Below, one piece after another: positions 1-64,000 of a stretch of DNA of 64,000 bases. The DNA is taken from the NCBI RefSeq assembly GCF_001625215.2, contig NC_030384.2:37172390-37236389 (forward strand). The letters are read 5' to 3'. A program made the position numbers and the translations under genes. The stretch's first letter is position 1, and each line of letters opens with the position of its first letter. Source of the stretch: Daucus carota subsp. sativus. Its lineage: Eukaryota > Streptophyta > Magnoliopsida > Apiales > Apiaceae. The notes under the pieces were generated by a model. That model had not been told where the DNA came from, made no database searches, and saw only the letters and a list, made by a program, of their open reading frames with translations.

Positions 1-3000
1 AAGTCTGTATAAGTTGGTTGGTGATACAGGAACAGCACCCATAACTCTTATAAAATCAAATACTGATAAATCAAGCATGTTCTCTTGCAACTTCTTGAAC
101 ATAAATGGATGTGCTATTGCTCGGAGATGTATATCATGGTCAATCCAAAAGCGACTTCCCAGAGGTAATAGTTCAAGTCCCAACATCATGTGATTCCCAG
201 TTAATATGACCGGGCCTTTGGATGGAATACCTGCAAGGCCCCTCACAATCTTCCCATTCTCTAATGTTGACAGCCTTACTGGACTAGTAATCTTCTCTAT
301 GAAGCTGATTTTCATCATTATTCGCAAAAGAATATAAGATCAATTCAAGTATATCCTACTTAAACTCAAGATTTTTCAAATTCTCCTAATAGTTACTAAC
401 ATTAGAGTGATCATCAGAGTATTAATATAAGGGTTAATAGGCAAAAAGATCACTGAACTCATGGCCAACTTGCAATTTGGTCACTGAACTCAAAAAGTTT
501 GCAAATGGATCACAAAACTAGATTTAACTTGCAGTCAACTCACTGAACTAATAAAAGGTTGCATTTAGGTCACAGCGCCGTTAAATATGAGTTGACTTTA
601 ACGGAATCCGTTAAAAAAATAAAAAAAAATCAGTTTTTTAAAAAATTATTAAAACTTAAAAAAAATCTGAAAATTTTGAAAAAACTTTAAAAAATATGAA
701 AAAATGTAAAAACTTTAAAAAAAATCCAAAAATTTTGAAAAAATTTAAAAAATCTCGAAACTCAAAAAATATACCTAATATTTGAAATTAAAAAAATTTC
801 AGAATTTTTTCTAAATTTCCATATATTTTTTTGAAGTTTTAAAATTTCAAAAAATTTAGATTTTTTGAAGTTCTTACATTTTTTCCATATTTTTATAAAC
901 TTACATATTTTTTTAAAATTTTCAGATTTTTTTTAAGTTTTCAAAATTTTTCAAAGAAAAATGAAATTTCATATTTGTTTTCAAAGTTTTTTATTATTAT
1001 TTTTTATATTTTTTAACGGATTCCGTTAAAGTCAACTCATACTTAACGGCGCTGTGACCTAAATGCAACCTTTTATTAGTTCAGTGAGTTGACTGCAAGT
1101 TAAATCTAGTTCTGTGATCTATTTGCAAACTTTTTGAGTTCAGTGACCCAATTGCAAGTTGGCCATGAGTTCAGTGATCTTTTTGCCTATTAACCCATTA
1201 ATATAATGCATTTAAATAGAACAAGGACTATTTAGCAAAAAAAAAAAAAATAGAACAAGGACAAATATAAGAAATAAGCACATCAGCTGTGATATTGTGT
1301 CGGATATCAGTTACCTGGTAGATTCATATAATTTCTTGAGTTCGGAAGGACTTGGGGGCAAATAATCTGATACATAATCACGGTATCTTTGACGGCGATA
1401 AAAACTGCTCCCAATTATAATAGTAACCAAGTCAATAGCACTTTCCTGTTGGATTTGATAACATCATAGCCTGTCAATTATATGCGTGTAACATGACATA
1501 CTGAGTTCAATTATGTAGATCCAATGTAAAAGGGTTAACATGACATACTGAGTTCAAGTATATGCTTATTATACATATAGAGAATAAGAGAAAACCTCTC
1601 ATACCAAGAAAAGAGCATGACCACTGTCATCAAAACATCGAATCTCACATATTGGCAGAATCTTCTTAAGTCTTTCAGCTTCCTCTTGACTTGGTAGTAG
1701 CCGATCCTTTCCACTGAAGACATTATACCAGAATTCGAATCAGAATTCAGGTTACTGCTATTTCTATAGAAACTTTGAAAACATTTGAATCAGGTTTTTG
1801 TAAAATTTAAATTCTAGTAAACATAAAAGTTCTGGTGATTTTGATGAATACACTTTTTAACTACAAAATTCAATAGAGTATGAATTGTGTTAGAGGAATG
1901 ACCTGGAGAGTATTAATGTCTGAGCTTTTACAGCATGAAGACGTGAATTAGCAAATGCACTTGCTGAGCTAACCAGCTTCACCTTCCAGAGAAGTGTTTT
2001 AGCAGATAAAACATCTGACAGGACCTGGTGTTGAACAAATTTGTACTATCAGAATGGAAGAGCAGAAATGAGATTTGAAAAATAACTATAAGAAAAATCT
2101 AAATAAGTGCAATACTTCAAGCCACAAAAGGGGCTTGTGTGTCATATCCACGTCAAAAACAGAGTGCTACCTATTTTACAAGTTTAATCCTCTTATGCAT
2201 GACCAATTTAAAAGAAATAATCAAAATTCACAATATATGCCAAGTACAAGGAGTTAATTATAGCTAGATCAATTAGTCTTGCTCAGTGTCAAGATCATAC
2301 AGAGAGGTATGATGATAATGATATGGCTCCTTCAGACATTTCTCCGATTGTCTGTTGCAGTGGAAGTCTTTTCTCCAAAGTAGCCATCACCAGCTTTGAA
2401 GGACTATCTGTGTGCAGGTGTAACAGTTTTATCAGGTTCAGAAGTTGATTTTACAGTAAACAGTTAGTGATTATCCTCTGAAGCCGAAGAAGATACAACA
2501 ACACATCCAATTATCTTTTTAATCAATTCTTTCACCCTCAGAAGAACATGGCACACTTGTTACCTAATGAACATCAAGGAAGAAAAGCTTTTCTTAATTT
2601 CTCTATTTACTTGTTAGTGAGAATGGAACACAATTAATATGGAATTTCTAACAACTCAATTATATCCCAGTCATCGACAGACAGTGAACAAACCTTATTT
2701 AAAGAAGAAATGGCCTAGCACTTTCATCTTAACGTCTAGTAACCTCACATAACTACAGTCAAATTATTTGACATGTAAGACAGTCTGGTATCTCATGGCT
2801 TAAGTTTTTTTCCCCGATAGTAGTGCATGGACAAACTAAGTGAAATTGACAACAAACCAATATAATATAAAAGTAACTCACTAATTCAGCTTGCTGAGAA
2901 TATAAAAGCAGAGTTAGACCTGTCATAAGGCTAAGCAAATATGGCACGCCAGAAAGGAGGTTGTCAGGCACTACATCTAATGGAGGTGTAGGAGGTGGAA

Positions 3001-4335
3001 GTTGGGACTCTCCAAGTGATGTAGCTGTCAAAACAAACATTTTTGACCGAACTATCAAGTTGTAATATTACTATACAAAATGTTAAATACCCAATTAGTA
3101 CATTCAGAGTCGCCCTCAACACTTAATAACAGTGTTATTGCAGAACAAACTCTTCACCTGGATTAGCCAAAATCAACACGAGATCGATATCAGGGTTACA
3201 GGCAGCAACGGCTAGTGCTAAGCATCCACCAAAAGATTCTCCGACAAGATATATTGGCCTATCTGGCGTGCGCTGGTTCTCCAATCTAACAGTTCTTTCA
3301 ACCAGTTTCACCAATTCTGAGCAATAAGAGATCGAAGAAGCATTATCATTGTTGAATGATAGCTGAGATAAATCTTGACCTATTAATATGGTACCAATAT
3401 CACAGAAAGGCCCATAACTGACAATAATAACCCTACTCATTAATCGTCACAAAATCTGACAAAAAAATGACTCTGTTATGCTTTATGTAATAAAGAGATG
3501 GGAAACAACCTGGAAATGGTGTCCGGTCATGAACAGGAATATGCAAGCACCATATATCAAAGATCCTTAAGAGGAACAAAAGAAACAAGAATAATCATAA
3601 TCATATACTATGTAAATAACGGTTTTTTATATGGTGTGCTCATGCGCACATATGCTAAGTAGTCAATTTTAGAAGTTTATCCTAGCATTTGACAATATTA
3701 TTCTTAAATTCTTGGGAAACGGTAATTTACAAAATTTATTTATAGCGTCCAGACTCCAGACTCCAGAGTGGTAATGAACTTACTGTCCAAGTCTTTGATA
3801 TTGCAAAGAAAGTCCAAGTCCAACTCCATCAAGACCTGCATTTTTTGATTATTACTATACCCCTGAATAATAAGGTATGCATGCAAAAAACACATAAAAA
3901 TAAATGTTGTCCCGTGACAAGTGATCAGTTCTCCTCAAAACGAGAGTTTCGTACCGTTAAATGAGTCATTGAGCCGTTATAATATATAAGATGAGTTTCA
4001 AACAGGGAACCTGGTAAAGAGAGCAAAAGAGGAGAGTTTTCGAGTGTAGAAGAGCACTCCAACGGGGAAAACCAACGTGGCGGACCACCGTCTGATGATG
4101 TGAGGAAATGTTTGGAGTGTTCTAAGTAGTCCTTGAAGCTCCGACGCTCCATTTCCTCGTTTTTCTCACCTGCTCTTTTTGACAGGGAACTACTCGTGTT
4201 TCTTGCACTAATTTCTGCAGTAGCTGAAATAAATAGCTTCCGCTTCCGCCGGAAAGTTGTCGTCGTCGGCAGAACGCGGGGAAGAGTCACCGGATAGTAA
4301 CCCGAAGCTGGAACTACGCTTACGCCGCCGGCCAT
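1..4335 (-). CDS. PES: phytyl ester synthase-like acyltransferase, chloroplastic (3' partial)
   Basis: Ten exons can be read on the minus strand: 4335-4011, 3835-3784, 3565-3510, 3316-3158, 3024-2920, 2407-2301, 2024-1903, 1713-1605, 1445-1315 and 304 to the window edge, all with GT-AG borders and matching phases (about 490 codons). The start at 4335 (MAGGVSV) begins a Ser/Arg/Thr-rich N-terminus that looks like a plastid transit peptide. An alpha/beta-hydrolase domain follows, with nucleophile motif GESFGG in exon 4, an Asp in SGKDRLLPS and a His in DDSGHALF (exon 8). Exon 10 enters the DAGAT-like acyltransferase domain (GNHMMLGLELLP, the NHxxxx[D/E] block). In the family these plastid enzymes esterify phytol and make diacylglycerol-derived triacylglycerol during senescence or stress. 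Family assignment is strong; PES1 and PES2 cannot be told apart here. The last exons lie outside the window. Confidence 0.92.
431..1196. mobile_element. long-TIR foldback (MULE-like MITE) in PES intron 9
   Basis: The two ends form about 180-bp near-identical terminal inverted repeats (431 to about 610, and about 1015 to 1196) starting GGGTTAATAGGCAAAAAGAT. A 10-bp direct duplication, ATTAATATAA, flanks the element at 421-430 and 1197-1206. The centre is A/T-rich with smaller imperfect palindromes and no coding capacity. Long TIRs and a 9-10-bp target duplication fit a non-autonomous Mutator-like foldback; the superfamily is inferred from these two traits only. Confidence 0.85.
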
Positions 4336-4401
4336 TATCAGTGTCCACGCGTGTAAGATAGTCCTACAAGTCTCTGTGTATGTTATTAACTGTACACACA
4401 C

Positions 4402-5267
4402 GCCAAATATTAATATTAATTCTACTTGTTTGTAACTAGTTGTTTAAAGGAAAATTATGAATCAATAATTTCTTTCATGTTATAATCAAGATTGTGAGAT
4501 GAAAATTGTATTATAGCATGCTCTATTAATGGCAATTTGGCAGCGCCCCGCAGATTGGTTACTTGTTCATCTCGTTCTCTTATTTTTTTAGTCCAACACT
4601 GACTTCACAATTGACGGCAACGTGCATGCTCCTTTTTCATTGGACTACAAAGCTATCCCCTTTTTTTCCCAAAATAAGCTGTTGCCTCGTTTCTATAATT
4701 GATAAGGAGTAAAATGCTTAATTCGTCATTGTAGTTACTGAAAACTTACAACTGAATCAATATATTAAAAAACCCTTCAAAAACATCACAAATTCATTAA
4801 AAATTTTGAAACGCTTCACTCTCCGTTGTTTCGTTAGTTACTTAACCGGAAATTAAAAAATATGGAAAAAAATTGAATTTTTTTAAAAAAATTCAAAAAT
4901 CTTAAAACAATCTGAAAAATTGGAAAAAAGGAGGTGAGTTTTTTTCCCCGGATTTTTGAACTTTCTTTTGAAATTTTGAAATTGTTTTTGGATTTTTGAA
5001 TTTTTTTTCAAAATTTTCAGTTTAATAAAAGCATGAATGAGTAAAAATAAAAAGTCTCAGATAAATTTAGAAAATTTTAAAGGAAAAAAGGACTTGCCAT
5101 TTTCTTGTAATCGAACAAATTTTTTCATTAAAAAAAAGATTTTTGTTTAATCTGTTACTTTATTTCAAGTTATGAGCACTTGTAATGGACTTTCTTTCGA
5201 GCTATTATCGTTTAACCGTGTGCTAAAATTTTGTTTTCTTTCATTACAGTTAAGTAAGGTGTAACTA
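4402..5267. other. intergenic: PES upstream region
   Basis: No gene is seen. It should hold the PES promoter (minus strand, close to 4400). The stretch 4840-5060 is A/T homopolymer-rich with imperfect inverted repeats around AAAATTC/GAATTTT runs, perhaps an old MITE. The last 16 bases (5252-5267) are the left copy of the target duplication of the next element. Confidence 0.5.
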
Positions 5268-6100
5268 AATTAGGGTTTTGAGGGTCGACTCCCAAAATTA
5301 GCCGTCACTTCTTCATTTTTCACCTTCATCCTCTACTTCCACCAAATCATTTTCGCTCTCCCATCTTCTCCACTATTTACCTATTTTTTGTTTTTCAATA
5401 AAATCGAGTGTTGCTTAAACCTCGAAAATTCCAATCGAGTTTTATTTTCAGATCTGTTTCGGATTTGAGCTTGGACTTGATTGTTTTCTGAATAAATCGA
5501 ATCTTTTGAAATCAAAGGTCCGATTGTGTTTTTCCGTCTCGCCTTTTGGCGTGTGTTGATTTAGTACCCAATTTCTGGGTGTTATATTTGTGGTTGTTAT
5601 GTCTTCCTGCATTATCAATGAGAATGATTGGGATGGAGTTTTGGGAGATCTGGTTTATCGCATCATTAATACTTTCGGCATGTCTATAGCTGGCTCCCGG
5701 CATGTAGATAGCTGGGGTATGCTTGGAACGGTGGTGATCGCATGTGCTCACCTTTCACAAATTATAGTTGTTCATTATTCGAGGATTCTTGTTCCTCATT
5801 GCTTAGTTTTTACAACTGAGTCGTCTGAACACCGCAACAGCCATGGAGCTATTGTGAAGGTCAATTGTGAAGCTACCATTTTCGGGATTGATGTAGGCTG
5901 GACTACTCGAGAAGCCTTTGTATTCATTTTCAATTTCAAGAATCATTGGATTCATTGTGTTAAGCAGTCTGGAAACAATGCGGCTATTTGTTTAGCTCGT
6001 TTTATTGTTTATTAACCTGATTGCATTGTCAGTTGGGGATCTGTCCCGACTAGACTTGTTTTAATTTAATGGAGTGAATTTGCATTTTGTCAAAAAAAAA
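5268..6100 (+). mobile_element. LINE-derived non-autonomous retroposon with poly(A) tail and 16-bp TSD
   Basis: A 16-bp direct repeat AAGTAAGGTGTAACTA lies at 5252-5267 and 6101-6116. The insert ends in a run of A residues at 6092-6100, so it was inserted by target-primed reverse transcription. It has a 5'-UTR-like pyrimidine-rich leader, then a 135-codon reading frame (ATG 5608, stop 6015). The C-terminal part of that frame, around VKVNCEA and VKQSGNNAAICLARF, looks like a shrunken plant LINE RNase H domain (compare the usual VNxDA and RxxNxxAHxLAR motifs). No reverse transcriptase is present, so it is an internally deleted, non-autonomous copy. The leader and frame start resemble 43245-43735, which suggests a family. 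The retroposition is well supported; the RNase H origin is moderate. Confidence 0.8.
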
Positions 6101-6283
6101 AAGTAAGGTGTAACTATTTGCTGGTTCAAAGCTACATTATGCACAAGCAGAATCAATGAGCACATTTTCTGTCATGTTTTACTGATATCAATTTTAAGAA
6201 TGCAGTCACCTCGATCGAGAGATTAGGTGCTGGTAAGCTTTAAACAGAAAAAAGCAAGTAAAACATACAGCAGATACATAAAC

Positions 6284-8713
6284 TTAGTTAATGTCAATAT
6301 CATCTTCACTATATACAAGTTGCTCGTTAGGGGTTTGCCAAGTGATTTCCATATTTTCAGTATCCCATGCTAAATGTGGCTCTGGCAATTGGTAATCTTC
6401 TGGTTTTAGCGACAACTGAAATTCAGGAAGATCAGGCAAGATTTGTAGACCCCTGCATCAAATATGGAGTGTTAATCAAATTCCTATTCAATGTATATCA
6501 ATGAGGCTTAATAATCCACTCAGATTATATAATCGAGAATGGTTCAAGTTAATTTACTTACTTCTCCTGCTCCATTAGGTAGCCATACATCTGAGACTTT
6601 CTTGATGCAATCTCTGGAATCTTTTTGTTAAGATTCTTCATTGCACCCCATATAGGAGGCGGTCTGTAGAGAACGAATTATTGTTATGAGCGCGGTGCAT
6701 ACAAATCTATATTAAACGCAACAAACAAGTAGGTACCTGGTTACAGGAACAGCGAGGCAGAAGCTCAAACAGGCCTTCTTGCTTTCAGCGAGAAGATTTT
6801 CAGCAGCAAGGAAACAACAAACAGCGGAAATGTGGGAGGCCGGTTCAGTGCCCTTGTCAAGCATCAGACCATTGTAGTAGTAAGCTGCAGCCTGATAAAC
6901 GTTACATGAACCGTAAGGAGTTTAGAGCTAAGAGGCAGAAGGTGGCGAGTTTATGAATCTGACAAAGGGAGTAATGATGCACCTTTGCTTCTAGGTATTT
7001 CCATTTGATGAACAACATATGTTTCTTCCCGTATCCTTGATTGTTGTTGCTTGTTGACAAGCAACAATGAGCCTAAGGATCAGAATATTTGGACAAATAT
7101 TAGGCTAATAAAACAGAATTGGAATCAGAATATTTGAACTTTAAAGGACCTAGTATAAACTTCGAGACAGATTTTGTATACTTAGCTAAGAAGTAAGTTA
7201 TTGCCACACAGCCACATACCTGTCCTAAATAACTCAGTTGTTCACATGCCAGTCTCCTTTTTACAGAGAGAGTTGCATTTCGGCTTTCAACAGCTAAACC
7301 AAGCTGCATTTCAGTTCCCTGAATATGTCATTCCAAAATGCAATCAGTATATATAAGTTAAATGACTCTGTCTCGAAAAAAAAAAGTTCATATGGTTACA
7401 TTCTACCTGCGCCAGTGCTTGAACTATAATAGCCTCCAGTGTACTCTCATTCAAATCGTTTGGCAACCTGCTCCTGATCACATATATTACAATTTAAGGA
7501 TTTCTACAGGAAAAAAAATTTAGGGCCATTAAATATTATTTTTCAGTAAAATGGTCCTTTTTCCTGTAAAAATATAGGATTGTACCTAATATCTGGTGGT
7601 AGGTGTATCAGAACATCCCGGATTAGTAATTCCAAGTACCCTGCCGCCTTCAGCAATAATTCAACAGCATTTCTCATACTATCTGGTGTTGCACAAAGTT
7701 ATCAGTGAGGTCGCAATTTCAGTAGTAAGGCAGTATCTAAGTTCCTTTAGTGTTGATATTTACTTGATAAGTAGAAATAACATACCCGATGAAACAATCC
7801 TGTCGCTACCAGTACTCTGATCCTTGGAAATTAGTATGGAATTTGCCTCGGTCAATGTCAATGTGGCCATCATATGAATCACAGAGTAAACCTCAAACCA
7901 CCAGTTTTGAACACAAACTTCCTGCTCATTAATAATTTTAATCATATCAACATACAACAAAATTATTATCAAGTGATTACACATTAAAGTTGGAGCAATT
8001 TGTAGAAACATTACTTGTCGTCCATCTGATAAATTTTTCCACTTGAATTCCACCAGTTTTTGGATCTCGCATTCTTCTGTTAATTACAGAAGTTATGTAA
8101 CACTTGCAACATGTATACAAATTCTTTTTCCATACCAATACTGTATGTAATTGTGACTTATGAGAGCCAAACCTTTTCTGTTGACGCCTACAAGAAGAGA
8201 CAAGTACTCCTCCAGTGCTTGCTGTAAGTCAGGAATTGCAGATCCACCTACAAGAAGTTACAATCTCATGAAAGTGCTTAAAGACTTTGATCTCTTTTGT
8301 TTAGTCTAATAATCCTAAAAGACCACAGATTTTCACCTAAAGTTGAAACAGCATACCAGTATCTTCTGCCACCAAAACAATCTGATTCCGCAGACAGCTT
8401 ATTTTGTCAACAACCTCTGTGGGAAGTACACCTCTAAGGATCTTCTGAAGATCATCAGATCTAACAGGAACCCTCAATTCAGGAACGAAAATGGTAACTT
8501 CTGGAATGTTCTTCTTCTTCTTCCATCCCATAGAGGATGTGCATCCTATTGACACTGAGGAGGATTTTCCTTTCTCAAATATAACATTCTACATACATGT
8601 ACAATATAATTAGTAACTTTATACTTCATTCCATCATAAGCAGTTAACAAATTCAATAAATGAAGACAATGTAGGTACTATACCTTCCACCTCTGCATAT
8701 TTAACCAATGCAT
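6284..8713 (-). CDS. BRO1-domain (endosomal-targeting) protein
   Basis: Twelve coding exons on the minus strand: 8713-8684, 8588-8357, 8247-8173, 8073-8015, 7921-7786, 7682-7586, 7473-7407, 7318-7220, 7072-6983, 6891-6737, 6663-6562 and 6452-6284. They give 436 residues with consistent phase. The first exon is only 30 nt (MHWLNMQRWK) and was placed because an in-frame stop precedes exon 2, and a good donor and acceptor join the two. Family landmarks are VTIFVPELRVP, the helix QLGLAVESRNATLSVKRRLACE, the KWKYLEAKAAAYYYNGLML stretch, and the C-terminus LPDLPEFQLSLKPEDYQLP. BRO1 folds bind ESCRT-III CHMP proteins on endosomes; plant members of this short type are cytosolic proteins of poorly known role. 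Exon 7 could also begin 6 nt later (tandem acceptor AGGAGCAG), removing two residues. Confidence 0.9.
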
Positions 8714-8739
8714 TGTCACTGTAATTGATAACGTAGACA

Positions 8740-11040
8740 AATACTAATTAGTGTGATAATCAGGAAGGTGAAGCAATTAAGGCAGCCTGATTGATCACTT
8801 AGGCATGTAGATACTATATATACATTTCGTGTATTATGATCAAGTGAAGGCATTATTCTATGGTTTGTGCATGTGTGTAGTAGCTGTATATATGTAGCAA
8901 TGAGTGGATGGGAAAGCTAACTGGAAGCATGCAAGAGAGTCAGGAAGCTGGGAAAGATCCTAGAGATGCAGAATATACTTTTATATCCCCGCGAAAGGGG
9001 CTCAGAAACCGATCTAAACATTCACATGGCGAGCCTATGGGCTGAGAAATTTTAAAAAATTACATTAATAGTGGTGGTATTAATAAAATGGATATGCACA
9101 TTGCGCAAAGTGACAGAGAGGAATGCATGGAACTTTAATCTAAAATGGCTAGTTGGTTAATCTCCACAAGATTAGCTGTCTGTTTCATACCTGGATGGTC
9201 ATTAGTTTAAATAATTTAATAACTTACTGATTAGTTTAGTATCTTCAAGAAGAAATGAAGCCACTAATAACTCTTCTTCTTCATTAGCTGTTGAACTTTG
9301 TGTTAATGGTGTTTTAAGAAAGTTGCATGTTTGCAACAGAAGGATGTAGGGGTAAAGTAAACATGAGAGTGTTATTTTATTACCAATTTGAAAATTTATA
9401 TCAACTTAGTCATTAAAAAGTTAAAATTTTGTATTAATTCAGTCACTGACAGATGGTTTCCTTGATACAAAGTTACTAACAAGACTAAATTGAGTCGATT
9501 TTAAAATGAGTGACTAATTAGATATATTTGAACCAAATGAGTGATGGCTTTGATATTAATCCGCAACTACAATGATTAATGCACAGCTCTAGCCTTTTTG
9601 GTTAAAAAGGTGTTAGATGACCATTTCTCTAGAAATCTTATACATTAATAGTGGAAACCACTATATAAATCTGAATACTTTTCATACTCTCTCAAATCAT
9701 CATAGCACTCTCTTCTCTCAGCACCATAACAATTCAAATCACAGGTACGATTTCGCTGCAGTTCACTGAGGATAGGAGGAAGATTTGTTGATACCATGTG
9801 ACAAACGGTTACAAATAATCAAGAGAATCGCGAGAATTGCTTAAGGCTCTTCAGAAGAACAGTATTAGATCGATAGGAAATCTGGGATGGCGCAGTTCCA
9901 TATGGACATGTGGTGGTCTATCAAAAGACTTGAGATTTGCTTGGCAACAACAAATAGAAAGATTCAGAATCAAGCCATGGGCATTTCAGTTTAACAACTA
10001 TAACAAGGCACACCTGCTAAAACATAGTATTATATATGTACATCAAACATTGGGACGTGGATTTCATGTGACTTATACTTTAATTTACTACCAGAACATT
10101 AAATTTAATCGAGTAAGATATTATATTCATAGCATGTACCTACAGCTTCACTAGGAAGCTGCACCAGATGCAACAATTCTTAAAAAATATACATAGGATA
10201 AGCTTGAGAGTTGAGAACAAATCAAAAAATCTGGATTACTGACCTTAATCCAACCCTAATCCCCATATAATCTACTAATTTAATTCCATAAAATGCACAA
10301 TCTCCTCGAGTCCCAGGTTACCTGAGTGTGAACATTCGACTCCTATAGCTGACACAGGGTTTATTCAAGAATTGAGGACAGCACATGATGATAGTTTCGA
10401 CAGTAGGCACATTTTTCTTTTGCATATAAAAGAATACCACTTGGTGTCGAATTCTGTATAGTCAGGAAATGATACGATGTCTAATCGTGAATGATCAGAA
10501 TTTGATACCAGATGAGTGGATGGCACCTAGAATTGCCAGTATTTTCTTGAACTTAAAAAACAAAGGCAAAAGGCAATCTGATAGCAAATACAAATCAGAT
10601 CTGGATTCAAATGTTGCCATGTTACTTAATCAGTTGAATTGTGATATTGTTGTTTATAATTGTTGCTCCTGAGCAGGAACTATCCAGTAAGGGTAAATCA
10701 TGTACACTTGCCCTCAGAAAGATATAGATACCCATGTAAGTTATGGGGTAGACCTGGTCACTGGAGATTGTAAAGATTAGTTGTACAAATTACAATTAAG
10801 CATGTACTTGTCAGAAAATTTAATATAATTAATCTCATGTTTCTTTAATACCCCTCAGTATCAATATAAATGACAATTTCCATGATAAAATGGACAAGAT
10901 TATATATAAATCATCTGTGATTATATCTGCTAGCCACTTTGCAATGACAGGGCCTCATGTAGGCCTGCCTTCAGCAGATTTCAAGTCTAGTTTCCTTATA
11001 GCAAAAATCAACCAAAGTATAGAATAAGTTGTTAGAATAC
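8740..11040. other. intergenic, BRO1-gene upstream side
   Basis: No protein gene can be supported. Short open frames at 9837-10154 and 10469-10672 have no recognisable domain and no splice logic. A TATA-like site at 9662 is followed by a pyrimidine-rich stretch and a possible donor at about 9745, so an unannotated non-coding transcript is possible. Confidence 0.4.
9662..9670 (+). promoter_or_regulatory. orphan TATA box
   Basis: TATATAAAT is followed about 30 bp downstream by a CT-rich stretch of the kind seen at plant transcription starts (9690-9720), then by CACAGGTACG, which could be a splice donor. No downstream ORF or known small RNA was recognised. Confidence 0.3.
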
Positions 11041-11041
11041 A

Positions 11042-11191
11042 ATACAATATGATCCTGATAAGCCCTCCTCCTAACACCTTGAGGTTTTAGGAGGATTGGT
11101 CACTTAACATGGTATGAGAGCCATGTTAAGCGACCAATTCTTCTGAAACCTCAAGGTGTTAAGACGAGGGCTTACCAGGATCATATTGTAT
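11042..11191. repeat. 150-bp near-perfect palindrome containing an LTR/PBS-like motif
   Basis: The left arm begins ATACAATATGATCCTG and the right arm is its reverse complement with a few substitutions, so the whole block folds into one hairpin of about 70 bp with a very short loop. Near the centre is TGGTATGAGAGCC, one mismatch from the plant initiator-tRNA-Met primer-binding site TGGTATCAGAGCC. The left edge (TGTTAGAATAC) resembles a Copia LTR start. It looks like an LTR/PBS fragment duplicated head to head; the origin is inference. Confidence 0.7.
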
Positions 11192-11891
11192 CGTAACATA
11201 AGTTACTCCAGTTTTAAGGCGACGGGAGAAGAGTTTAACACAACCGTTAAATTCAGACAACTGATATATGGAGAATAAAAACTCATAAAAAATTCAAGTC
11301 AACGATGTCGAGAAATAAGAAAAAGATGCAAGAAGATAAACGGAAAGATAAAGCAGAGATGCTTACAATGGGTGTAAGAAAAGTGTGAATCAGAACAAAA
11401 TCTATGCCTAGCTAGTGGCATGGATTGACTTGCATCTTTTGTAAGGCTGATTTGATTTGTCGCAACAATTTACATTGCAATGGTATATAATTTGCATTGC
11501 AAACAAGGAAGGATGAAGAAGAAGAAGAATATTAATCGCGAGTAAGCCTTGGTACTAACCGGCAATTAGTAGTAAAGCTACACTTTAAATTGATTACATT
11601 AGTAAAGCTTTTCGGTCATGGCCTTTAACACCGCTTTACTTAAATTGCAGTAGCATCTTCTCAGATTTGGTTCTATCCTTCACTTTAATCTGCCATTACA
11701 AATGTGCCACATTACTCATGTCTCAAGAACATCTTTGACAATAATATGAACATTAAGGCATAATGCAATTAAAGTGAAACGCATAAGGTCTCTCAATGAG
11801 AATTGCTCTACAATGATCCTAAGTTATTCGGATGGTCAAAATGTATCACAGAAGCACGAACGCTTTGGCTATGAGGTGGGACTAAGTAGTA

Positions 11892-11950
11892 CTCCCTCCG
11901 TTTCTCCCATTTGTTTACAAATTGTTGGGCACGGAAATTAAGAAAAATGC
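11892..11950. mobile_element. Stowaway-type MITE end (truncated)
   Basis: TA followed by CTCCCTCCGTTTCTCCCATT is the usual plant Stowaway terminus. No matching inverted copy ending GGGAGTA occurs nearby, so only one end survives; the listed right limit is arbitrary. Confidence 0.5.
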
Positions 11951-12192
11951 ATGTAAAAGTAATTATGTAGGTCAGGGTGTCTATGGGCTTGAAGTCAAAA
12001 GAGAATACATTCATATTCGTGCATAGCTTTATGGGCACCTAAATAATGCAAGTGAATGGCCAAATATGGAAAAGATTTATGAGCAGGAAAAGAAGAAGAT
12101 AAGGCATATTGTATTGATGATTGTGAGGGGCCATAATAATAATAATGTGGCAAACAGAATCGGGCATGGGGTTACTATAATAAGGAAATGGC

Positions 12193-12200
12193 TATAAATA
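12193..12200 (+). promoter_or_regulatory. TATA box of the MIR169 primary transcript
   Basis: TATAAATA lies about 130 bp upstream of the miR169 hairpin on the same strand. Transcription would start near 12225. Plant MIR genes are RNA polymerase II units with such TATA boxes close to the stem-loop. Confidence 0.65.
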
Positions 12201-12313
12201 GAAGATGTGTTCGCAGTGAAATGGCATCATCAATACTCAATCAATGTAATACATTGTATACAGAGGTGGTATTACAAGAGGAAGAGAGGTCTTACATGAA
12301 GAAAAGAGTGTTA

Positions 12314-12420
12314 TTTTGTTTAGTAGCCAAGGATGACTTGCCTGCTCCAATGTCATCTAGTTGATCAACAGAGACTGGATTGGCTTGGTTTCAGGCAGTC
12401 ACCTTGGCTAACTTGACACC
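12314..12420 (+). ncRNA. MIR169: miR169 precursor hairpin
   Basis: The mature miRNA lies at 12324-12344: it begins TAGCCAAGGATGACTTGCCT and ends in G, which is a known plant miR169 isoform (21 nt). The opposite arm, 12392-12412, begins CAGGCAGTCACCTTGGCTA and pairs with the mature strand apart from small bulges, as expected for miR169*. The loop region (12345-12391) itself pairs partly: CCAATGTCATCT against AGACTGGATTGG. The flanks extend the stem. miR169 cleaves mRNAs of NF-YA (HAP2) transcription factors and is linked to drought, nitrogen and flowering responses. A TATA box at 12193 suits an independent transcript. The mature sequence is an exact recall of a conserved miRNA; expression is not shown by sequence. 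Confidence 0.93.
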
Positions 12421-12429
12421 CTCTTTTCT

Positions 12430-13570
12430 TTCATGCTAGACCCCGTCTTCTTTGATCCGACTGTTCAGTGGTTCCCCAAATGGAATGCTAGTTCTTGCTT
12501 CTACGGTTCCTCGTTGTGGTGTATGCTGCAGCTCAGCCTGCAGGCTGCAGTCACACTTCTGATCCTGCTATTCCATATGTGAGGGCATTACTTTAACGTA
12601 TATTACTTATTCCATATATACTGATTACTGCATAACCGCATAAAACTTAATTTTTGGATCTATCATTTCCATAAATGCAATGCGGCATCATACATAAGCA
12701 GCTGTTATTTTGTTATAACAAATATTATGCTGTCATACACAGAACATAATTATTTGAATCACAGACGTTAACATGTATCAATCCGTCTAAGCATGAACAA
12801 GATATGTTTCTGGGTCCGGGTCGCTCATACACATGATACAACATGTTATCAGCGAATTATTTTTTTCGCGAGATGACATTTACCCTAGACTTTTGATGAA
12901 AATAGAGGAGACTATGGCCGTCTTTTTGTGGAAAAATCACTCATTCTAAAATTTTAACAAATTGAATTTTCCTGCGTATGCTCCTTTTAATCTATTGGCA
13001 TGTACCATTACCCTTAATATAATAAGACACAAATGCCCAAAATGGTTATAAACCCTAATTCTGTATTGTATTTTGTTATAAATTTTTCATAACATATAAC
13101 TTATTTATTACGATAGAATAAAACATGAATTTTTGCAGGGAAATGGGAAGGAAGGAAAAGCAAATATATAGTTTACTGTCTTATTACCGATCATATATGA
13201 TTTTGACTCAAACTTCCCTAAACTTTTCGGTCAGTGACAATGGATGGAAAATATAAACGTCGAGAATGATTAAGCTAAACTCCCCTAAACTTCATAGTGT
13301 ATATATGTGTGTTTGCTAAATGGATGCATACAATTCAAATAAGTTAAGTAGTTAGATAACTTAAGTAATTGTGCATGTGTTAAATCTCTGTGTTATATCA
13401 TGGATGGCAAATTCCAAAAAGACCCCCCTTTTTCAATTCAAGTGTATTAACCAGATATTTTGTAGCTGGGAAAATTTGAATCTTATCCAATTTTTGTGCC
13501 TTCTCCGGTTATAATGTCATTCGATTCACTTGCACACTTCGAAATTTTATATAGCGGTTCATTCACTAAT
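12430..13570. other. intergenic, no gene seen
   Basis: A/T-rich sequence downstream of MIR169. A reading at both strands shows no coding stretch, tRNA or clear repeat. It contains the presumed 3' end of the MIR169 transcript. Confidence 0.4.
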
Positions 13571-13871
13571 GTTGTGTTTGGTTGGGGTGAATGATTCCGG
13601 AAGGAATAGAATGAAAAATGAACTATCTTATGAATAATTTTAAAGAAATTTCATTCTTTCCTCCATTCCCTACATCATATGCTAGATATCACCCCTTCCA
13701 TTTGAGATGGAATGCTCCATTCTCTCCCATCCTCAATTTCTTCTCAAATCTCATCATAACAATTTTGCACTCCTTCAATTTTTTTCAAAACTTTATTCCT
13801 ATCTCTATTAGTTTCAAGTATTTTTTACTCATTTCATTCCATTCCATTCCATTCACCCCAACCAAACACAA
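13571..13871. mobile_element. MITE with 23-bp perfect TIRs
   Basis: GTTGTGTTTGGTTGGGGTGA... at 13571 recurs as an exact reverse complement ending at 13871 (23 bp each). About 300 bp long, rich in ATTCC/GGAAT, and non-coding. The TIR resembles hAT-type plant MITEs. A clean target duplication was not found; CACTAA occurs on both sides but not abutting on the right. Confidence 0.7.
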
Positions 13872-16287
13872 CAAGACACTAACATGATACACTACAAACC
13901 CAAAAACAAGTTTAACTTGAATCAGAGATAATCTAACACCTGGATTCTATATACATTTAACATTTGTCACAGCTTGTTTGGGTTTTCTGACCAAATCCTC
14001 AACCCAAGCTGGCCGCTGCAAATACCAAATTTCTATGAAACTAAAAGAAACTTAGACCATGGAACAGGAGTACAATCCAATAATCCAATACATTTAAATG
14101 AAAGCAACTGAAAGTCATTAAACATGGGGTGAAAATTTTACTTACAGAATCCAAATGTTCACTGAAGTAGAGTTGAAATAAAATGTGTAACATTTTTCAG
14201 AAATGAACAAATTTACTCCGTACCTGGCATACTCAATATATTGCCAAATCTAAAAAAGTACAAGTATGATGCTAACAGCTTAACCACATCACCATCGGAT
14301 TGGTGCACAGAGACATCTTACAAGGTTAGATCTGAAACCCGTACCAAATAGGTATATTAGGAAACTAGGAAAGTCTTTATTGCGGCAAAGTAGAATAGGT
14401 ATATATGTGGCGGGGTGGAGATCCCTGTCACGCAACAAACTGTCCAGCGGAAAGACATAAACCCTAAAATGGGTGACTCAGTCCACAGATTCAGCTTAGT
14501 AACAGGTTAACAGAGTTTGTTTAGCAGTCCTTGCTTCACAGATTCGGCTCGGTTCAAACAGCTCTAGTTCGATTGCAGAGTGAAGTGGAGAAGTAACTAC
14601 GAGAATCAAGACAAGCAATTAAACCAGGAGCAAGGTAGCTAGGGTCTAATGCCATCATTTAGTGACATAAACCTATAGACAGGACGAGCTTCATATATAG
14701 TTTCAAGTTATTTTTTCCAGAAAACAGTACTAGAACAGTAAATGTTCAGCTCTAAATCCTGTACTGAAATGGGCATTCATATATAGAAGAGAACAATAGA
14801 TTGTGCATGATCGCCACCTAGAAAACATGGGTGCGGCACACACCGAACATATACGTTTGGGTGCAGGGGTTCAGCCTGATACATAGGGGGTGCACCACCC
14901 GGCATATCCCCAACTTTTACCAACCAGATAGTAGGATGTGCGGAAGGGTACAAATTGTAATTGACTGATTAAAACGTGGCCTAATTTGAAGAGCAGACTG
15001 AGAGGGATGAAGGAGAATCACGGTTTTACGCATTCCATCTCCAGTTCTCATCACTGATCACTAGTTCTTGTCACCAATCTGTTTATCCGCACTGTGCATC
15101 ATATATGTATGCAAGTATATATTTGTGGACTGTGGTGTATGACTGGAGCTTGACTTCTGTGTATTACTCTACTGTTGTGTGTGTATTTACAGTATTATTC
15201 CCGCTAGAATATATGTTTTATCATATTTTCAATTCACTGCTTGTTTTTCCACATTCATTATTATTTCTATACATGAGTGTAATGATTGAATTACTTAGTT
15301 ACTACTATGTATTTTAATTATCAAGAATTTATCTACTCTAATTAAACTGTGTCTCTCGAATAATATATATATGACGTATCCCACACCCGAAATCCCTATA
15401 TTTGTGCATTTGCCGAATTTCCGTATCCCCGTGCCGCGCACCTGCACCCATGCATCATAATCGCCGCCCATATAAATAGCGGAGGTGGTAAAAGGAAAAG
15501 AACTTCGCACATGTGTGAATCCCAAAACAAAATCTGTACTAACAGCTTAAACATAAGGTTTCATCACCAAACCGTCCAAAGAATTTACCACCAAACAGGT
15601 AACAAACATGAATGCGGACAGGCCGACAGGGCCAAGGTGGAATTTATGTACAAACTGCACCGTGGCTACACTAGATCTTAATCCACTCAGGTGTGTGAAA
15701 ATATATATGTTAATCCACAGGAAAAAATTTGGCAAAACATAAAACTAATCTAGGTTGGAAACAGAACTAGATATAATACCAATAAAGCTGAAAGAATAAA
15801 ATCAACATAAGGAAACATGCTCAAACCTAATCTACTTGTGAAACTACTACACAGAAACACAAACCAAATGAATTTCAGCCAACTTTATCTAGCATCAAGA
15901 TCTAGTCCTGTAGCCACAGAATCCACAACAGCCAAGAAAGCGAACAAAGATTCAGTGACGCATATATGATCCGACACAATTATCCAATCATATACGGTAT
16001 ACCATCACTGTCAATGCAATTCAAACTCCCTGGCCAAGTAAAAGCTACATAAACTTCAACCGAACTCCATCATAACAAAACCAAAACAACACTTAAAGTC
16101 GCGAACCAAGTAAAATTCCATCACAAGTTCAATAGGCCAATACAACCAGGCGCAATAATCCTAAAACATCATACAAAATAGTATATATTACTTTGCCACT
16201 TAAATCATCATATATCTAAACAACATCATATATCTCCTCAAAAGTCTTACTGCTACATTATAAAATCGAAACTAACCTCATACTCTA
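13872..16287. other. intergenic and 3' flank of the CHZ1-like gene
   Basis: No convincing gene. The part next to 16287 should be the 3' UTR of the minus-strand CHZ1-like gene. A TATA-like TATAAATAG at 15472 leads into no recognisable product. Short open frames at 15105-15317, 15295-15525 and 15547-15735 have no domain. Confidence 0.4.
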
Positions 16288-16845
16288 CTACTCATCATCA
16301 TTATCTTTGTCATCACTGTTTCCGATAACCACACCACGAGACGCACCACGACGACTCCGAGTCCTGGAAGGGAGAATGTTATCCAAATCAACTTCAGCAA
16401 GAGGATCCTCAGACAAATCACTGTCACTCTCATCATCCGAACCAAAAACATCAGCAGCGCCATCACTGGAATCATCTTCATCGTCTTCCGACTCTTCGAT
16501 AAGCTTGCCTTTGCCTTTATCCTCCTTCATTATTCCTTTTCCCTTAACATCAACTTCAGCTTCTCCATTTGAATTTTCCTCATCGTCATCATCATCCTCA
16601 TCCTCTTCTTCTTCTTCGTACTCTTCTTCATCTTCTTCAGTGTCTTCGTCTTCAATGTGTTGCTCTTCAATTACTTTGGTTTCAATTACTTTGGTTTCGA
16701 TTACTTTGGATTCGAGCAGGGCTTCGGGTTTGGGCTTCTTGGTAGCGGAATCAGAGTGAATGAGTGCATCTTGTTCTTCGGGCTTTCGTTTAGGAGGGAA
16801 TGTGTGGTTAACAGTAGGGTCTTCTTGGTTGTTGAGCTCGCCCAT
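16288..16845 (-). CDS. acidic nuclear protein, CHZ1-like histone H2A.Z chaperone
   Basis: Intronless 185-residue protein. The N-terminus has PPKRKPEEQ and TKKPKPEA, which could serve as nuclear signals. Then comes KVIETKVIETKVIE, a triple 5-residue repeat (KVIET, KVIET, KVIEE). The centre (about residues 65-145) is an extended Asp/Glu tract broken by KGKGIMKEDKGKGK. The C-terminus carries DPLAEVDLDNILPSRTR (about residue 147 on), which I recall as the conserved end of plant CHZ-domain proteins. The yeast CHZ1 family binds H2A.Z-H2B dimers and delivers them for nucleosome exchange. Acidity plus the C-terminal motif make this assignment fairly good. The low-complexity antisense frame at 16307-16759 (poly-Ser) is a shadow of the acidic tract. 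Confidence 0.78.
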   Translation of the reverse strand: MGELNNQEDPTVNHTFPPKRKPEEQDALIHSDSATKKPKPEALLESKVIETKVIETKVIEEQHIEDEDTEEDEEEYEEEEEDEDDDDDEENSNGEAEVDVKGKGIMKEDKGKGKLIEESEDDEDDSSDGAADVFGSDDESDSDLSEDPLAEVDLDNILPSRTRSRRGASRGVVIGNSDDKDNDDE

Positions 16846-16899
16846 TTGTTTGATTTCTAGGGTTTCTGTGAGGCTCTTTGGGGCTTATGCTCTGCTTAT

Positions 16900-19500
16900 A
16901 CTTATATTTTGTTGGTCGCGGCTGACCCCATTCTCTAATTCTTTTTTTTTTCCTTGGATAATCCTGAACTGTATTTATTAGAAAATGATTTTTCTTTTAC
17001 CAATATACATATTTTCATTTATGCAGTGGGTCATTGAAATCTAACTTGTATTTTAATTCCATTTTTAAGTCAATAATATTCACCATCATTTTGAAGATGG
17101 TACTAATGAATTATTTGTTGTACTAATTTATATTTTACATAGTATAATAACACAGTCTTTGCGATAACTTAAGTTTTCAAAACAAGGATATATTTTCCAG
17201 AAAAATTATATTTCTGTAATAAATTTGTAAGTAAGTATTATGAAGTTTTTAATATTTTTTATCACGGAATCAAGTACCTTTTTTAGCAAAAAGTTAAAAA
17301 AAACATATTTACATATTTCTTTTAAAATAAATAACTGTTTTACGATAAACAAGTCAAAGACAAAATACCTGTTTGGATGAGTTTAAAACTACTACGGTAT
17401 TTTTTAGTTTAAATAAAGAAGTGAAATAAAAGTTGGAAACATGGTTTGGTTCGAGAAGTGGTATGGGGTTGGAACAAAAAATAGATTTGAGTTGGTATGG
17501 GTTGGTATGATTTTTAGGTATCGTATATGATATCATGTGTTTGGTTGAGTACTGAATCAATATGTATAATTTTTGTTAAAAATAAGTTATTAATTTATAT
17601 CAATTCAAATTATTATTATTATATATTTTTGCATCATTGATTTAATTTTGTATCAAATATTAATATTTCATAACTTAAATAGAGATTAAAAAAATAAAAA
17701 ATGAATGTATCTCATACCCACCTCCCCAATTGAGTATCAAAAATTCATACCTTACCCCATACCACCCATGAACCAAACGACCCCTTAACGTGTTTTGAAA
17801 AAAAGTAGAAGTCACGAGATGTATTCCTAACGTTTTATAAGTACTTTTTTGTTTTTTTTCACAAACAATATAAATAAGTGCCTTTAAATTATAAACTCCA
17901 ACAAGCCGATCTTTTAAAACCCGGCCAAACACCCTCAACAAAAAGAAAATTTTAGGACTCCTTTGTTTTGCAGATTATGTAATTTAAAAATAAATTATTA
18001 TTTGTGAAAGAAAATTTTAGGACTTCTTTGTTTTGCATATTATGTAATTTAAAATAAATAATTATTTGTAATTTCACAGGTGGTTTATAGGTTAAATTCT
18101 GAGACTACAAATCTGCAATTGACTTTATAAATATGAATCATATCCTTTAAAAGGAGGCTCTTAATTTTTATTAGTTTTGTTTATTCATATTAAAAATTAC
18201 ATATTACTAATAATATTATTCAAATTAAGTCTAAGTTCCTGGGAGAGCACGTATATTTGGAGTATTGGAGTCCCCCATCTTTGCCATTCGGGCGTTCACT
18301 TACTTCTAATCTAACAGCTACAAAATTAACAGTTTTTTTAAATTGCACGGTTGTATATTGGCAAATGCAGTTTACATGATACAGATCATTTGTAACGGCC
18401 ACTCAGTTAAAAGCCCCATTCTGGTTTTTCCGTGAGGCACCAGGCAACCGGCATGTTTATCTTCAATTTGTCTCTCCGTTCTCCCTCCGTTCTGTTGCTC
18501 GCAGTTGTCTTTCATTGTATTGTTTTGTTGCTCGCTGTTGTCCTTCACCATTTTTTAGAGTTGTTTTCATCTCTCAAACTCAGATATTCATATTATTCTG
18601 CAATTGGTGAATTAAGAGGAACAAAATGCAGAACAGTAACGGGTTGATAATGGGAGGAAAAAGAAGAAGACTTGAGAAACAATATAATACAATTTCTATA
18701 AATATGTATAAGGTTGTTAGTTACAGTTTTTTAAATTACAGATATTATCCACTTGTCTCCCAAATCCAGCATGCATGTTTATTTTAATCCAACGGTATTG
18801 GTATAGGTCTTCAAAGACTCCAAAATCTTTGTACTCCAAGGAGCCCAACTCATTCAAATTATTAATAAATTGAGTAATTTTAATTAGAGAAAAGCTAATC
18901 CTCTATTTTTATTGTTTACACATTACTGTTCGATCGTAGATTCGTACACCAGAATACTGTGCCTGTCACAACATACAACGTGCAAGAGCTTTGAAACTTG
19001 ACAGCGGTAGCTTTGAACCTTGGTCATCTATCCAGTCAACGGTCAAACACCTCATAGGATGCGAAGAGAATTTTTCCCGTAGTAAACGCATTCATTAGGT
19101 TTCTTATTACTGGCCTTTATCTTACACACTTGGGCAAAAAATAAATGATTTCACATCCAAATTAGGGCAGTACTAGTACGCATGGAACTGCCTTCAAAGC
19201 AAAACACACATGCCTTGACACGGTGCCTACGGTACTGTACAGAACAACAATCTGATCTTCAGTCAATAATCACTCAACTGTAAACAGATAGACAAATGCT
19301 ATTCTGAATCTTTCAAGGCAGCAACTTTGGAAAAACTCAAAGTTGGACTACCTCTAGCATGCAAGTCTGCATTAAGAAAGATGTCTAACTAACAAGTAAC
19401 CACCAAAGTGAAAAAACTATCGATTCAAACCTAAAACTCATATATGAAGCAAACAGCCTGTAAATAGCCAGAAAAAAACTAGATATAGTTAATAAACCGT
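16900..19500. other. intergenic with MITE remnants
   Basis: No gene is supported. At 17430-17786 there is a decayed element whose right end, CCATGAACCAAACGACCCC, is typical of one end of plant hAT-like MITEs; the left end is eroded. At 17945-18070 a roughly 63-bp unit (GAAAATTTTAGGACT...) occurs twice in tandem with small differences. The last part, near 19500, is presumably the 3' UTR and flank of the phosphate carrier gene. Confidence 0.45.
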
Positions 19501-19798
19501 ATATGGACAAAACAAACTACCCCAAGTTGTCCATTATTATATGTCTTTCCAGTGGGGCAAAAGCATTATCCTAATCTCAAGATGGGCATCTCTGTCTATT
19601 CTAACAAAAAATTTCCAAGGAAACGGGAGTGGATTACCACCTCCAATATCAGAGTTAACTAGGAACAAACTGCCACAAGTTTTAGATGTAAAAAAAGAAT
19701 ATTCTGATTTGCCATCCACGCAACATCAGCCATGCTATATTTATTTAACAGCCTCTCATTGTCTCAGAACCAAAATCCCTCAACCACTGGAGTTGGTC

Positions 19799-22700
19799 CT
19801 AGGCCTGTGCAGGCTCAGTCTCAGCAGCAGCAACAGGGGCAGCACCACCAGTTGTTGGCCTGTACAACATGTTAATTATTATCAAATCCAATTTTAATAA
19901 CACTAGCAACTAAATCAAATATAGAATGGGAGGCCATGTAATGTAGACTGAAACTTGTTATAACAAGACTTCATTTTATGAATTCAACTTACAGCCCGAC
20001 AAAAACTTTGAAAGCATCATATATCCCCCATTGGGCTCCTGTGAGAGTTCCAATCATGACAATACGAAGAGGAAGCCCACGGGTGAAAAGTCCCAACATA
20101 CCCATCTTCTTCACAGCCTGACAATGAAAATCATGGGTTGAATATGTAGATATATGCAAAACACACAAGAAGATACATTTCAGTAAATGATAACATTCAA
20201 CAAGAAGCACTTACATCACCGACGGTGGCACCTTTCGCATTGTTAAGGAAAGAAACAAGATTATCAGCAGGATGTGACACAATAGCACAGAACACACCAG
20301 CAACATATCCACCAGCAAAGCTCACACCAAGCTGCAACTCTTTGCTACACTGTTCTTTCGGTGTAGGGATCGCATATTTATATAACATCTCAACGATTGT
20401 CTCAAATGATGCAAACTTCATCATTGTATCTGCACATTACACAATATAATCTATAAAGATCCAGTAAAAATAGTGCTGAGCATGCCAACTAAACCTCATA
20501 AATTTATAATGTTACTAAAAATCTAAGACAGAGAGCATGTAAGTATACAATTAAGAAGAAAGTTTTATTCGGTTTTCCCTCCAACATTCATCAATGGCCC
20601 AGTCCACACTTTAACTCATTACAGCACAATATTATTAACTTCAATATCAACACATACATTGTAACTTCAATAAAACTCTAGCTCTTTGTTAGTTTAGGGA
20701 TAATCAGAGACAAGAATACTCTAATTTATTTTTGGGCAGGTAGAGGTATATTCTTTTCGTTATTTGTACTATTCTCGGCTGTGAGCAACTGAGTTTTCTA
20801 GAAAGGAATTTACTATATGCACTGTGTAATAATCATTAGATGTGCCCTTCCACATGTATCAGTTTTTAAGATGTTTTCTGAGAATGAACGCAACAGAAAT
20901 CGTAATTAGCGAAGATTAGGGCTGTCAAAAAAAATCCGAAAAATCCGCCACCGTATCCGAGAAAAAGCGGATATTATCCGAATCCGTGATATTCGAATCC
21001 GAAACGAAATACATATATGATATTTAAATTACATAATATATAAATTATACCTAATTAAAATTTTATGCTATTAGCTTGTAGTGTGTGTATATGCATTAAA
21101 TAATACATTTATACAAAATTTATATAATTATACAAATACTAAAATACTCTATACATATATAAAAATATCATTTGAGCTTAGTCATAAAAAAATTGTTCGA
21201 AAATCATCGCCAATACGGTATAACCATAAAAAATATCCGACATCCGTCCGAAATATCCGCACCCGTATCCGGGAAAAAGCGGATATTATCTGTATCTGAA
21301 ATAAAACGGATATTATCCGTATCCGAATCCGACAGTTGCGGATAAGGATACGGATATAGGCATATCCGTATCCGAATTATCCGTTTGACAGCCCTAGCGA
21401 AGATAACATGCATAATACAGCTGTATTCAAGTGAAAAACCAAAAGAAACCGATGTTCAAACGAGCATGGGTGTATAAATAGATAATTTAGTAATGCATCA
21501 TAACAACCCCCAATTTAAAGTGACACTCCAATGACTATAAGGTTCTTAAGGCAGGGAGTAATATGCATGTCACGCCCGTCATCTTGACAATCCCCTCATT
21601 AAAAATACCAACCTTAAATATGACAAGTAGGTCATCACGATTCCAACTTAAAGAGTACAATCAACAATGCATCCTTTAAAACACCCAGTACTGGTTCTGC
21701 TTAATTTAAGTGACCAACTATTCCGAGCATTAGGCTGAATAAATTTAAGGAGTAGTGAACAATACGTTTACCATATACTATCCACTGAAGGTGCACAAGC
21801 ATAATTGTTCATATGTTAAGTGACTGATCCTCCCATATAAGCTTAATAATGTTAGTTTCTATTCATCATATGTATATTAACAACTAATTCTTGAAGGATA
21901 CTACGAAGTACAAACTATTAAAGATTGACCAAAACAAAAATTAACAAGTGACGAAACCACAAAAAACTTAGGACTCTACAAAGACTAATAGTCTAGAACA
22001 AATACAAACCATGTCATGCCAAATTAGTTATATTTGCATGCTTATCACAGAGACAAAGAGTTATAGTGGTGATGCACAAACTTACATGGAATCTGGCGTC
22101 CCCATAGTGGAACCAAGCCCTTGTATAACCTGTACAAGTTTGACCAAGTTAGTTTCCTACTTTCCAAAAGCATAATCCAAAAAAAAAAAACAGAAGAGAA
22201 ACAGGCAGTTGCTAAATTAATACCCAAGAGCGCCTTCAGATTTGACAAACTTGGGAAGTCCATCACCCAAACCCCTAGCAAAACCAGGTTGAGTCTGTAC
22301 ACGAACCTTCACTGCTTCAAAGGGGCATAAAGCGATATCAGCAATCACCTCAGCAGATGCAGAACCAGCAAGGTAAATGAGGGTCTTGTATTTGGCAGCA
22401 TACTCTGGCCCGGCAATATCAGAATAATACTTCTTAAAGAATTCGTAAAACCCAAACTTGCAGGCACCCTGAGCACTGTACCCGAGAAGTGTCGGCACCC
22501 ATCCCCTAAAGAATCCCCTTACACCCTGCTCCTTAAGCAATACTCCAAATCCTGATGAGATGCTCTTGTACTTTGCGGGATCAATCTAATACAATTACAA
22601 AATCAAAGTTGGATTGAATGTTTCAAAAACTAAAAGCATCACCATATACACCCAAACAGATTATTATACGCATGGCTAAATGTGAGAAATGTATTATACT

Positions 22701-24064
22701 ATCATAAGATATTTGGCAGATAATTGAACATATAATAATATGTGGATACTGGAAGCATCAGCTTTAACTTGATGAACTTTATCCGCATTTAGGAGACATA
22801 GCTCCAAGTAAGTCCATATTCTTTCAAATGCAGAACAGTACTTTCAAGATGAAGAAATCAGTATATGGTAAACAATGAATCCACTATTTAAGACCACTTG
22901 GGCTTGGGAAAAAAATAACAACAAAATCAGCCCCAAAAAGAAAATCACAAATAGCAAAACTGGACTTAAGACATAGAAATTACAAGCGCACACACACACA
23001 CACAAACCTTCAATCACAGAGACAGCAAAACATCATATAAAATATATTGTTTTACATATAATAATCAACATAGAACAGAATAACAAGACGAAAATATTCT
23101 GCGCCTAAACAAGTTAAACCTATAACACATGAAGTAGGAGCACGGTTTATTCTTAGTACCCTATTTCAGCAGCATATGTTAAGGGATCCCCCAACAAAAT
23201 TCTGTCAGACAGATCAGTTTAAACTTCAAAACAAGATGAACACTAAACCTTGTTGATGTAAATACATTGTACTGCTAAACCACATATTAAGATGAAAACC
23301 ACTAATACTTCTCGAGCTTATAATTTCTGATCACATTTCAATACAATATGCAGTGCCTACTGCCTCACACGGTATGTAAGCCAAACAATTAAGATATATA
23401 CAACTATTTGGAAAAAAAAAAAGAGTAGGTACATGTCTACAACAATCTAGGTCTAGCTACTTTCAGAACTTTTTTGGTGAATAATTTCTAGTTTCAGTTT
23501 TTAACCCACCGATTCGAAAAAATGATTTAATACTAAACATAATACAGCTGTATTTCATTATTTCAGCACGCGAAATGTTTTCAAACTCTATATACATATA
23601 AAAACATATTCAGTCTACATCTACACAACATATATAAAAAGCAAATCAGAAAAACAGTAAACGACGCATCCGAGCAGATCTAATCAAATTACCAACAGAT
23701 CTGAACATATAACACAAAAAATTGACATAGATATGGACAAAATGAAGACCTGCATATTGCATTTCACGAGGTCAAGAGGAGTCACGGTCATGTGAGTGAG
23801 TCCACAGCTCAAAATTCCACCAACAGTACAGGCGGCGTAGAACTGCGGCGAGTACATCTCGATCTTGCCGAGCGGCTCGTTCGGAGCCTGAATCATCACT
23901 CTACTCCTCGCCGGAGAAACAGCTTGCTCGGCGCTAGGGCTTGAAAAAGCAGTAGCAGCAGCTCTGTTTGTCGTGAGCTTGTTGAGCAACAGGTTGCTAG
24001 ACGACGACGAGTAGAGATAGGAAGGGATGAGAGATTGGCGGGGAGAGTTGTCGGAGAACGCCAT
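19799..24064 (-). CDS. MPT3: mitochondrial phosphate carrier protein (MPT3 type)
   Basis: Six exons on the minus strand: 24064-23750, 22585-22224, 22129-22086, 20429-20215, 20117-19993 and 19859-19799; 373 residues. It has the three mitochondrial-carrier repeats with signatures [20 protein letters not shown] and [11 protein letters not shown]. Phosphate-carrier blocks are also present: [39 protein letters not shown] and [16 protein letters not shown]. The N-terminal ~65 residues are Ser/Ala/Arg-rich and act as the presequence that plant phosphate carriers have. It imports phosphate with protons into the matrix for ATP synthesis. Length matches the family (about 375). The C-terminal 20 residues are Ala/Pro/Glu-rich. 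A TATA-like TATAAAC lies near 24176-24183 on the minus strand. Intron 3 carries a hAT MITE. Confidence 0.96.
20917..21396. mobile_element. hAT-type MITE in phosphate carrier intron 3
   Basis: TIRs TAGGGCTGTCAAA (20917) and TTTGACAGCCCTA (ending 21396) are exact. An 8-bp target duplication GCGAAGAT sits at 20909-20916 and 21397-21404. The subterminal regions are packed with CGGATA/TATCCG motifs in both orientations. The core is A/T-rich and non-coding. TIR and 8-bp TSD are diagnostic for hAT; the perfect TSD implies fairly recent insertion. Confidence 0.93.
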
Positions 24065-24319
24065 CGGAAGAAATCGACGGCGGAGATGAGAGGAGATGTG
24101 TTTGTTTTTGCCTGGTAAATCTGGTGTGTCTAAAGGCGTGGGGTGTGTGTGTAACGATTCGTTGACGATGCGTTGTTTATACGAATGTAGTCCCCAATGA
24201 AATGGAATGGGCAGGTAGACAAGTGGGCTGAATTTACGCTTTTGTACACACCAAAAGGCTGTGGTGGCTAAAATTTTTGACCCGTTTGAATTGAAAAGAG
24301 AAAAAAATGGGGTTAATTA

Positions 24320-24702
24320 GAGCATCTCCAAGAGCCTCCTTGTTGGCTCCTAAATATAATATAAAAAATGTGGCTCTTAGCAATTTAGGACAAAGTTAAG
24401 AGTGTAAACTCCAACAATACTCTCTACATCTCTTCTCTATTTCATATTTTATTCATATATTGGGCTCCACTATAACAAAAGAGATGGAAAGATGGAGGTG
24501 AATTGGAAGGAAGAATTTTTTTATTGTGAAAAAATAAGTTAGGAGCAATGTGGTGGCTCTTAACTTTGAGGAGAGAGAAGAGAGAAACAAGAGGCTCTTA
24601 GTGATTTAAGAGCCACTTAAGAGTCTCTTGGAGCAACATTTTTCCTCTCCCTCCTCAAATCTCAAGTTAGGAGCCTAAATGAAGAGCCTCTTGGAGATGC
24701 TC
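24320..24702. mobile_element. Tourist/PIF-Harbinger-type MITE
   Basis: TIRs GAGCATCTCCAAGAGCC (24320) and GGCTCTTGGAGATGCTC (ending 24702). The 3-bp duplication TTA lies at 24317-24319 and 24703-24705. 383 bp, non-coding, in the promoter-proximal region upstream of the phosphate carrier gene. Confidence 0.85.
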
Positions 24703-24703
24703 T

Positions 24704-25303
24704 TATCAACTCATCATTGAAGTGGCTGATCTCCACGGGGTCTCAAGTTGCTCACTAAACTCGCTTAATGGTATCAAACTCATCACTGCCGTTAAAAAAA
24801 GTAACGGAGGTTAGACGGAGTGACAGATTGGCGGTTGACGTGGCACATTAATAAAAAAGACTAAAGAAAAAAAAATAAAAAAAATAGAAAATAGAAATGC
24901 CACATAATTTGAAGTTTATATGGAAATAAAGTATGCAAACTTTCTGATTAAATTGATTTTAGGATATAATTATCTTCTTTTTTTTTGTGACAAATATGGC
25001 TTATATCCTAAAATCAATTTAATCAGAAAGTTTGCATACTTTATTTCCATATAAACTTCAAATTATGTGGCATTTCTATTTTCTATTCTTTTTATTTTCT
25101 TTCATTTTTTTTTCTTTAGTCTTTTTTTTTATTAATGTGCCACGTCAACCGCCAATCTGTCACTTCGTCTAACCTCCGTTACTTTTTTTAACGCCAGTGA
25201 TGAGTTTGATACCATTAAGCGAGTTTAGTGAGCAACTTGAGATCCCGTGGAGATCAGCGATGAAGTTGATACCATTTGTCCACTTCAGTGATGAGTTTGA
25301 TAA
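24704..25303. repeat. 600-bp foldback element, near-perfect inverted repeat
   Basis: The left arm (about 24704-24968) and right arm (about 25002-25303) are reverse complements with few changes, separated by about 33 bp rich in T. The right arm has about 22 bp extra near its outer end. Arms include GGTATCAAACTCATCACTG, TAACGGAGGTTAGACGGAGT and a long A/T part. It abuts the preceding MITE, and no separate target duplication could be defined. A transcript through it would form a hairpin of about 270 bp. Confidence 0.88.
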
Positions 25304-25305
25304 TT

Positions 25306-25881
25306 AACTCGAAAAAAATGTATTGGTTCCCTTTTTATTTCATTGGGCCTTTTGACTTGGGTGAATTATTTTAAGGGTAACGGGTATTTTCCGTGCCAAG
25401 ATAATTAGAAATATAATAAATATTATCAAAGAAAACTCTAAGTGATGTGTTGTGATATAATTTTATATATTACATTTTATATATGATTATTTTATTCTTT
25501 TATTTTGGGGTTGTTGGGCATAACTAGAAATAAGCGCTTATTGTTTATAAACAAGAAATTAATTAAAAAAAATATGTTAATTATCATATTGTTGTAATAA
25601 TTATTCATTTAAAAAAATATGTTAATTATCATATTGTTATAATAATTATTCATTTTTAATAAATTATTGTTATCCCGAATTAAACTCGACCTAAATCAAA
25701 ATTTTAAAAATCCCAACTGATTAGATTTTAATATTCATTTTTAATATTCAAACCTGAATCTAAATTAATAGATTTCTTATAATAGATATATGATAGATTT
25801 CCTATTTTAAATAACAAATTTTTAACCGCCTCTAAATTTTCTTCTACTAATAATGATCTATTTTTCAATTTTAAACTATAA
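25306..25881. other. intergenic A/T-rich stretch
   Basis: No gene seen. A unit of about 52 bp (AAAAAAATATGTTAATTATC...) is repeated in tandem at about 25566-25665. Confidence 0.4.
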
Positions 25882-26180
25882 GGTTGTGTTCACTTAGAAT
25901 GAATAGGATGGAGGGAGAATTGAATAAATTTTGTACATTAAATGGTGTTGATAAAAAAAATTATATAATTTTCATTCCTTCAATCATTCTGATCTTACTA
26001 TTTAAACTATAACCTCTGACCCACATGTTTTTTAAAAAATGCTCATTCTATTTTTTCTATCATATTTCTTCACAATCTTTCTCACAACTACACTCAAATT
26101 TTGTCACTATCATTTCACACTTTTTTCTTTCTTCTTAAAATTTCTGTATAATTTTTCATTCCACGAGTGTTGGTAGCCTC
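25882..26180. mobile_element. Tourist-type MITE, second copy, one end decayed
   Basis: It starts TAA|GGTTGTGTTCACTTAGAATG, the same terminus as the intact element at 51655-51983. Its interior matches that element in opposite orientation (for example CATTCCTTCAATCATTC and CCCACATGTTTT). The right terminus is eroded, so the right limit is approximate. Confidence 0.65.
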
Positions 26181-29100
26181 TAAATTTTTTTTCTGGAACT
26201 GTTGTTCGATTTTCTCATCCCTGGTAGACAGAATGGTAGTAGTTTATCTATTGGTGAGAATGGCTAGAGGATATTTTTATAAGGAAGATCCTCGGATGCG
26301 TGCACATAGATCAAATACAGGTTTGGGCCTTGGGCCTTGTGTCAACTTTAGAGTGGCTCAAAGCATTTATTCCTATCCATGATCTCGTTTGCCTCCGCAT
26401 GTTAATACCCGGCCGCCCAATTTGATAGTGCGAGACTACGAGTTAGCCATGTCATACATTATGAGTGAATATTGATGAGCAACAAGAGAGGAGCAGAAAC
26501 AAACAAAGCTTAATCTGCAGGCACCAGCTAGCAGCAGCTGCTAAGAGCTTCGCACAGTATTATTGTATTCTGGGCTTGTCTAGCACTTGTCTCCACAGTT
26601 TGAGCAAAGTGACAGGCATTAGCATTGTTAATGTGGATTACACTTTTGTAAATATCACTTCTTTACCTTAATCTTTCTCTAAACACTTTGGATGCCTTTT
26701 GCTAATGCCTCAAATAATGCCTCTTAATCCTCCTACGCTATGACAACTGCCAAATATAATACATCTGTGGTCCCTTTCTTTCTATAATAGACTTGTCCAT
26801 GCGTCGCTCCTCCTTTTTCGAATCAGAAATCATTCTGTTACTTGTAATTCCAAATCTTCAGTCATTTATAATTTTATTCTTTCTTTTTTTTGACAGAATT
26901 TATAATTTTATTCTTAAATTATTATACTACAAGATCAAAATCGCATATAATCACTTCAAACAAAAACAATAGTAAAAGCAAAATAATTTGACAACAATTA
27001 TTATCTCCAATCATGCCACAATAAAGTAGGAATGTTTTTCAGTGATAAAATGATGAAATACATTAACAATCATTTTCAATGAATTAAGTGACAAATATTT
27101 ATTAATTTCAATCTCACTAATAATAATGATTCTTATATATGAATCAAAAAAATTTCTATGTATTCCTTCCGTGTCTCTACGTAGTTTTTTATTACTTGAC
27201 ACATATTCTAAAATACATATAAAATATAATTTTATAACTTATTTTAGTTTTTTATATAAATATTTAAGTGTTAAATTATAATTGAAAAAGCAATTAAAGT
27301 AATTTAAAAATTATGTTTAATATTAATTATAAAATTCTTGTCTAGTCTCTTTATAAACAAAGATACCAGTAGTTAAGTGTGAGAGCTGTCCAGTGAAAAA
27401 AATAAAAATATTAGGAGTTAATATGGTGATATGAAAGGAACAAACTAGAAGATATGTAACCATTTTGATTTCATTTATAACGTAGCAATTAGCATCTGAA
27501 AGTAAAAAATATCTTGATTTCATAATTATATATATTGACAACGTTATATACACCCTTCTCTCCGATGATTAAATTATAGGGGTTAACAGAACAATGATGA
27601 TAACAAATATCCACCGGCATAAGATTATGTCGGGTAAATTACTGTTAACTGGTCCCTTCCCTCCATTGACGACCCTAGTGATCCTAGTCGTCTTTTTAAA
27701 CCCCCTTGGCCCCTTTATTGCCTACTCATAGTAGTCATATTCACGTCCCCGGCAAAAAGGAAAAGACGGCACGCCATGCTAATGTGCCGATAAAGCTTTG
27801 ATTTTCATATCTTGCATTCTATAAATTAATGGCCTTACAAACTTACATAAAGTAATACTACTCATTTTGTATTTTTGTTGATGCTTATAAAAGTAGCACT
27901 TAACGAGCACACACTTTTCATAATTCATCTTTCGCTCTCGGTTGAGCATTTGAGTTGGATGGAATCGAATAAATAGAATGAAAAAGAAGGAAGTGAGAAA
28001 ATGATGATCAAATATTGACAAATTTGAATTTTTTATAATAAAAGTTATAAATAAATATAATTTTATAATGAAACAAACATGAACTAGATACCTATTTCGA
28101 ATAATTAAAAAAAATAAAAGTACACATTGATTCTCTATACATTTCAATTGTAAATACACATTATATTTTATTTCTTTATTCCATTTCATCATCCAAGTAA
28201 ACAGATGTATGTTTATATCCACAACTCTGAGTTGTTTCGATCCTGATTCCGTCGGAGGTAACAAAAACATTAACAAGAACTACTCAGAGAGCGACCTAAA
28301 CCGAAGATTCTTAGAACTTTTAACATGTAGCAGATAAAATGATTCTTGTATAGCTAAAATCTCAAAAATAACAAACGAATTTATCTGTATAACAAATATT
28401 TTATTATTAAACTCTATTATAGACATTGTGTATTAGATTCGATATCAAGAATATATATAGAACATCTTTGGCTGGTCAATTTTATTTAAAAGACTAAAAC
28501 AAGGATGTATTTTGATAAAAAAATATACATATATATAATATTTTTTAGTATAACATATATAATAGATTTATAATATTACTTATTTGTATAGTAAAGTCAC
28601 CTTTTTTCCAAAAAAAAGTATAAATTCATGTAGTTTTTTGGATAAATAAGTCTATGATTGTCCACAATAAAAATTGACTTGCTCTTAACTCTAAATTTAA
28701 AGAGGATATGAAAAATTAGAACTTCAATCGACTCCTTCTAGTTCTTTAAAATTTTAAGAACTTCCTCTCTTTTAAAAAACGAGTAGGTTATGAAAAATTA
28801 GAACTTCAATCGACTCCTTCTAGTTCTTTAAAATTTTAAGAACTTCCTCTCTTTTTAAAAAAATGAGTAGGTTAGAGTTGTCATGATATTCAATATATAA
28901 ATTACTCGAAAGCAGATATTATATTATTTTAAAAAAAAAAAAATTAAGACACCGTTGAAGATGCTACTATGATGTTTCTAAATAACTCCTCAAGTAGCCT
29001 GTGCTGTTTTCTAACACCCGTCTTGATGCGTGTCATTCATAAATTTTTTTCGACCGATTTGTATCCTGGCAGTTTTCTAAATTACTCTAGCTTTGACTTG

Positions 29101-29240
29101 TTTAACTTTTTGGCCAATGACCCCTAGCGAAGAAGAGATCGAGCATTAAATAGTTGGCTGCGAATCATAACTCTACTGTAAGTCTGTAACAACAAACCTA
29201 AACTATTAGTCCTGTCAAAGTTGTTGATCTACATTCATCT
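26181..29240. other. intergenic with repeats
   Basis: No gene is supported; the 165-codon minus-strand frame at 27779-28276 is A/T-rich and crosses a MITE-like block (about 27945-28205, ends TTGGATGGAAT and ATTCCATTTCATCATCCAA). At 28708-28871 an 82-bp unit (ATGAAAAATTAGAACTTCAA...) is present twice in tandem with only minor differences. Confidence 0.45.
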
Positions 29241-29242
29241 CT

Positions 29243-29251
29243 CTATATATT
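29243..29251 (+). promoter_or_regulatory. probable TATA box of the SDR gene
   Basis: CTATATATT lies about 150 bp before the SDR start codon and is followed by CT-rich leader sequence (29320-29360). Confidence 0.4.
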
Positions 29252-29395
29252 CTGCATATGCTCTCTATTTTTGCATGGAGATTCGCGTCCAATAAGTTTA
29301 CTCTCGTCTTAACTTTACTCTAACGCTCCTCTCATCGCCTCCCTCTACTCTCTCTGTCAGCACATCATCAAGATCTTAGTAGAGCAGTTCAGAAA

Positions 29396-31446
29396 ATGAA
29401 CGGAATCAACATGCTCAAGTTGCTCGCCAGGTATGCAATAGCTTGCTCTTTGTACTGTGTCATTAATTACATGGCTCTATGCTTATTGAAGTCTATGCTA
29501 AACTGTGTTGCTTATGCTTAATGAAGAGGCAAGTCCAATCTGATTTACAAGGAATTGAGGTGCTTAAACTTTGCTTCTCTTTCTGCTACCAGTTGTGTAG
29601 GAAGGTACATTTCTGATTGCTTACTTCAGCTTTATCTGTCATATATATCCAGCTTTCAACTATGTGATGTCAGTTCTATACTTATCCTCGATACACTGCA
29701 TGTTTCTCTAAAATATTTCTAAGATATATGTGACCAAAAAACTCTACAAGCAGAGCCGAGATCAGACTGCAACAGTCCCGACGAACCTTCGAAAATATTT
29801 TACATATCGTTCTAACTAAAATTTTGAATCTAGTTTAAAAATAGCCCAGATAAGCATTTTTAGTAGTGATTCAGTTCCAACTTTTTTTTATAATATGATT
29901 CTGCCATTGACTCATGAAGGAGACTAAGAATCTCTTTAGTATTTTGGTGCCAGTCTTCTGCCAATTTTAAGCATTTAAATCCAGTTTTATGTAAAACAAG
30001 ACCGAGTTAAGCTCATATATTCGCTTAAATATGTTCTGGATTTTTTAGTGTGTCCATGTACCGATGTGCGCACATATTGACAACCATTTTTTAGTTAGGC
30101 GACGGATTTTTATTGGCTCGAATCTCATTAATAATGATAACTCTCTGCACACAGAAAAATTTCAATCAATAAAAATCTCTCACCTAAATAAAGAATAGTT
30201 ATTAATGTATGGCCATGAGCACACACAAGAAAGACCCATGTATGTAAAACAAATAGTACAATTGAATTTGCTTCTGCTACTCTCCATTTGTTATCAGATG
30301 CATTGGATTTGACTAATGACTAAATTATTTTCAAGAATTATCAGTATAAATTTTTTTACTGAAAACTTCTGCTCTCTGTTCGTTATGCTTGTAATTCTTT
30401 CTCTTTTATTTGACAATGTAGCTAGAATTTAAGGTTGTTTTTCTCATAATGTGCATTGAATTGATTATCAACTGCACCTTTATTTTAAACGGGTAGGAAA
30501 ATCTAACTTTCTAACAACACTTTGTAGGAATGGTCCACACCACTATTAGATATCTCTATCAGTCTTCATAGTAATCATTAAATTTGAGTTCATTGTTTGA
30601 AGTATATGTATACTTTTACTCATTATCATCATAAATGTGTATTATAGTAAAAGGCTAGAAGGCAAAGTGGCCTTAATAACCGGAGGTGCCAGTGGAATTG
30701 GCAAGGCAACAGCCCTGGAATTCCTGCAACATGGAGCCCAGGTTGTGATAGCTGACATTGACACCAAACTCGGTCCACCAGCTGCCACAGAACTGGGCCA
30801 CGAAGCGCGGTTTATCCGATGTGATGTAGCAATCGAATCGGAGGTAGCTGCAGCTGTAGAATCCACCCTGGCCCTCCACGGCAAACTTGACATAATGTAC
30901 AATAATGCTGGCATTGCAGGCCCAGCCATTCCACCAGGCATTGAAAGCCTCGACTTGAATGAGTTCGACCGTGTCATGAACATCAATGTCCGTGGCATCA
31001 TGGCAGGAATTAAACACGCGGCTCGTGTAATGAAACCAGCAGGCTCAGGCTCCATATTGTGCACGGCTAGCATTAGTGGAATTCTTGGCGGACTTGGCCC
31101 GCATCCTTACACCGTGTCCAAATTCGCAATTCCAGGCATTGTCAAGTCAGTGGCTAGTGAATTATGTCAGTATGGTGTGCGCATAAACTGCATTTCTCCG
31201 AGTCCGATCCCAACGCCGCTCGTGATCGAGCAGATTTCGCAGTTTTTTCGAGGTGCAACGGAAGAACAAATCAGGGAAATAGTGAATGGATTTGGGGAAT
31301 TGAAGGGAGAAATATGTGAAGAAATAGATGTGGCCAGGGCTGCATTGTACTTGGCATCTGATGAGGCCAAGTATGTAACAGGTCATAACCTTGTAATAGA
31401 CGGAGGGTTCACCTGCTTTAAAAATCTTAAGTTCCCCCAGCCCTGA
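29396..31446 (+). CDS. short-chain dehydrogenase/reductase (classical SDR)
   Basis: Two exons, 29396-29430 and 30648-31446, give 277 residues; exon 1 (MNGINMLKLLA) joins in phase 2 across a 1.2-kb intron. The Rossmann motif is TGGASGIG (TGxxxGxG), followed by the acidic residues of VIADID that favour NAD(H), then NNAG, the catalytic Ser in TASISG, and YTVSK (YxxxK). The C-terminal INCISPSPIPTPLV and GELKG...YVTGHNLVIDGGF belong to the plant SDR110C-type group, which includes ABA2/xanthoxin dehydrogenase-like, secoisolariciresinol and terpenoid alcohol dehydrogenases. All catalytic residues are present, so an active oxidoreductase is expected. The substrate cannot be read from sequence. A MITE-like element lies in the intron. 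Confidence 0.92.
30038..30237. mobile_element. MITE of the GTGTG(C/T)CC-ended family in the SDR intron
   Basis: Ends GGATTTTTTAGTGTGTCC (30038) and, reversed, GGGTCTTTCTTGTGTGTGCT (from 30237) are imperfect inverted repeats resembling the elements at 39285 and 43766. About 200 bp, non-coding. No clear target duplication, so it is probably old. Confidence 0.5.
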
Positions 31447-32397
31447 TCAACATGTGTAGGTGTACAAACCTTTTGATGCTACTGTCTCTGCGTGGGTGCA
31501 GATTGCAAAATTATACGTGATGAAAACCGGATGAATGTTTATTATCTGTGTATTTAAAGTTTAACTTTGCTGTATATATAAGATTCAGGAACCAGAATTT
31601 TTATATAAACTAGTTGATCAACTTTCGGATCTATAAGAAAAATACATTTATAACTTAAGAAATCACCAAGCAACAAAGTTTTTATCTTCTTGGAATCCAA
31701 GGTGTTACGGAAAGAGAATTTAGTTAACTTTGGCGGGCACCAGCCAGATCGAGAGCATTCAAAACTTCATAAATTATTAACAGAGAAGAGTGTTAACGTT
31801 TACATCAAACAACATACACATCAAATATTTCATTCACTGATTAATCTGTCCAGATTGGAACTCTATCAGTATTGGATTATCGCACAATACACTCAGTCCT
31901 TTGCAGTGCTTTCTGAAGCGTTCAAAACCCGCGTCATACTTTTCTTCTTCCTATTTTGTTCTGTTCTTTCACTCTGTATTTTTTATGCTAAACATTAAAA
32001 CTACAAGTACAAGTGTTGTATGATAATTAAAATGGAGTGACTATTGTCTTAAATTTAAAGTAATATTCCTTCCAAAAAAAAAAGTTCAAAGTGATGCTAA
32101 ACTTGATTAGGAAGTCTTCTTTTAGCATTCTTTGTAATCATGTTCTAGGACATATGACTGAATTTTTTGTTTCTTTGAACTAAGAATGAAGATGTTTCAA
32201 GCAAGGAATCAAGAAAAGAAATTCATTGAGACCGACATTAATTTATTGAATCGTCTTTTCTGTTTGCTTTATTAATTTATGGAATCATGTTGTCTACAAG
32301 GTTCGCAATTGTGGTTGTATAGATAAGTTGAACCTCTAATACAAAAACCATAACAAGTGATCATAATCCTATTTCCAGGTCTCTCTCAACTGAAATC
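31447..32397. other. SDR 3' region and DC1 gene upstream region
   Basis: No separate gene is supported. The open frame 31690-31998 has no domain, Met context or homologue that I recognise. Near 32379 the sequence TATTTCCAG followed by a short leader before the ATG at 32398 may be the acceptor of a 5'-UTR intron of the DC1 gene. Confidence 0.4.
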
Positions 32398-34324
32398 ATG
32401 AGTTGTTCAACACTGGAGCACTTTAGCCACCCCAACCACTCACTGATATTGAAAGATGATGTTGTTATTAGAGCTGATGCTACATGTTCTGTTTGTTACA
32501 AATCTGTGGTAGGCACTCCTACATATACATGCAGTACTGATAATATTGCTTGTCAAAATTTTTACCTCCACAAGAGTTGTGCTGAATTACCCGAACAGAT
32601 TATTCGCGACAAGCAAGACAAACACCCCCTTACTCTACAACCACGCTCCAAACATTGCAATTGTGATGTTTGTAAGAGTCGTGTACAGATCTCTTATGCA
32701 TGTAAGGACTGTGATTTTGACGTGTGTGTTGCTTGTGCTCTCTTTTCTTCTTTTGATCCAGAACAGAGAGTTATTCGTCATCAAGGTCACGAGGAGCACA
32801 CACTCACATTACAGAGGCAAGCGTTTTTTAGGTGTGATGCTTGTTGGGAGGAAAGTAATGATTATTCCTATGTATGTTTGGCGTGTGATTTTTGGATCCA
32901 CAAGAAGTGTGCTGCTTCTCCTCCCATCATTCCAGCTCCTACGTATCACCACCATCCTCTCAGTCTTATCTTCGCTATTCCTGACATGCACTGCTATTTC
33001 ACCCGATACTGTCCCATCTGCAAGGAACGAGTTCAATTCCTTTGCTGGTCTTATTACTGTCAAAAATGCACACTGTTTGTGCATCTGAAATGTTCGACGT
33101 CTACAGTATCTTTTGTGTGAGTACCTTTATTATCTATGTTTTTGCTATTTAGGGAGTAAATGGTTTTTTTTATTTGTCTGAGATTGATGTCTTCACTGTT
33201 ATCATTGCGTAATTAAATGACTGTTTGCTGTTTTCAGAGACGAGACTGAAGGGAACGACATTGCTGATAATGAACCTGATTTGGTCCAGTTTCCTCTGCC
33301 TGACGAAGAAGCCTTACTTGATTTGATTATCACCCAGTGCAGTAAGTTCCTAGTTAAAACTCATCGTGAGGGTCAAAACAGTAGTGATGAGCCAAATATT
33401 ATTGAAAAACACTGGGGTCATCGGAACCATCCATTACAACTGCACCAGTTTACTGTTGGTGTGGATGATGATGATAAAAGAGTGTTGATATGTGACGCGT
33501 GCATTCAACCCATATCAATTAGGCGTCCAAGTTACTATGCGTGCATTGAATGCGGTTTCTTCCTCCACTCCTTCTGTGCCAATAAGTTGCCAGCTAATTT
33601 GCCTGTAGGAGCATCTCCATTACACCCCCGCCATTCACTCTTTCTTAGGCAGCAGTATAAATTCTATAGTTTCGCGAAATGTGGAATTTGCCAATACAGC
33701 ACAAATGGGTTCTATTATCTATGCAAGACTTGTGATATCCGATTTGATATACGTTGTGTATTCTTACCCACCAGGATTAGACATAAATCTCACAAACACC
33801 ACTCCCTTGTTCAGACTCAGCCCTCCCGTAGAAGTTGTGATGCAAGTGGGTTTAAGTTTGGTGATATATTGAAATATTCATGTCAAACTTGCAGTCGCTT
33901 CCAGATTAGTCTAGTATCCGCATTTTATCCCAGTAGGATGAAACACAGATACGATGATCACTCCCTAATCTTGAGACATCCTCCATTCTTCTACGAAGGA
34001 GTATTCTATTGTCAAATATGTGAAGAACAAGTTAATAATCAGTGGTGGCTTTATCACTGTGATGAATGCAACCAGTCTTTCCACTTTGACTGCGTCCGTT
34101 GGTACGAAAGCGTTAAGGTAGGAAGAAGAATTAAACATAGTTTTGGCAATCAAGAACACACACTTGCGTTGGTTTTAAAGAAGACCCAGAGAAGGAATTC
34201 TCCGCCCTACCTATGTGGCATTTGTGGAGCTGGACACACGTTTCAGTACTTTTTGGAATGTGAAGGATGTGGATATCTTGCATGCATCTTCTGTATTAGG
34301 AGAGTCTATGGTACCACTGAGTAA
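32398..34324 (+). CDS. DC1-domain (Cys/His-rich C1-like zinc finger) protein
   Basis: Two exons, 32398-33116 and 33238-34324, joined in phase through codon GTA; 601 residues. At least six DC1-type repeats are visible, each with an HxxHxL start, CxxC pairs and an H...C close. Examples are HPLTLQPR...CDVCK...CDFDVCVACA, HTLTLQRQ...CDACW...CDFWIHKKCA, HPLSLIFA...CPICK...VHLKC, HPLQLHQF...CDACI...LHSFCA, HSLFLRQQ...CGICQ and HSLILRHP...CQICE...FHFDC. One repeat (around HSLVQTQPSRRSCDASG) has lost cysteines. DC1 proteins are a large, fast-evolving plant family that binds zinc and possibly lipids; members act in defence and hormone responses, and few are characterised. No transmembrane segment or other catalytic domain is present. 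A broken copy of the gene's 5' end lies at 34801. Confidence 0.9.
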
Positions 34325-34800
34325 AGACCCTCATTCCGGTATTCGTTATTTGTATTCATATTTTTTTCTATCTTATATGATGATGATGTAACTTTTGCTT
34401 TTACTAAATGAGTATCTTTTTACTTGTTAATTTGTTTGATACACTTTTTCTCATTTGCACTTTATTTCTAAGATGATACTTCCTTGGGCTAATAAATCAC
34501 TGCTCAGGAAAGAAACTAATAGCAATAGTTTTGATATAATAAAACTGCTATCTATATAAAAATATCCAGGTGATAAAAAACATGTTAGGTGATAAATATC
34601 CAGGTCCCGTTCCGTGGAACACCTGGCATACCCTCAGGCTTGGCTCTGCTTGGTTCAGCCTCTGCTTGGTTATGAACTATGAACTTAAATCAAGAATCAG
34701 AGTACCCAGACAAGAATACATTACATGGAAGGTGGAAGAATAGCTAAGGCCTTGGCCAGGAATGAAAAACTGGGAATATAATACTCATGTATTCTCTGAG
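34325..34800. other. DC1 gene 3' flank
   Basis: Presumed 3' UTR and spacer, with no gene. At 34565-34606 the short phrase ATATCCAGGT...GGTGATAAA is repeated. Confidence 0.4.
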
Positions 34801-34960
34801 CATAACAAGTAATTAATAATTCTATTTCCAGTTCTCTCTGGACTAAAATTATGAGTTAATTGCCAATGAAGCACTTTAGTCATCTGAAGCAGCCACTAGT
34901 ACTACTAAAAGACCGATATCCACATTCATCCGCATTTCTCCACACAATTTCACCAATACT
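34801..34960 (+). pseudogene. degenerate duplicate of the DC1 gene 5' end
   Basis: CATAACAAGT...TATTTCCAG, the short leader and ATGAGT at 34851 parallel 32349-32403. The following codons resemble the start of the DC1 protein (KHFSHLKQPL against EHFSHPNHSL). Codon 3 is a stop, and similarity fades after about 110 bp. It is a truncated tandem copy with no coding potential. Confidence 0.65.
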
Positions 34961-35163
34961 TCTGAAACCTACTGGACACCATCTTCCAACAAAACCAGAA
35001 GGTCTGCGATGAGCAGACTTGAGCAAAATCTGGTATAACTACATAGAATATTTTGGGTTATAGGCGCTCTCGACTTGACCTAGAATGATCAGTTAACTAG
35101 TAAAGCCGGAAGTAATAGATGGATTAATATTGTAATCTGGATAGACGACGAAGTGAGGGATAC

Positions 35164-37779
35164 TGTAATATCCCGTAATTTTTTAGAATAATATTAATTG
35201 ATTAGTAATAATAATAAAGGATTTAAAATTGGATTATGATTAGGATTTAAAATTGAATTAGGATAATAAGCCTATAATATGGGTCAAACTTGTATTCGGA
35301 TAACGGGTAGGTATAGAGTTAGGGTTTGCAGACTCTTTATATATTTATTCGTTCCCTCATCATTATTTTATAATCTTGTGAGAGCCTCGCAACTTTTTCT
35401 TCATTTTTCTTACAAAAATTCGCAGGCCTTTATTCACACAAATCAGCTTTCTTGTAAAATTCGTAGAAAATTCAATTCTTATCGGATTTCAATGATTCTT
35501 GATGTTTCGGAAAGCTCTTTCAATCTCCTACAACTTTCGTTCACAATGTTTTCTCAGATTCTTTTTCGAACTGTTCTCATAATCCCAAAACTTATTCAGA
35601 CCCTGTTTTTCGCTTCGAATCTGAGTCAGCAGATGTTTTATTTGATTCCCGATTCGTTATGAGTCCGTTTTCGACGAGCCATACCTTTTCGGAAAGGTCT
35701 TTTCGTTCTCTGCAACTTTTGTGTTTTGCGTTTTCCAAAACAATGTCGTTTAGGGGGTCAAAACAGTATATTAGTGATCTGGGCAGATTGGATTCATGGA
35801 GGCTTTTGGAGTTTTAGAGGAGATGATTGTGGTTGGTTGCTAAGGATTGATTATATGATCTAAGATGATGTTAATTATTGGTTTTCGGTGTTGTGGTAAG
35901 TTTCTGATTGATCTTTCTGGTATTTTTAAACTGATGTGTTATATGTTTATATTTGATCTATAAATTTGGGCTAAGTGATTATATTTTGAATTGATTTTTG
36001 TTCTCATATATGTGCGGTGTTGACGATGATTTCGGAACTCTCGATTTATGCCATGGTTTGTGAAAATAAGAATAAGAATAAGGACCGAGTCACCGGGTTA
36101 TAGTGACAGTTTTCAGAAAATTCAGGACCGTTATTGTAGTGGTCGTGGTATAAACTATGAGTTCTGAGTTATTGTTCACCATGTGATTGTGGCATCGAAT
36201 AAGAATATGAAAGTGTTTTGAAAGTATTTGTTGCGTATATTGTTATCGTATGATAAAAAAGTATATTTTATCTTATGTGTATACATGTTACTTGGCCCGA
36301 CTAGTTGGATCAATTAGTTGCTTGTTGGGCTGTATAGCTCATTACTCACAATTTTCAGGTTTGATTTAAGAGCGAGAGCGAGTTGATGTGCATTGGAATT
36401 GGGGTTTGAGGATATTAGATTTGGAGTAGCTTGACGTTTGAACTTCCGTTAGCTGCGCATTTGTAATAGTTACCTTTGTAATAGAATTTTAGATTAATAA
36501 ATTGTGTTGTATTTTAGTTTTGGATTTAGTTAATATCTCGAAAATTCGGGATGTTACGTGTCAAACTTATCTGAAATCTCATATCATCGAACTCCAATTC
36601 CAATGCACATCAACTCGCTCTTAAATCAAACCTGAAAATTGTAAGTAATGAGCTATACAGCCCAGCAAGCAACTAATCGATCCAACTAGTCGGGCCAAGT
36701 AACATGTATACACATAAGATAAAATATATTTTTTTATACGATAACAATATACGCAACAAATACTTTCAAAACACTTTCATCTTCTTATTCGATGCCACAA
36801 TCACATGGTGAACAATAACTCAGAACTCATAGTTTATACCACGACCACTACAACCCGGTGATAACGGTCCTGAATTTTCTGAAAACTGTCACTATAACCT
36901 CAGAGTTCCGAAATCATCGTCAACACCACACATATACGAGAACACAAATTAATTCAAAATATAATCACTTAGCCCAAATTTATATATCAAATATAAACAT
37001 ATAACACATCAGTTTAAAAATACCAGAAAGATCAATCAGAAACTTACCACAACACCGAAAACCAATAATTAACATCATCTTAGATCATATAATCAATCCT
37101 TAGCAACCAACCACAATCATCTCCTCTAAAACTCCAAAAGCCTCCATGAATCCAATCTGCCCAGATCACTAATATACTGTTTTGACCCCCTAAACGACAT
37201 TTTTTTGGAAAACGCAAAACACAAAAGTTGCAGAGAACGAAAAGACCTTTCCGAAAAGGTATGGCTCGTCGAAAACGGACTCATAACGAATCGGGAATCA
37301 AATAAAACATCTGCTGACTCAGATTCGAAGCGAAAAACAGGGTCTGAATAAGTTTTGGGATTATGAGAACAGTTCGAAAAAGAATCTGAGAAAACATTGT
37401 GAACGAAAGTTGTAGAAGATTGAAAGAGTTTTCCGAAACATCAAGAATCATCGAAATCCGATAAGAATTGAATTTTCTACGAATTTTACAAGAAAGCTGA
37501 TTTGTGTGAATAAAGGCCTGCGAATTTTTGTAAGAAAAATGAAGAAAAGGTTGCGAGGCTCTCACAAGATTATAAAATAATGATGAGGGAACGAATAAAT
37601 ATATAAAGAGTCTGCAAACCCTAACTCTATACCTACCCGTTATCCGAATACAAGTTTGACCCATATTATAGGCTCATTATCCTAATTCAATTTTAAATCC
37701 TAATCATAATCCAATTTTAAATCCTTTATTATTATTACTAATCAATTAATATTATTCTAAAAAATTACGGGATATTACA
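35164..37779. mobile_element. 2.6-kb palindromic LTR element (two inverted LTR-like arms)
   Basis: The element begins TGTAATATCCCGTAATTTTT and ends with the exact reverse complement, ...CGGGATATTACA, so it has TG...CA ends. The 5-bp duplication GATAC abuts both outer ends (35159-35163 and 37780-37784), the size made by LTR-retrotransposon integrases. The left arm (35164-36435) and right arm (36560-37779) are highly similar reverse complements; the matching 127-codon frames at 35279 (+) and 37281 (-) differ at two residues. The arms differ by several indels around 36050-36150 and 36370. The 124-bp loop ends CGGGATGTTAC, the expected 3' end of an LTR, so the left side is a full-length LTR of about 1.39 kb and the right side an inverted copy lacking its last part. 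TATATATT at about 35338 may be the LTR promoter. No gag-pol is present. Confidence 0.9.
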
Positions 37780-38034
37780 GATACTGATCAGTGTTGAGAT
37801 ATATGATCAAGCATGGTAAACTAGATAACATACGGAATGCATATAAAACTCACATATACAGTGATCTGTCAAATTATATCAAACCGCTTGAATATTTGTT
37901 ATGATGTAGACCGACAAATAAGGGTCGTATTCTCGAGAAGACAATATCTATCAATTCCTATTCAGTTACGATTATTAAATTTACGACAAAAATATTCTAT
38001 CAAACTTGCCACGAATGTTCATAACAGATTACGT

Positions 38035-38292
38035 TGGTAGTTAGTTACCTTATAATGAAAAGTTCTGTCGTAAGTTCTCGACGAATCAAGCGTCGTGAGT
38101 TTATCTATTATTTTAGTGAAATTGTGGATCCTGATAAAATTTATGATGTTTGAACATACTTACGAGTTACGACGCATGTGAAAATTTGACATTTTTCCGA
38201 ACTTACTATTTGAGAAAAATGACGGAAATATTCCTTCATAAATTCGGAATTTACGATGGATTCCATCGTAAATACCCGATTTTGTTGTAATT
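38035..38292. mobile_element. degenerate CACTA (En/Spm)-like terminal region
   Basis: Repeated CGTCGTAA/TTACGA(C/T)G-type motifs and an end ...TACCCGATTTTGTTGTAA look like the subterminal repeats and terminus of CACTA elements (canonical end GTTGTAGTG). The terminal bases are mutated and the other end was not located. Confidence 0.35.
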
Positions 38293-38439
38293 CGTCTAAA
38301 AGTTAGTGTAGATGAAATTTGACCCATCTAATTTTCAAGAAATTTTTGTGACATAGTTTTTGTTTTTGTTTTTGAAATAAAATATTATATTTCAATGACG
38401 TGAACAGATGTGAACAAATGTGTAGGAGGAGACTTAAGC

Positions 38440-38850
38440 ACAATAAAACAATTAACCGAACAATAGGAAGTTCATGAGCTGCCCTGTTTGCATGCTTTCG
38501 AACAAAAACAACGGAGGTCTCAGGCAATTGTTGCAACTTTAACCAACAACTCTCAATCACATCTCCCACCTCCAGATGGTTGATAACTCCACGTTGAATA
38601 CCCTGCACTAGTGCACTGTAAGAGAGGAATTAGTTTCTACAAGTACCTTCTGATTTGAGGAGTCATGATCCAGGATCATGCCTCCTCAACCACCAATGGC
38701 TTCAGCTTCAAAGACTGAAACTGGTCAAGACAGCCTAAGAATCTTCCCTTCCACAAAAGAGCCTTGATGATCTCTCAACACTATGCCAATCGAGAAAGGA
38801 CCCATCACCCGTGCCAGTGAAAATAGAAGCATCGACATTCAGTTTTAGAA
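38440..38850 (-). pseudogene. RNase H-like (RVT_3) domain remnant of a non-LTR retroelement
   Basis: Reading on the minus strand and allowing frame changes gives LKLNVDASIFTG..., then EAEAIGVEEA, then GVINHLEVGDVIESCWLKLQ and SVVFVRKHANRAAHEL. These match the order of the plant RNase H-like domain found at the C-terminus of LINE polyproteins and in retro-derived host genes: first Asp, the central Glu, the edge helix and RxxNxxAHxL. Stops and frameshifts separate the parts, so it is dead. The C-terminal block is well preserved. Confidence 0.72.
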
Positions 38851-39162
38851 ATATTAGTAAGACTGTAAGAGTAGGCATAGAGAATTCCTTCATCTTTTTA
38901 TTAGCCTCGTCTGCAATGGTATCAAAAGATTGCTCATATAATCTTTCTAAATCAACTATCGAAATAAGATATTCTCCTTCTTCTTTGGAACCACTAGTGT
39001 TAGTTGATTTTTCTAGGAATTCCAAACGACGTTTAGAACACAAGAGCATATGCACTAAACACACCTGATATCAAGAAAAACAAGCAAAATATATGGGGAG
39101 AAAAGACTACATGAATCCGCCAATAATGAACAAAGTATGCCGTAACGAGATGATTAAAAGTA

Positions 39163-39636
39163 CTCCCTCCATCCCATTTTAAGTGTCCACTTTACAAATC
39201 TCACACATCTTAAGAAACAATTAATGTAATGTTTTTATTATTATCTTCACACACTTATTTACCTTGGTTTTTATAAATATTAATCGGTCTTTCTAATGTG
39301 TGCCCAAGGCACACAATAAGCACAAACTCTCAAGAAGATGGGCTATTTTGATTGGTGGAATTGGTGTGAATGCGGGAGGACATTAACATTTATTATCGAA
39401 TCAAAAGCTAGTATTCATATCAAAGTTAGTGACTATTGTGTGCCCTTGGGCACACCATAGAAAAACCGAATATTAATTACGTATAGCACCACTCCTACTT
39501 TGTATTTGACCTTTCTTCATATTGGAACTAGTTGGTTATATTTAATACCATATTGGAGCATGGGTTAAAGAATATGACACATATTTTGGGAATTTTTTTT
39601 TTGGCAAAGTGGACACTTAAAATGGGATGGAGGGAG
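39163..39636. mobile_element. Stowaway MITE carrying a nested MITE
   Basis: TIRs CTCCCTCCATCCCATTTTAA (39163) and its reverse complement ending 39636, with TA on both sides (39161-39162, 39637-39638). Without the nested insertion and its duplicated bases the element would be about 281 bp, normal for Stowaway. Confidence 0.92.
39285..39468. mobile_element. MITE with 9-bp TSD nested in the Stowaway element
   Basis: Ends CGGTCTTTCTAATGTGTGCC and, reversed, CGGTTTTTCTATGGTGTGCC. A perfect 9-bp duplication AATATTAAT lies at 39276-39284 and 39469-39477. A 9-bp duplication suggests a Mutator-type origin. 184 bp, non-coding; a relative lies at 43766-43955. Confidence 0.9.
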
Positions 39637-39639
39637 TAA

Positions 39640-41084
39640 TAAGTTTCTGACACACTAAAATATATATAATACATAAATTATTTAATCATAATTTTAATAT
39701 TATTGATATTATACAACAGTATATATTCAAACGAACTTAAGATAAAAATTTTAGGGGTTTGTTTGATTGTTATATTTAAGATTTTTTTTTTTCATTTTTG
39801 AAATTCATGTATATTCAATTTGAATTTTAAATTTTAGATAGGTATTCAATTTAGATTATTTAAAATCCGTTAAAATTTGATGTAAAGTTGTAAAATGATC
39901 CAGATGATAGTGTATACCCTTGTAATCAACTATCGGATTATATTATTTTTGGACTATCCAGATTTGGGTTTGAGATCATTTTATCCTGATATAAATCGAT
40001 CCCGTTTATTTAGAATCGATCTGGATCTTAACTGAATATAGTGTGGTATATGATGTGATGCATGCGGTTTATGCGGTTTTGTGAGCACTCCTAGTAACCT
40101 CTATATGAGTTCGAATCGAACATGAACCGCGAATGATTATGGGATATTCGGGTAGGATCAGATTATGAAAAATAATATGAGACCTAATTTGAGCGGGTGT
40201 ATGAGTGTTCATATTCATGATTGTATTTTGTTCGAATTTAAACTTTTAACGAAATTTAGATCGTTTTCAAAACAGATAGACGACATATATCATATTTTTG
40301 AGCCGGATATAAGTCAAGTCAACGAATAATCTGGATCAGCCCTAATGTGATGGTATTAAAATGATGATGTAATTTTCGTGAAATGCATAAAATGATAGAT
40401 GTTGTGAGATTGTTTTATATATTTTATGTTTTCAAAACCTCATTATAAGAGATTTTTGAAATATTGTGTTTAAATTCCAAAAGTTTTGCATCAGTCATAT
40501 GATATTTTATCTAGAATTCGCTAAACCCCGCATAAAATCAAAATCATATATAATTCACTAAAATTTATAAATTATTATTAATCTATTAAAATCTCAATAA
40601 ATACAATCCTTTACATAAAATCCCAAATTTCAAATTTTTAACAAGAGTAATTTCAGGTAACGTCACTTTAGAAGACTCGCTGGAGAGTACTGGACCTGTA
40701 AACGTACGTATACAAGTTTACATATGTGAAAGCTCTGTAACATACCGCGTACTCACAAGTTGACACGCTGTTAAAAAACAATCAAACTGGAAGGAGGTTC
40801 AAGTGGTTTAATTAGGTTGAACAAGTGAGCAGTAAGATAAATCAAGGGGAAACAAGGAGGGGGTTGAATTATTGGCGCAAAAAAGATAAGAGGTCTGATT
40901 CTGATAGAATAGAGAGCAGTGACACAAGGCAACCGGTACATATATGGAGAGATGGAGAGTAACGTAAAGTGGGGTAGGTGCGGTGAATGAGTCAGGTCAC
41001 GAGAATCCTCATTTTTCTACTTACCCAACTTATTCCAGTTTACAACTCTTTACATATCATCCCCTTCATCTGCACCCCTTCATG
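39640..41084. other. intergenic, A/T-rich
   Basis: No gene, RNA or complete mobile element recognised. The composition is very A/T-rich with scattered short ATTTA/TAAAT repeats. Confidence 0.4.
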
Positions 41085-41913
41085 TAGTGATGAGTGTGGT
41101 TCGGTTTGGTTCGGTTTCGACCGAAAATCAAACCGTAACCATATTTATTCGGTTTCTAAAATCAAAAACCAAAACCAAACCATATACCGTTGGTGCGGTT
41201 TCGGTTTTTAATCATGGTTTCGGTTTGAAAATGGTTTGATTTCGGTTTTAAACCAAATTAAAAAATTTCTTGTATTGTTTTTCTAATTTAAATTTTTTCT
41301 TGTTATCTTTTTAATATTAGATGATGTTAGAATTTGAGTACAAGAAAGCAAGATGCAACCAATAAATAAATGAATAAGTTTTACGAGATTGATAATACAG
41401 TTGACAAAATGGGGTAGAGTGAAGCAGACTTAAAAATATTAACAACGCATGATTGTTTGGTTTAGCATAGGTAAGAACATCTGTACAGAATTTAAAGGAT
41501 TAACAGATGACATAAACCTTGAATAAAGTAAGTTAAGACCCAGTACATCAATAACTAAAAGCACATAATAGAACAGCAGACTCCAAAGATCAGAAATAAA
41601 AGCATAGAACAGAAAAGCAGACAAACACTAGCCAGAAACATAAATGAAAAAATTATATTATAATTTATAAATTTAAATTAAGATATTATTATTATATATA
41701 TAATTTAATATATATATATATATATAATTAATTCTATTCAATTCGGTTTGGTTTATATTCGGTTTTAAAAAATTTAAAACCAAACCGTAACCATATTATT
41801 GGTTCGGTTTTTATTCGGTTTGGTTATTAAATGGTTCGGTTTTTAATGGTGCGGTTTTGTTCGATTTTTTATGGTTTCGGTTTCGGTTTTTGGTTCGATT
41901 TTACTCATCCCTA
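41085..41913. mobile_element. hAT-like MITE with CGGTTT subterminal repeats
   Basis: Ends TAGTGATGAGT (41085) and ACTCATCCCTA (ending 41913) are inverted repeats with one mismatch. Flanks CCTTCATG and ACTCCATG agree at 6 of 8 positions, compatible with an eroded 8-bp duplication. Both ends carry many (T)CGGTTT/AAACCG motifs. The centre (about 41270-41690) is unrelated A/T-rich sequence. The layout parallels the hAT MITE at 20917. Confidence 0.75.
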
Positions 41914-43240
41914 ACTCCATGCACCAATTATATACGTACAATTTTTTCGGGTTCGGTCAGGACTTCGGTCTGAATTCTGAAATAATCTCACATCGCATGG
42001 CATGGATATTGCGGAAACTATATACACCTGCAATCAGTGCACATATGTTTCTAGTAGAGTTCGAAGTCGTTAATTTCAGCGATAAACAACTTTGATATAC
42101 CAAGTCGCCTGTATGTAAAAAGCTGTATTTTGACCCTCTAGTCTCTAGACAAGTTGTGAGTTCAGCTTTTTAACATTCGCACAAAGTTATCTATCTATAC
42201 GTCTAGTTATTTTGCAAGTGAATGAGAATGGTTAGAGTGCTTAGCTTTATGAGGACGAGGAGGAAATAATTGAATTGAATTGTGCAATTGCAAGTTCACG
42301 TGAAGCAGCCTTGGTTGAATATTACTTGGTGAGGAAATTTATTACATTCAAATTTTGAATTTGATTAGTGAAACCTATCTAAGTTAAATTTATATTTGAA
42401 TTCAAACTAGGTTCAACCTGGAAAGTTCATAAAATATTTGATTTCTATAAATAATCATAAAATTTAAAAATTAATAAAATATCTATATAAAATATATTAG
42501 AAAGTTTTAACTAGATCAACTAATGTTGTACGATAATCTTAGATGATCCTTAACATTCGTAATTTCAAGCCATATTATAAACGGAAGAAAACTAAAAGAG
42601 TCTGCATCCTAATTTTTTATTAATATTTTAATTGTTTGAGCTTTTTTCAGCTAAAATATAGTACTTTTGTCATATCCAAATATTTACATTTGAATTAATA
42701 AATAAAATTAAATATGAAAGTGGAAAAATTGGATATATTGGTGCGACCGGTTGATATTCAATTTATTAAGTATATAGCGTAAAAAGAATAGTCAGAGTAG
42801 TTAATTTTCATATTATAAAATTTTACTATATGTAATAGATTTAAAAATATAAAGAATTGGATACGACATTTCAAGAAAAGAAGCGTAAAAAATGGTTGGG
42901 ATATTCATTTTATACGTTTGTTTTTCATTCTTCGACAAACATTTTAATATTCTTGTAAAATATTTTATAGAAAAATAAACCCTTAATTTTTGTAAAATAA
43001 TGTATATTTTTATAATTTTTATGGATATAATATTTAAAAGAAACTGTTTCATATTCGTTATTTGATAAAAAAATAGTGGTTTATTTTAGAAAAAGGTAGA
43101 GTTTTATGTATTTTTCTCCAGAAATAAGTTCTTATTTTTTAGAAAATAAGTTCAGTCAAATAGTCTCGATTTTTACATGATTAAAATAAATATATATTTT
43201 CACTATTAAACACGTAAAAAATTCCAAGGATTTTCTCTCC
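41914..43240. other. intergenic, A/T-rich
   Basis: No coding or RNA gene seen. Open frames here (41871-42095, 42813-43052) are chance A/T-rich frames. Confidence 0.4.
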
Positions 43241-43244
43241 ATCT

Positions 43245-43735
43245 ATTCTGTTCTGAGAGTCGACTCTCGTAACAGAGTTATGGCAGTCACTTCTCCATCT
43301 TCTAGATTTTCATCCCCTCGTCATTTAAGCCATCTTTGATCTCCAACTGGCTCTTCTATATTTCAGATTTTCAATAAAATCTAGAGTTAACTTTGTCCGG
43401 GTGAGATTTTTGAGTATCTTGTTATTGAGGTTGTTAGCACTTAGTCGTACCCAATAATATGTTATGTTATGTTATGTTTTGAACGTTTTGTGTGTCTTAC
43501 GGCTGTCGGTAGCTTTTTCATGAGAAAATTTCATATGATATTCTGGATGATGTACAAGACTGTCTTGATTCTAAGACGGTGGCTATGGCGATAGCACAAC
43601 AAAAATGTGCTCATATTCTTGGATATTTACTCCAATATAATTTGACACAATTGATGGTTCTAATGTTGGCTAAAGATAATACTGATGTGAAATCAATTAT
43701 AATGCTACTAATTTCAGAATGATGTAAGTTGAATT
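43245..43735 (+). mobile_element. second LINE-derived fragment related to 5268-6100
   Basis: GTTCTGAGAGTCGACTCTCG and the following GCAGTCACTTCTCC, TTTTCAATAAAATC and GTACCCAATA parallel the leader of the 5268 element in the same order. After it, a short frame contains CAHILGYLLQYN, comparable with CAHLSQIIVVHYS in the other copy. The 3' part, poly(A) and target duplications were not found, so it is an old or truncated relative. Confidence 0.55.
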
Positions 43736-43765
43736 GCTAAGATGTTATTGTAATAATTTTTAAAT

Positions 43766-43955
43766 GGGTCTTTCTAATGTGTGCCCAAGGATACACAATA
43801 AACACTAACTTTGATGAGTTTGGTGGGTTTTTATTGATGGACTTGGTGCAAATGCAGGGGGCCCATCCATATTTATGATTGGAGGACCAATAAAAATCAT
43901 CATACTCATGAAAGTTAGCGCTTAGTGTGTGCCCATGGGCACACCAGAAAAACCG
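43766..43955. mobile_element. MITE related to the nested element at 39285
   Basis: GGGTCTTTCTAATGTGTGCC at the left and ACACCAGAAAAACCG at the right match the termini of 39285-39468. Flanks TTTTTAAAT and TTCTTAAAT agree at 8 of 9 positions (43757-43765, 43956-43964). Confidence 0.8.
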
Positions 43956-44278
43956 TTCTTAAATTAAAGAATTTGAAAATTTTATGAGGGAAACAATATG
44001 AAAATAAGATGACTATCTATTTAAATCATTTTTTTATTTCATATTCATTTATTTGTAAAAAAAGATTAAAAACTTCTAAAATCTTTCACGAGTGCGTCAC
44101 ACCGACCTTCCAAGAAGGAAAGCTCACTAAACAGTCAGAGGGCAAAGTTGTAACTTACTTCTCATCATTTTGGACCCAAGGCAATACGAAAGCAGAGCTG
44201 TAAAAAGCCTTAAAAACAGTATCAACAAGCAGCTGTGTGTGTCACTCCAGATTACACACAGATACATACATGCATCTG

Positions 44279-44287
44279 TATATATAC
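44279..44287 (+). promoter_or_regulatory. probable TATA box of the ICE1-like gene
   Basis: GTATATATA lies about 115 bp before the start codon, followed by a strongly pyrimidine-rich leader (44345-44395), the usual plant core-promoter layout. Confidence 0.45.
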
Positions 44288-44400
44288 ATTACCCACAAAA
44301 GGAAGAAGATAACCCTGTAGTGGTCATCATTTAAACAACCACTTTATCCTCTCCTAAAGCTTCTCTCCTTTTCTCCCTTCTTCACTTTTCTTTTAACAAA

Positions 44401-47400
44401 ATGCTCCCCACTTCCAACGGCGTCGTTTGGATGCCACCTCAAGATACCACCAACATTGAACAACAGCAATTGTTATTAGATACATGTGTAGATACAAAAA
44501 TTAGCCCTTTTGCTTCTTCTTCTTCGCTCACTAGTTTTAAATCACTTCTGGAAAATGATTGGTTCTCTAATAATTATCTTGGGAATGGTAATTTAGATTT
44601 TTCAGCTTCTGGTTCTCAGTCACAGCCGTTCACTCATGACCCGTCACAGTCACATTCTCAGTTTTTTCAGCCCAAATCTTGCTTCTCTCCAATGCTTAAT
44701 GGGTTGTATGATAATGGGTTTCAGTTGGGTTCTGACCCGAATTTCACAAACGGGTCGGATTCTCATGGGTTCATGTCTTATAATGGGTTGAATTCTGTGA
44801 CTAATTTGGATATGGGTTTGGTTTCGGATTTTGGAGGGACCCGGTTTGAGAGTGACCCGGTTGGTGTCGGGTTTAACCCGGTTGGGTTTGGTGGGTCATG
44901 TTTAGTTGATGATAATGTTCATGATAATGATGATAATGCTTTGTTTTGTAATAGGAGTAATGGTAATCAGATTTTAAGGCCACTTGAGGTTTCACCAAGT
45001 GTGGGTGCAGAGCCAACTCTTTTTCAGAAGAGGGCTGCTTTACGACAAGGCTCCGGTGAGGGCGAAATAGGGAATTCAGGAAAGAGTGAGGGTTTGGGGA
45101 GGAAGAGGATGAGAAATGCGAGTGAAGATGGTGATGAATTTGATGATGGCAGTATGGGTGTTTCGGGTTCTTTTAATTATGATTCGGATGACTTTGATAC
45201 TAAAAACGAGAATGGGGGCTCTGGGGATGTGGATGGTTCGAATTCTGTGAAGGTTGGAGATCGGAAGGGAAAGAAGAAGGGATTTCCTGCTAAGAATTTG
45301 ATGGCTGAGAGACGGCGGAGGAAGAAGCTCAATGATAGGCTTTACATGCTGAGGTCTGTTGTTCCCAAGATCAGCAAGGTGAATATGAATCTTTACTATG
45401 TTCAGCAGCTATGTTAATATACCATACTCTTGCTAAATATTGTTGTTTACAATGGCGCTTTGTTTATATGCTGAATAATATTGTTTGTTTGAATAAATGT
45501 AGCATGGCACATGGCTTGGTTATTTTAGTTTTCTGTATTGCTAGTTCATATTTTTGTTGAATTTCCATGTTGTCACCTCAGGACTGTTTTATGCTGAAAG
45601 TATAAAGGAGGCTGCCTAAAGTTGCAGGTCTTCTGCAAGAAAATGCATTGTCTGTGCAAGCATGTGCTCTTGCCATTTTTTTGTTTAGAGAAAGCTGATT
45701 TTGCTATTATAGGATGACATGATATGTAATGCTTAAGATAGTGCGCTTGAGTTTCTTTAGTAGAATCATTAACCAAATACCTCGAAACATTTGTGAGTGA
45801 ACTGCAAACATATTTTATTTAATTGTATCAATGCTGTTTGCAGATGGATCGAGCTTCCATACTTGGCGATGCTATTGATTATTTAAAGGATCTTCTGCAG
45901 AGGATAAATGATCTTCATAATGAACTCGAGGCAATTCCACCAGGCTCCTCAGTAACGGCAACGTCAAGCCACAATCCATTGACTCACACTTCTACCACCC
46001 TCCCACATCTCGTGAAGGAAGAAATATACTCAAGTTCAATGCCTAGTCCACAAAGCACAGCTGCAAGGGTAAGTGTCCAAAATATGCCCCCGCTAAGAGT
46101 GATAGTATGAGAAGTATAATGATCTTTTGGTTGTTATTTTTTTTCATTTTTAAATTTTAATCATATTGCCATTTGGTCTATTTGTACTAAGAACTAGTTC
46201 TCTAAAGTTTTCCATGATAATCTAGGCAAACACTATTTTCTCATTGAGTCATGTGTTTTGATAGAAGGGGAGGGGGCGGGGAGTTTGCAATTTGAAGGTA
46301 AGCGGGAAGGGAAGCTCTTTTTTTGGCTAATCATTGGTTTAACTCACTGTGTGTAGTCTGATTTGTCTGAATACTATCATAAATGATTTGAGCCATATAT
46401 TGGGAATCCTTCCATTTTTGTACAGGACCATCTTATTATTGAAGTGTCCCACAATGGTCCCTATTATGACCAGATAAGTTAAGGGATGATTCTTTGCTAG
46501 GATATTGACCTCAATCCTTTGCTACTTTCCCCACATTCTTTTAAATATCAATCATCTTCCACTAACCCAGTTTAAAGCTACAACATATCTGTTGTAATTC
46601 AATAAGCTGCGAACTAAACTTATGATTTCTTATTTGCTGCATTGATAGGTCGAGGTAAGGGCAAGAGAAGGGAGGGCTGTCAACATCCACATGTTTTGTG
46701 CACGCAGACCTGGTCTCTTACTTTCCACCATGAGGGCCCTTGACAACCTAGGGTTAGACATTCAGCAAGCTGTCATCAGTTGTTTCAATGGGTTTGCTAT
46801 GGATGTATTTCGAGCCGAGGTAGAGTTTAAAGATGGCTGTATTCATGCTTCTATTTATTTATTATTTTAAGTCCCTAAAACACTTTGATGTGAATTGCAT
46901 ATCTAAAATCTACCTATAGAATCTTGTGAGCATTTGCATAACACGAGGTGCTAATATCTTTAAGCTAGAAATTCTATTTACTCTTTTTTTTTTTGTCCAC
47001 ATTACTTTATCATATGAAAAGGGAGAAAGTAGTACCACCGTTAAAAGCACAATAATGCTAGAACTGTTATGTGCTTGCATATGCAATAATGCAAATAATG
47101 GCTGGATTTCTTGAATTCCAAAGAGCTTCGCTTTGCATGTGCGGAAAGCTACTCACTCAGCCATATAATTTGTTAAGAATGAACGGAATGTGAAAGCGAT
47201 ATGTGCTAGTGATCCTGTTGCATCCAGAAAGCAGCTCAATAGAAAATCTGATTTGCTAAGCAAATTAGACCTGATCATAAGCTATCATTATTAGAGGCAA
47301 AGAAGGTAAAGCATCACCTTCTTTCCACTTTTATTCATGTAAAGGTCACGCAACGTGTTGAAATTTAACTAAAACGCATTGTACGTCTAAGCAATCCATA

Positions 47401-47680
47401 AAATGACATATTTTGTTTAATTCTCACCAGATGCGCAATAAGGTTAGAATTTAGCCAGCGCGCATTGCGTGGCATACATCTAGACGTGAGGGAAAAGTGT
47501 TCACCTATCACCCTTTCCTTATGTGTTATTATTGTTGATTTTCCTATAATAGTTTAGTTCATTCTGCAATTTTACTAATTATGTGTTTTTCATCAGCAAT
47601 GTGGTGAAACCGAGGACATTCTGCCTGATCAGATCAAAGCAGTTCTTCTAGATTCGGCTGGTTTTCATGGAGCAATTTAG
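44401..47680 (+). CDS. ICE1: bHLH transcription factor, ICE1/SCREAM type
   Basis: Four exons, 44401-45378, 45844-46068, 46649-46819 and 47597-47680, give 485 residues (Arabidopsis ICE1 has 494). The N-terminal half is Ser/Asn/Gly-rich with the conserved [10 protein letters not shown] block and [10 protein letters not shown]. The basic region [17 protein letters not shown] and helix-loop-helix (about residues 297-355) span the exon 1/2 junction: ...[28 protein letters not shown] linker with VKEE (possible SUMO site) and SSMPSP (Ser-Pro phosphosite) follows. The C-terminal ACT-like domain runs [16 protein letters not shown]...[15 protein letters not shown] to [20 protein letters not shown]. Family proteins bind E-boxes, activate CBF/DREB1 genes in the cold, and pair with SPCH, MUTE and FAMA in stomatal development. 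ICE1 and SCRM2 orthology cannot be separated here. Confidence 0.96.
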
Positions 47681-50345
47681 CTGTGCATCTGCATCTGCAT
47701 TACACAGAAAAGGATATAGTATAATGGAATGTTAGTTTTCCCTACTTGACTTGACAAGTTTTCTTAGCAGTGAGTTTCGTATGAATAATTAGTAATTTTT
47801 ATTCGCTTTTGGTGGTAGTATAACAATTAGCATTGTTAACTGTAATTCTATTTTGTTGATGGTAAAGAGTTTCAAAAGTTGGGTAACTGTATGCTCAAGA
47901 TAATAATGCTTGGGTAGTATTTACTCACAATGTTTTGTTTCCATCTTGCATATTGTAAACTTTTCTAAAAGAATTTGTTTGAACCAAAGGAGCAGACTTT
48001 ATATATTAATCATATGATGCAAATACATTCCTGCTGCATCTTCCATCAGACTTTCAGTCTAATGGAGGATTAAAGAAACAATTTTTTTTCTTGATGAACC
48101 CCTTGATTTGCAAGCCTAATATCTGGCTCGATTTCCCTCCCTGTAGCAGTGCACAAGCTCTGCCTCCGATCCGATTTTGCTATGACTTCCTAACACACAG
48201 CCACCTCCTTGATAGCTCTCCTCACCAAGAATTTGCACACATGCAATGTTATCTCCTGTACCAGTAGATTCTCTAGGACAACAAGTCTTGCTAATTCAAG
48301 TCCTTCAGCCACAGCCGGAACCTCAACTTTGAAACCATTGCAGACACCAAATCTTAAAGAAAATGCTGCAATGAACCCAATTACAACTACAACCTTAAGC
48401 ACAGCTTTGAAAGAGTTGCAGACACCTAACCTTGAACAAAATGCTGAAGTAACCCAACTCTCCACCCCTGCAGGTCCAGGGGATCCTTTTTTATGCAATC
48501 TTCTTAAGCACTGGTTTTATGCTTTGCAACACGATATCATTTTTTTTTTAAAAGATAGCCCCATGCTCGTCCAAAGGTATATATTTGCAAGAGCATGTCC
48601 AAGGTCACAACATCGTTACACTTTTTCCTTGTCAATGCTGTAACATCGATTGCTAGTGGTTGGTATATTTCTCATATATTTTGGAGAACTTTGGTCATGA
48701 CTCTGGATGGTGCAGGCTCAACACTCACTTGTGGCTTCTCCTACAACCTGAAATTTGTCGACCCCTCTTAGTGGAGATACATGTTGATGCATCCGTAGGA
48801 GCAGTAGCTGCTGCCTTCATCTACCTCTTTGCGTTTTTGTTTGCAATTCTTAATCATTTAAGACAATTTTCTTGAGTTTTCGTTGTTGCTTTCTGAATTT
48901 GTCGGTTTTAGTGAACTCTGATCAAATTCTTCATTCAGATATGCAAAACTTTCAGCTGCTTCCATCATTAGTTCCTTTGTTCTCCTTGAATACTAGTTCA
49001 CAATTTTCTTTTATGCACAAATCTTTTGCTTCCTGCAACTTTACGAGTGCATATAGTTTTTTAATCTTTTTCCTCTTAGTTACTTTTGCTGCTTCCTTCC
49101 TCATGTCAGGTTCTCTTTTTTGCCATATCGTTATCTGATGTGTTCTACCCCGATTTCCAACGCCGCAGGACCTGTGGTACTACCTTGTAAATCTTCAATC
49201 TGAATCGCCGGCTTTCAATGATAGACCTGACCAAACTTAAGTGGTTTACATACTGCAGATTCTCCGTACACACGCTAAAATGCTGCATCAAAATAAAAAT
49301 CTCGCAGCCGCTGAACCTTGAATTGCTCTGGTGAAGTTTCGATCTACTGCCTGGTTGTATGAAAGTTAGAACTTAGAATCATAACTTTCTTCTTTTGAAG
49401 GTGTTGAAGGGCACAACCTTGAGGTTGTTTCCGCATTCATCATCTTTTTTAAAGCCTTCTTAATTTTCTGAACAGAGATAAAATTCGAAGGAGATGCCTA
49501 TTGGCAAACTCATCCTGCTCGTAGATGTTATGCCAGTATCAGGGGCGTTTAGTACAATTACTTCCAGCACGTAGGGTCCAAGAAAGTGGTAAACGCAATA
49601 TTAACAATCCTTCTGCTGTTGAGTGGGAGTTGAATGCAAACCATTCCACAGGAGGTGCTTTCCACGTTCTCCATAATGTTTATCATTTAGGAAACTACTA
49701 ATCTGAGAAACAGCTACAGCAAAACTTTGTCCTGGATACTCATGTGTTATGAAACCTTCAACTTGTGGCTTAAATGCCGCAGCTTATCATAATAAGTAAA
49801 AGAATCTACTCCACAAGAGCCCCTCCAACATCCAAACCACTAAAAATGGGGTTGTTACATTTAAAAATAAAATTCATAAAGAATTTGTATAAATAACAAA
49901 ACTCCATATTATTTATTATTTTATTAATAAATTATATTCAATTCATAAATAATTTGAAAAATTCATAAATAATTTGAAAAATAATAAATTATTATTTTTG
50001 AAATATTATCAATCATCTGATTCCACTCAAATACAATATTGTGATTTTTTTTTTCAAAAAAAAAACACGTTTTTTTTCATATAAGCCAACAATGTTATTA
50101 TTTTTTCGTCCACAACACTTCACCATTTTTTAAGAAAATATTAAAAGAATGTTTTAAAATTCAGATAAATGAGTAACCAAGCAAATGATTCTGATATAAA
50201 GTCGCAAGAAAAGTGCAGATTGTTTAAAAATTGTAGCATGCCAAAACAAAAATTAGCAGTGCTAATTTGACGAAGGGAAACCATATGGAGTATATAAAAT
50301 CCCAAGAATCTAGGTGCCTATAATCATCAATTGCTCAAAAACAGG
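47681..50345. other. ICE1 3' flank and intergenic region
   Basis: No gene can be supported firmly. The frame 48209-48643 contains a repeated phrase, LQTPNLKENA and LQTPNLEQNAE, from a degenerate internal duplication (about 48330-48440). On the opposite strand the same stretch reads AVAEGLELARLVVLENLL and, further on, REGNRARY, which faintly recalls an RNase H-like remnant. At about 49935-49985 a 20-bp unit (ATTCATAAATAATTTGAAAA) is repeated. The end near 50345 may be the ER-ANT1 promoter or leader. Confidence 0.4.
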
Positions 50346-50968
50346 CCCTGCCTGCTGCTTGGTTTGTCTCGGGAACAACATCCCTATCCTCCCTCCCTTC
50401 CAACTTGCACAGATCATAAGAGGTTACCATTTTCCCACCATTCGTTAATCTTTCTCTCATTTATGTATTCACTTATCTATATCTTTTCTTCTTTATAATA
50501 TCACCATTTTGTTGCCAATGCTATGCAATTGTTTCCATTCATTGTAATTGAATTTGAGCATCATTGATTCTTTGATGATTTTTTTACATAATATTGTTCC
50601 TTTGACATCCGGCTGATTTGGGTCTTGGTCATTACTATATTAGTTTTTGTTAGCAATGTACATGAACAAAGAAATTGAAGAAAAATGAAGATTGATGGAT
50701 TAGAGAGAAATGAATGGGATTTTCACACAATTGTATTTATAATTGGGGGTTTGTTGGAGTTATGTACTTTATATAGAATGAGATGCAATACGGGTTTTCG
50801 CAGAAAAGACTTATAACTATTGCCGGATAATGTGTCGATTGCTTGATTGTAAATGATCTCTTTCGTTTTTAATGTTTGTATGAGGAGTTCTGTGATTAGT
50901 TTTAAGTACATATAGTGTTATATATACATACTTGTACAGTTTACTTGGGAAAGAGGGAGAGGTTGGGA

Positions 50969-53267
50969 ATGAAGCCGCAGTCAGAAAGATTCTCGGTTGA
51001 TTTTATGATGGGAGGGATGGCAGCTATTGTATCAAAGAGCGCAGCTGCCCCCATCGAGAGAGTAAAACTTTTGTTGCAAAATCAAGGCGAATTGTTGAAA
51101 AGGGGACAGCTTAAGAGACCCTATACGGGTATTGGTGACTGCTTTGGAAGGATCTTGAGAGATGAGGGTGTATTGTCTTTCTGGAGAGGTCACCAGGCAA
51201 ATGTCATACGCTATTTTCCGACTCAGGTAACTACTTTTCCTTGTATTAAATCTGAACTGATTTTACCTTGTAACCAAATTATAGTATTATTTATTCTATG
51301 CTGATTTGATTTCTCAATATGTTCTTATTCATTGCTGTGGAAATGTTAGTATGACTCCTTAAATTTAAGTACAGGTGCAGCTATAGTAATGGTTTCCACT
51401 TGAAATGTTAGTATGTCTCCTTAAATTTAAGTACAGGTGCAGCTATAGTAATGGTTTCCGCTTGTTATAATCTGTAGACATTAATTTCAGATTGAATTGC
51501 TGTACATGGATTATCAGTTTTCTTTGGATGATTGGTAGATGTGCTTTATTTCTGTAGCTTTGTTTCAAGTGGCTTTTTCTGGATCGGCTTAGAAGTTAGA
51601 ACTAGAATATTACCATGACATTTTGCACTTGAATCACCTTTTTTCTGAATTTAAGGCTGTGTTCACTTCATGGAATGGAATGCGGGGAGAATCGAATGAA
51701 AAATTATATAGAAGTTTTAAGGAGAAAGAAGAAAGTATGAGATAATGGTGACAAAATATGAATGTAGTTAATTTTTTTGTGAGAAAGATTGTGAAGAAAC
51801 ATGATGTTGAAATGGAATGAGCATTCCTTCCAAAACATGTGGGTTAGAGTTATAGTTAAAATAGTAAGGTTGGAATGATTGAAGGAATGAAAATTATATA
51901 CATTTTCTTTGATCAACACTATTTTAGAGTACAAAATTCATTCCATTCTCCCTCCATTCCATTCACTCCAAGTGAACACAACCTAAGTGTTTAATGATGT
52001 GCCCCTTTATTTTGTGATTAAGAGCTTGCTGTATATATCTGATTATGGACTTTATAATAATTTGGTTTGGGGTTTTACTGAAACAACCGTCGTGGCCCTT
52101 TATTTTTTATTTATGGACACAAAAAATTTGAAATCATATTTAAGAGTTTCTAAGTGTTATCAGGTAATATACTGATATGTTCTTATCAATTTTCTTGAAG
52201 AAATGTAGGTATATTCATTATGTTGCTTATTGAAGTGTTTGTATACGAGCATCTGGCCGAATGTTGTTACTAAAGACAATTTTCTGGATTGTGCATAGTC
52301 CTTCAACTTCGCTTTCAAAGGCTACTTCAAGGGCTTATTTGGATGCTCAAAAGAGAAGGATGGGTACTTGAAGTGGTTTGCTGGAAATATTGCTTCAGGA
52401 AGTGCTGCTGGTGCCACCACATCATTGTTTCTATATCACCTTGATTATGCACGCACTCGTTTAGGAACTGATTCAAAATGGTGTCCAGTTAACGGGCAGC
52501 GTCAATACAAAGGATTGACTGATGTTTATCGTCAAACATGGGCAAGTGATGGCATCAAGGGCCTATATCGAGGATTCGGAGCATCAATTGTAGGAATCAC
52601 TCTGTACAGAGGCATGTACTTTGGGCTATACGACACCATGAAACCTGTTGTTTTAGTTGGACAATTGCAGGCAAGTAAATTCTCCTTGTGTAAAGTTAAA
52701 TGCCTGTGGCTTGTTAGTCCTCATGAGAATAAACTTTCACTGTTTTCCGGAAACATGGTGCACGAGCTTCAATCACACTAAATATGAATTCTGCTACATT
52801 TGGGGTCTCCATGAAAATTCAGCACATCTTGCCTACGTTATCATCTGAGTTATGATAAATTTTTAATTAGTTGGTGTGAAGCATCATGCGTTGTTATCTG
52901 TTGATATATTTGCATAGTTTTCTATTGTCAAAAGTTGACTGCTGACCCTGAACTTAAATTGCAGGATAATTTCTTTGCAAGTTTTTTGCTAGGATGGAGC
53001 ATAACAACAGTTTCTGGGGTCTGTGCATACCCCTTTGACACAGTGCGGCGCAGAATGATGCTAACCTCTGGTCAACCAATAAAGTACCGTAATCCCTTAC
53101 ATGCATTTCGAGAGATTGTTCGCCTTGAAGGTTTCAGTGCACTATTTCGTGGAGTGAGTGCAAACATGCTTCTTGGTGTAGCAGGGGCCGGGGTCCTTGC
53201 AGGATATGATCAACTTGCACGAATAGTTTACAGAAAAGGTGAGCGTACTGAACCACAAAGAGTTTAA
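50969..53267 (+). CDS. ER-ANT1: endoplasmic reticulum adenine nucleotide transporter (ER-ANT1 type)
   Basis: Three exons, 50969-51226, 52299-52670 and 52965-53267; 310 residues. Carrier signatures are [20 protein letters not shown] and [14 protein letters not shown]; the RRRMM(M/L) block marks ADP/ATP carriers. It lacks the long mitochondrial presequence of plant AACs and starts directly with [16 protein letters not shown]. It also has the ER-ANT1-type stretch [23 protein letters not shown]. In the family this protein exchanges ATP and ADP across the ER membrane. Intron 2 begins with GC (CAG|GCAAGT) rather than GT; the join is fixed by phase and by similarity ([12 protein letters not shown]). 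Intron 1 carries a tandem duplication and a Tourist MITE. A late donor-like GTGAGC at 53239 leaves open a differently spliced C-terminus. Confidence 0.93.
51340..51464. repeat. 62-bp tandem duplication in ER-ANT1 intron 1
   Basis: AAATGTTAGTATG(A/T)CTCC... to ...GGTTTCC(A/G)CTTG occurs twice in a row with a period of 62 bp and about two differences. It is a recent local duplication. Confidence 0.85.
51655..51983. mobile_element. Tourist/PIF-Harbinger-type MITE in ER-ANT1 intron 1
   Basis: TIRs GGCTGTGTTCACTT (51655) and AAGTGAACACAACC (ending 51983) are flanked by TAA on both sides (51652-51654, 51984-51986). 329 bp, non-coding. It is the same family as 25882-26180, which is in the opposite orientation. 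Confidence 0.9.
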
Positions 53268-53429
53268 AGTAGAATTCTGGTTCTTGCCAGATGTGGAATG
53301 CTCAAAGAAATTCTTCAGCTGTGATGGATTCCTATACCTGACGAATGCTCATGAAGACAAAGAGAGAAATGATGGACACAATCTACTTGAGGGTTCCCCT
53401 GGACAGGCAGAAATGTCATAGATGCAACT

Positions 53430-54099
53430 GATTTTTCGTAGCCACTGTATGTTTTAGTGATTAACTTCCACATTGTCTATCTCTCCCCTGATACTAAAGA
53501 TAGAAGAAATATACATTTAATGTTACAGAAGGTAGGAAGATTTACCTGGAGTTTGTACAGTCAACAGCTACATACATGATTAGTTTGTGGACCAAATTTT
53601 AGCTAATTTTCTACAGTTACTACTTAAAAGGAGCTCATTTTGTTTTACTTGGTTAAAGAAAACAATTGTACAAAATAAACAATTAAAAGATTTTGAAAAA
53701 CCGAATACAGGCACATTGAAAAAGAATATGAGAATTTTCTCAGAAGATAATACATATTAAATATTAGAAACAGTGGGAGAAAACAAGCAAACACAGGAGA
53801 GAAACTGGAAATTAGGAGAAAAATCATAAAATTATCATAAAAACTCAGAAATTCAAATAGAATTAAAAGAAAGAAAAAGGTGAAAATCAAATAATATTAC
53901 TTCTTCTATATCAAAATAAGTGTTGCAATATATTTTTCTGTACTTTAACTTTTAATATTTATTTTCATAATAATTTATCATCTATATTTTTTTATCAATA
54001 AAGAGGAAACATTGCAAGTACCAGCGTAGTTATACAGGGGATTACAAGCACACAGGAAAAGGGAAAGTGAAAGAATTATATAGGAAATATGAAACACGT
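53430..54099. other. ER-ANT1 3' flank and aspartokinase upstream region
   Basis: No gene. The stretch 53640-54000 is A-rich on the plus strand. The frame on the minus strand 53978-54202 overlaps the aspartokinase promoter and leader and is not accepted as a gene. Confidence 0.4.
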
Positions 54100-54108
54100 T
54101 ATATAAAT
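54100..54108 (+). promoter_or_regulatory. TATA box of the aspartokinase gene
   Basis: TATATAAAT is followed by a GC-richer leader (54130-54258). The leader ends at a splice donor TTCAG|GTATAT (54258/54259). The matching acceptor is TTCTGCAG at 55080, so the gene has an 822-bp 5'-UTR intron, followed by a second untranslated stretch 55081-55245. Confidence 0.6.
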
Positions 54109-55245
54109 AATCTAGTATATAGTACAAGGCGCCGCCGCGTCTCAAGAAATTTCTCGCTAACTCTTCAAGCTCCTCCTTGTCGTCATTCTCTCCCGTCTCC
54201 ATTTTCCGGCGGCTACATACTCATACCCTAATATTTCGTTCTTAAATCTCTCGTTCAGGTATATAAGTGACATTTAAACTTCTATCATTTCTCGCTATCG
54301 TTTTGTTTGTTTGTGTGTGAATTGAATAATTGCGCTTGTTCTATTTATCTTAAATTGATCTATCTCTGTTTAATATTGCTCTCGATCTGGTTCACTTTGT
54401 TGCGGTGTGTATGCATTTAATGTGTTTGTTGTGTTTATATGATTTGTACTGTTTGATTTGATAATTTGTTTGTTAGCTACATTTTTGTTATTAGTTAGTG
54501 GATGCTTGTTGTAGAATATCGGTAATTAGTTGATGTCTTTGAGTCGCAATACATCGTTGGAATTAGTTGATGTAACGTGTGTGGTCAGGATGAAGGTATA
54601 ATAATGATGCGGTGGAAATGTGGGGCTATTTGCTCAAGTATTATGCAGAGTCGAAATTATATCATATATCTCATTTCGATCAAGCATAAGAAGGATATTG
54701 GTCATTGTCATTGGTGGTGATGGTGATCCACCCTTGTACTAAGGTCATAAGTGGTGATTACAGCATGTTATGTTGTATATCTTTCTGTTGATCAGACTAC
54801 TTCAGCTCCAATATGTTTTTTTTTTTGTCTCGGTCAAAATTTGATAAACTGAGAATTCATGTGTTCATAAGCTGTTCATCTACTTGTCCAGTGTTGGCAA
54901 ATTTGTATTTCTTAAGCTTCTATGAAAAGAAACCTTGAATTGAGTAGCAATAACAGACATGTACTGAATGAATTTAGTCTAATTTGATTAGTTGGTATAT
55001 AGATTTTGAAGCATTGTTTATCTGCTTTTTTTCATAAAGTTTGAGGTATATTCATTCCAGCTTTATGTTGAATTCTGCAGGACACTATACACGTGAAGTG
55101 AGTGCCTATCAGCCGAGGAAAAACTTTTAGCAGGGAGAGCCAATAAAGAATTGGGCTCTCTCTGCTGCTGAAAATTACATATCTGCGTTATTAGTCGAAT
55201 TTTCTTATATTATTAAAAGAACATTTATACTCTTATTACTGTGTC

Positions 55246-58200
55246 ATGGCGACTGCAATGCATTTATGTGGAATTAAGTCACCATCATCTGCATTATCAA
55301 TGAGAGCTCTGAAGAGCCAACCTATGTTGCCAAAACATAGACTTAATTTTGCTGCATCTGTGGGCTCCATCGTTGGATCGTGCACAGCTCCAAAGAGTTT
55401 ATGTGGAAAAAGAGTTTTAAGTATCTGCTGTGAGGGAGGAAATATAGATGTGCTCCACAGGAGTGAGACAGAAAATCAAAGTCTCAAAGGAGTATCTAGT
55501 GAACTAACATGTGTGATGAAATTTGGTGGATCATCACTGGCCTCGGCGGAGAGGATGAGGGAAGTAGCTGAACTTATCCTTAGCTTTCCAGAAGAAAGGC
55601 CTGTAATAGTTCTTTCTGCTATGGGAAAGACAACTAACAATCTTTTACTGGTATTGTTACTTTTGCTATTTTTTTAGTTATTCTTCAGCATAAAACTTTT
55701 TGGCTATCGCTATATTTTCAAGAATTCTTCCACAAAGTATAAAGCAAATTTGTTGGCTTGTATCACAGGCCGGAGAAAAGGCTGTCAGTTGCGGCGTGTC
55801 TAATGTCACTGATATTGATGAGCTGACCACTCTGAAAGAATTACATTTGAGGTAGAAGTATTCGTGTTATATTCCTTTTCATGTTTTTTCTTTCTGTTTT
55901 TAAGTCAATGTACATTTTGTTATTGTACATGCATTCTGATTATATTTTCTTTGTATATTTGAGTATTTAGGACTGTTGTTGAGCTTGGAATAGAAAGATC
56001 CACCATTTTATGTGAGTTTTTATTTCACCAATCCAGTGAAGTTTTTATACTGAGTTTATGTTGTGACACAGCTGATAAGCAGTTCTTTTGTTTTTGTAAA
56101 TTTTTGCAGCACATCTAGAGGAATTGGAACAACTTCTGAGTGGGATTGCTATGATGAAAGAGTTAACGCCCCGCACAAGAGACTTTTTAGTATCATTTGG
56201 GGAATGCATGTCCACAAGAATATTTTCCGCATATTTGAACAAGATTGGTGTTAAAGCCCGCCAAGTATGTCATCTTTTGATATTAGATACCTTAATTAAA
56301 AATGAAAACACATCTCCAACTTAATACCTAGCTAAGTATTACTCCCTCCGCCCCCCCTGAGTTGTATACATTGGGGAACGGGGAAGCGGCACACACTTTA
56401 ATGTTTTTGTTAAGTATAGCTCTGTAACTTATTTTAAGATTTTCTTTTTCTGAATTAAAATTTGAATGTTAAATTTTTATTTAGAAAAAAGTTATTTGAA
56501 ATAAATTATAGAACTATATTTTACAGGAGCATTAAAGTGTGTGTCGAACAGTGTAATAAAACGTATAGAATTGAATGGGACTGAGGGAGTATGAATTTAA
56601 AATTCCTGGTTATAATATTTGCGCAGAAGTGAGTATACATTTTTAGCCGAGAATTTAGATCGGAAAGTACTTCCACTGCATGTTTGTTTTCAGAAGGATA
56701 TTAGTTGTACTGAATTAATGATTCATCTTTGACATTAGGAATATGTTTGTTGTGATATTGGTTGACACCCATTATGTACTTGATGGTCAAACATCTTCTG
56801 TACATATTGGTTATTTTCCACACAACACTTCTGATTGTGGCTTATGTGGATTGGTGTGAATGCTTTGCAGTATGATGCATTTGCAATTGGTTTTATTACG
56901 AACGATGATTTTACAAATGCGGATATTTTGGAAGCAACTTATCCAGCTGTTGCGAAGAGATTACACGGTGATTGGATTGCTGATCCTGCTATTCCTGTTG
57001 TCACTGGCTTTCTTGGAAAGGTGTTTACCCCTTGTTCTGGTTTGGTCTCATCTACTAATTATTTATAATTTAAAAATGAAAAGTAAGGTCATGCATGATT
57101 TTTTTTGAATACTGGGCTAGAAAAGAAAATGAAATATTGCTCAAGAATACACACACACACACACACAAAATATTAGCTTCTGATTTGTATACAAGTTGTA
57201 TGACATTATGCCTGTATATGCTAACATTGGAATATCTTGATTTTTTGTTATTAGGGGTGGAAGTCCTGTGCAGTGACTACCTTAGGTAGAGGTGGTAGTG
57301 ATTTGACGGCGACAACCATTGGCAAAGCATTGGGGTTGCGAGAAATTCAGGTTTGAGTTGCTTCACGGGATCATTTTTTCTCTGTGGATAGTTGTATACA
57401 TTCACTAAAGCTGCTCATGCACTTTTTATAGGTCTGGAAAGATGTTGACGGTGTTTTAACCTGTGATCCTAATATATATCAACACGCAGAGCCAGTGCCA
57501 TATTTGACTTTTGATGAGGCTGCTGAACTTGCTTATTTTGGAGCTCAGGTATTATCTTAGTCAACTCATTGGAACTTTATAGAGTATAAGCTGTCTGCTT
57601 TTCTTGTATTTTCATTGGCACAACCTTGGGAGAGTCAAAGTTTGAGGTAGACCAGAGGCTCCTTGAAGTTGTTGAGCAAAACAAACTTATAAAATATTGA
57701 AAATGCCAAACCCCCCTTTACAAAGGAAGTGGACAATATTATTGAAAATTAACAAAATTAATATTCTTCTACAAGTTCTTTTGATAAATGCCTTTGTCCA
57801 AACTATCTATTGCTCAGAAGAGGTGAGATTGGAAACTTTTTACATCAGGTTTTTTCTTGAAGTAGTTCATAAAATTTACTAAAATATGGTATAGGCATCT
57901 CTTTCCACCTTGTACTTGTAGCATGTTGTGCTCTTTCTTTGCAGTCCACTAGTGTAGATTATATAAATCTTATATGTTATGATGTTTGGTAAGATGTGGT
58001 CTTAGTTATTGATCCTTTCTTTCTTTTGCAATTGATTCCTATTTTAAATCCATAGAGTATGGATTTTGTTATGTTTTGAAATTGTATAATATCAATTAGT
58101 TGCCATTTAAATAGAATAAAATCATTTCAATCTACTGGAAGTATAGTTTTCTAACCTAGCTTCAGTATTAGTCACTGTGATCCATCATCCTCAACAATAT

Positions 58201-60418
58201 TAACTAGTCATTACTGTTGCTTTTGCTACTAGTGAGTAGTGAGAGAGGAAGTTCTAGGATAAAGCAGGCTTGTAAATTTGCAATGTAAGATATTCCTATT
58301 TGAAGGCTGAGAACTAAATGGGGAGATTTGTTTTTACTAAATATCTTCCCAATTATTTCTTTCTTTTGTCACAGGTTCTGCACCCCCAATCTATGAGGCC
58401 TGCTCGAGAGGGAGATGTTCCTGTGAGGGTGAAGAATTCCTACAACCGTAATGCTCCAGGAACCTTGATAACTAGAGAAAGAGACATGAGAAAAGTATGT
58501 ATGTCAAGATATGTTTTACAATATAGTATTTATGAGGTAGAAGTGTGATATATTCCTCTTGTGTTATCCATTTTCAGGCATTGCTAACTAGCATCGTTTT
58601 GAAAAGGAATGTAACAATGTTGGATATTGTTAGCACTCGCATGCTTGGTCAGTTTGGTTTCCTTGCTAAGGTACAGAATGTTTTGTGCTTCTGTCTTTTG
58701 GTTTCTATTGGCTCATTTGATGTCTGCACACAGTGCATGTTGATATTGTTAGCAGTCTTATGCTTATAAAATTTGGTTGGAGTAATTAAGTGAAAGGATC
58801 TGTTGGAGACGTTAGTATTTAGTGGTTTACTGTGTTTGCTTGCCCATCAATTTTTTACCTCTATTGTTTCTCCTTATTTGTCGGGCTACAATTTGCAAAT
58901 GATTATAATGTTGTGAGTTGTTAGCATTGCTATAATTTATGATGACCATGTCAGTGCAATATTTGTTGAAATATTTTCATGGTCTCTGTGTAAGGTATTC
59001 TCTATCTTTGAAGATTTGGGCATTTCTGTGGATGTCGTAGCTACAAGTGAAGTTAGTATTTCTTTGACACTGGATCCATCAAAGCTTTGGAGCAGGGAAT
59101 TAATTCAGCAGGCAAGCGTACGATATCTAGCTTAATGTTAAAAAAATTCTATGAGATATACATGCAAACAGCGCTATTTTCCAGTCACCCACTATTTTGC
59201 TTCATATCAGGCTCAATTCACTGTTTGCATATTCATTTTTTTCGACATCTTCAGTTGTGATATTTAATTAACAAAGTCGTAAGACCTAAGTAAAGCCCTT
59301 TTTACCATTCATTGTGCAGGAACTCGATCATGTTGTAGAAGAACTAGAGAAAATTGCGGTGGTGAATCTCCTTCAACACAGATCTATCATCTCACTCATT
59401 GGGAATGTTCAAAGGTCTTCACTGATACTGGAGAAGGTAATAGCAATGATCTGTCCTGTTTGAGTAACATAAAAGCCTGTGAATAATTAGAAGTCACTGT
59501 TCTTTTCCTTGTATTGATTGATTATTGTCTATATCGTTGGTATTGACAAATAATGAGATGTAGTTTTTATAACCAGAACATGGTCACCTAGAAAAAGTGC
59601 CAGTTACCTTGCACAAGAACAAGTAATTTATGGAGTTGTTTGCAGGAAAAAACAACTTTCATATGAAGTAGATGATTGTGATTGGATAGCACATTACGTT
59701 GAGTTAAATCTCCTGTTCTGTGTTCCAACATAATATGCTGCCATTGCAGCATTTTCTTGCTACTTTCTGTGATACAACGAAATATATGGTGTTGCTATTT
59801 AAACTACTTGTAAAATTATGAAACTTTTGTTGGTGTTAGCCAGATCCCTTAGTTATTTTTTTTATTCTGCTCCTTGCAACTTATGTGGTGAGACAGGATT
59901 ACATTATATTTTCAAATCCAATTTAAGACATGACAGCTACTAGGTTCTGCTCAATGTGTCATTCCTGTCTCTGTATAGAAATTAATACTGTAATGCTTGA
60001 CTTTAGCCAAGTGATACATATTCTGGTTCAAGCTATTTTCCTTGTATATAAATGCTTGTTTCTAGTATTTAGCCTTCGTCTTTTCTGCTCTTTACAGGCA
60101 TTTCATGTTCTTCATGCCAATGGAGTCAATGTTCAGATGATCTCTCAAGGCGCATCTAAGGTAACACGAATTGGATATTTTGGTAGATATGTGCTCCCAG
60201 CCACCCCCACACTCACGTGCATATACATTCAACTATACATATCGCCTAATTTAGAAGTTATTTTTGTACAATTTATTCAGGTGAATATATCATTGATCGT
60301 AAACGATAGTGAATCAGAACAATGTGTGAGGGCACTCCACTATGCCTTCTTTGAGAGTGATATATCTGAAATGGTAGACAGAGGTGCATCTGGGAATGGT
60401 TCATCAACTGGTCATTGA
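55246..60418 (+). CDS. AK: aspartokinase, monofunctional, chloroplastic (lysine-sensitive type)
   Basis: Thirteen coding exons: 55246-55650, 55769-55851, 55971-56011, 56110-56264, 56871-57020, 57255-57350, 57432-57548, 58375-58494, 58578-58670, 58995-59111, 59320-59436, 60098-60160 and 60281-60418; 564 residues, close to Arabidopsis AK1-3. Residues 1 to about 85 are a Ser/Ala/Lys-rich transit peptide. The kinase domain starts [11 protein letters not shown], with GRGGSDLTA and [14 protein letters not shown] further on. Two ACT domains follow ([21 protein letters not shown]... and [13 protein letters not shown]...[17 protein letters not shown]). No homoserine dehydrogenase domain is attached, so it is the monofunctional form. 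It phosphorylates aspartate, the first step to Lys, Thr, Met and Ile in plastids; family members are feedback-inhibited by lysine, with or without S-adenosylmethionine. Intron 10 is GC-AG (CAG|GCAAGC at 59112). Intron 4 carries a Stowaway MITE. Confidence 0.96.
56342..56589. mobile_element. Stowaway MITE in aspartokinase intron 4
   Basis: Starts TA|CTCCCTCCGCCCC and ends ATGGGACTGAGGGAG|TA, with TA on both sides (56340-56341, 56590-56591). The interior is self-complementary in part. 248 bp. Confidence 0.85.
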
Positions 60419-60717
60419 CATCATTTGTGATGTATTTATTCATATTGATAGCATTGGCTTAGACAGTTTCAGTTTTTACCTTAATAACTCTAGTTATTTC
60501 TTTACAGATAGTTATCTAGTGTTATTTGAAAACCGGAGACTGTAATAAGTAGTATCAATTAACAGTTGCGAGATTTTGGATTCGTCTATGTGCCTGTGTT
60601 TTGAAATATTTCTGCCCATATCTTCATTATTAGTGTAAGGAATTTGGCAGGAAATGTAGGAGTGAAGTGCTGCTGCAAAGTTCAATGCAGATACGGTCAA
60701 GTTATCAAGAACTTTGC

Positions 60718-60781
60718 ATCCGTCACCCAGTAAAATATTTTACCATTTAGGCTTTTCTGAATATTTTACTGGGTGACGGAT
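60718..60781. repeat. 22-bp perfect inverted repeat, 20-nt loop, downstream of aspartokinase
   Basis: ATCCGTCACCCAGTAAAATA(TT) at 60718-60739 is repeated as an exact reverse complement at 60760-60781. It lies about 300 bp after the aspartokinase stop. It could be a small MITE end pair or a stem in the 3' UTR. Confidence 0.75.
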
Positions 60782-60789
60782 CCAGGCCT

Positions 60790-61530
60790 TGGTAAGCTTT
60801 GCAAATAAGGTTTATTCTTTCCTCTGTAATATTTTACCATTTTAGCATTTCACAACCAATAAACTTCTGGTGGTAGGTGGCCAATGCCGAAGCAACAGCT
60901 TATTTGCCTGAACAGTGCTGCAATTTAAGTTCATTGCCAAATAAATAATTAAAAAAAGTGATCCAATTAAAGCTTATCTTTGGTTCCTATTTTAGGTCAA
61001 TTTTCGGCCGGTAATATCTTTGAAATCTATATATGAATATTTAAGTTTGTAGGGCTTTTGGAGTTTGGGGGATTCATTTCAACTTCTCAAGTAAATTTTT
61101 ATATAGTTATTTTATTTGTGAAAGCTTAAATTCCTTTATTTCTACAAATAAGGAATTTGAACCAGAAAATGGTCATCACTGATCAGATATTTATCAGATA
61201 TGTTTCGATAAATCATGAATTTTATTCAAATAAAAGTTTAATCGATAAATTATTTACATAAATTAATCAGAAATATTTTAATAAATCGGAGATTTTTAGA
61301 ATTACGGTGTTATTGTGATATTAAGAAAATCTTATTGATTAAAATAAAATTTTCAAAATTTCATTTTGCTGATATTTTTCTTTTCCAAAATTGTACTTCC
61401 ATCAAAAAAATCAATAATTGTGCAAAAAATCGAAAAACTGGGTATAAAGTACCAAACACCTGCAATACAGTACAGTGTTTAGTAGTAATCGCTTTGTGAT
61501 AGTATCTGTGAATTTGACAAGAGAAACGAG
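60790..61530. other. intergenic between aspartokinase and the next gene
   Basis: No gene. A/T-rich, with several AAAATTT-type runs. The last 60 bp, purine-rich (GAGAAACGAGAGAGACGAG), precede the start codon at 61540 and are probably its 5' UTR. Confidence 0.4.
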
Positions 61531-61539
61531 AGAGACGAG

Positions 61540-64000
61540 ATGAGCGAGAGGCCGGTGCCGAGGAGAGAGAGCCCGTGGGGTACGCCGGAGGGAGAGCACC
61601 GGCAACCCAAAGCTCACCGCTGCAATGATCGCGCTGAAGATGTTATTCAGGTCTTCATCCCCTTTCCTCCTCATTTTCATTACCTTTTTTATCCTTTACT
61701 TGTACAAATTTTAAATTTTGCAATTTCTATTCTTCGATTCAATACCTTTGTCTATTATTTAAATCATGAGAAATTAGTTTAAATCTATAAGCTTTAAATA
61801 TCAAGTGAAGCAATTATAACGGACTTTTTTGCATCTCTGGTATACAGACTTGGTACACTAATTCTAAAGATGCATTATAATTTGCTCCACATTCCAAGCA
61901 TTATTTTATTTAATTATTCAAGGTTAGTACAGAATTGGTATGGTGGCTTCCCGGTTGCTTGTCTGTTACAAACCGGTCATTTGTTTGAGCAGGGTTTTAA
62001 TATTAACAAAAAAAACAAAATTATATTTAAGTACTGTTTGGATATTTACATACTCTGAGGTTGGTGACTTTTTGTAGATGTCAGTAAGTAGTTTTCATTA
62101 GTGACTCGGTGTGTAGTTATTTGTAATATGAATGAGTCGGTATCACAACTTTGTAGCAGTTTCCTTCTTTTGTCTATGTATTAAGCTCAGGCCTACTTGC
62201 ACCTTTATACCAATGAGAGGAAAAAAGAAAGATTTCAAATATCAGTGACATGACATCTAACTGGAAGCACTTAACAATTAGATTCAAGTTGCAAATGCAC
62301 TAATCACTATGTTATGGACTCTAAATGATCATAAAATGTAACATCCTCAGAAAATGGCTGTTTTCACTTTCCTTTTTGCATTGAAGATTTTTGTGGTTTG
62401 GAATATTGGATACTTTGTTTGTAGAATATAAAACTGATTTTTTTATTAATTCTTGTTCCTCTGAAAAAGAGATTACATCCATATTTAAAACAAACGTACT
62501 TGACTCCTAACAATACTCTGCTACTTCTAATAATCTCCTAAAACAAGATAGACTCAATACCTCCTACAAACTCTCTAAAACTCCAACAATCATCCAACTA
62601 CTTCAATCTAAAATTAATCCTCAAAATAAATAACTAAACAAATAATAATAATAACTAAATTTAAGATTATTCCAACAATCACTCCCATAATCTTAAATTT
62701 ACTTAACAGAATTTATAAAGCACTTCTCTTCATTTTGTGATGCACTTCTCACCACCACCAATATGTTAATGCACTTCTCATTAACACCAATTTGTTGATG
62801 CACTTCTCATCAACGCCAAATTTACTGGAGCACTTATCTCCAGGTTCACATAATCACCCATAATTCTAATGTTCTCTCCAGGTGCACATAATCACCCATA
62901 ATTCTAAAGGAGAGGTTCTCCCTCTACTCCGTCAAAAAAAAAAACGCAAGATCCATCTCGTTCTGCATGGCACTCTATCTCATTTTCTGCCTTCAGCACG
63001 CTTCTCCGGCATTGCCTCGTCTTTCTCGGCAGCCCCATACTACACATGCATCCCATACTACACATGTAGCTTTGCCACCATCCTTCCGCAACGCCAACCT
63101 GAAACTACCTCGTCGGACACTTATTCCGCGCCTCCACCACCGGCGGCGTCTTTACCACCGGCGGCGGAACAACAAAACCTCGCTCTGATGCCAAGTGTAG
63201 AATATAAAACTGATTTTTTTATTAATTCTTGTTCCTCTGAAAAAGAGATTACATCCATATTTAAAACAAACGTACTTGACTCCTAACAATACTCTGCTAC
63301 TTCTAATAATCTCCTAAAACAAGATAGACTCAATACCTCCTACAAACTCTCTAAAACTCCAACAATCATCCAACTACTTCAATCTAAAATTAATCCTCAA
63401 AATAAATAACTAAACAAATAATAATAATAACTAAATTTAAGATTATTCCAACATTGTTAACTGTGATCAGGAATTCAGGATGTGAAATGCTTTATTACCT
63501 GGACTCGCTACATATCCAAGTGTTGGCCTCAGCAATTTTTTTAAAATTATACATGTTTTTGACCTAAAATAAGTGTCCGAGTGTCCATATTCATGTCCCA
63601 GTGTCGAGTGTCCGACACGGTATTGGAGTTGAGTGAAGAGTCGGGGTGACAAAGGTGATTTATGTTCTTTGTAGAATAAGATTTCAGTTGTGTTTCCCTT
63701 GTTCTGTGACAGAACAAATGTTATCCCAAATACACTAATACTGAATGTTGGCCTTAACTGAGCTGTTGTGGTAAATTTTATTTCGTTCTATATCTATGGC
63801 AAAATAAGAGAAAGATGAAATACACATTCTTTTAGATAATTTATTAGTTTACTGAGACCATGAATGTCTTTAATGGAAACTAAGAAGTCTAAAACCACCA
63901 ACTTTTTGGAACAGCCAGAGTACTAATTATGGTTCCTTTTCTTGTATTTGAATTGATTATATTCTTTTTTTGTAGGCTTGCTTTGAAGGTAACCCATTTA
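61540..64000 (+). CDS. small conserved plant protein, 5' end (function not recognised)
   Basis: Exon 1 is 61540-61650 (MSERPVPRRESPWGTPEGEH...DVIQ, 37 codons) and ends in a good donor, CAG|GTCTTC. Exon 2 begins at 63976 after TTTTTTTGTAG and continues past the window (ACFEGNPF...). The phase-0 join reads AEDVIQ|ACFEGNPF, which I recall from a small, well-conserved, plant-wide protein of unknown function. Exon 1 is hydrophilic, with Pro, Arg and His and one Cys (HRCND); no signal peptide or membrane segment is visible. The 2,325-bp intron contains a complete TRIM-like retroelement. Confidence 0.75.
62420..62677 (-). repeat. LTR (3' LTR in element orientation)
   Basis: 258 bp, the same as the copy at 63196-63453. 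It is next to the polypurine tract at about 62680-62700. Confidence 0.93.
62718..62905. repeat. short tandem repeats inside the TRIM-like element
   Basis: The phrase GCACTT(C/A)TC(A/T) recurs at 62720, 62742, 62771, 62800 and 62830, with spacings of 22-30 bp. A second unit, CACATAATCACCCATAATTC, occurs at about 62847 and 62885. Confidence 0.8.
63196..63453 (-). repeat. LTR (5' LTR in element orientation)
   Basis: 258 bp, next to the primer-binding-site motif at 63180-63193 (minus strand). It is followed on the plus side by the TTGTT duplication. Confidence 0.93.

Follow-up and report, generated by a model that had tools for sequence, protein, structure and literature searches.

Several described systems come close to parts of the structure reported here. 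In the passages of the literature drawn on here, complex LTR retrotransposon insertions are two-parent fusions that carry one 5-bp target duplication and are ascribed to abnormal template switching (Sabot and Schulman 2007, PMC1950507). In Arabidopsis ddm1, truncated and chimeric LTR-retrotransposon circles and insertions are described, including two truncated insertions with clear target duplications (PMC10462705). TRIM elements consist of a pair of direct LTRs with a very short internal domain between them (PMC6934838), and DIRS-1 has inverted LTRs, three ORFs and a tyrosine recombinase (PMC5633606). Finally, palindromic LTR-LTR junctions are described for retroviral two-LTR circles. In the open-access literature, covered by titles and the starts of abstracts and with subscription journals mostly outside, we encountered no inverse-LTR insertions with a shared target duplication.

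The window, i.e. the whole stretch of 64,000 nucleotides analysed here, is C4:37172390-37236389 of the 441-Mb Daucus carota subsp. sativus genome (NC_030384.2), as given by one assembly. At 35164-37779 a full LTR of 1,394 bp is followed head-on by an inverted 1,222-bp part of the same LTR. Both ends of this insert read inward as TGTAATATCCCG..., and its termini are TG...CA. The coordinates, these termini and the GATAC copies at 35159-35163 and 37780-37784 are all as the first-pass annotation of this DNA described them; the duplication is 5 bp long and does not extend beyond. The features are the following.

35159..35163, no strand: left copy of the target duplication GATAC, read from the sequence; one copy is present at the unoccupied site L067.
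35164..36557, plus strand: left arm, a complete LTR TGTAATATCCCG...CGGGATGTTAC minus the last A of the LTR, from the alignment and genomic relatives.
36437..36557, plus strand: end of the left LTR, without counterpart in the right arm (the "loop"), from the gapped alignment.
36556..36557, no strand: joint with a 2-bp overlap, AC; the relatives among the matches listed lie within 1-58 or within 56-141 of 36500-36640, and none of them covers both.
36558..37779, minus strand: right arm, an inverted LTR covering its positions 1 to ~1,273, from the alignment and relatives.
37780..37784, no strand: right copy of the target duplication GATAC, read from the sequence; one copy is present at the unoccupied site L067.

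An ungapped search finds the arms as an inverted repeat of 879 nt at 99% without gaps, plus further inner blocks. The gapped alignment pairs them over LTR 1-1273 and shows 28 substitutions as well as indels of 52, 8, 6, 3 and 1 bp. The right arm lacks the final ~120 bp of the LTR and carries a private 52-bp deletion at LTR ~880-931. What had been called a 124-bp loop is indeed unpaired, but it is the last ~120 bp of the left LTR. At the joint the left LTR reads ...TTAC and then continues into right-arm sequence, with the terminal A missing; among the matches listed 19 others in the genome cover the query from 1 to 1391-1394, and many of these LTRs terminate in CGGGATGTTACA. The inverse LTRs of the window copy meet directly, with no internal domain between them, and the direct LTRs that define an LTR retrotransposon are not present. 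No ORF of at least 150 codons, stop to stop, lies in 35164-37779, the insert has no further match within the window at E 1e-5, and a viral-contig pattern scan found nothing.

Other features were noticed in the window. On the minus strand at 62415-63458 there is a young short LTR element, with two 258-bp LTRs that are 100% identical (62420-62677 and 63196-63453), TTGTT on both sides and a primer-site-like CTTGGCATCAGAGC (reverse strand) adjoining the LTR. A MIR169 microRNA precursor at 12300-12430 has an Rfam match on both strands. Two fold-back repeats, at 431-1196 and 24725-25258 (best arms 96% and 89-93%), are probably DNA-transposon MITEs.

The parental element, which the first-pass annotation proposed to search for with the left arm, was found, and it is a short non-autonomous LTR element. 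A genome search with the whole insert as query gave at least 116 matches, grouped into 38 loci; the best 40 of 336 candidates were scored, and the family match counts are lower bounds. Among the matches listed, nine of the 38 loci match only ~LTR 1-655, and these belong to related LTR families. Three loci (L005, L006, L007) are direct pairs of 1.37-1.38-kb LTRs flanking ~205 bp. Directly after the LTR the internal domain reads GTTGGTATCAGAGC in L007, with variants in L005 and L006, and it ends with AAGGAGGGTAGA ahead of the next LTR. We take these motifs to be the primer binding site at the start and the polypurine tract at the end. In the four internal domains read, the primer-site motif TGGTATCAGAGC is present in L007 and L013 and in variant form in L005 and L006. 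The whole internal domain is found at no fewer than 20 of the 40 listed places (best 40 of 53 candidates scored), some of which are related families with other, longer LTRs (L061, L062).

The LTRs of the family have TG...CA ends, and duplications of 5 bp flank 10 of the 14 single or paired copies checked. Eight were identified by script at 5/5, and those of L005 and L018 were read by eye, the script having chosen a wrong end. The flanks of L016 agree at four of five bases, and L007, L012 and L014 show no duplication; the script's end was wrong for L012 as well, and L014 is the 3' LTR inside an element. The direct pairs, the primer site, the polypurine tract and the 5-bp duplications together identify the arms as genuine LTRs belonging to a non-autonomous element. 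Its 205-bp domain holds only the primer site and the polypurine tract and leaves no coding room for gag-pol. An autonomous partner was not found among the genomic relatives of the LTR, and placing the family in the Ty3/Gypsy superfamily, as the first-pass annotation did, is a guess. In the related families, L021 has 990-bp direct LTRs that have sequence in common with the query only at LTR positions 1-654, L038, L040 and L044 form tandem direct arrays of at least three LTR-like units with start-to-start distances of ~1.7-3.4 kb, and L061-L063 contain direct repeats of ~1.9-2.2 kb.

When the flanks of the window insert were joined with one GATAC and searched against the genome, both flanks were recovered together with one paralogous stretch on C2 whose match extends across the join, covering positions 29-184 of the 200-base query at 84%. 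This stretch (L067) continues uninterrupted at the site, where GATAC occurs once and the insert is absent. At the local base composition, the chance of a matching 5-mer is 0.0015, and that of a match at four or more of five bases, as in the locus L001 described below, is 0.022. Because the paralogous site is unoccupied and has one GATAC, the palindrome came in as one piece and made the duplication. The GATAC duplication, for which a fortuitous match had been considered, is thus real. The first-pass reading, insertion of a preformed palindrome as a single unit, is supported both by this empty site and by two further palindromic insertions with flank duplications.

The first of these, L001 (C5:18918293-18921750, 3,458 bp), has the U3 ends outside, arms at 87% and an additional direct LTR piece in the middle. 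Its flanks, GCTGT and ACTGT, agree at four of five bases. The left flank matches Pfam RT_RNaseH (2e-14), the right flank, which is short, gave no Pfam match, and one frame is open through the joined flanks. The second, L002 (C2:20438337-20440357), has the U5 ends outside and ATTAA on both sides (5/5), and consists of a complete inverse LTR, ~33 bp of filler and forward LTR 797-1394. Unoccupied relatives on C5 (L068, L069) run through the L002 site at 92% and 90%, with a target one T shorter than ATTAA. L003 has the same flanks as L002 and L004 the same right flank, so all three are counted as one event. The right flank of L002 recurs at more than 30 places within C2:18.39-21.07 Mb, beginning a few bases past the insertion site. 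The breakpoints of the window, L001 and L002 differ, which indicates separate origins.

To estimate frequency, the genome was scanned for the motif TCACCGGGTTATAGTGACAG with at most two mismatches, giving 34 places and one control match. The motif marks 28 loci, or 26 once duplicated C2 and C6 places are merged. Three palindromic events occur at the 26 independent motif loci, with 25 of the 28 loci examined (C3:16461807, C4:32244289 and C6:20079023 were left out); five motif loci carry direct LTR pairs or remnants (L005, L006, L007, L013, L059). The motif sits toward the 3' part of the LTR, and palindromes of the 5' part alone, such as L056, escape the scan. A pattern for the LTR start was found at 48 + 56 places (control 4 + 3), and among the first 100 of these 104 the opposed, outward-starting pairs within 5 kb are the window and L001.

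Two candidates were not counted. L058 (C1) resembles a palindrome with U5 ends outside, made from a different LTR family. Its flanks, however, are inverse copies of each other too, and it is therefore part of a larger inverted structure. L056 has a cut left arm and no visible duplication; at its positions 1879-2520 (in C8:31968776-31973295), LTR 1-361 folds back around the U3 end with a short loop and an exact right end. Other inverse arrangements were also seen. In the relative L047, at 1812-3479, the U3 end of an LTR abuts an internal domain in inverse orientation, present from about position 23 up to the polypurine tract; no duplication is visible around this inverse joint. There is also a palindromic repeat of ~840 bp (L064, L065 and L066 on C7, C3 and C1, with L066 cut on the left), and among the 100 places listed for it nine opposed pairs are spaced 201-222 bp. 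Its arms share stretches of ~70-80% with LTR 287-486 and 530-619, and from these similarities it may be a multi-copy palindrome with LTR-derived arms.

The joint itself was examined with a query of 141 bases (window 36500-36640). Among 73 matches, with the best 40 of 88 candidates scored, the window alone covers the whole query; the others listed fall within 1-58 or within 56-141. As the window alone spans the joint among the candidates scored, there is no sign of this palindrome having multiplied. The inner 85 bp of the right arm are 99% identical to the LTRs of L013 (C8) and L017 (C3), whereas the left arm of the window matches that side of the joint at 86% over 75-141. The nearest relatives of the left and right arms also differ at LTR 800-880 and beyond 1,120.

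We then asked at which sites the arms differ. Seven of the 18 inter-arm substitutions in LTR 1-1236 affect sites at which each of the two states is found in two or more of 19 other copies, the expected share being 0.092 per new mutation (P = 7e-4), and with thresholds of three and four copies the count is 4 of 18 each (P = 0.016 and 0.003), in a test that ignores recurrent mutation at hot sites, whose copies recombine and of whose 19 copies two are parts of L002. The L001 sequences were dropped before counting, together with L020, both L003 parts, L005b, L006b and L007b as one of each duplicate or LTR pair. Substitutions between the arms are denser near the joint, with 7/800 in LTR 1-800 versus 21/412 beyond (P = 9e-6); beyond LTR 800 without the last 37 sites there are 11/375 (P = 0.011). 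The arms thus differ at family polymorphisms above the expectation for new mutations, and, judged by this pattern of sequence differences, two templates were probably joined rather than one molecule. Over their outer 800 bp the arms share 99.1% identity and are mostly nearer to each other than to any copy compared, which could reflect a third template or further switch, near-identical parents, or later gene conversion between the arms.

We consider it likely that the insert is a one-off integrant, in which two LTR cDNAs were fused by strand switching or end joining before integration and inserted as a unit. The first-pass annotation had suggested a self-primed or strand-switched cDNA; here the joining of two templates is favoured over a purely self-primed hairpin. 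Synthesis of plus-strand strong-stop DNA begins with the first base of U3 and that of the minus strand with the last base of U5, and it is by the terminal bases that integrase recognises each LTR end. A complete LTR cDNA and a second one, broken off or left unfinished ~120 bp short of its U5 end, would have been joined U5 to U5 via the 2-bp overlap in the course of reverse transcription. This joining would take place at the cDNA stage, between two molecules, and either strand switching or host end joining could perform it. The resulting linear DNA would carry a genuine U3 terminus (TG) at each end, and a retroelement integrase acting in trans would accept both ends, insert the unit and duplicate GATAC; two ends of one kind may suffice for the enzyme. 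Joints of U5 to U5 would leave U3 outside and joints on the U3 side would leave U5 outside, and both types are seen. The strand starts at the first U3 base or last U5 base would explain the exact outer ends. Both the short overlap at the window joint and the filler in L002 are in keeping with strand switching or end joining. Several points weigh against this reading: duplex ends ready for integrase are assumed at both termini, and the near-identity of the outer 800 bp needs near-identical parents, a further switch or gene conversion. The limits of the polymorphism test given above, the imperfect flank agreement and missing right-flank Pfam match of L001, and the shorter target at L068 and L069 also count against it.

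The arms could instead stem from one molecule, if a plus-strand strong-stop LTR DNA had turned back on itself close to the U5 end and served as its own template, with all arm differences arising after insertion. The closeness of the arms across LTR 1-800 agrees with this, as does the absence of the 52-bp deletion (right arm) and of the 8-bp deletion and 6-bp duplication (left arm) from all 25 other LTR sequences, and L056 resembles such a fold-back with a short loop, though with its left arm cut and no duplication. However, the inner end of the right arm matches L013 and L017 and not the left arm, shared family polymorphisms are in excess, and a fold-back would be expected to yield a single duplex end and not two, so we regard this origin as unlikely.

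Autointegration, in which integrase transferred the U5 end of one LTR cDNA into an inverse second LTR and the product then integrated, appears quite improbable. Such a strand transfer should keep the last base of the LTR, and the absence of this A at the window joint speaks against a joint made by integrase, as do the 2-bp overlap and the ~33 bp of filler between both LTR parts in L002. The general layout is of the right kind, since the window joint has an LTR end on one side and LTR interior on the other, and L002 is nearly alike, with the U3 end of the complete LTR facing internal LTR sequence.

A transposon family with inverted LTR-like ends, multiplying as such, had been offered as the alternative in the first-pass annotation and is very improbable. 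Several palindromes with this LTR do exist, and the uniform ~840-bp palindromic repeat has short stretches in common with it, but only the window matches the insert over its full length (best 40 of 336 candidates scored), the joint is found nowhere else among the best 40 of 88 candidates scored, and L001, L002 and L056 differ from the window in their breakpoints. The layout is hardly credible as the outcome of two LTRs inserting separately, or of nesting and a later deletion, with flanks matching by accident at the chances given above, even though rearranged LTRs are common in plants, because the unoccupied site has one GATAC with continuous flanks and the same kind of layout occurs at two more sites. 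An inverted duplication or collapse in the assembly deserves equally little credence: the locus is known from a single assembly, but the arms differ by substitutions and by five indels of up to 52 bp, the right arm carries sequence matching other copies, and palindromes of the L002 type occur three times with flanks in common, one copy being cut on the left.

Returning to fused LTR cDNAs, the same kind of event at three separate places suggests that retroelement copying can yield mirror-image DNA that is still accepted by the integration machinery. The palindromic LTR insertions, with their duplications and empty sites, point to a retroelement integrase that is able to insert DNA ending in U3 on both sides or in U5 on both sides, and to repeated entry into the germ line of products of strand switching or end joining among cDNAs. 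Such palindromes could also serve, just as they are, as sources of long double-stranded RNA that matches a whole LTR family, which makes the origin of silencing triggers testable. In maize, Mu killer, an inverted Mutator copy, feeds small RNAs against Mutator. As a tentative and rather doubtful extension, head-to-head LTR cDNA dimers of both polarities might be a regular integrating by-product of this family, with about one palindromic event per nine recognisable loci, and their hairpin transcripts might feed small RNAs against the family in the manner of Mu killer. LTR finders look for direct repeats, so palindromic insertions may be misfiled as solo LTRs or as DNA transposons with long TIRs.

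Among known systems, MULE and other long-TIR DNA transposons make target duplications of 8-11 bp. A MULE or foldback transposon was rejected, given the 5-bp duplication and arms that are LTRs found elsewhere as direct pairs with primer site and polypurine tract. DIRS-like elements make no target duplication. The window insert resembles DIRS-1, as described in the source used, in having inverted LTRs around the element, but a DIRS-like element is ruled out by the 5-bp duplication and the empty site, by the lack of an ORF of at least 150 codons, and by the direct-LTR relatives. Two-LTR circles join both LTRs in direct order. The retroviral junctions, to the extent that the source covers them, resemble the window in the palindromic sequence at the LTR-LTR joint, whereas the window has a U5-to-U5 joint within a linear, integrated insert. 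For a TRIM, an LTR length of 1.38 kb is high. The parent family is like the TRIMs of the cited description in its internal domain of ~205 bp and unlike them in LTR length, and the window copy differs further in its inverse LTRs and missing internal domain. The ddm1 insertions agree with the window insert in that aberrant cDNA products can integrate; however, the truncated ones all had two LTRs, and the word "inverted" does not occur in that text (PMC10462705). The template-switch complexes of Sabot and Schulman are, from the part of that paper drawn on, the nearest printed case that we encountered. They are in direct orientation with a shared LTR, three direct LTRs and two internal domains, whereas the window insert has inverse LTRs and no internal domain, but like it they are a single fused insertion with one shared 5-bp duplication.
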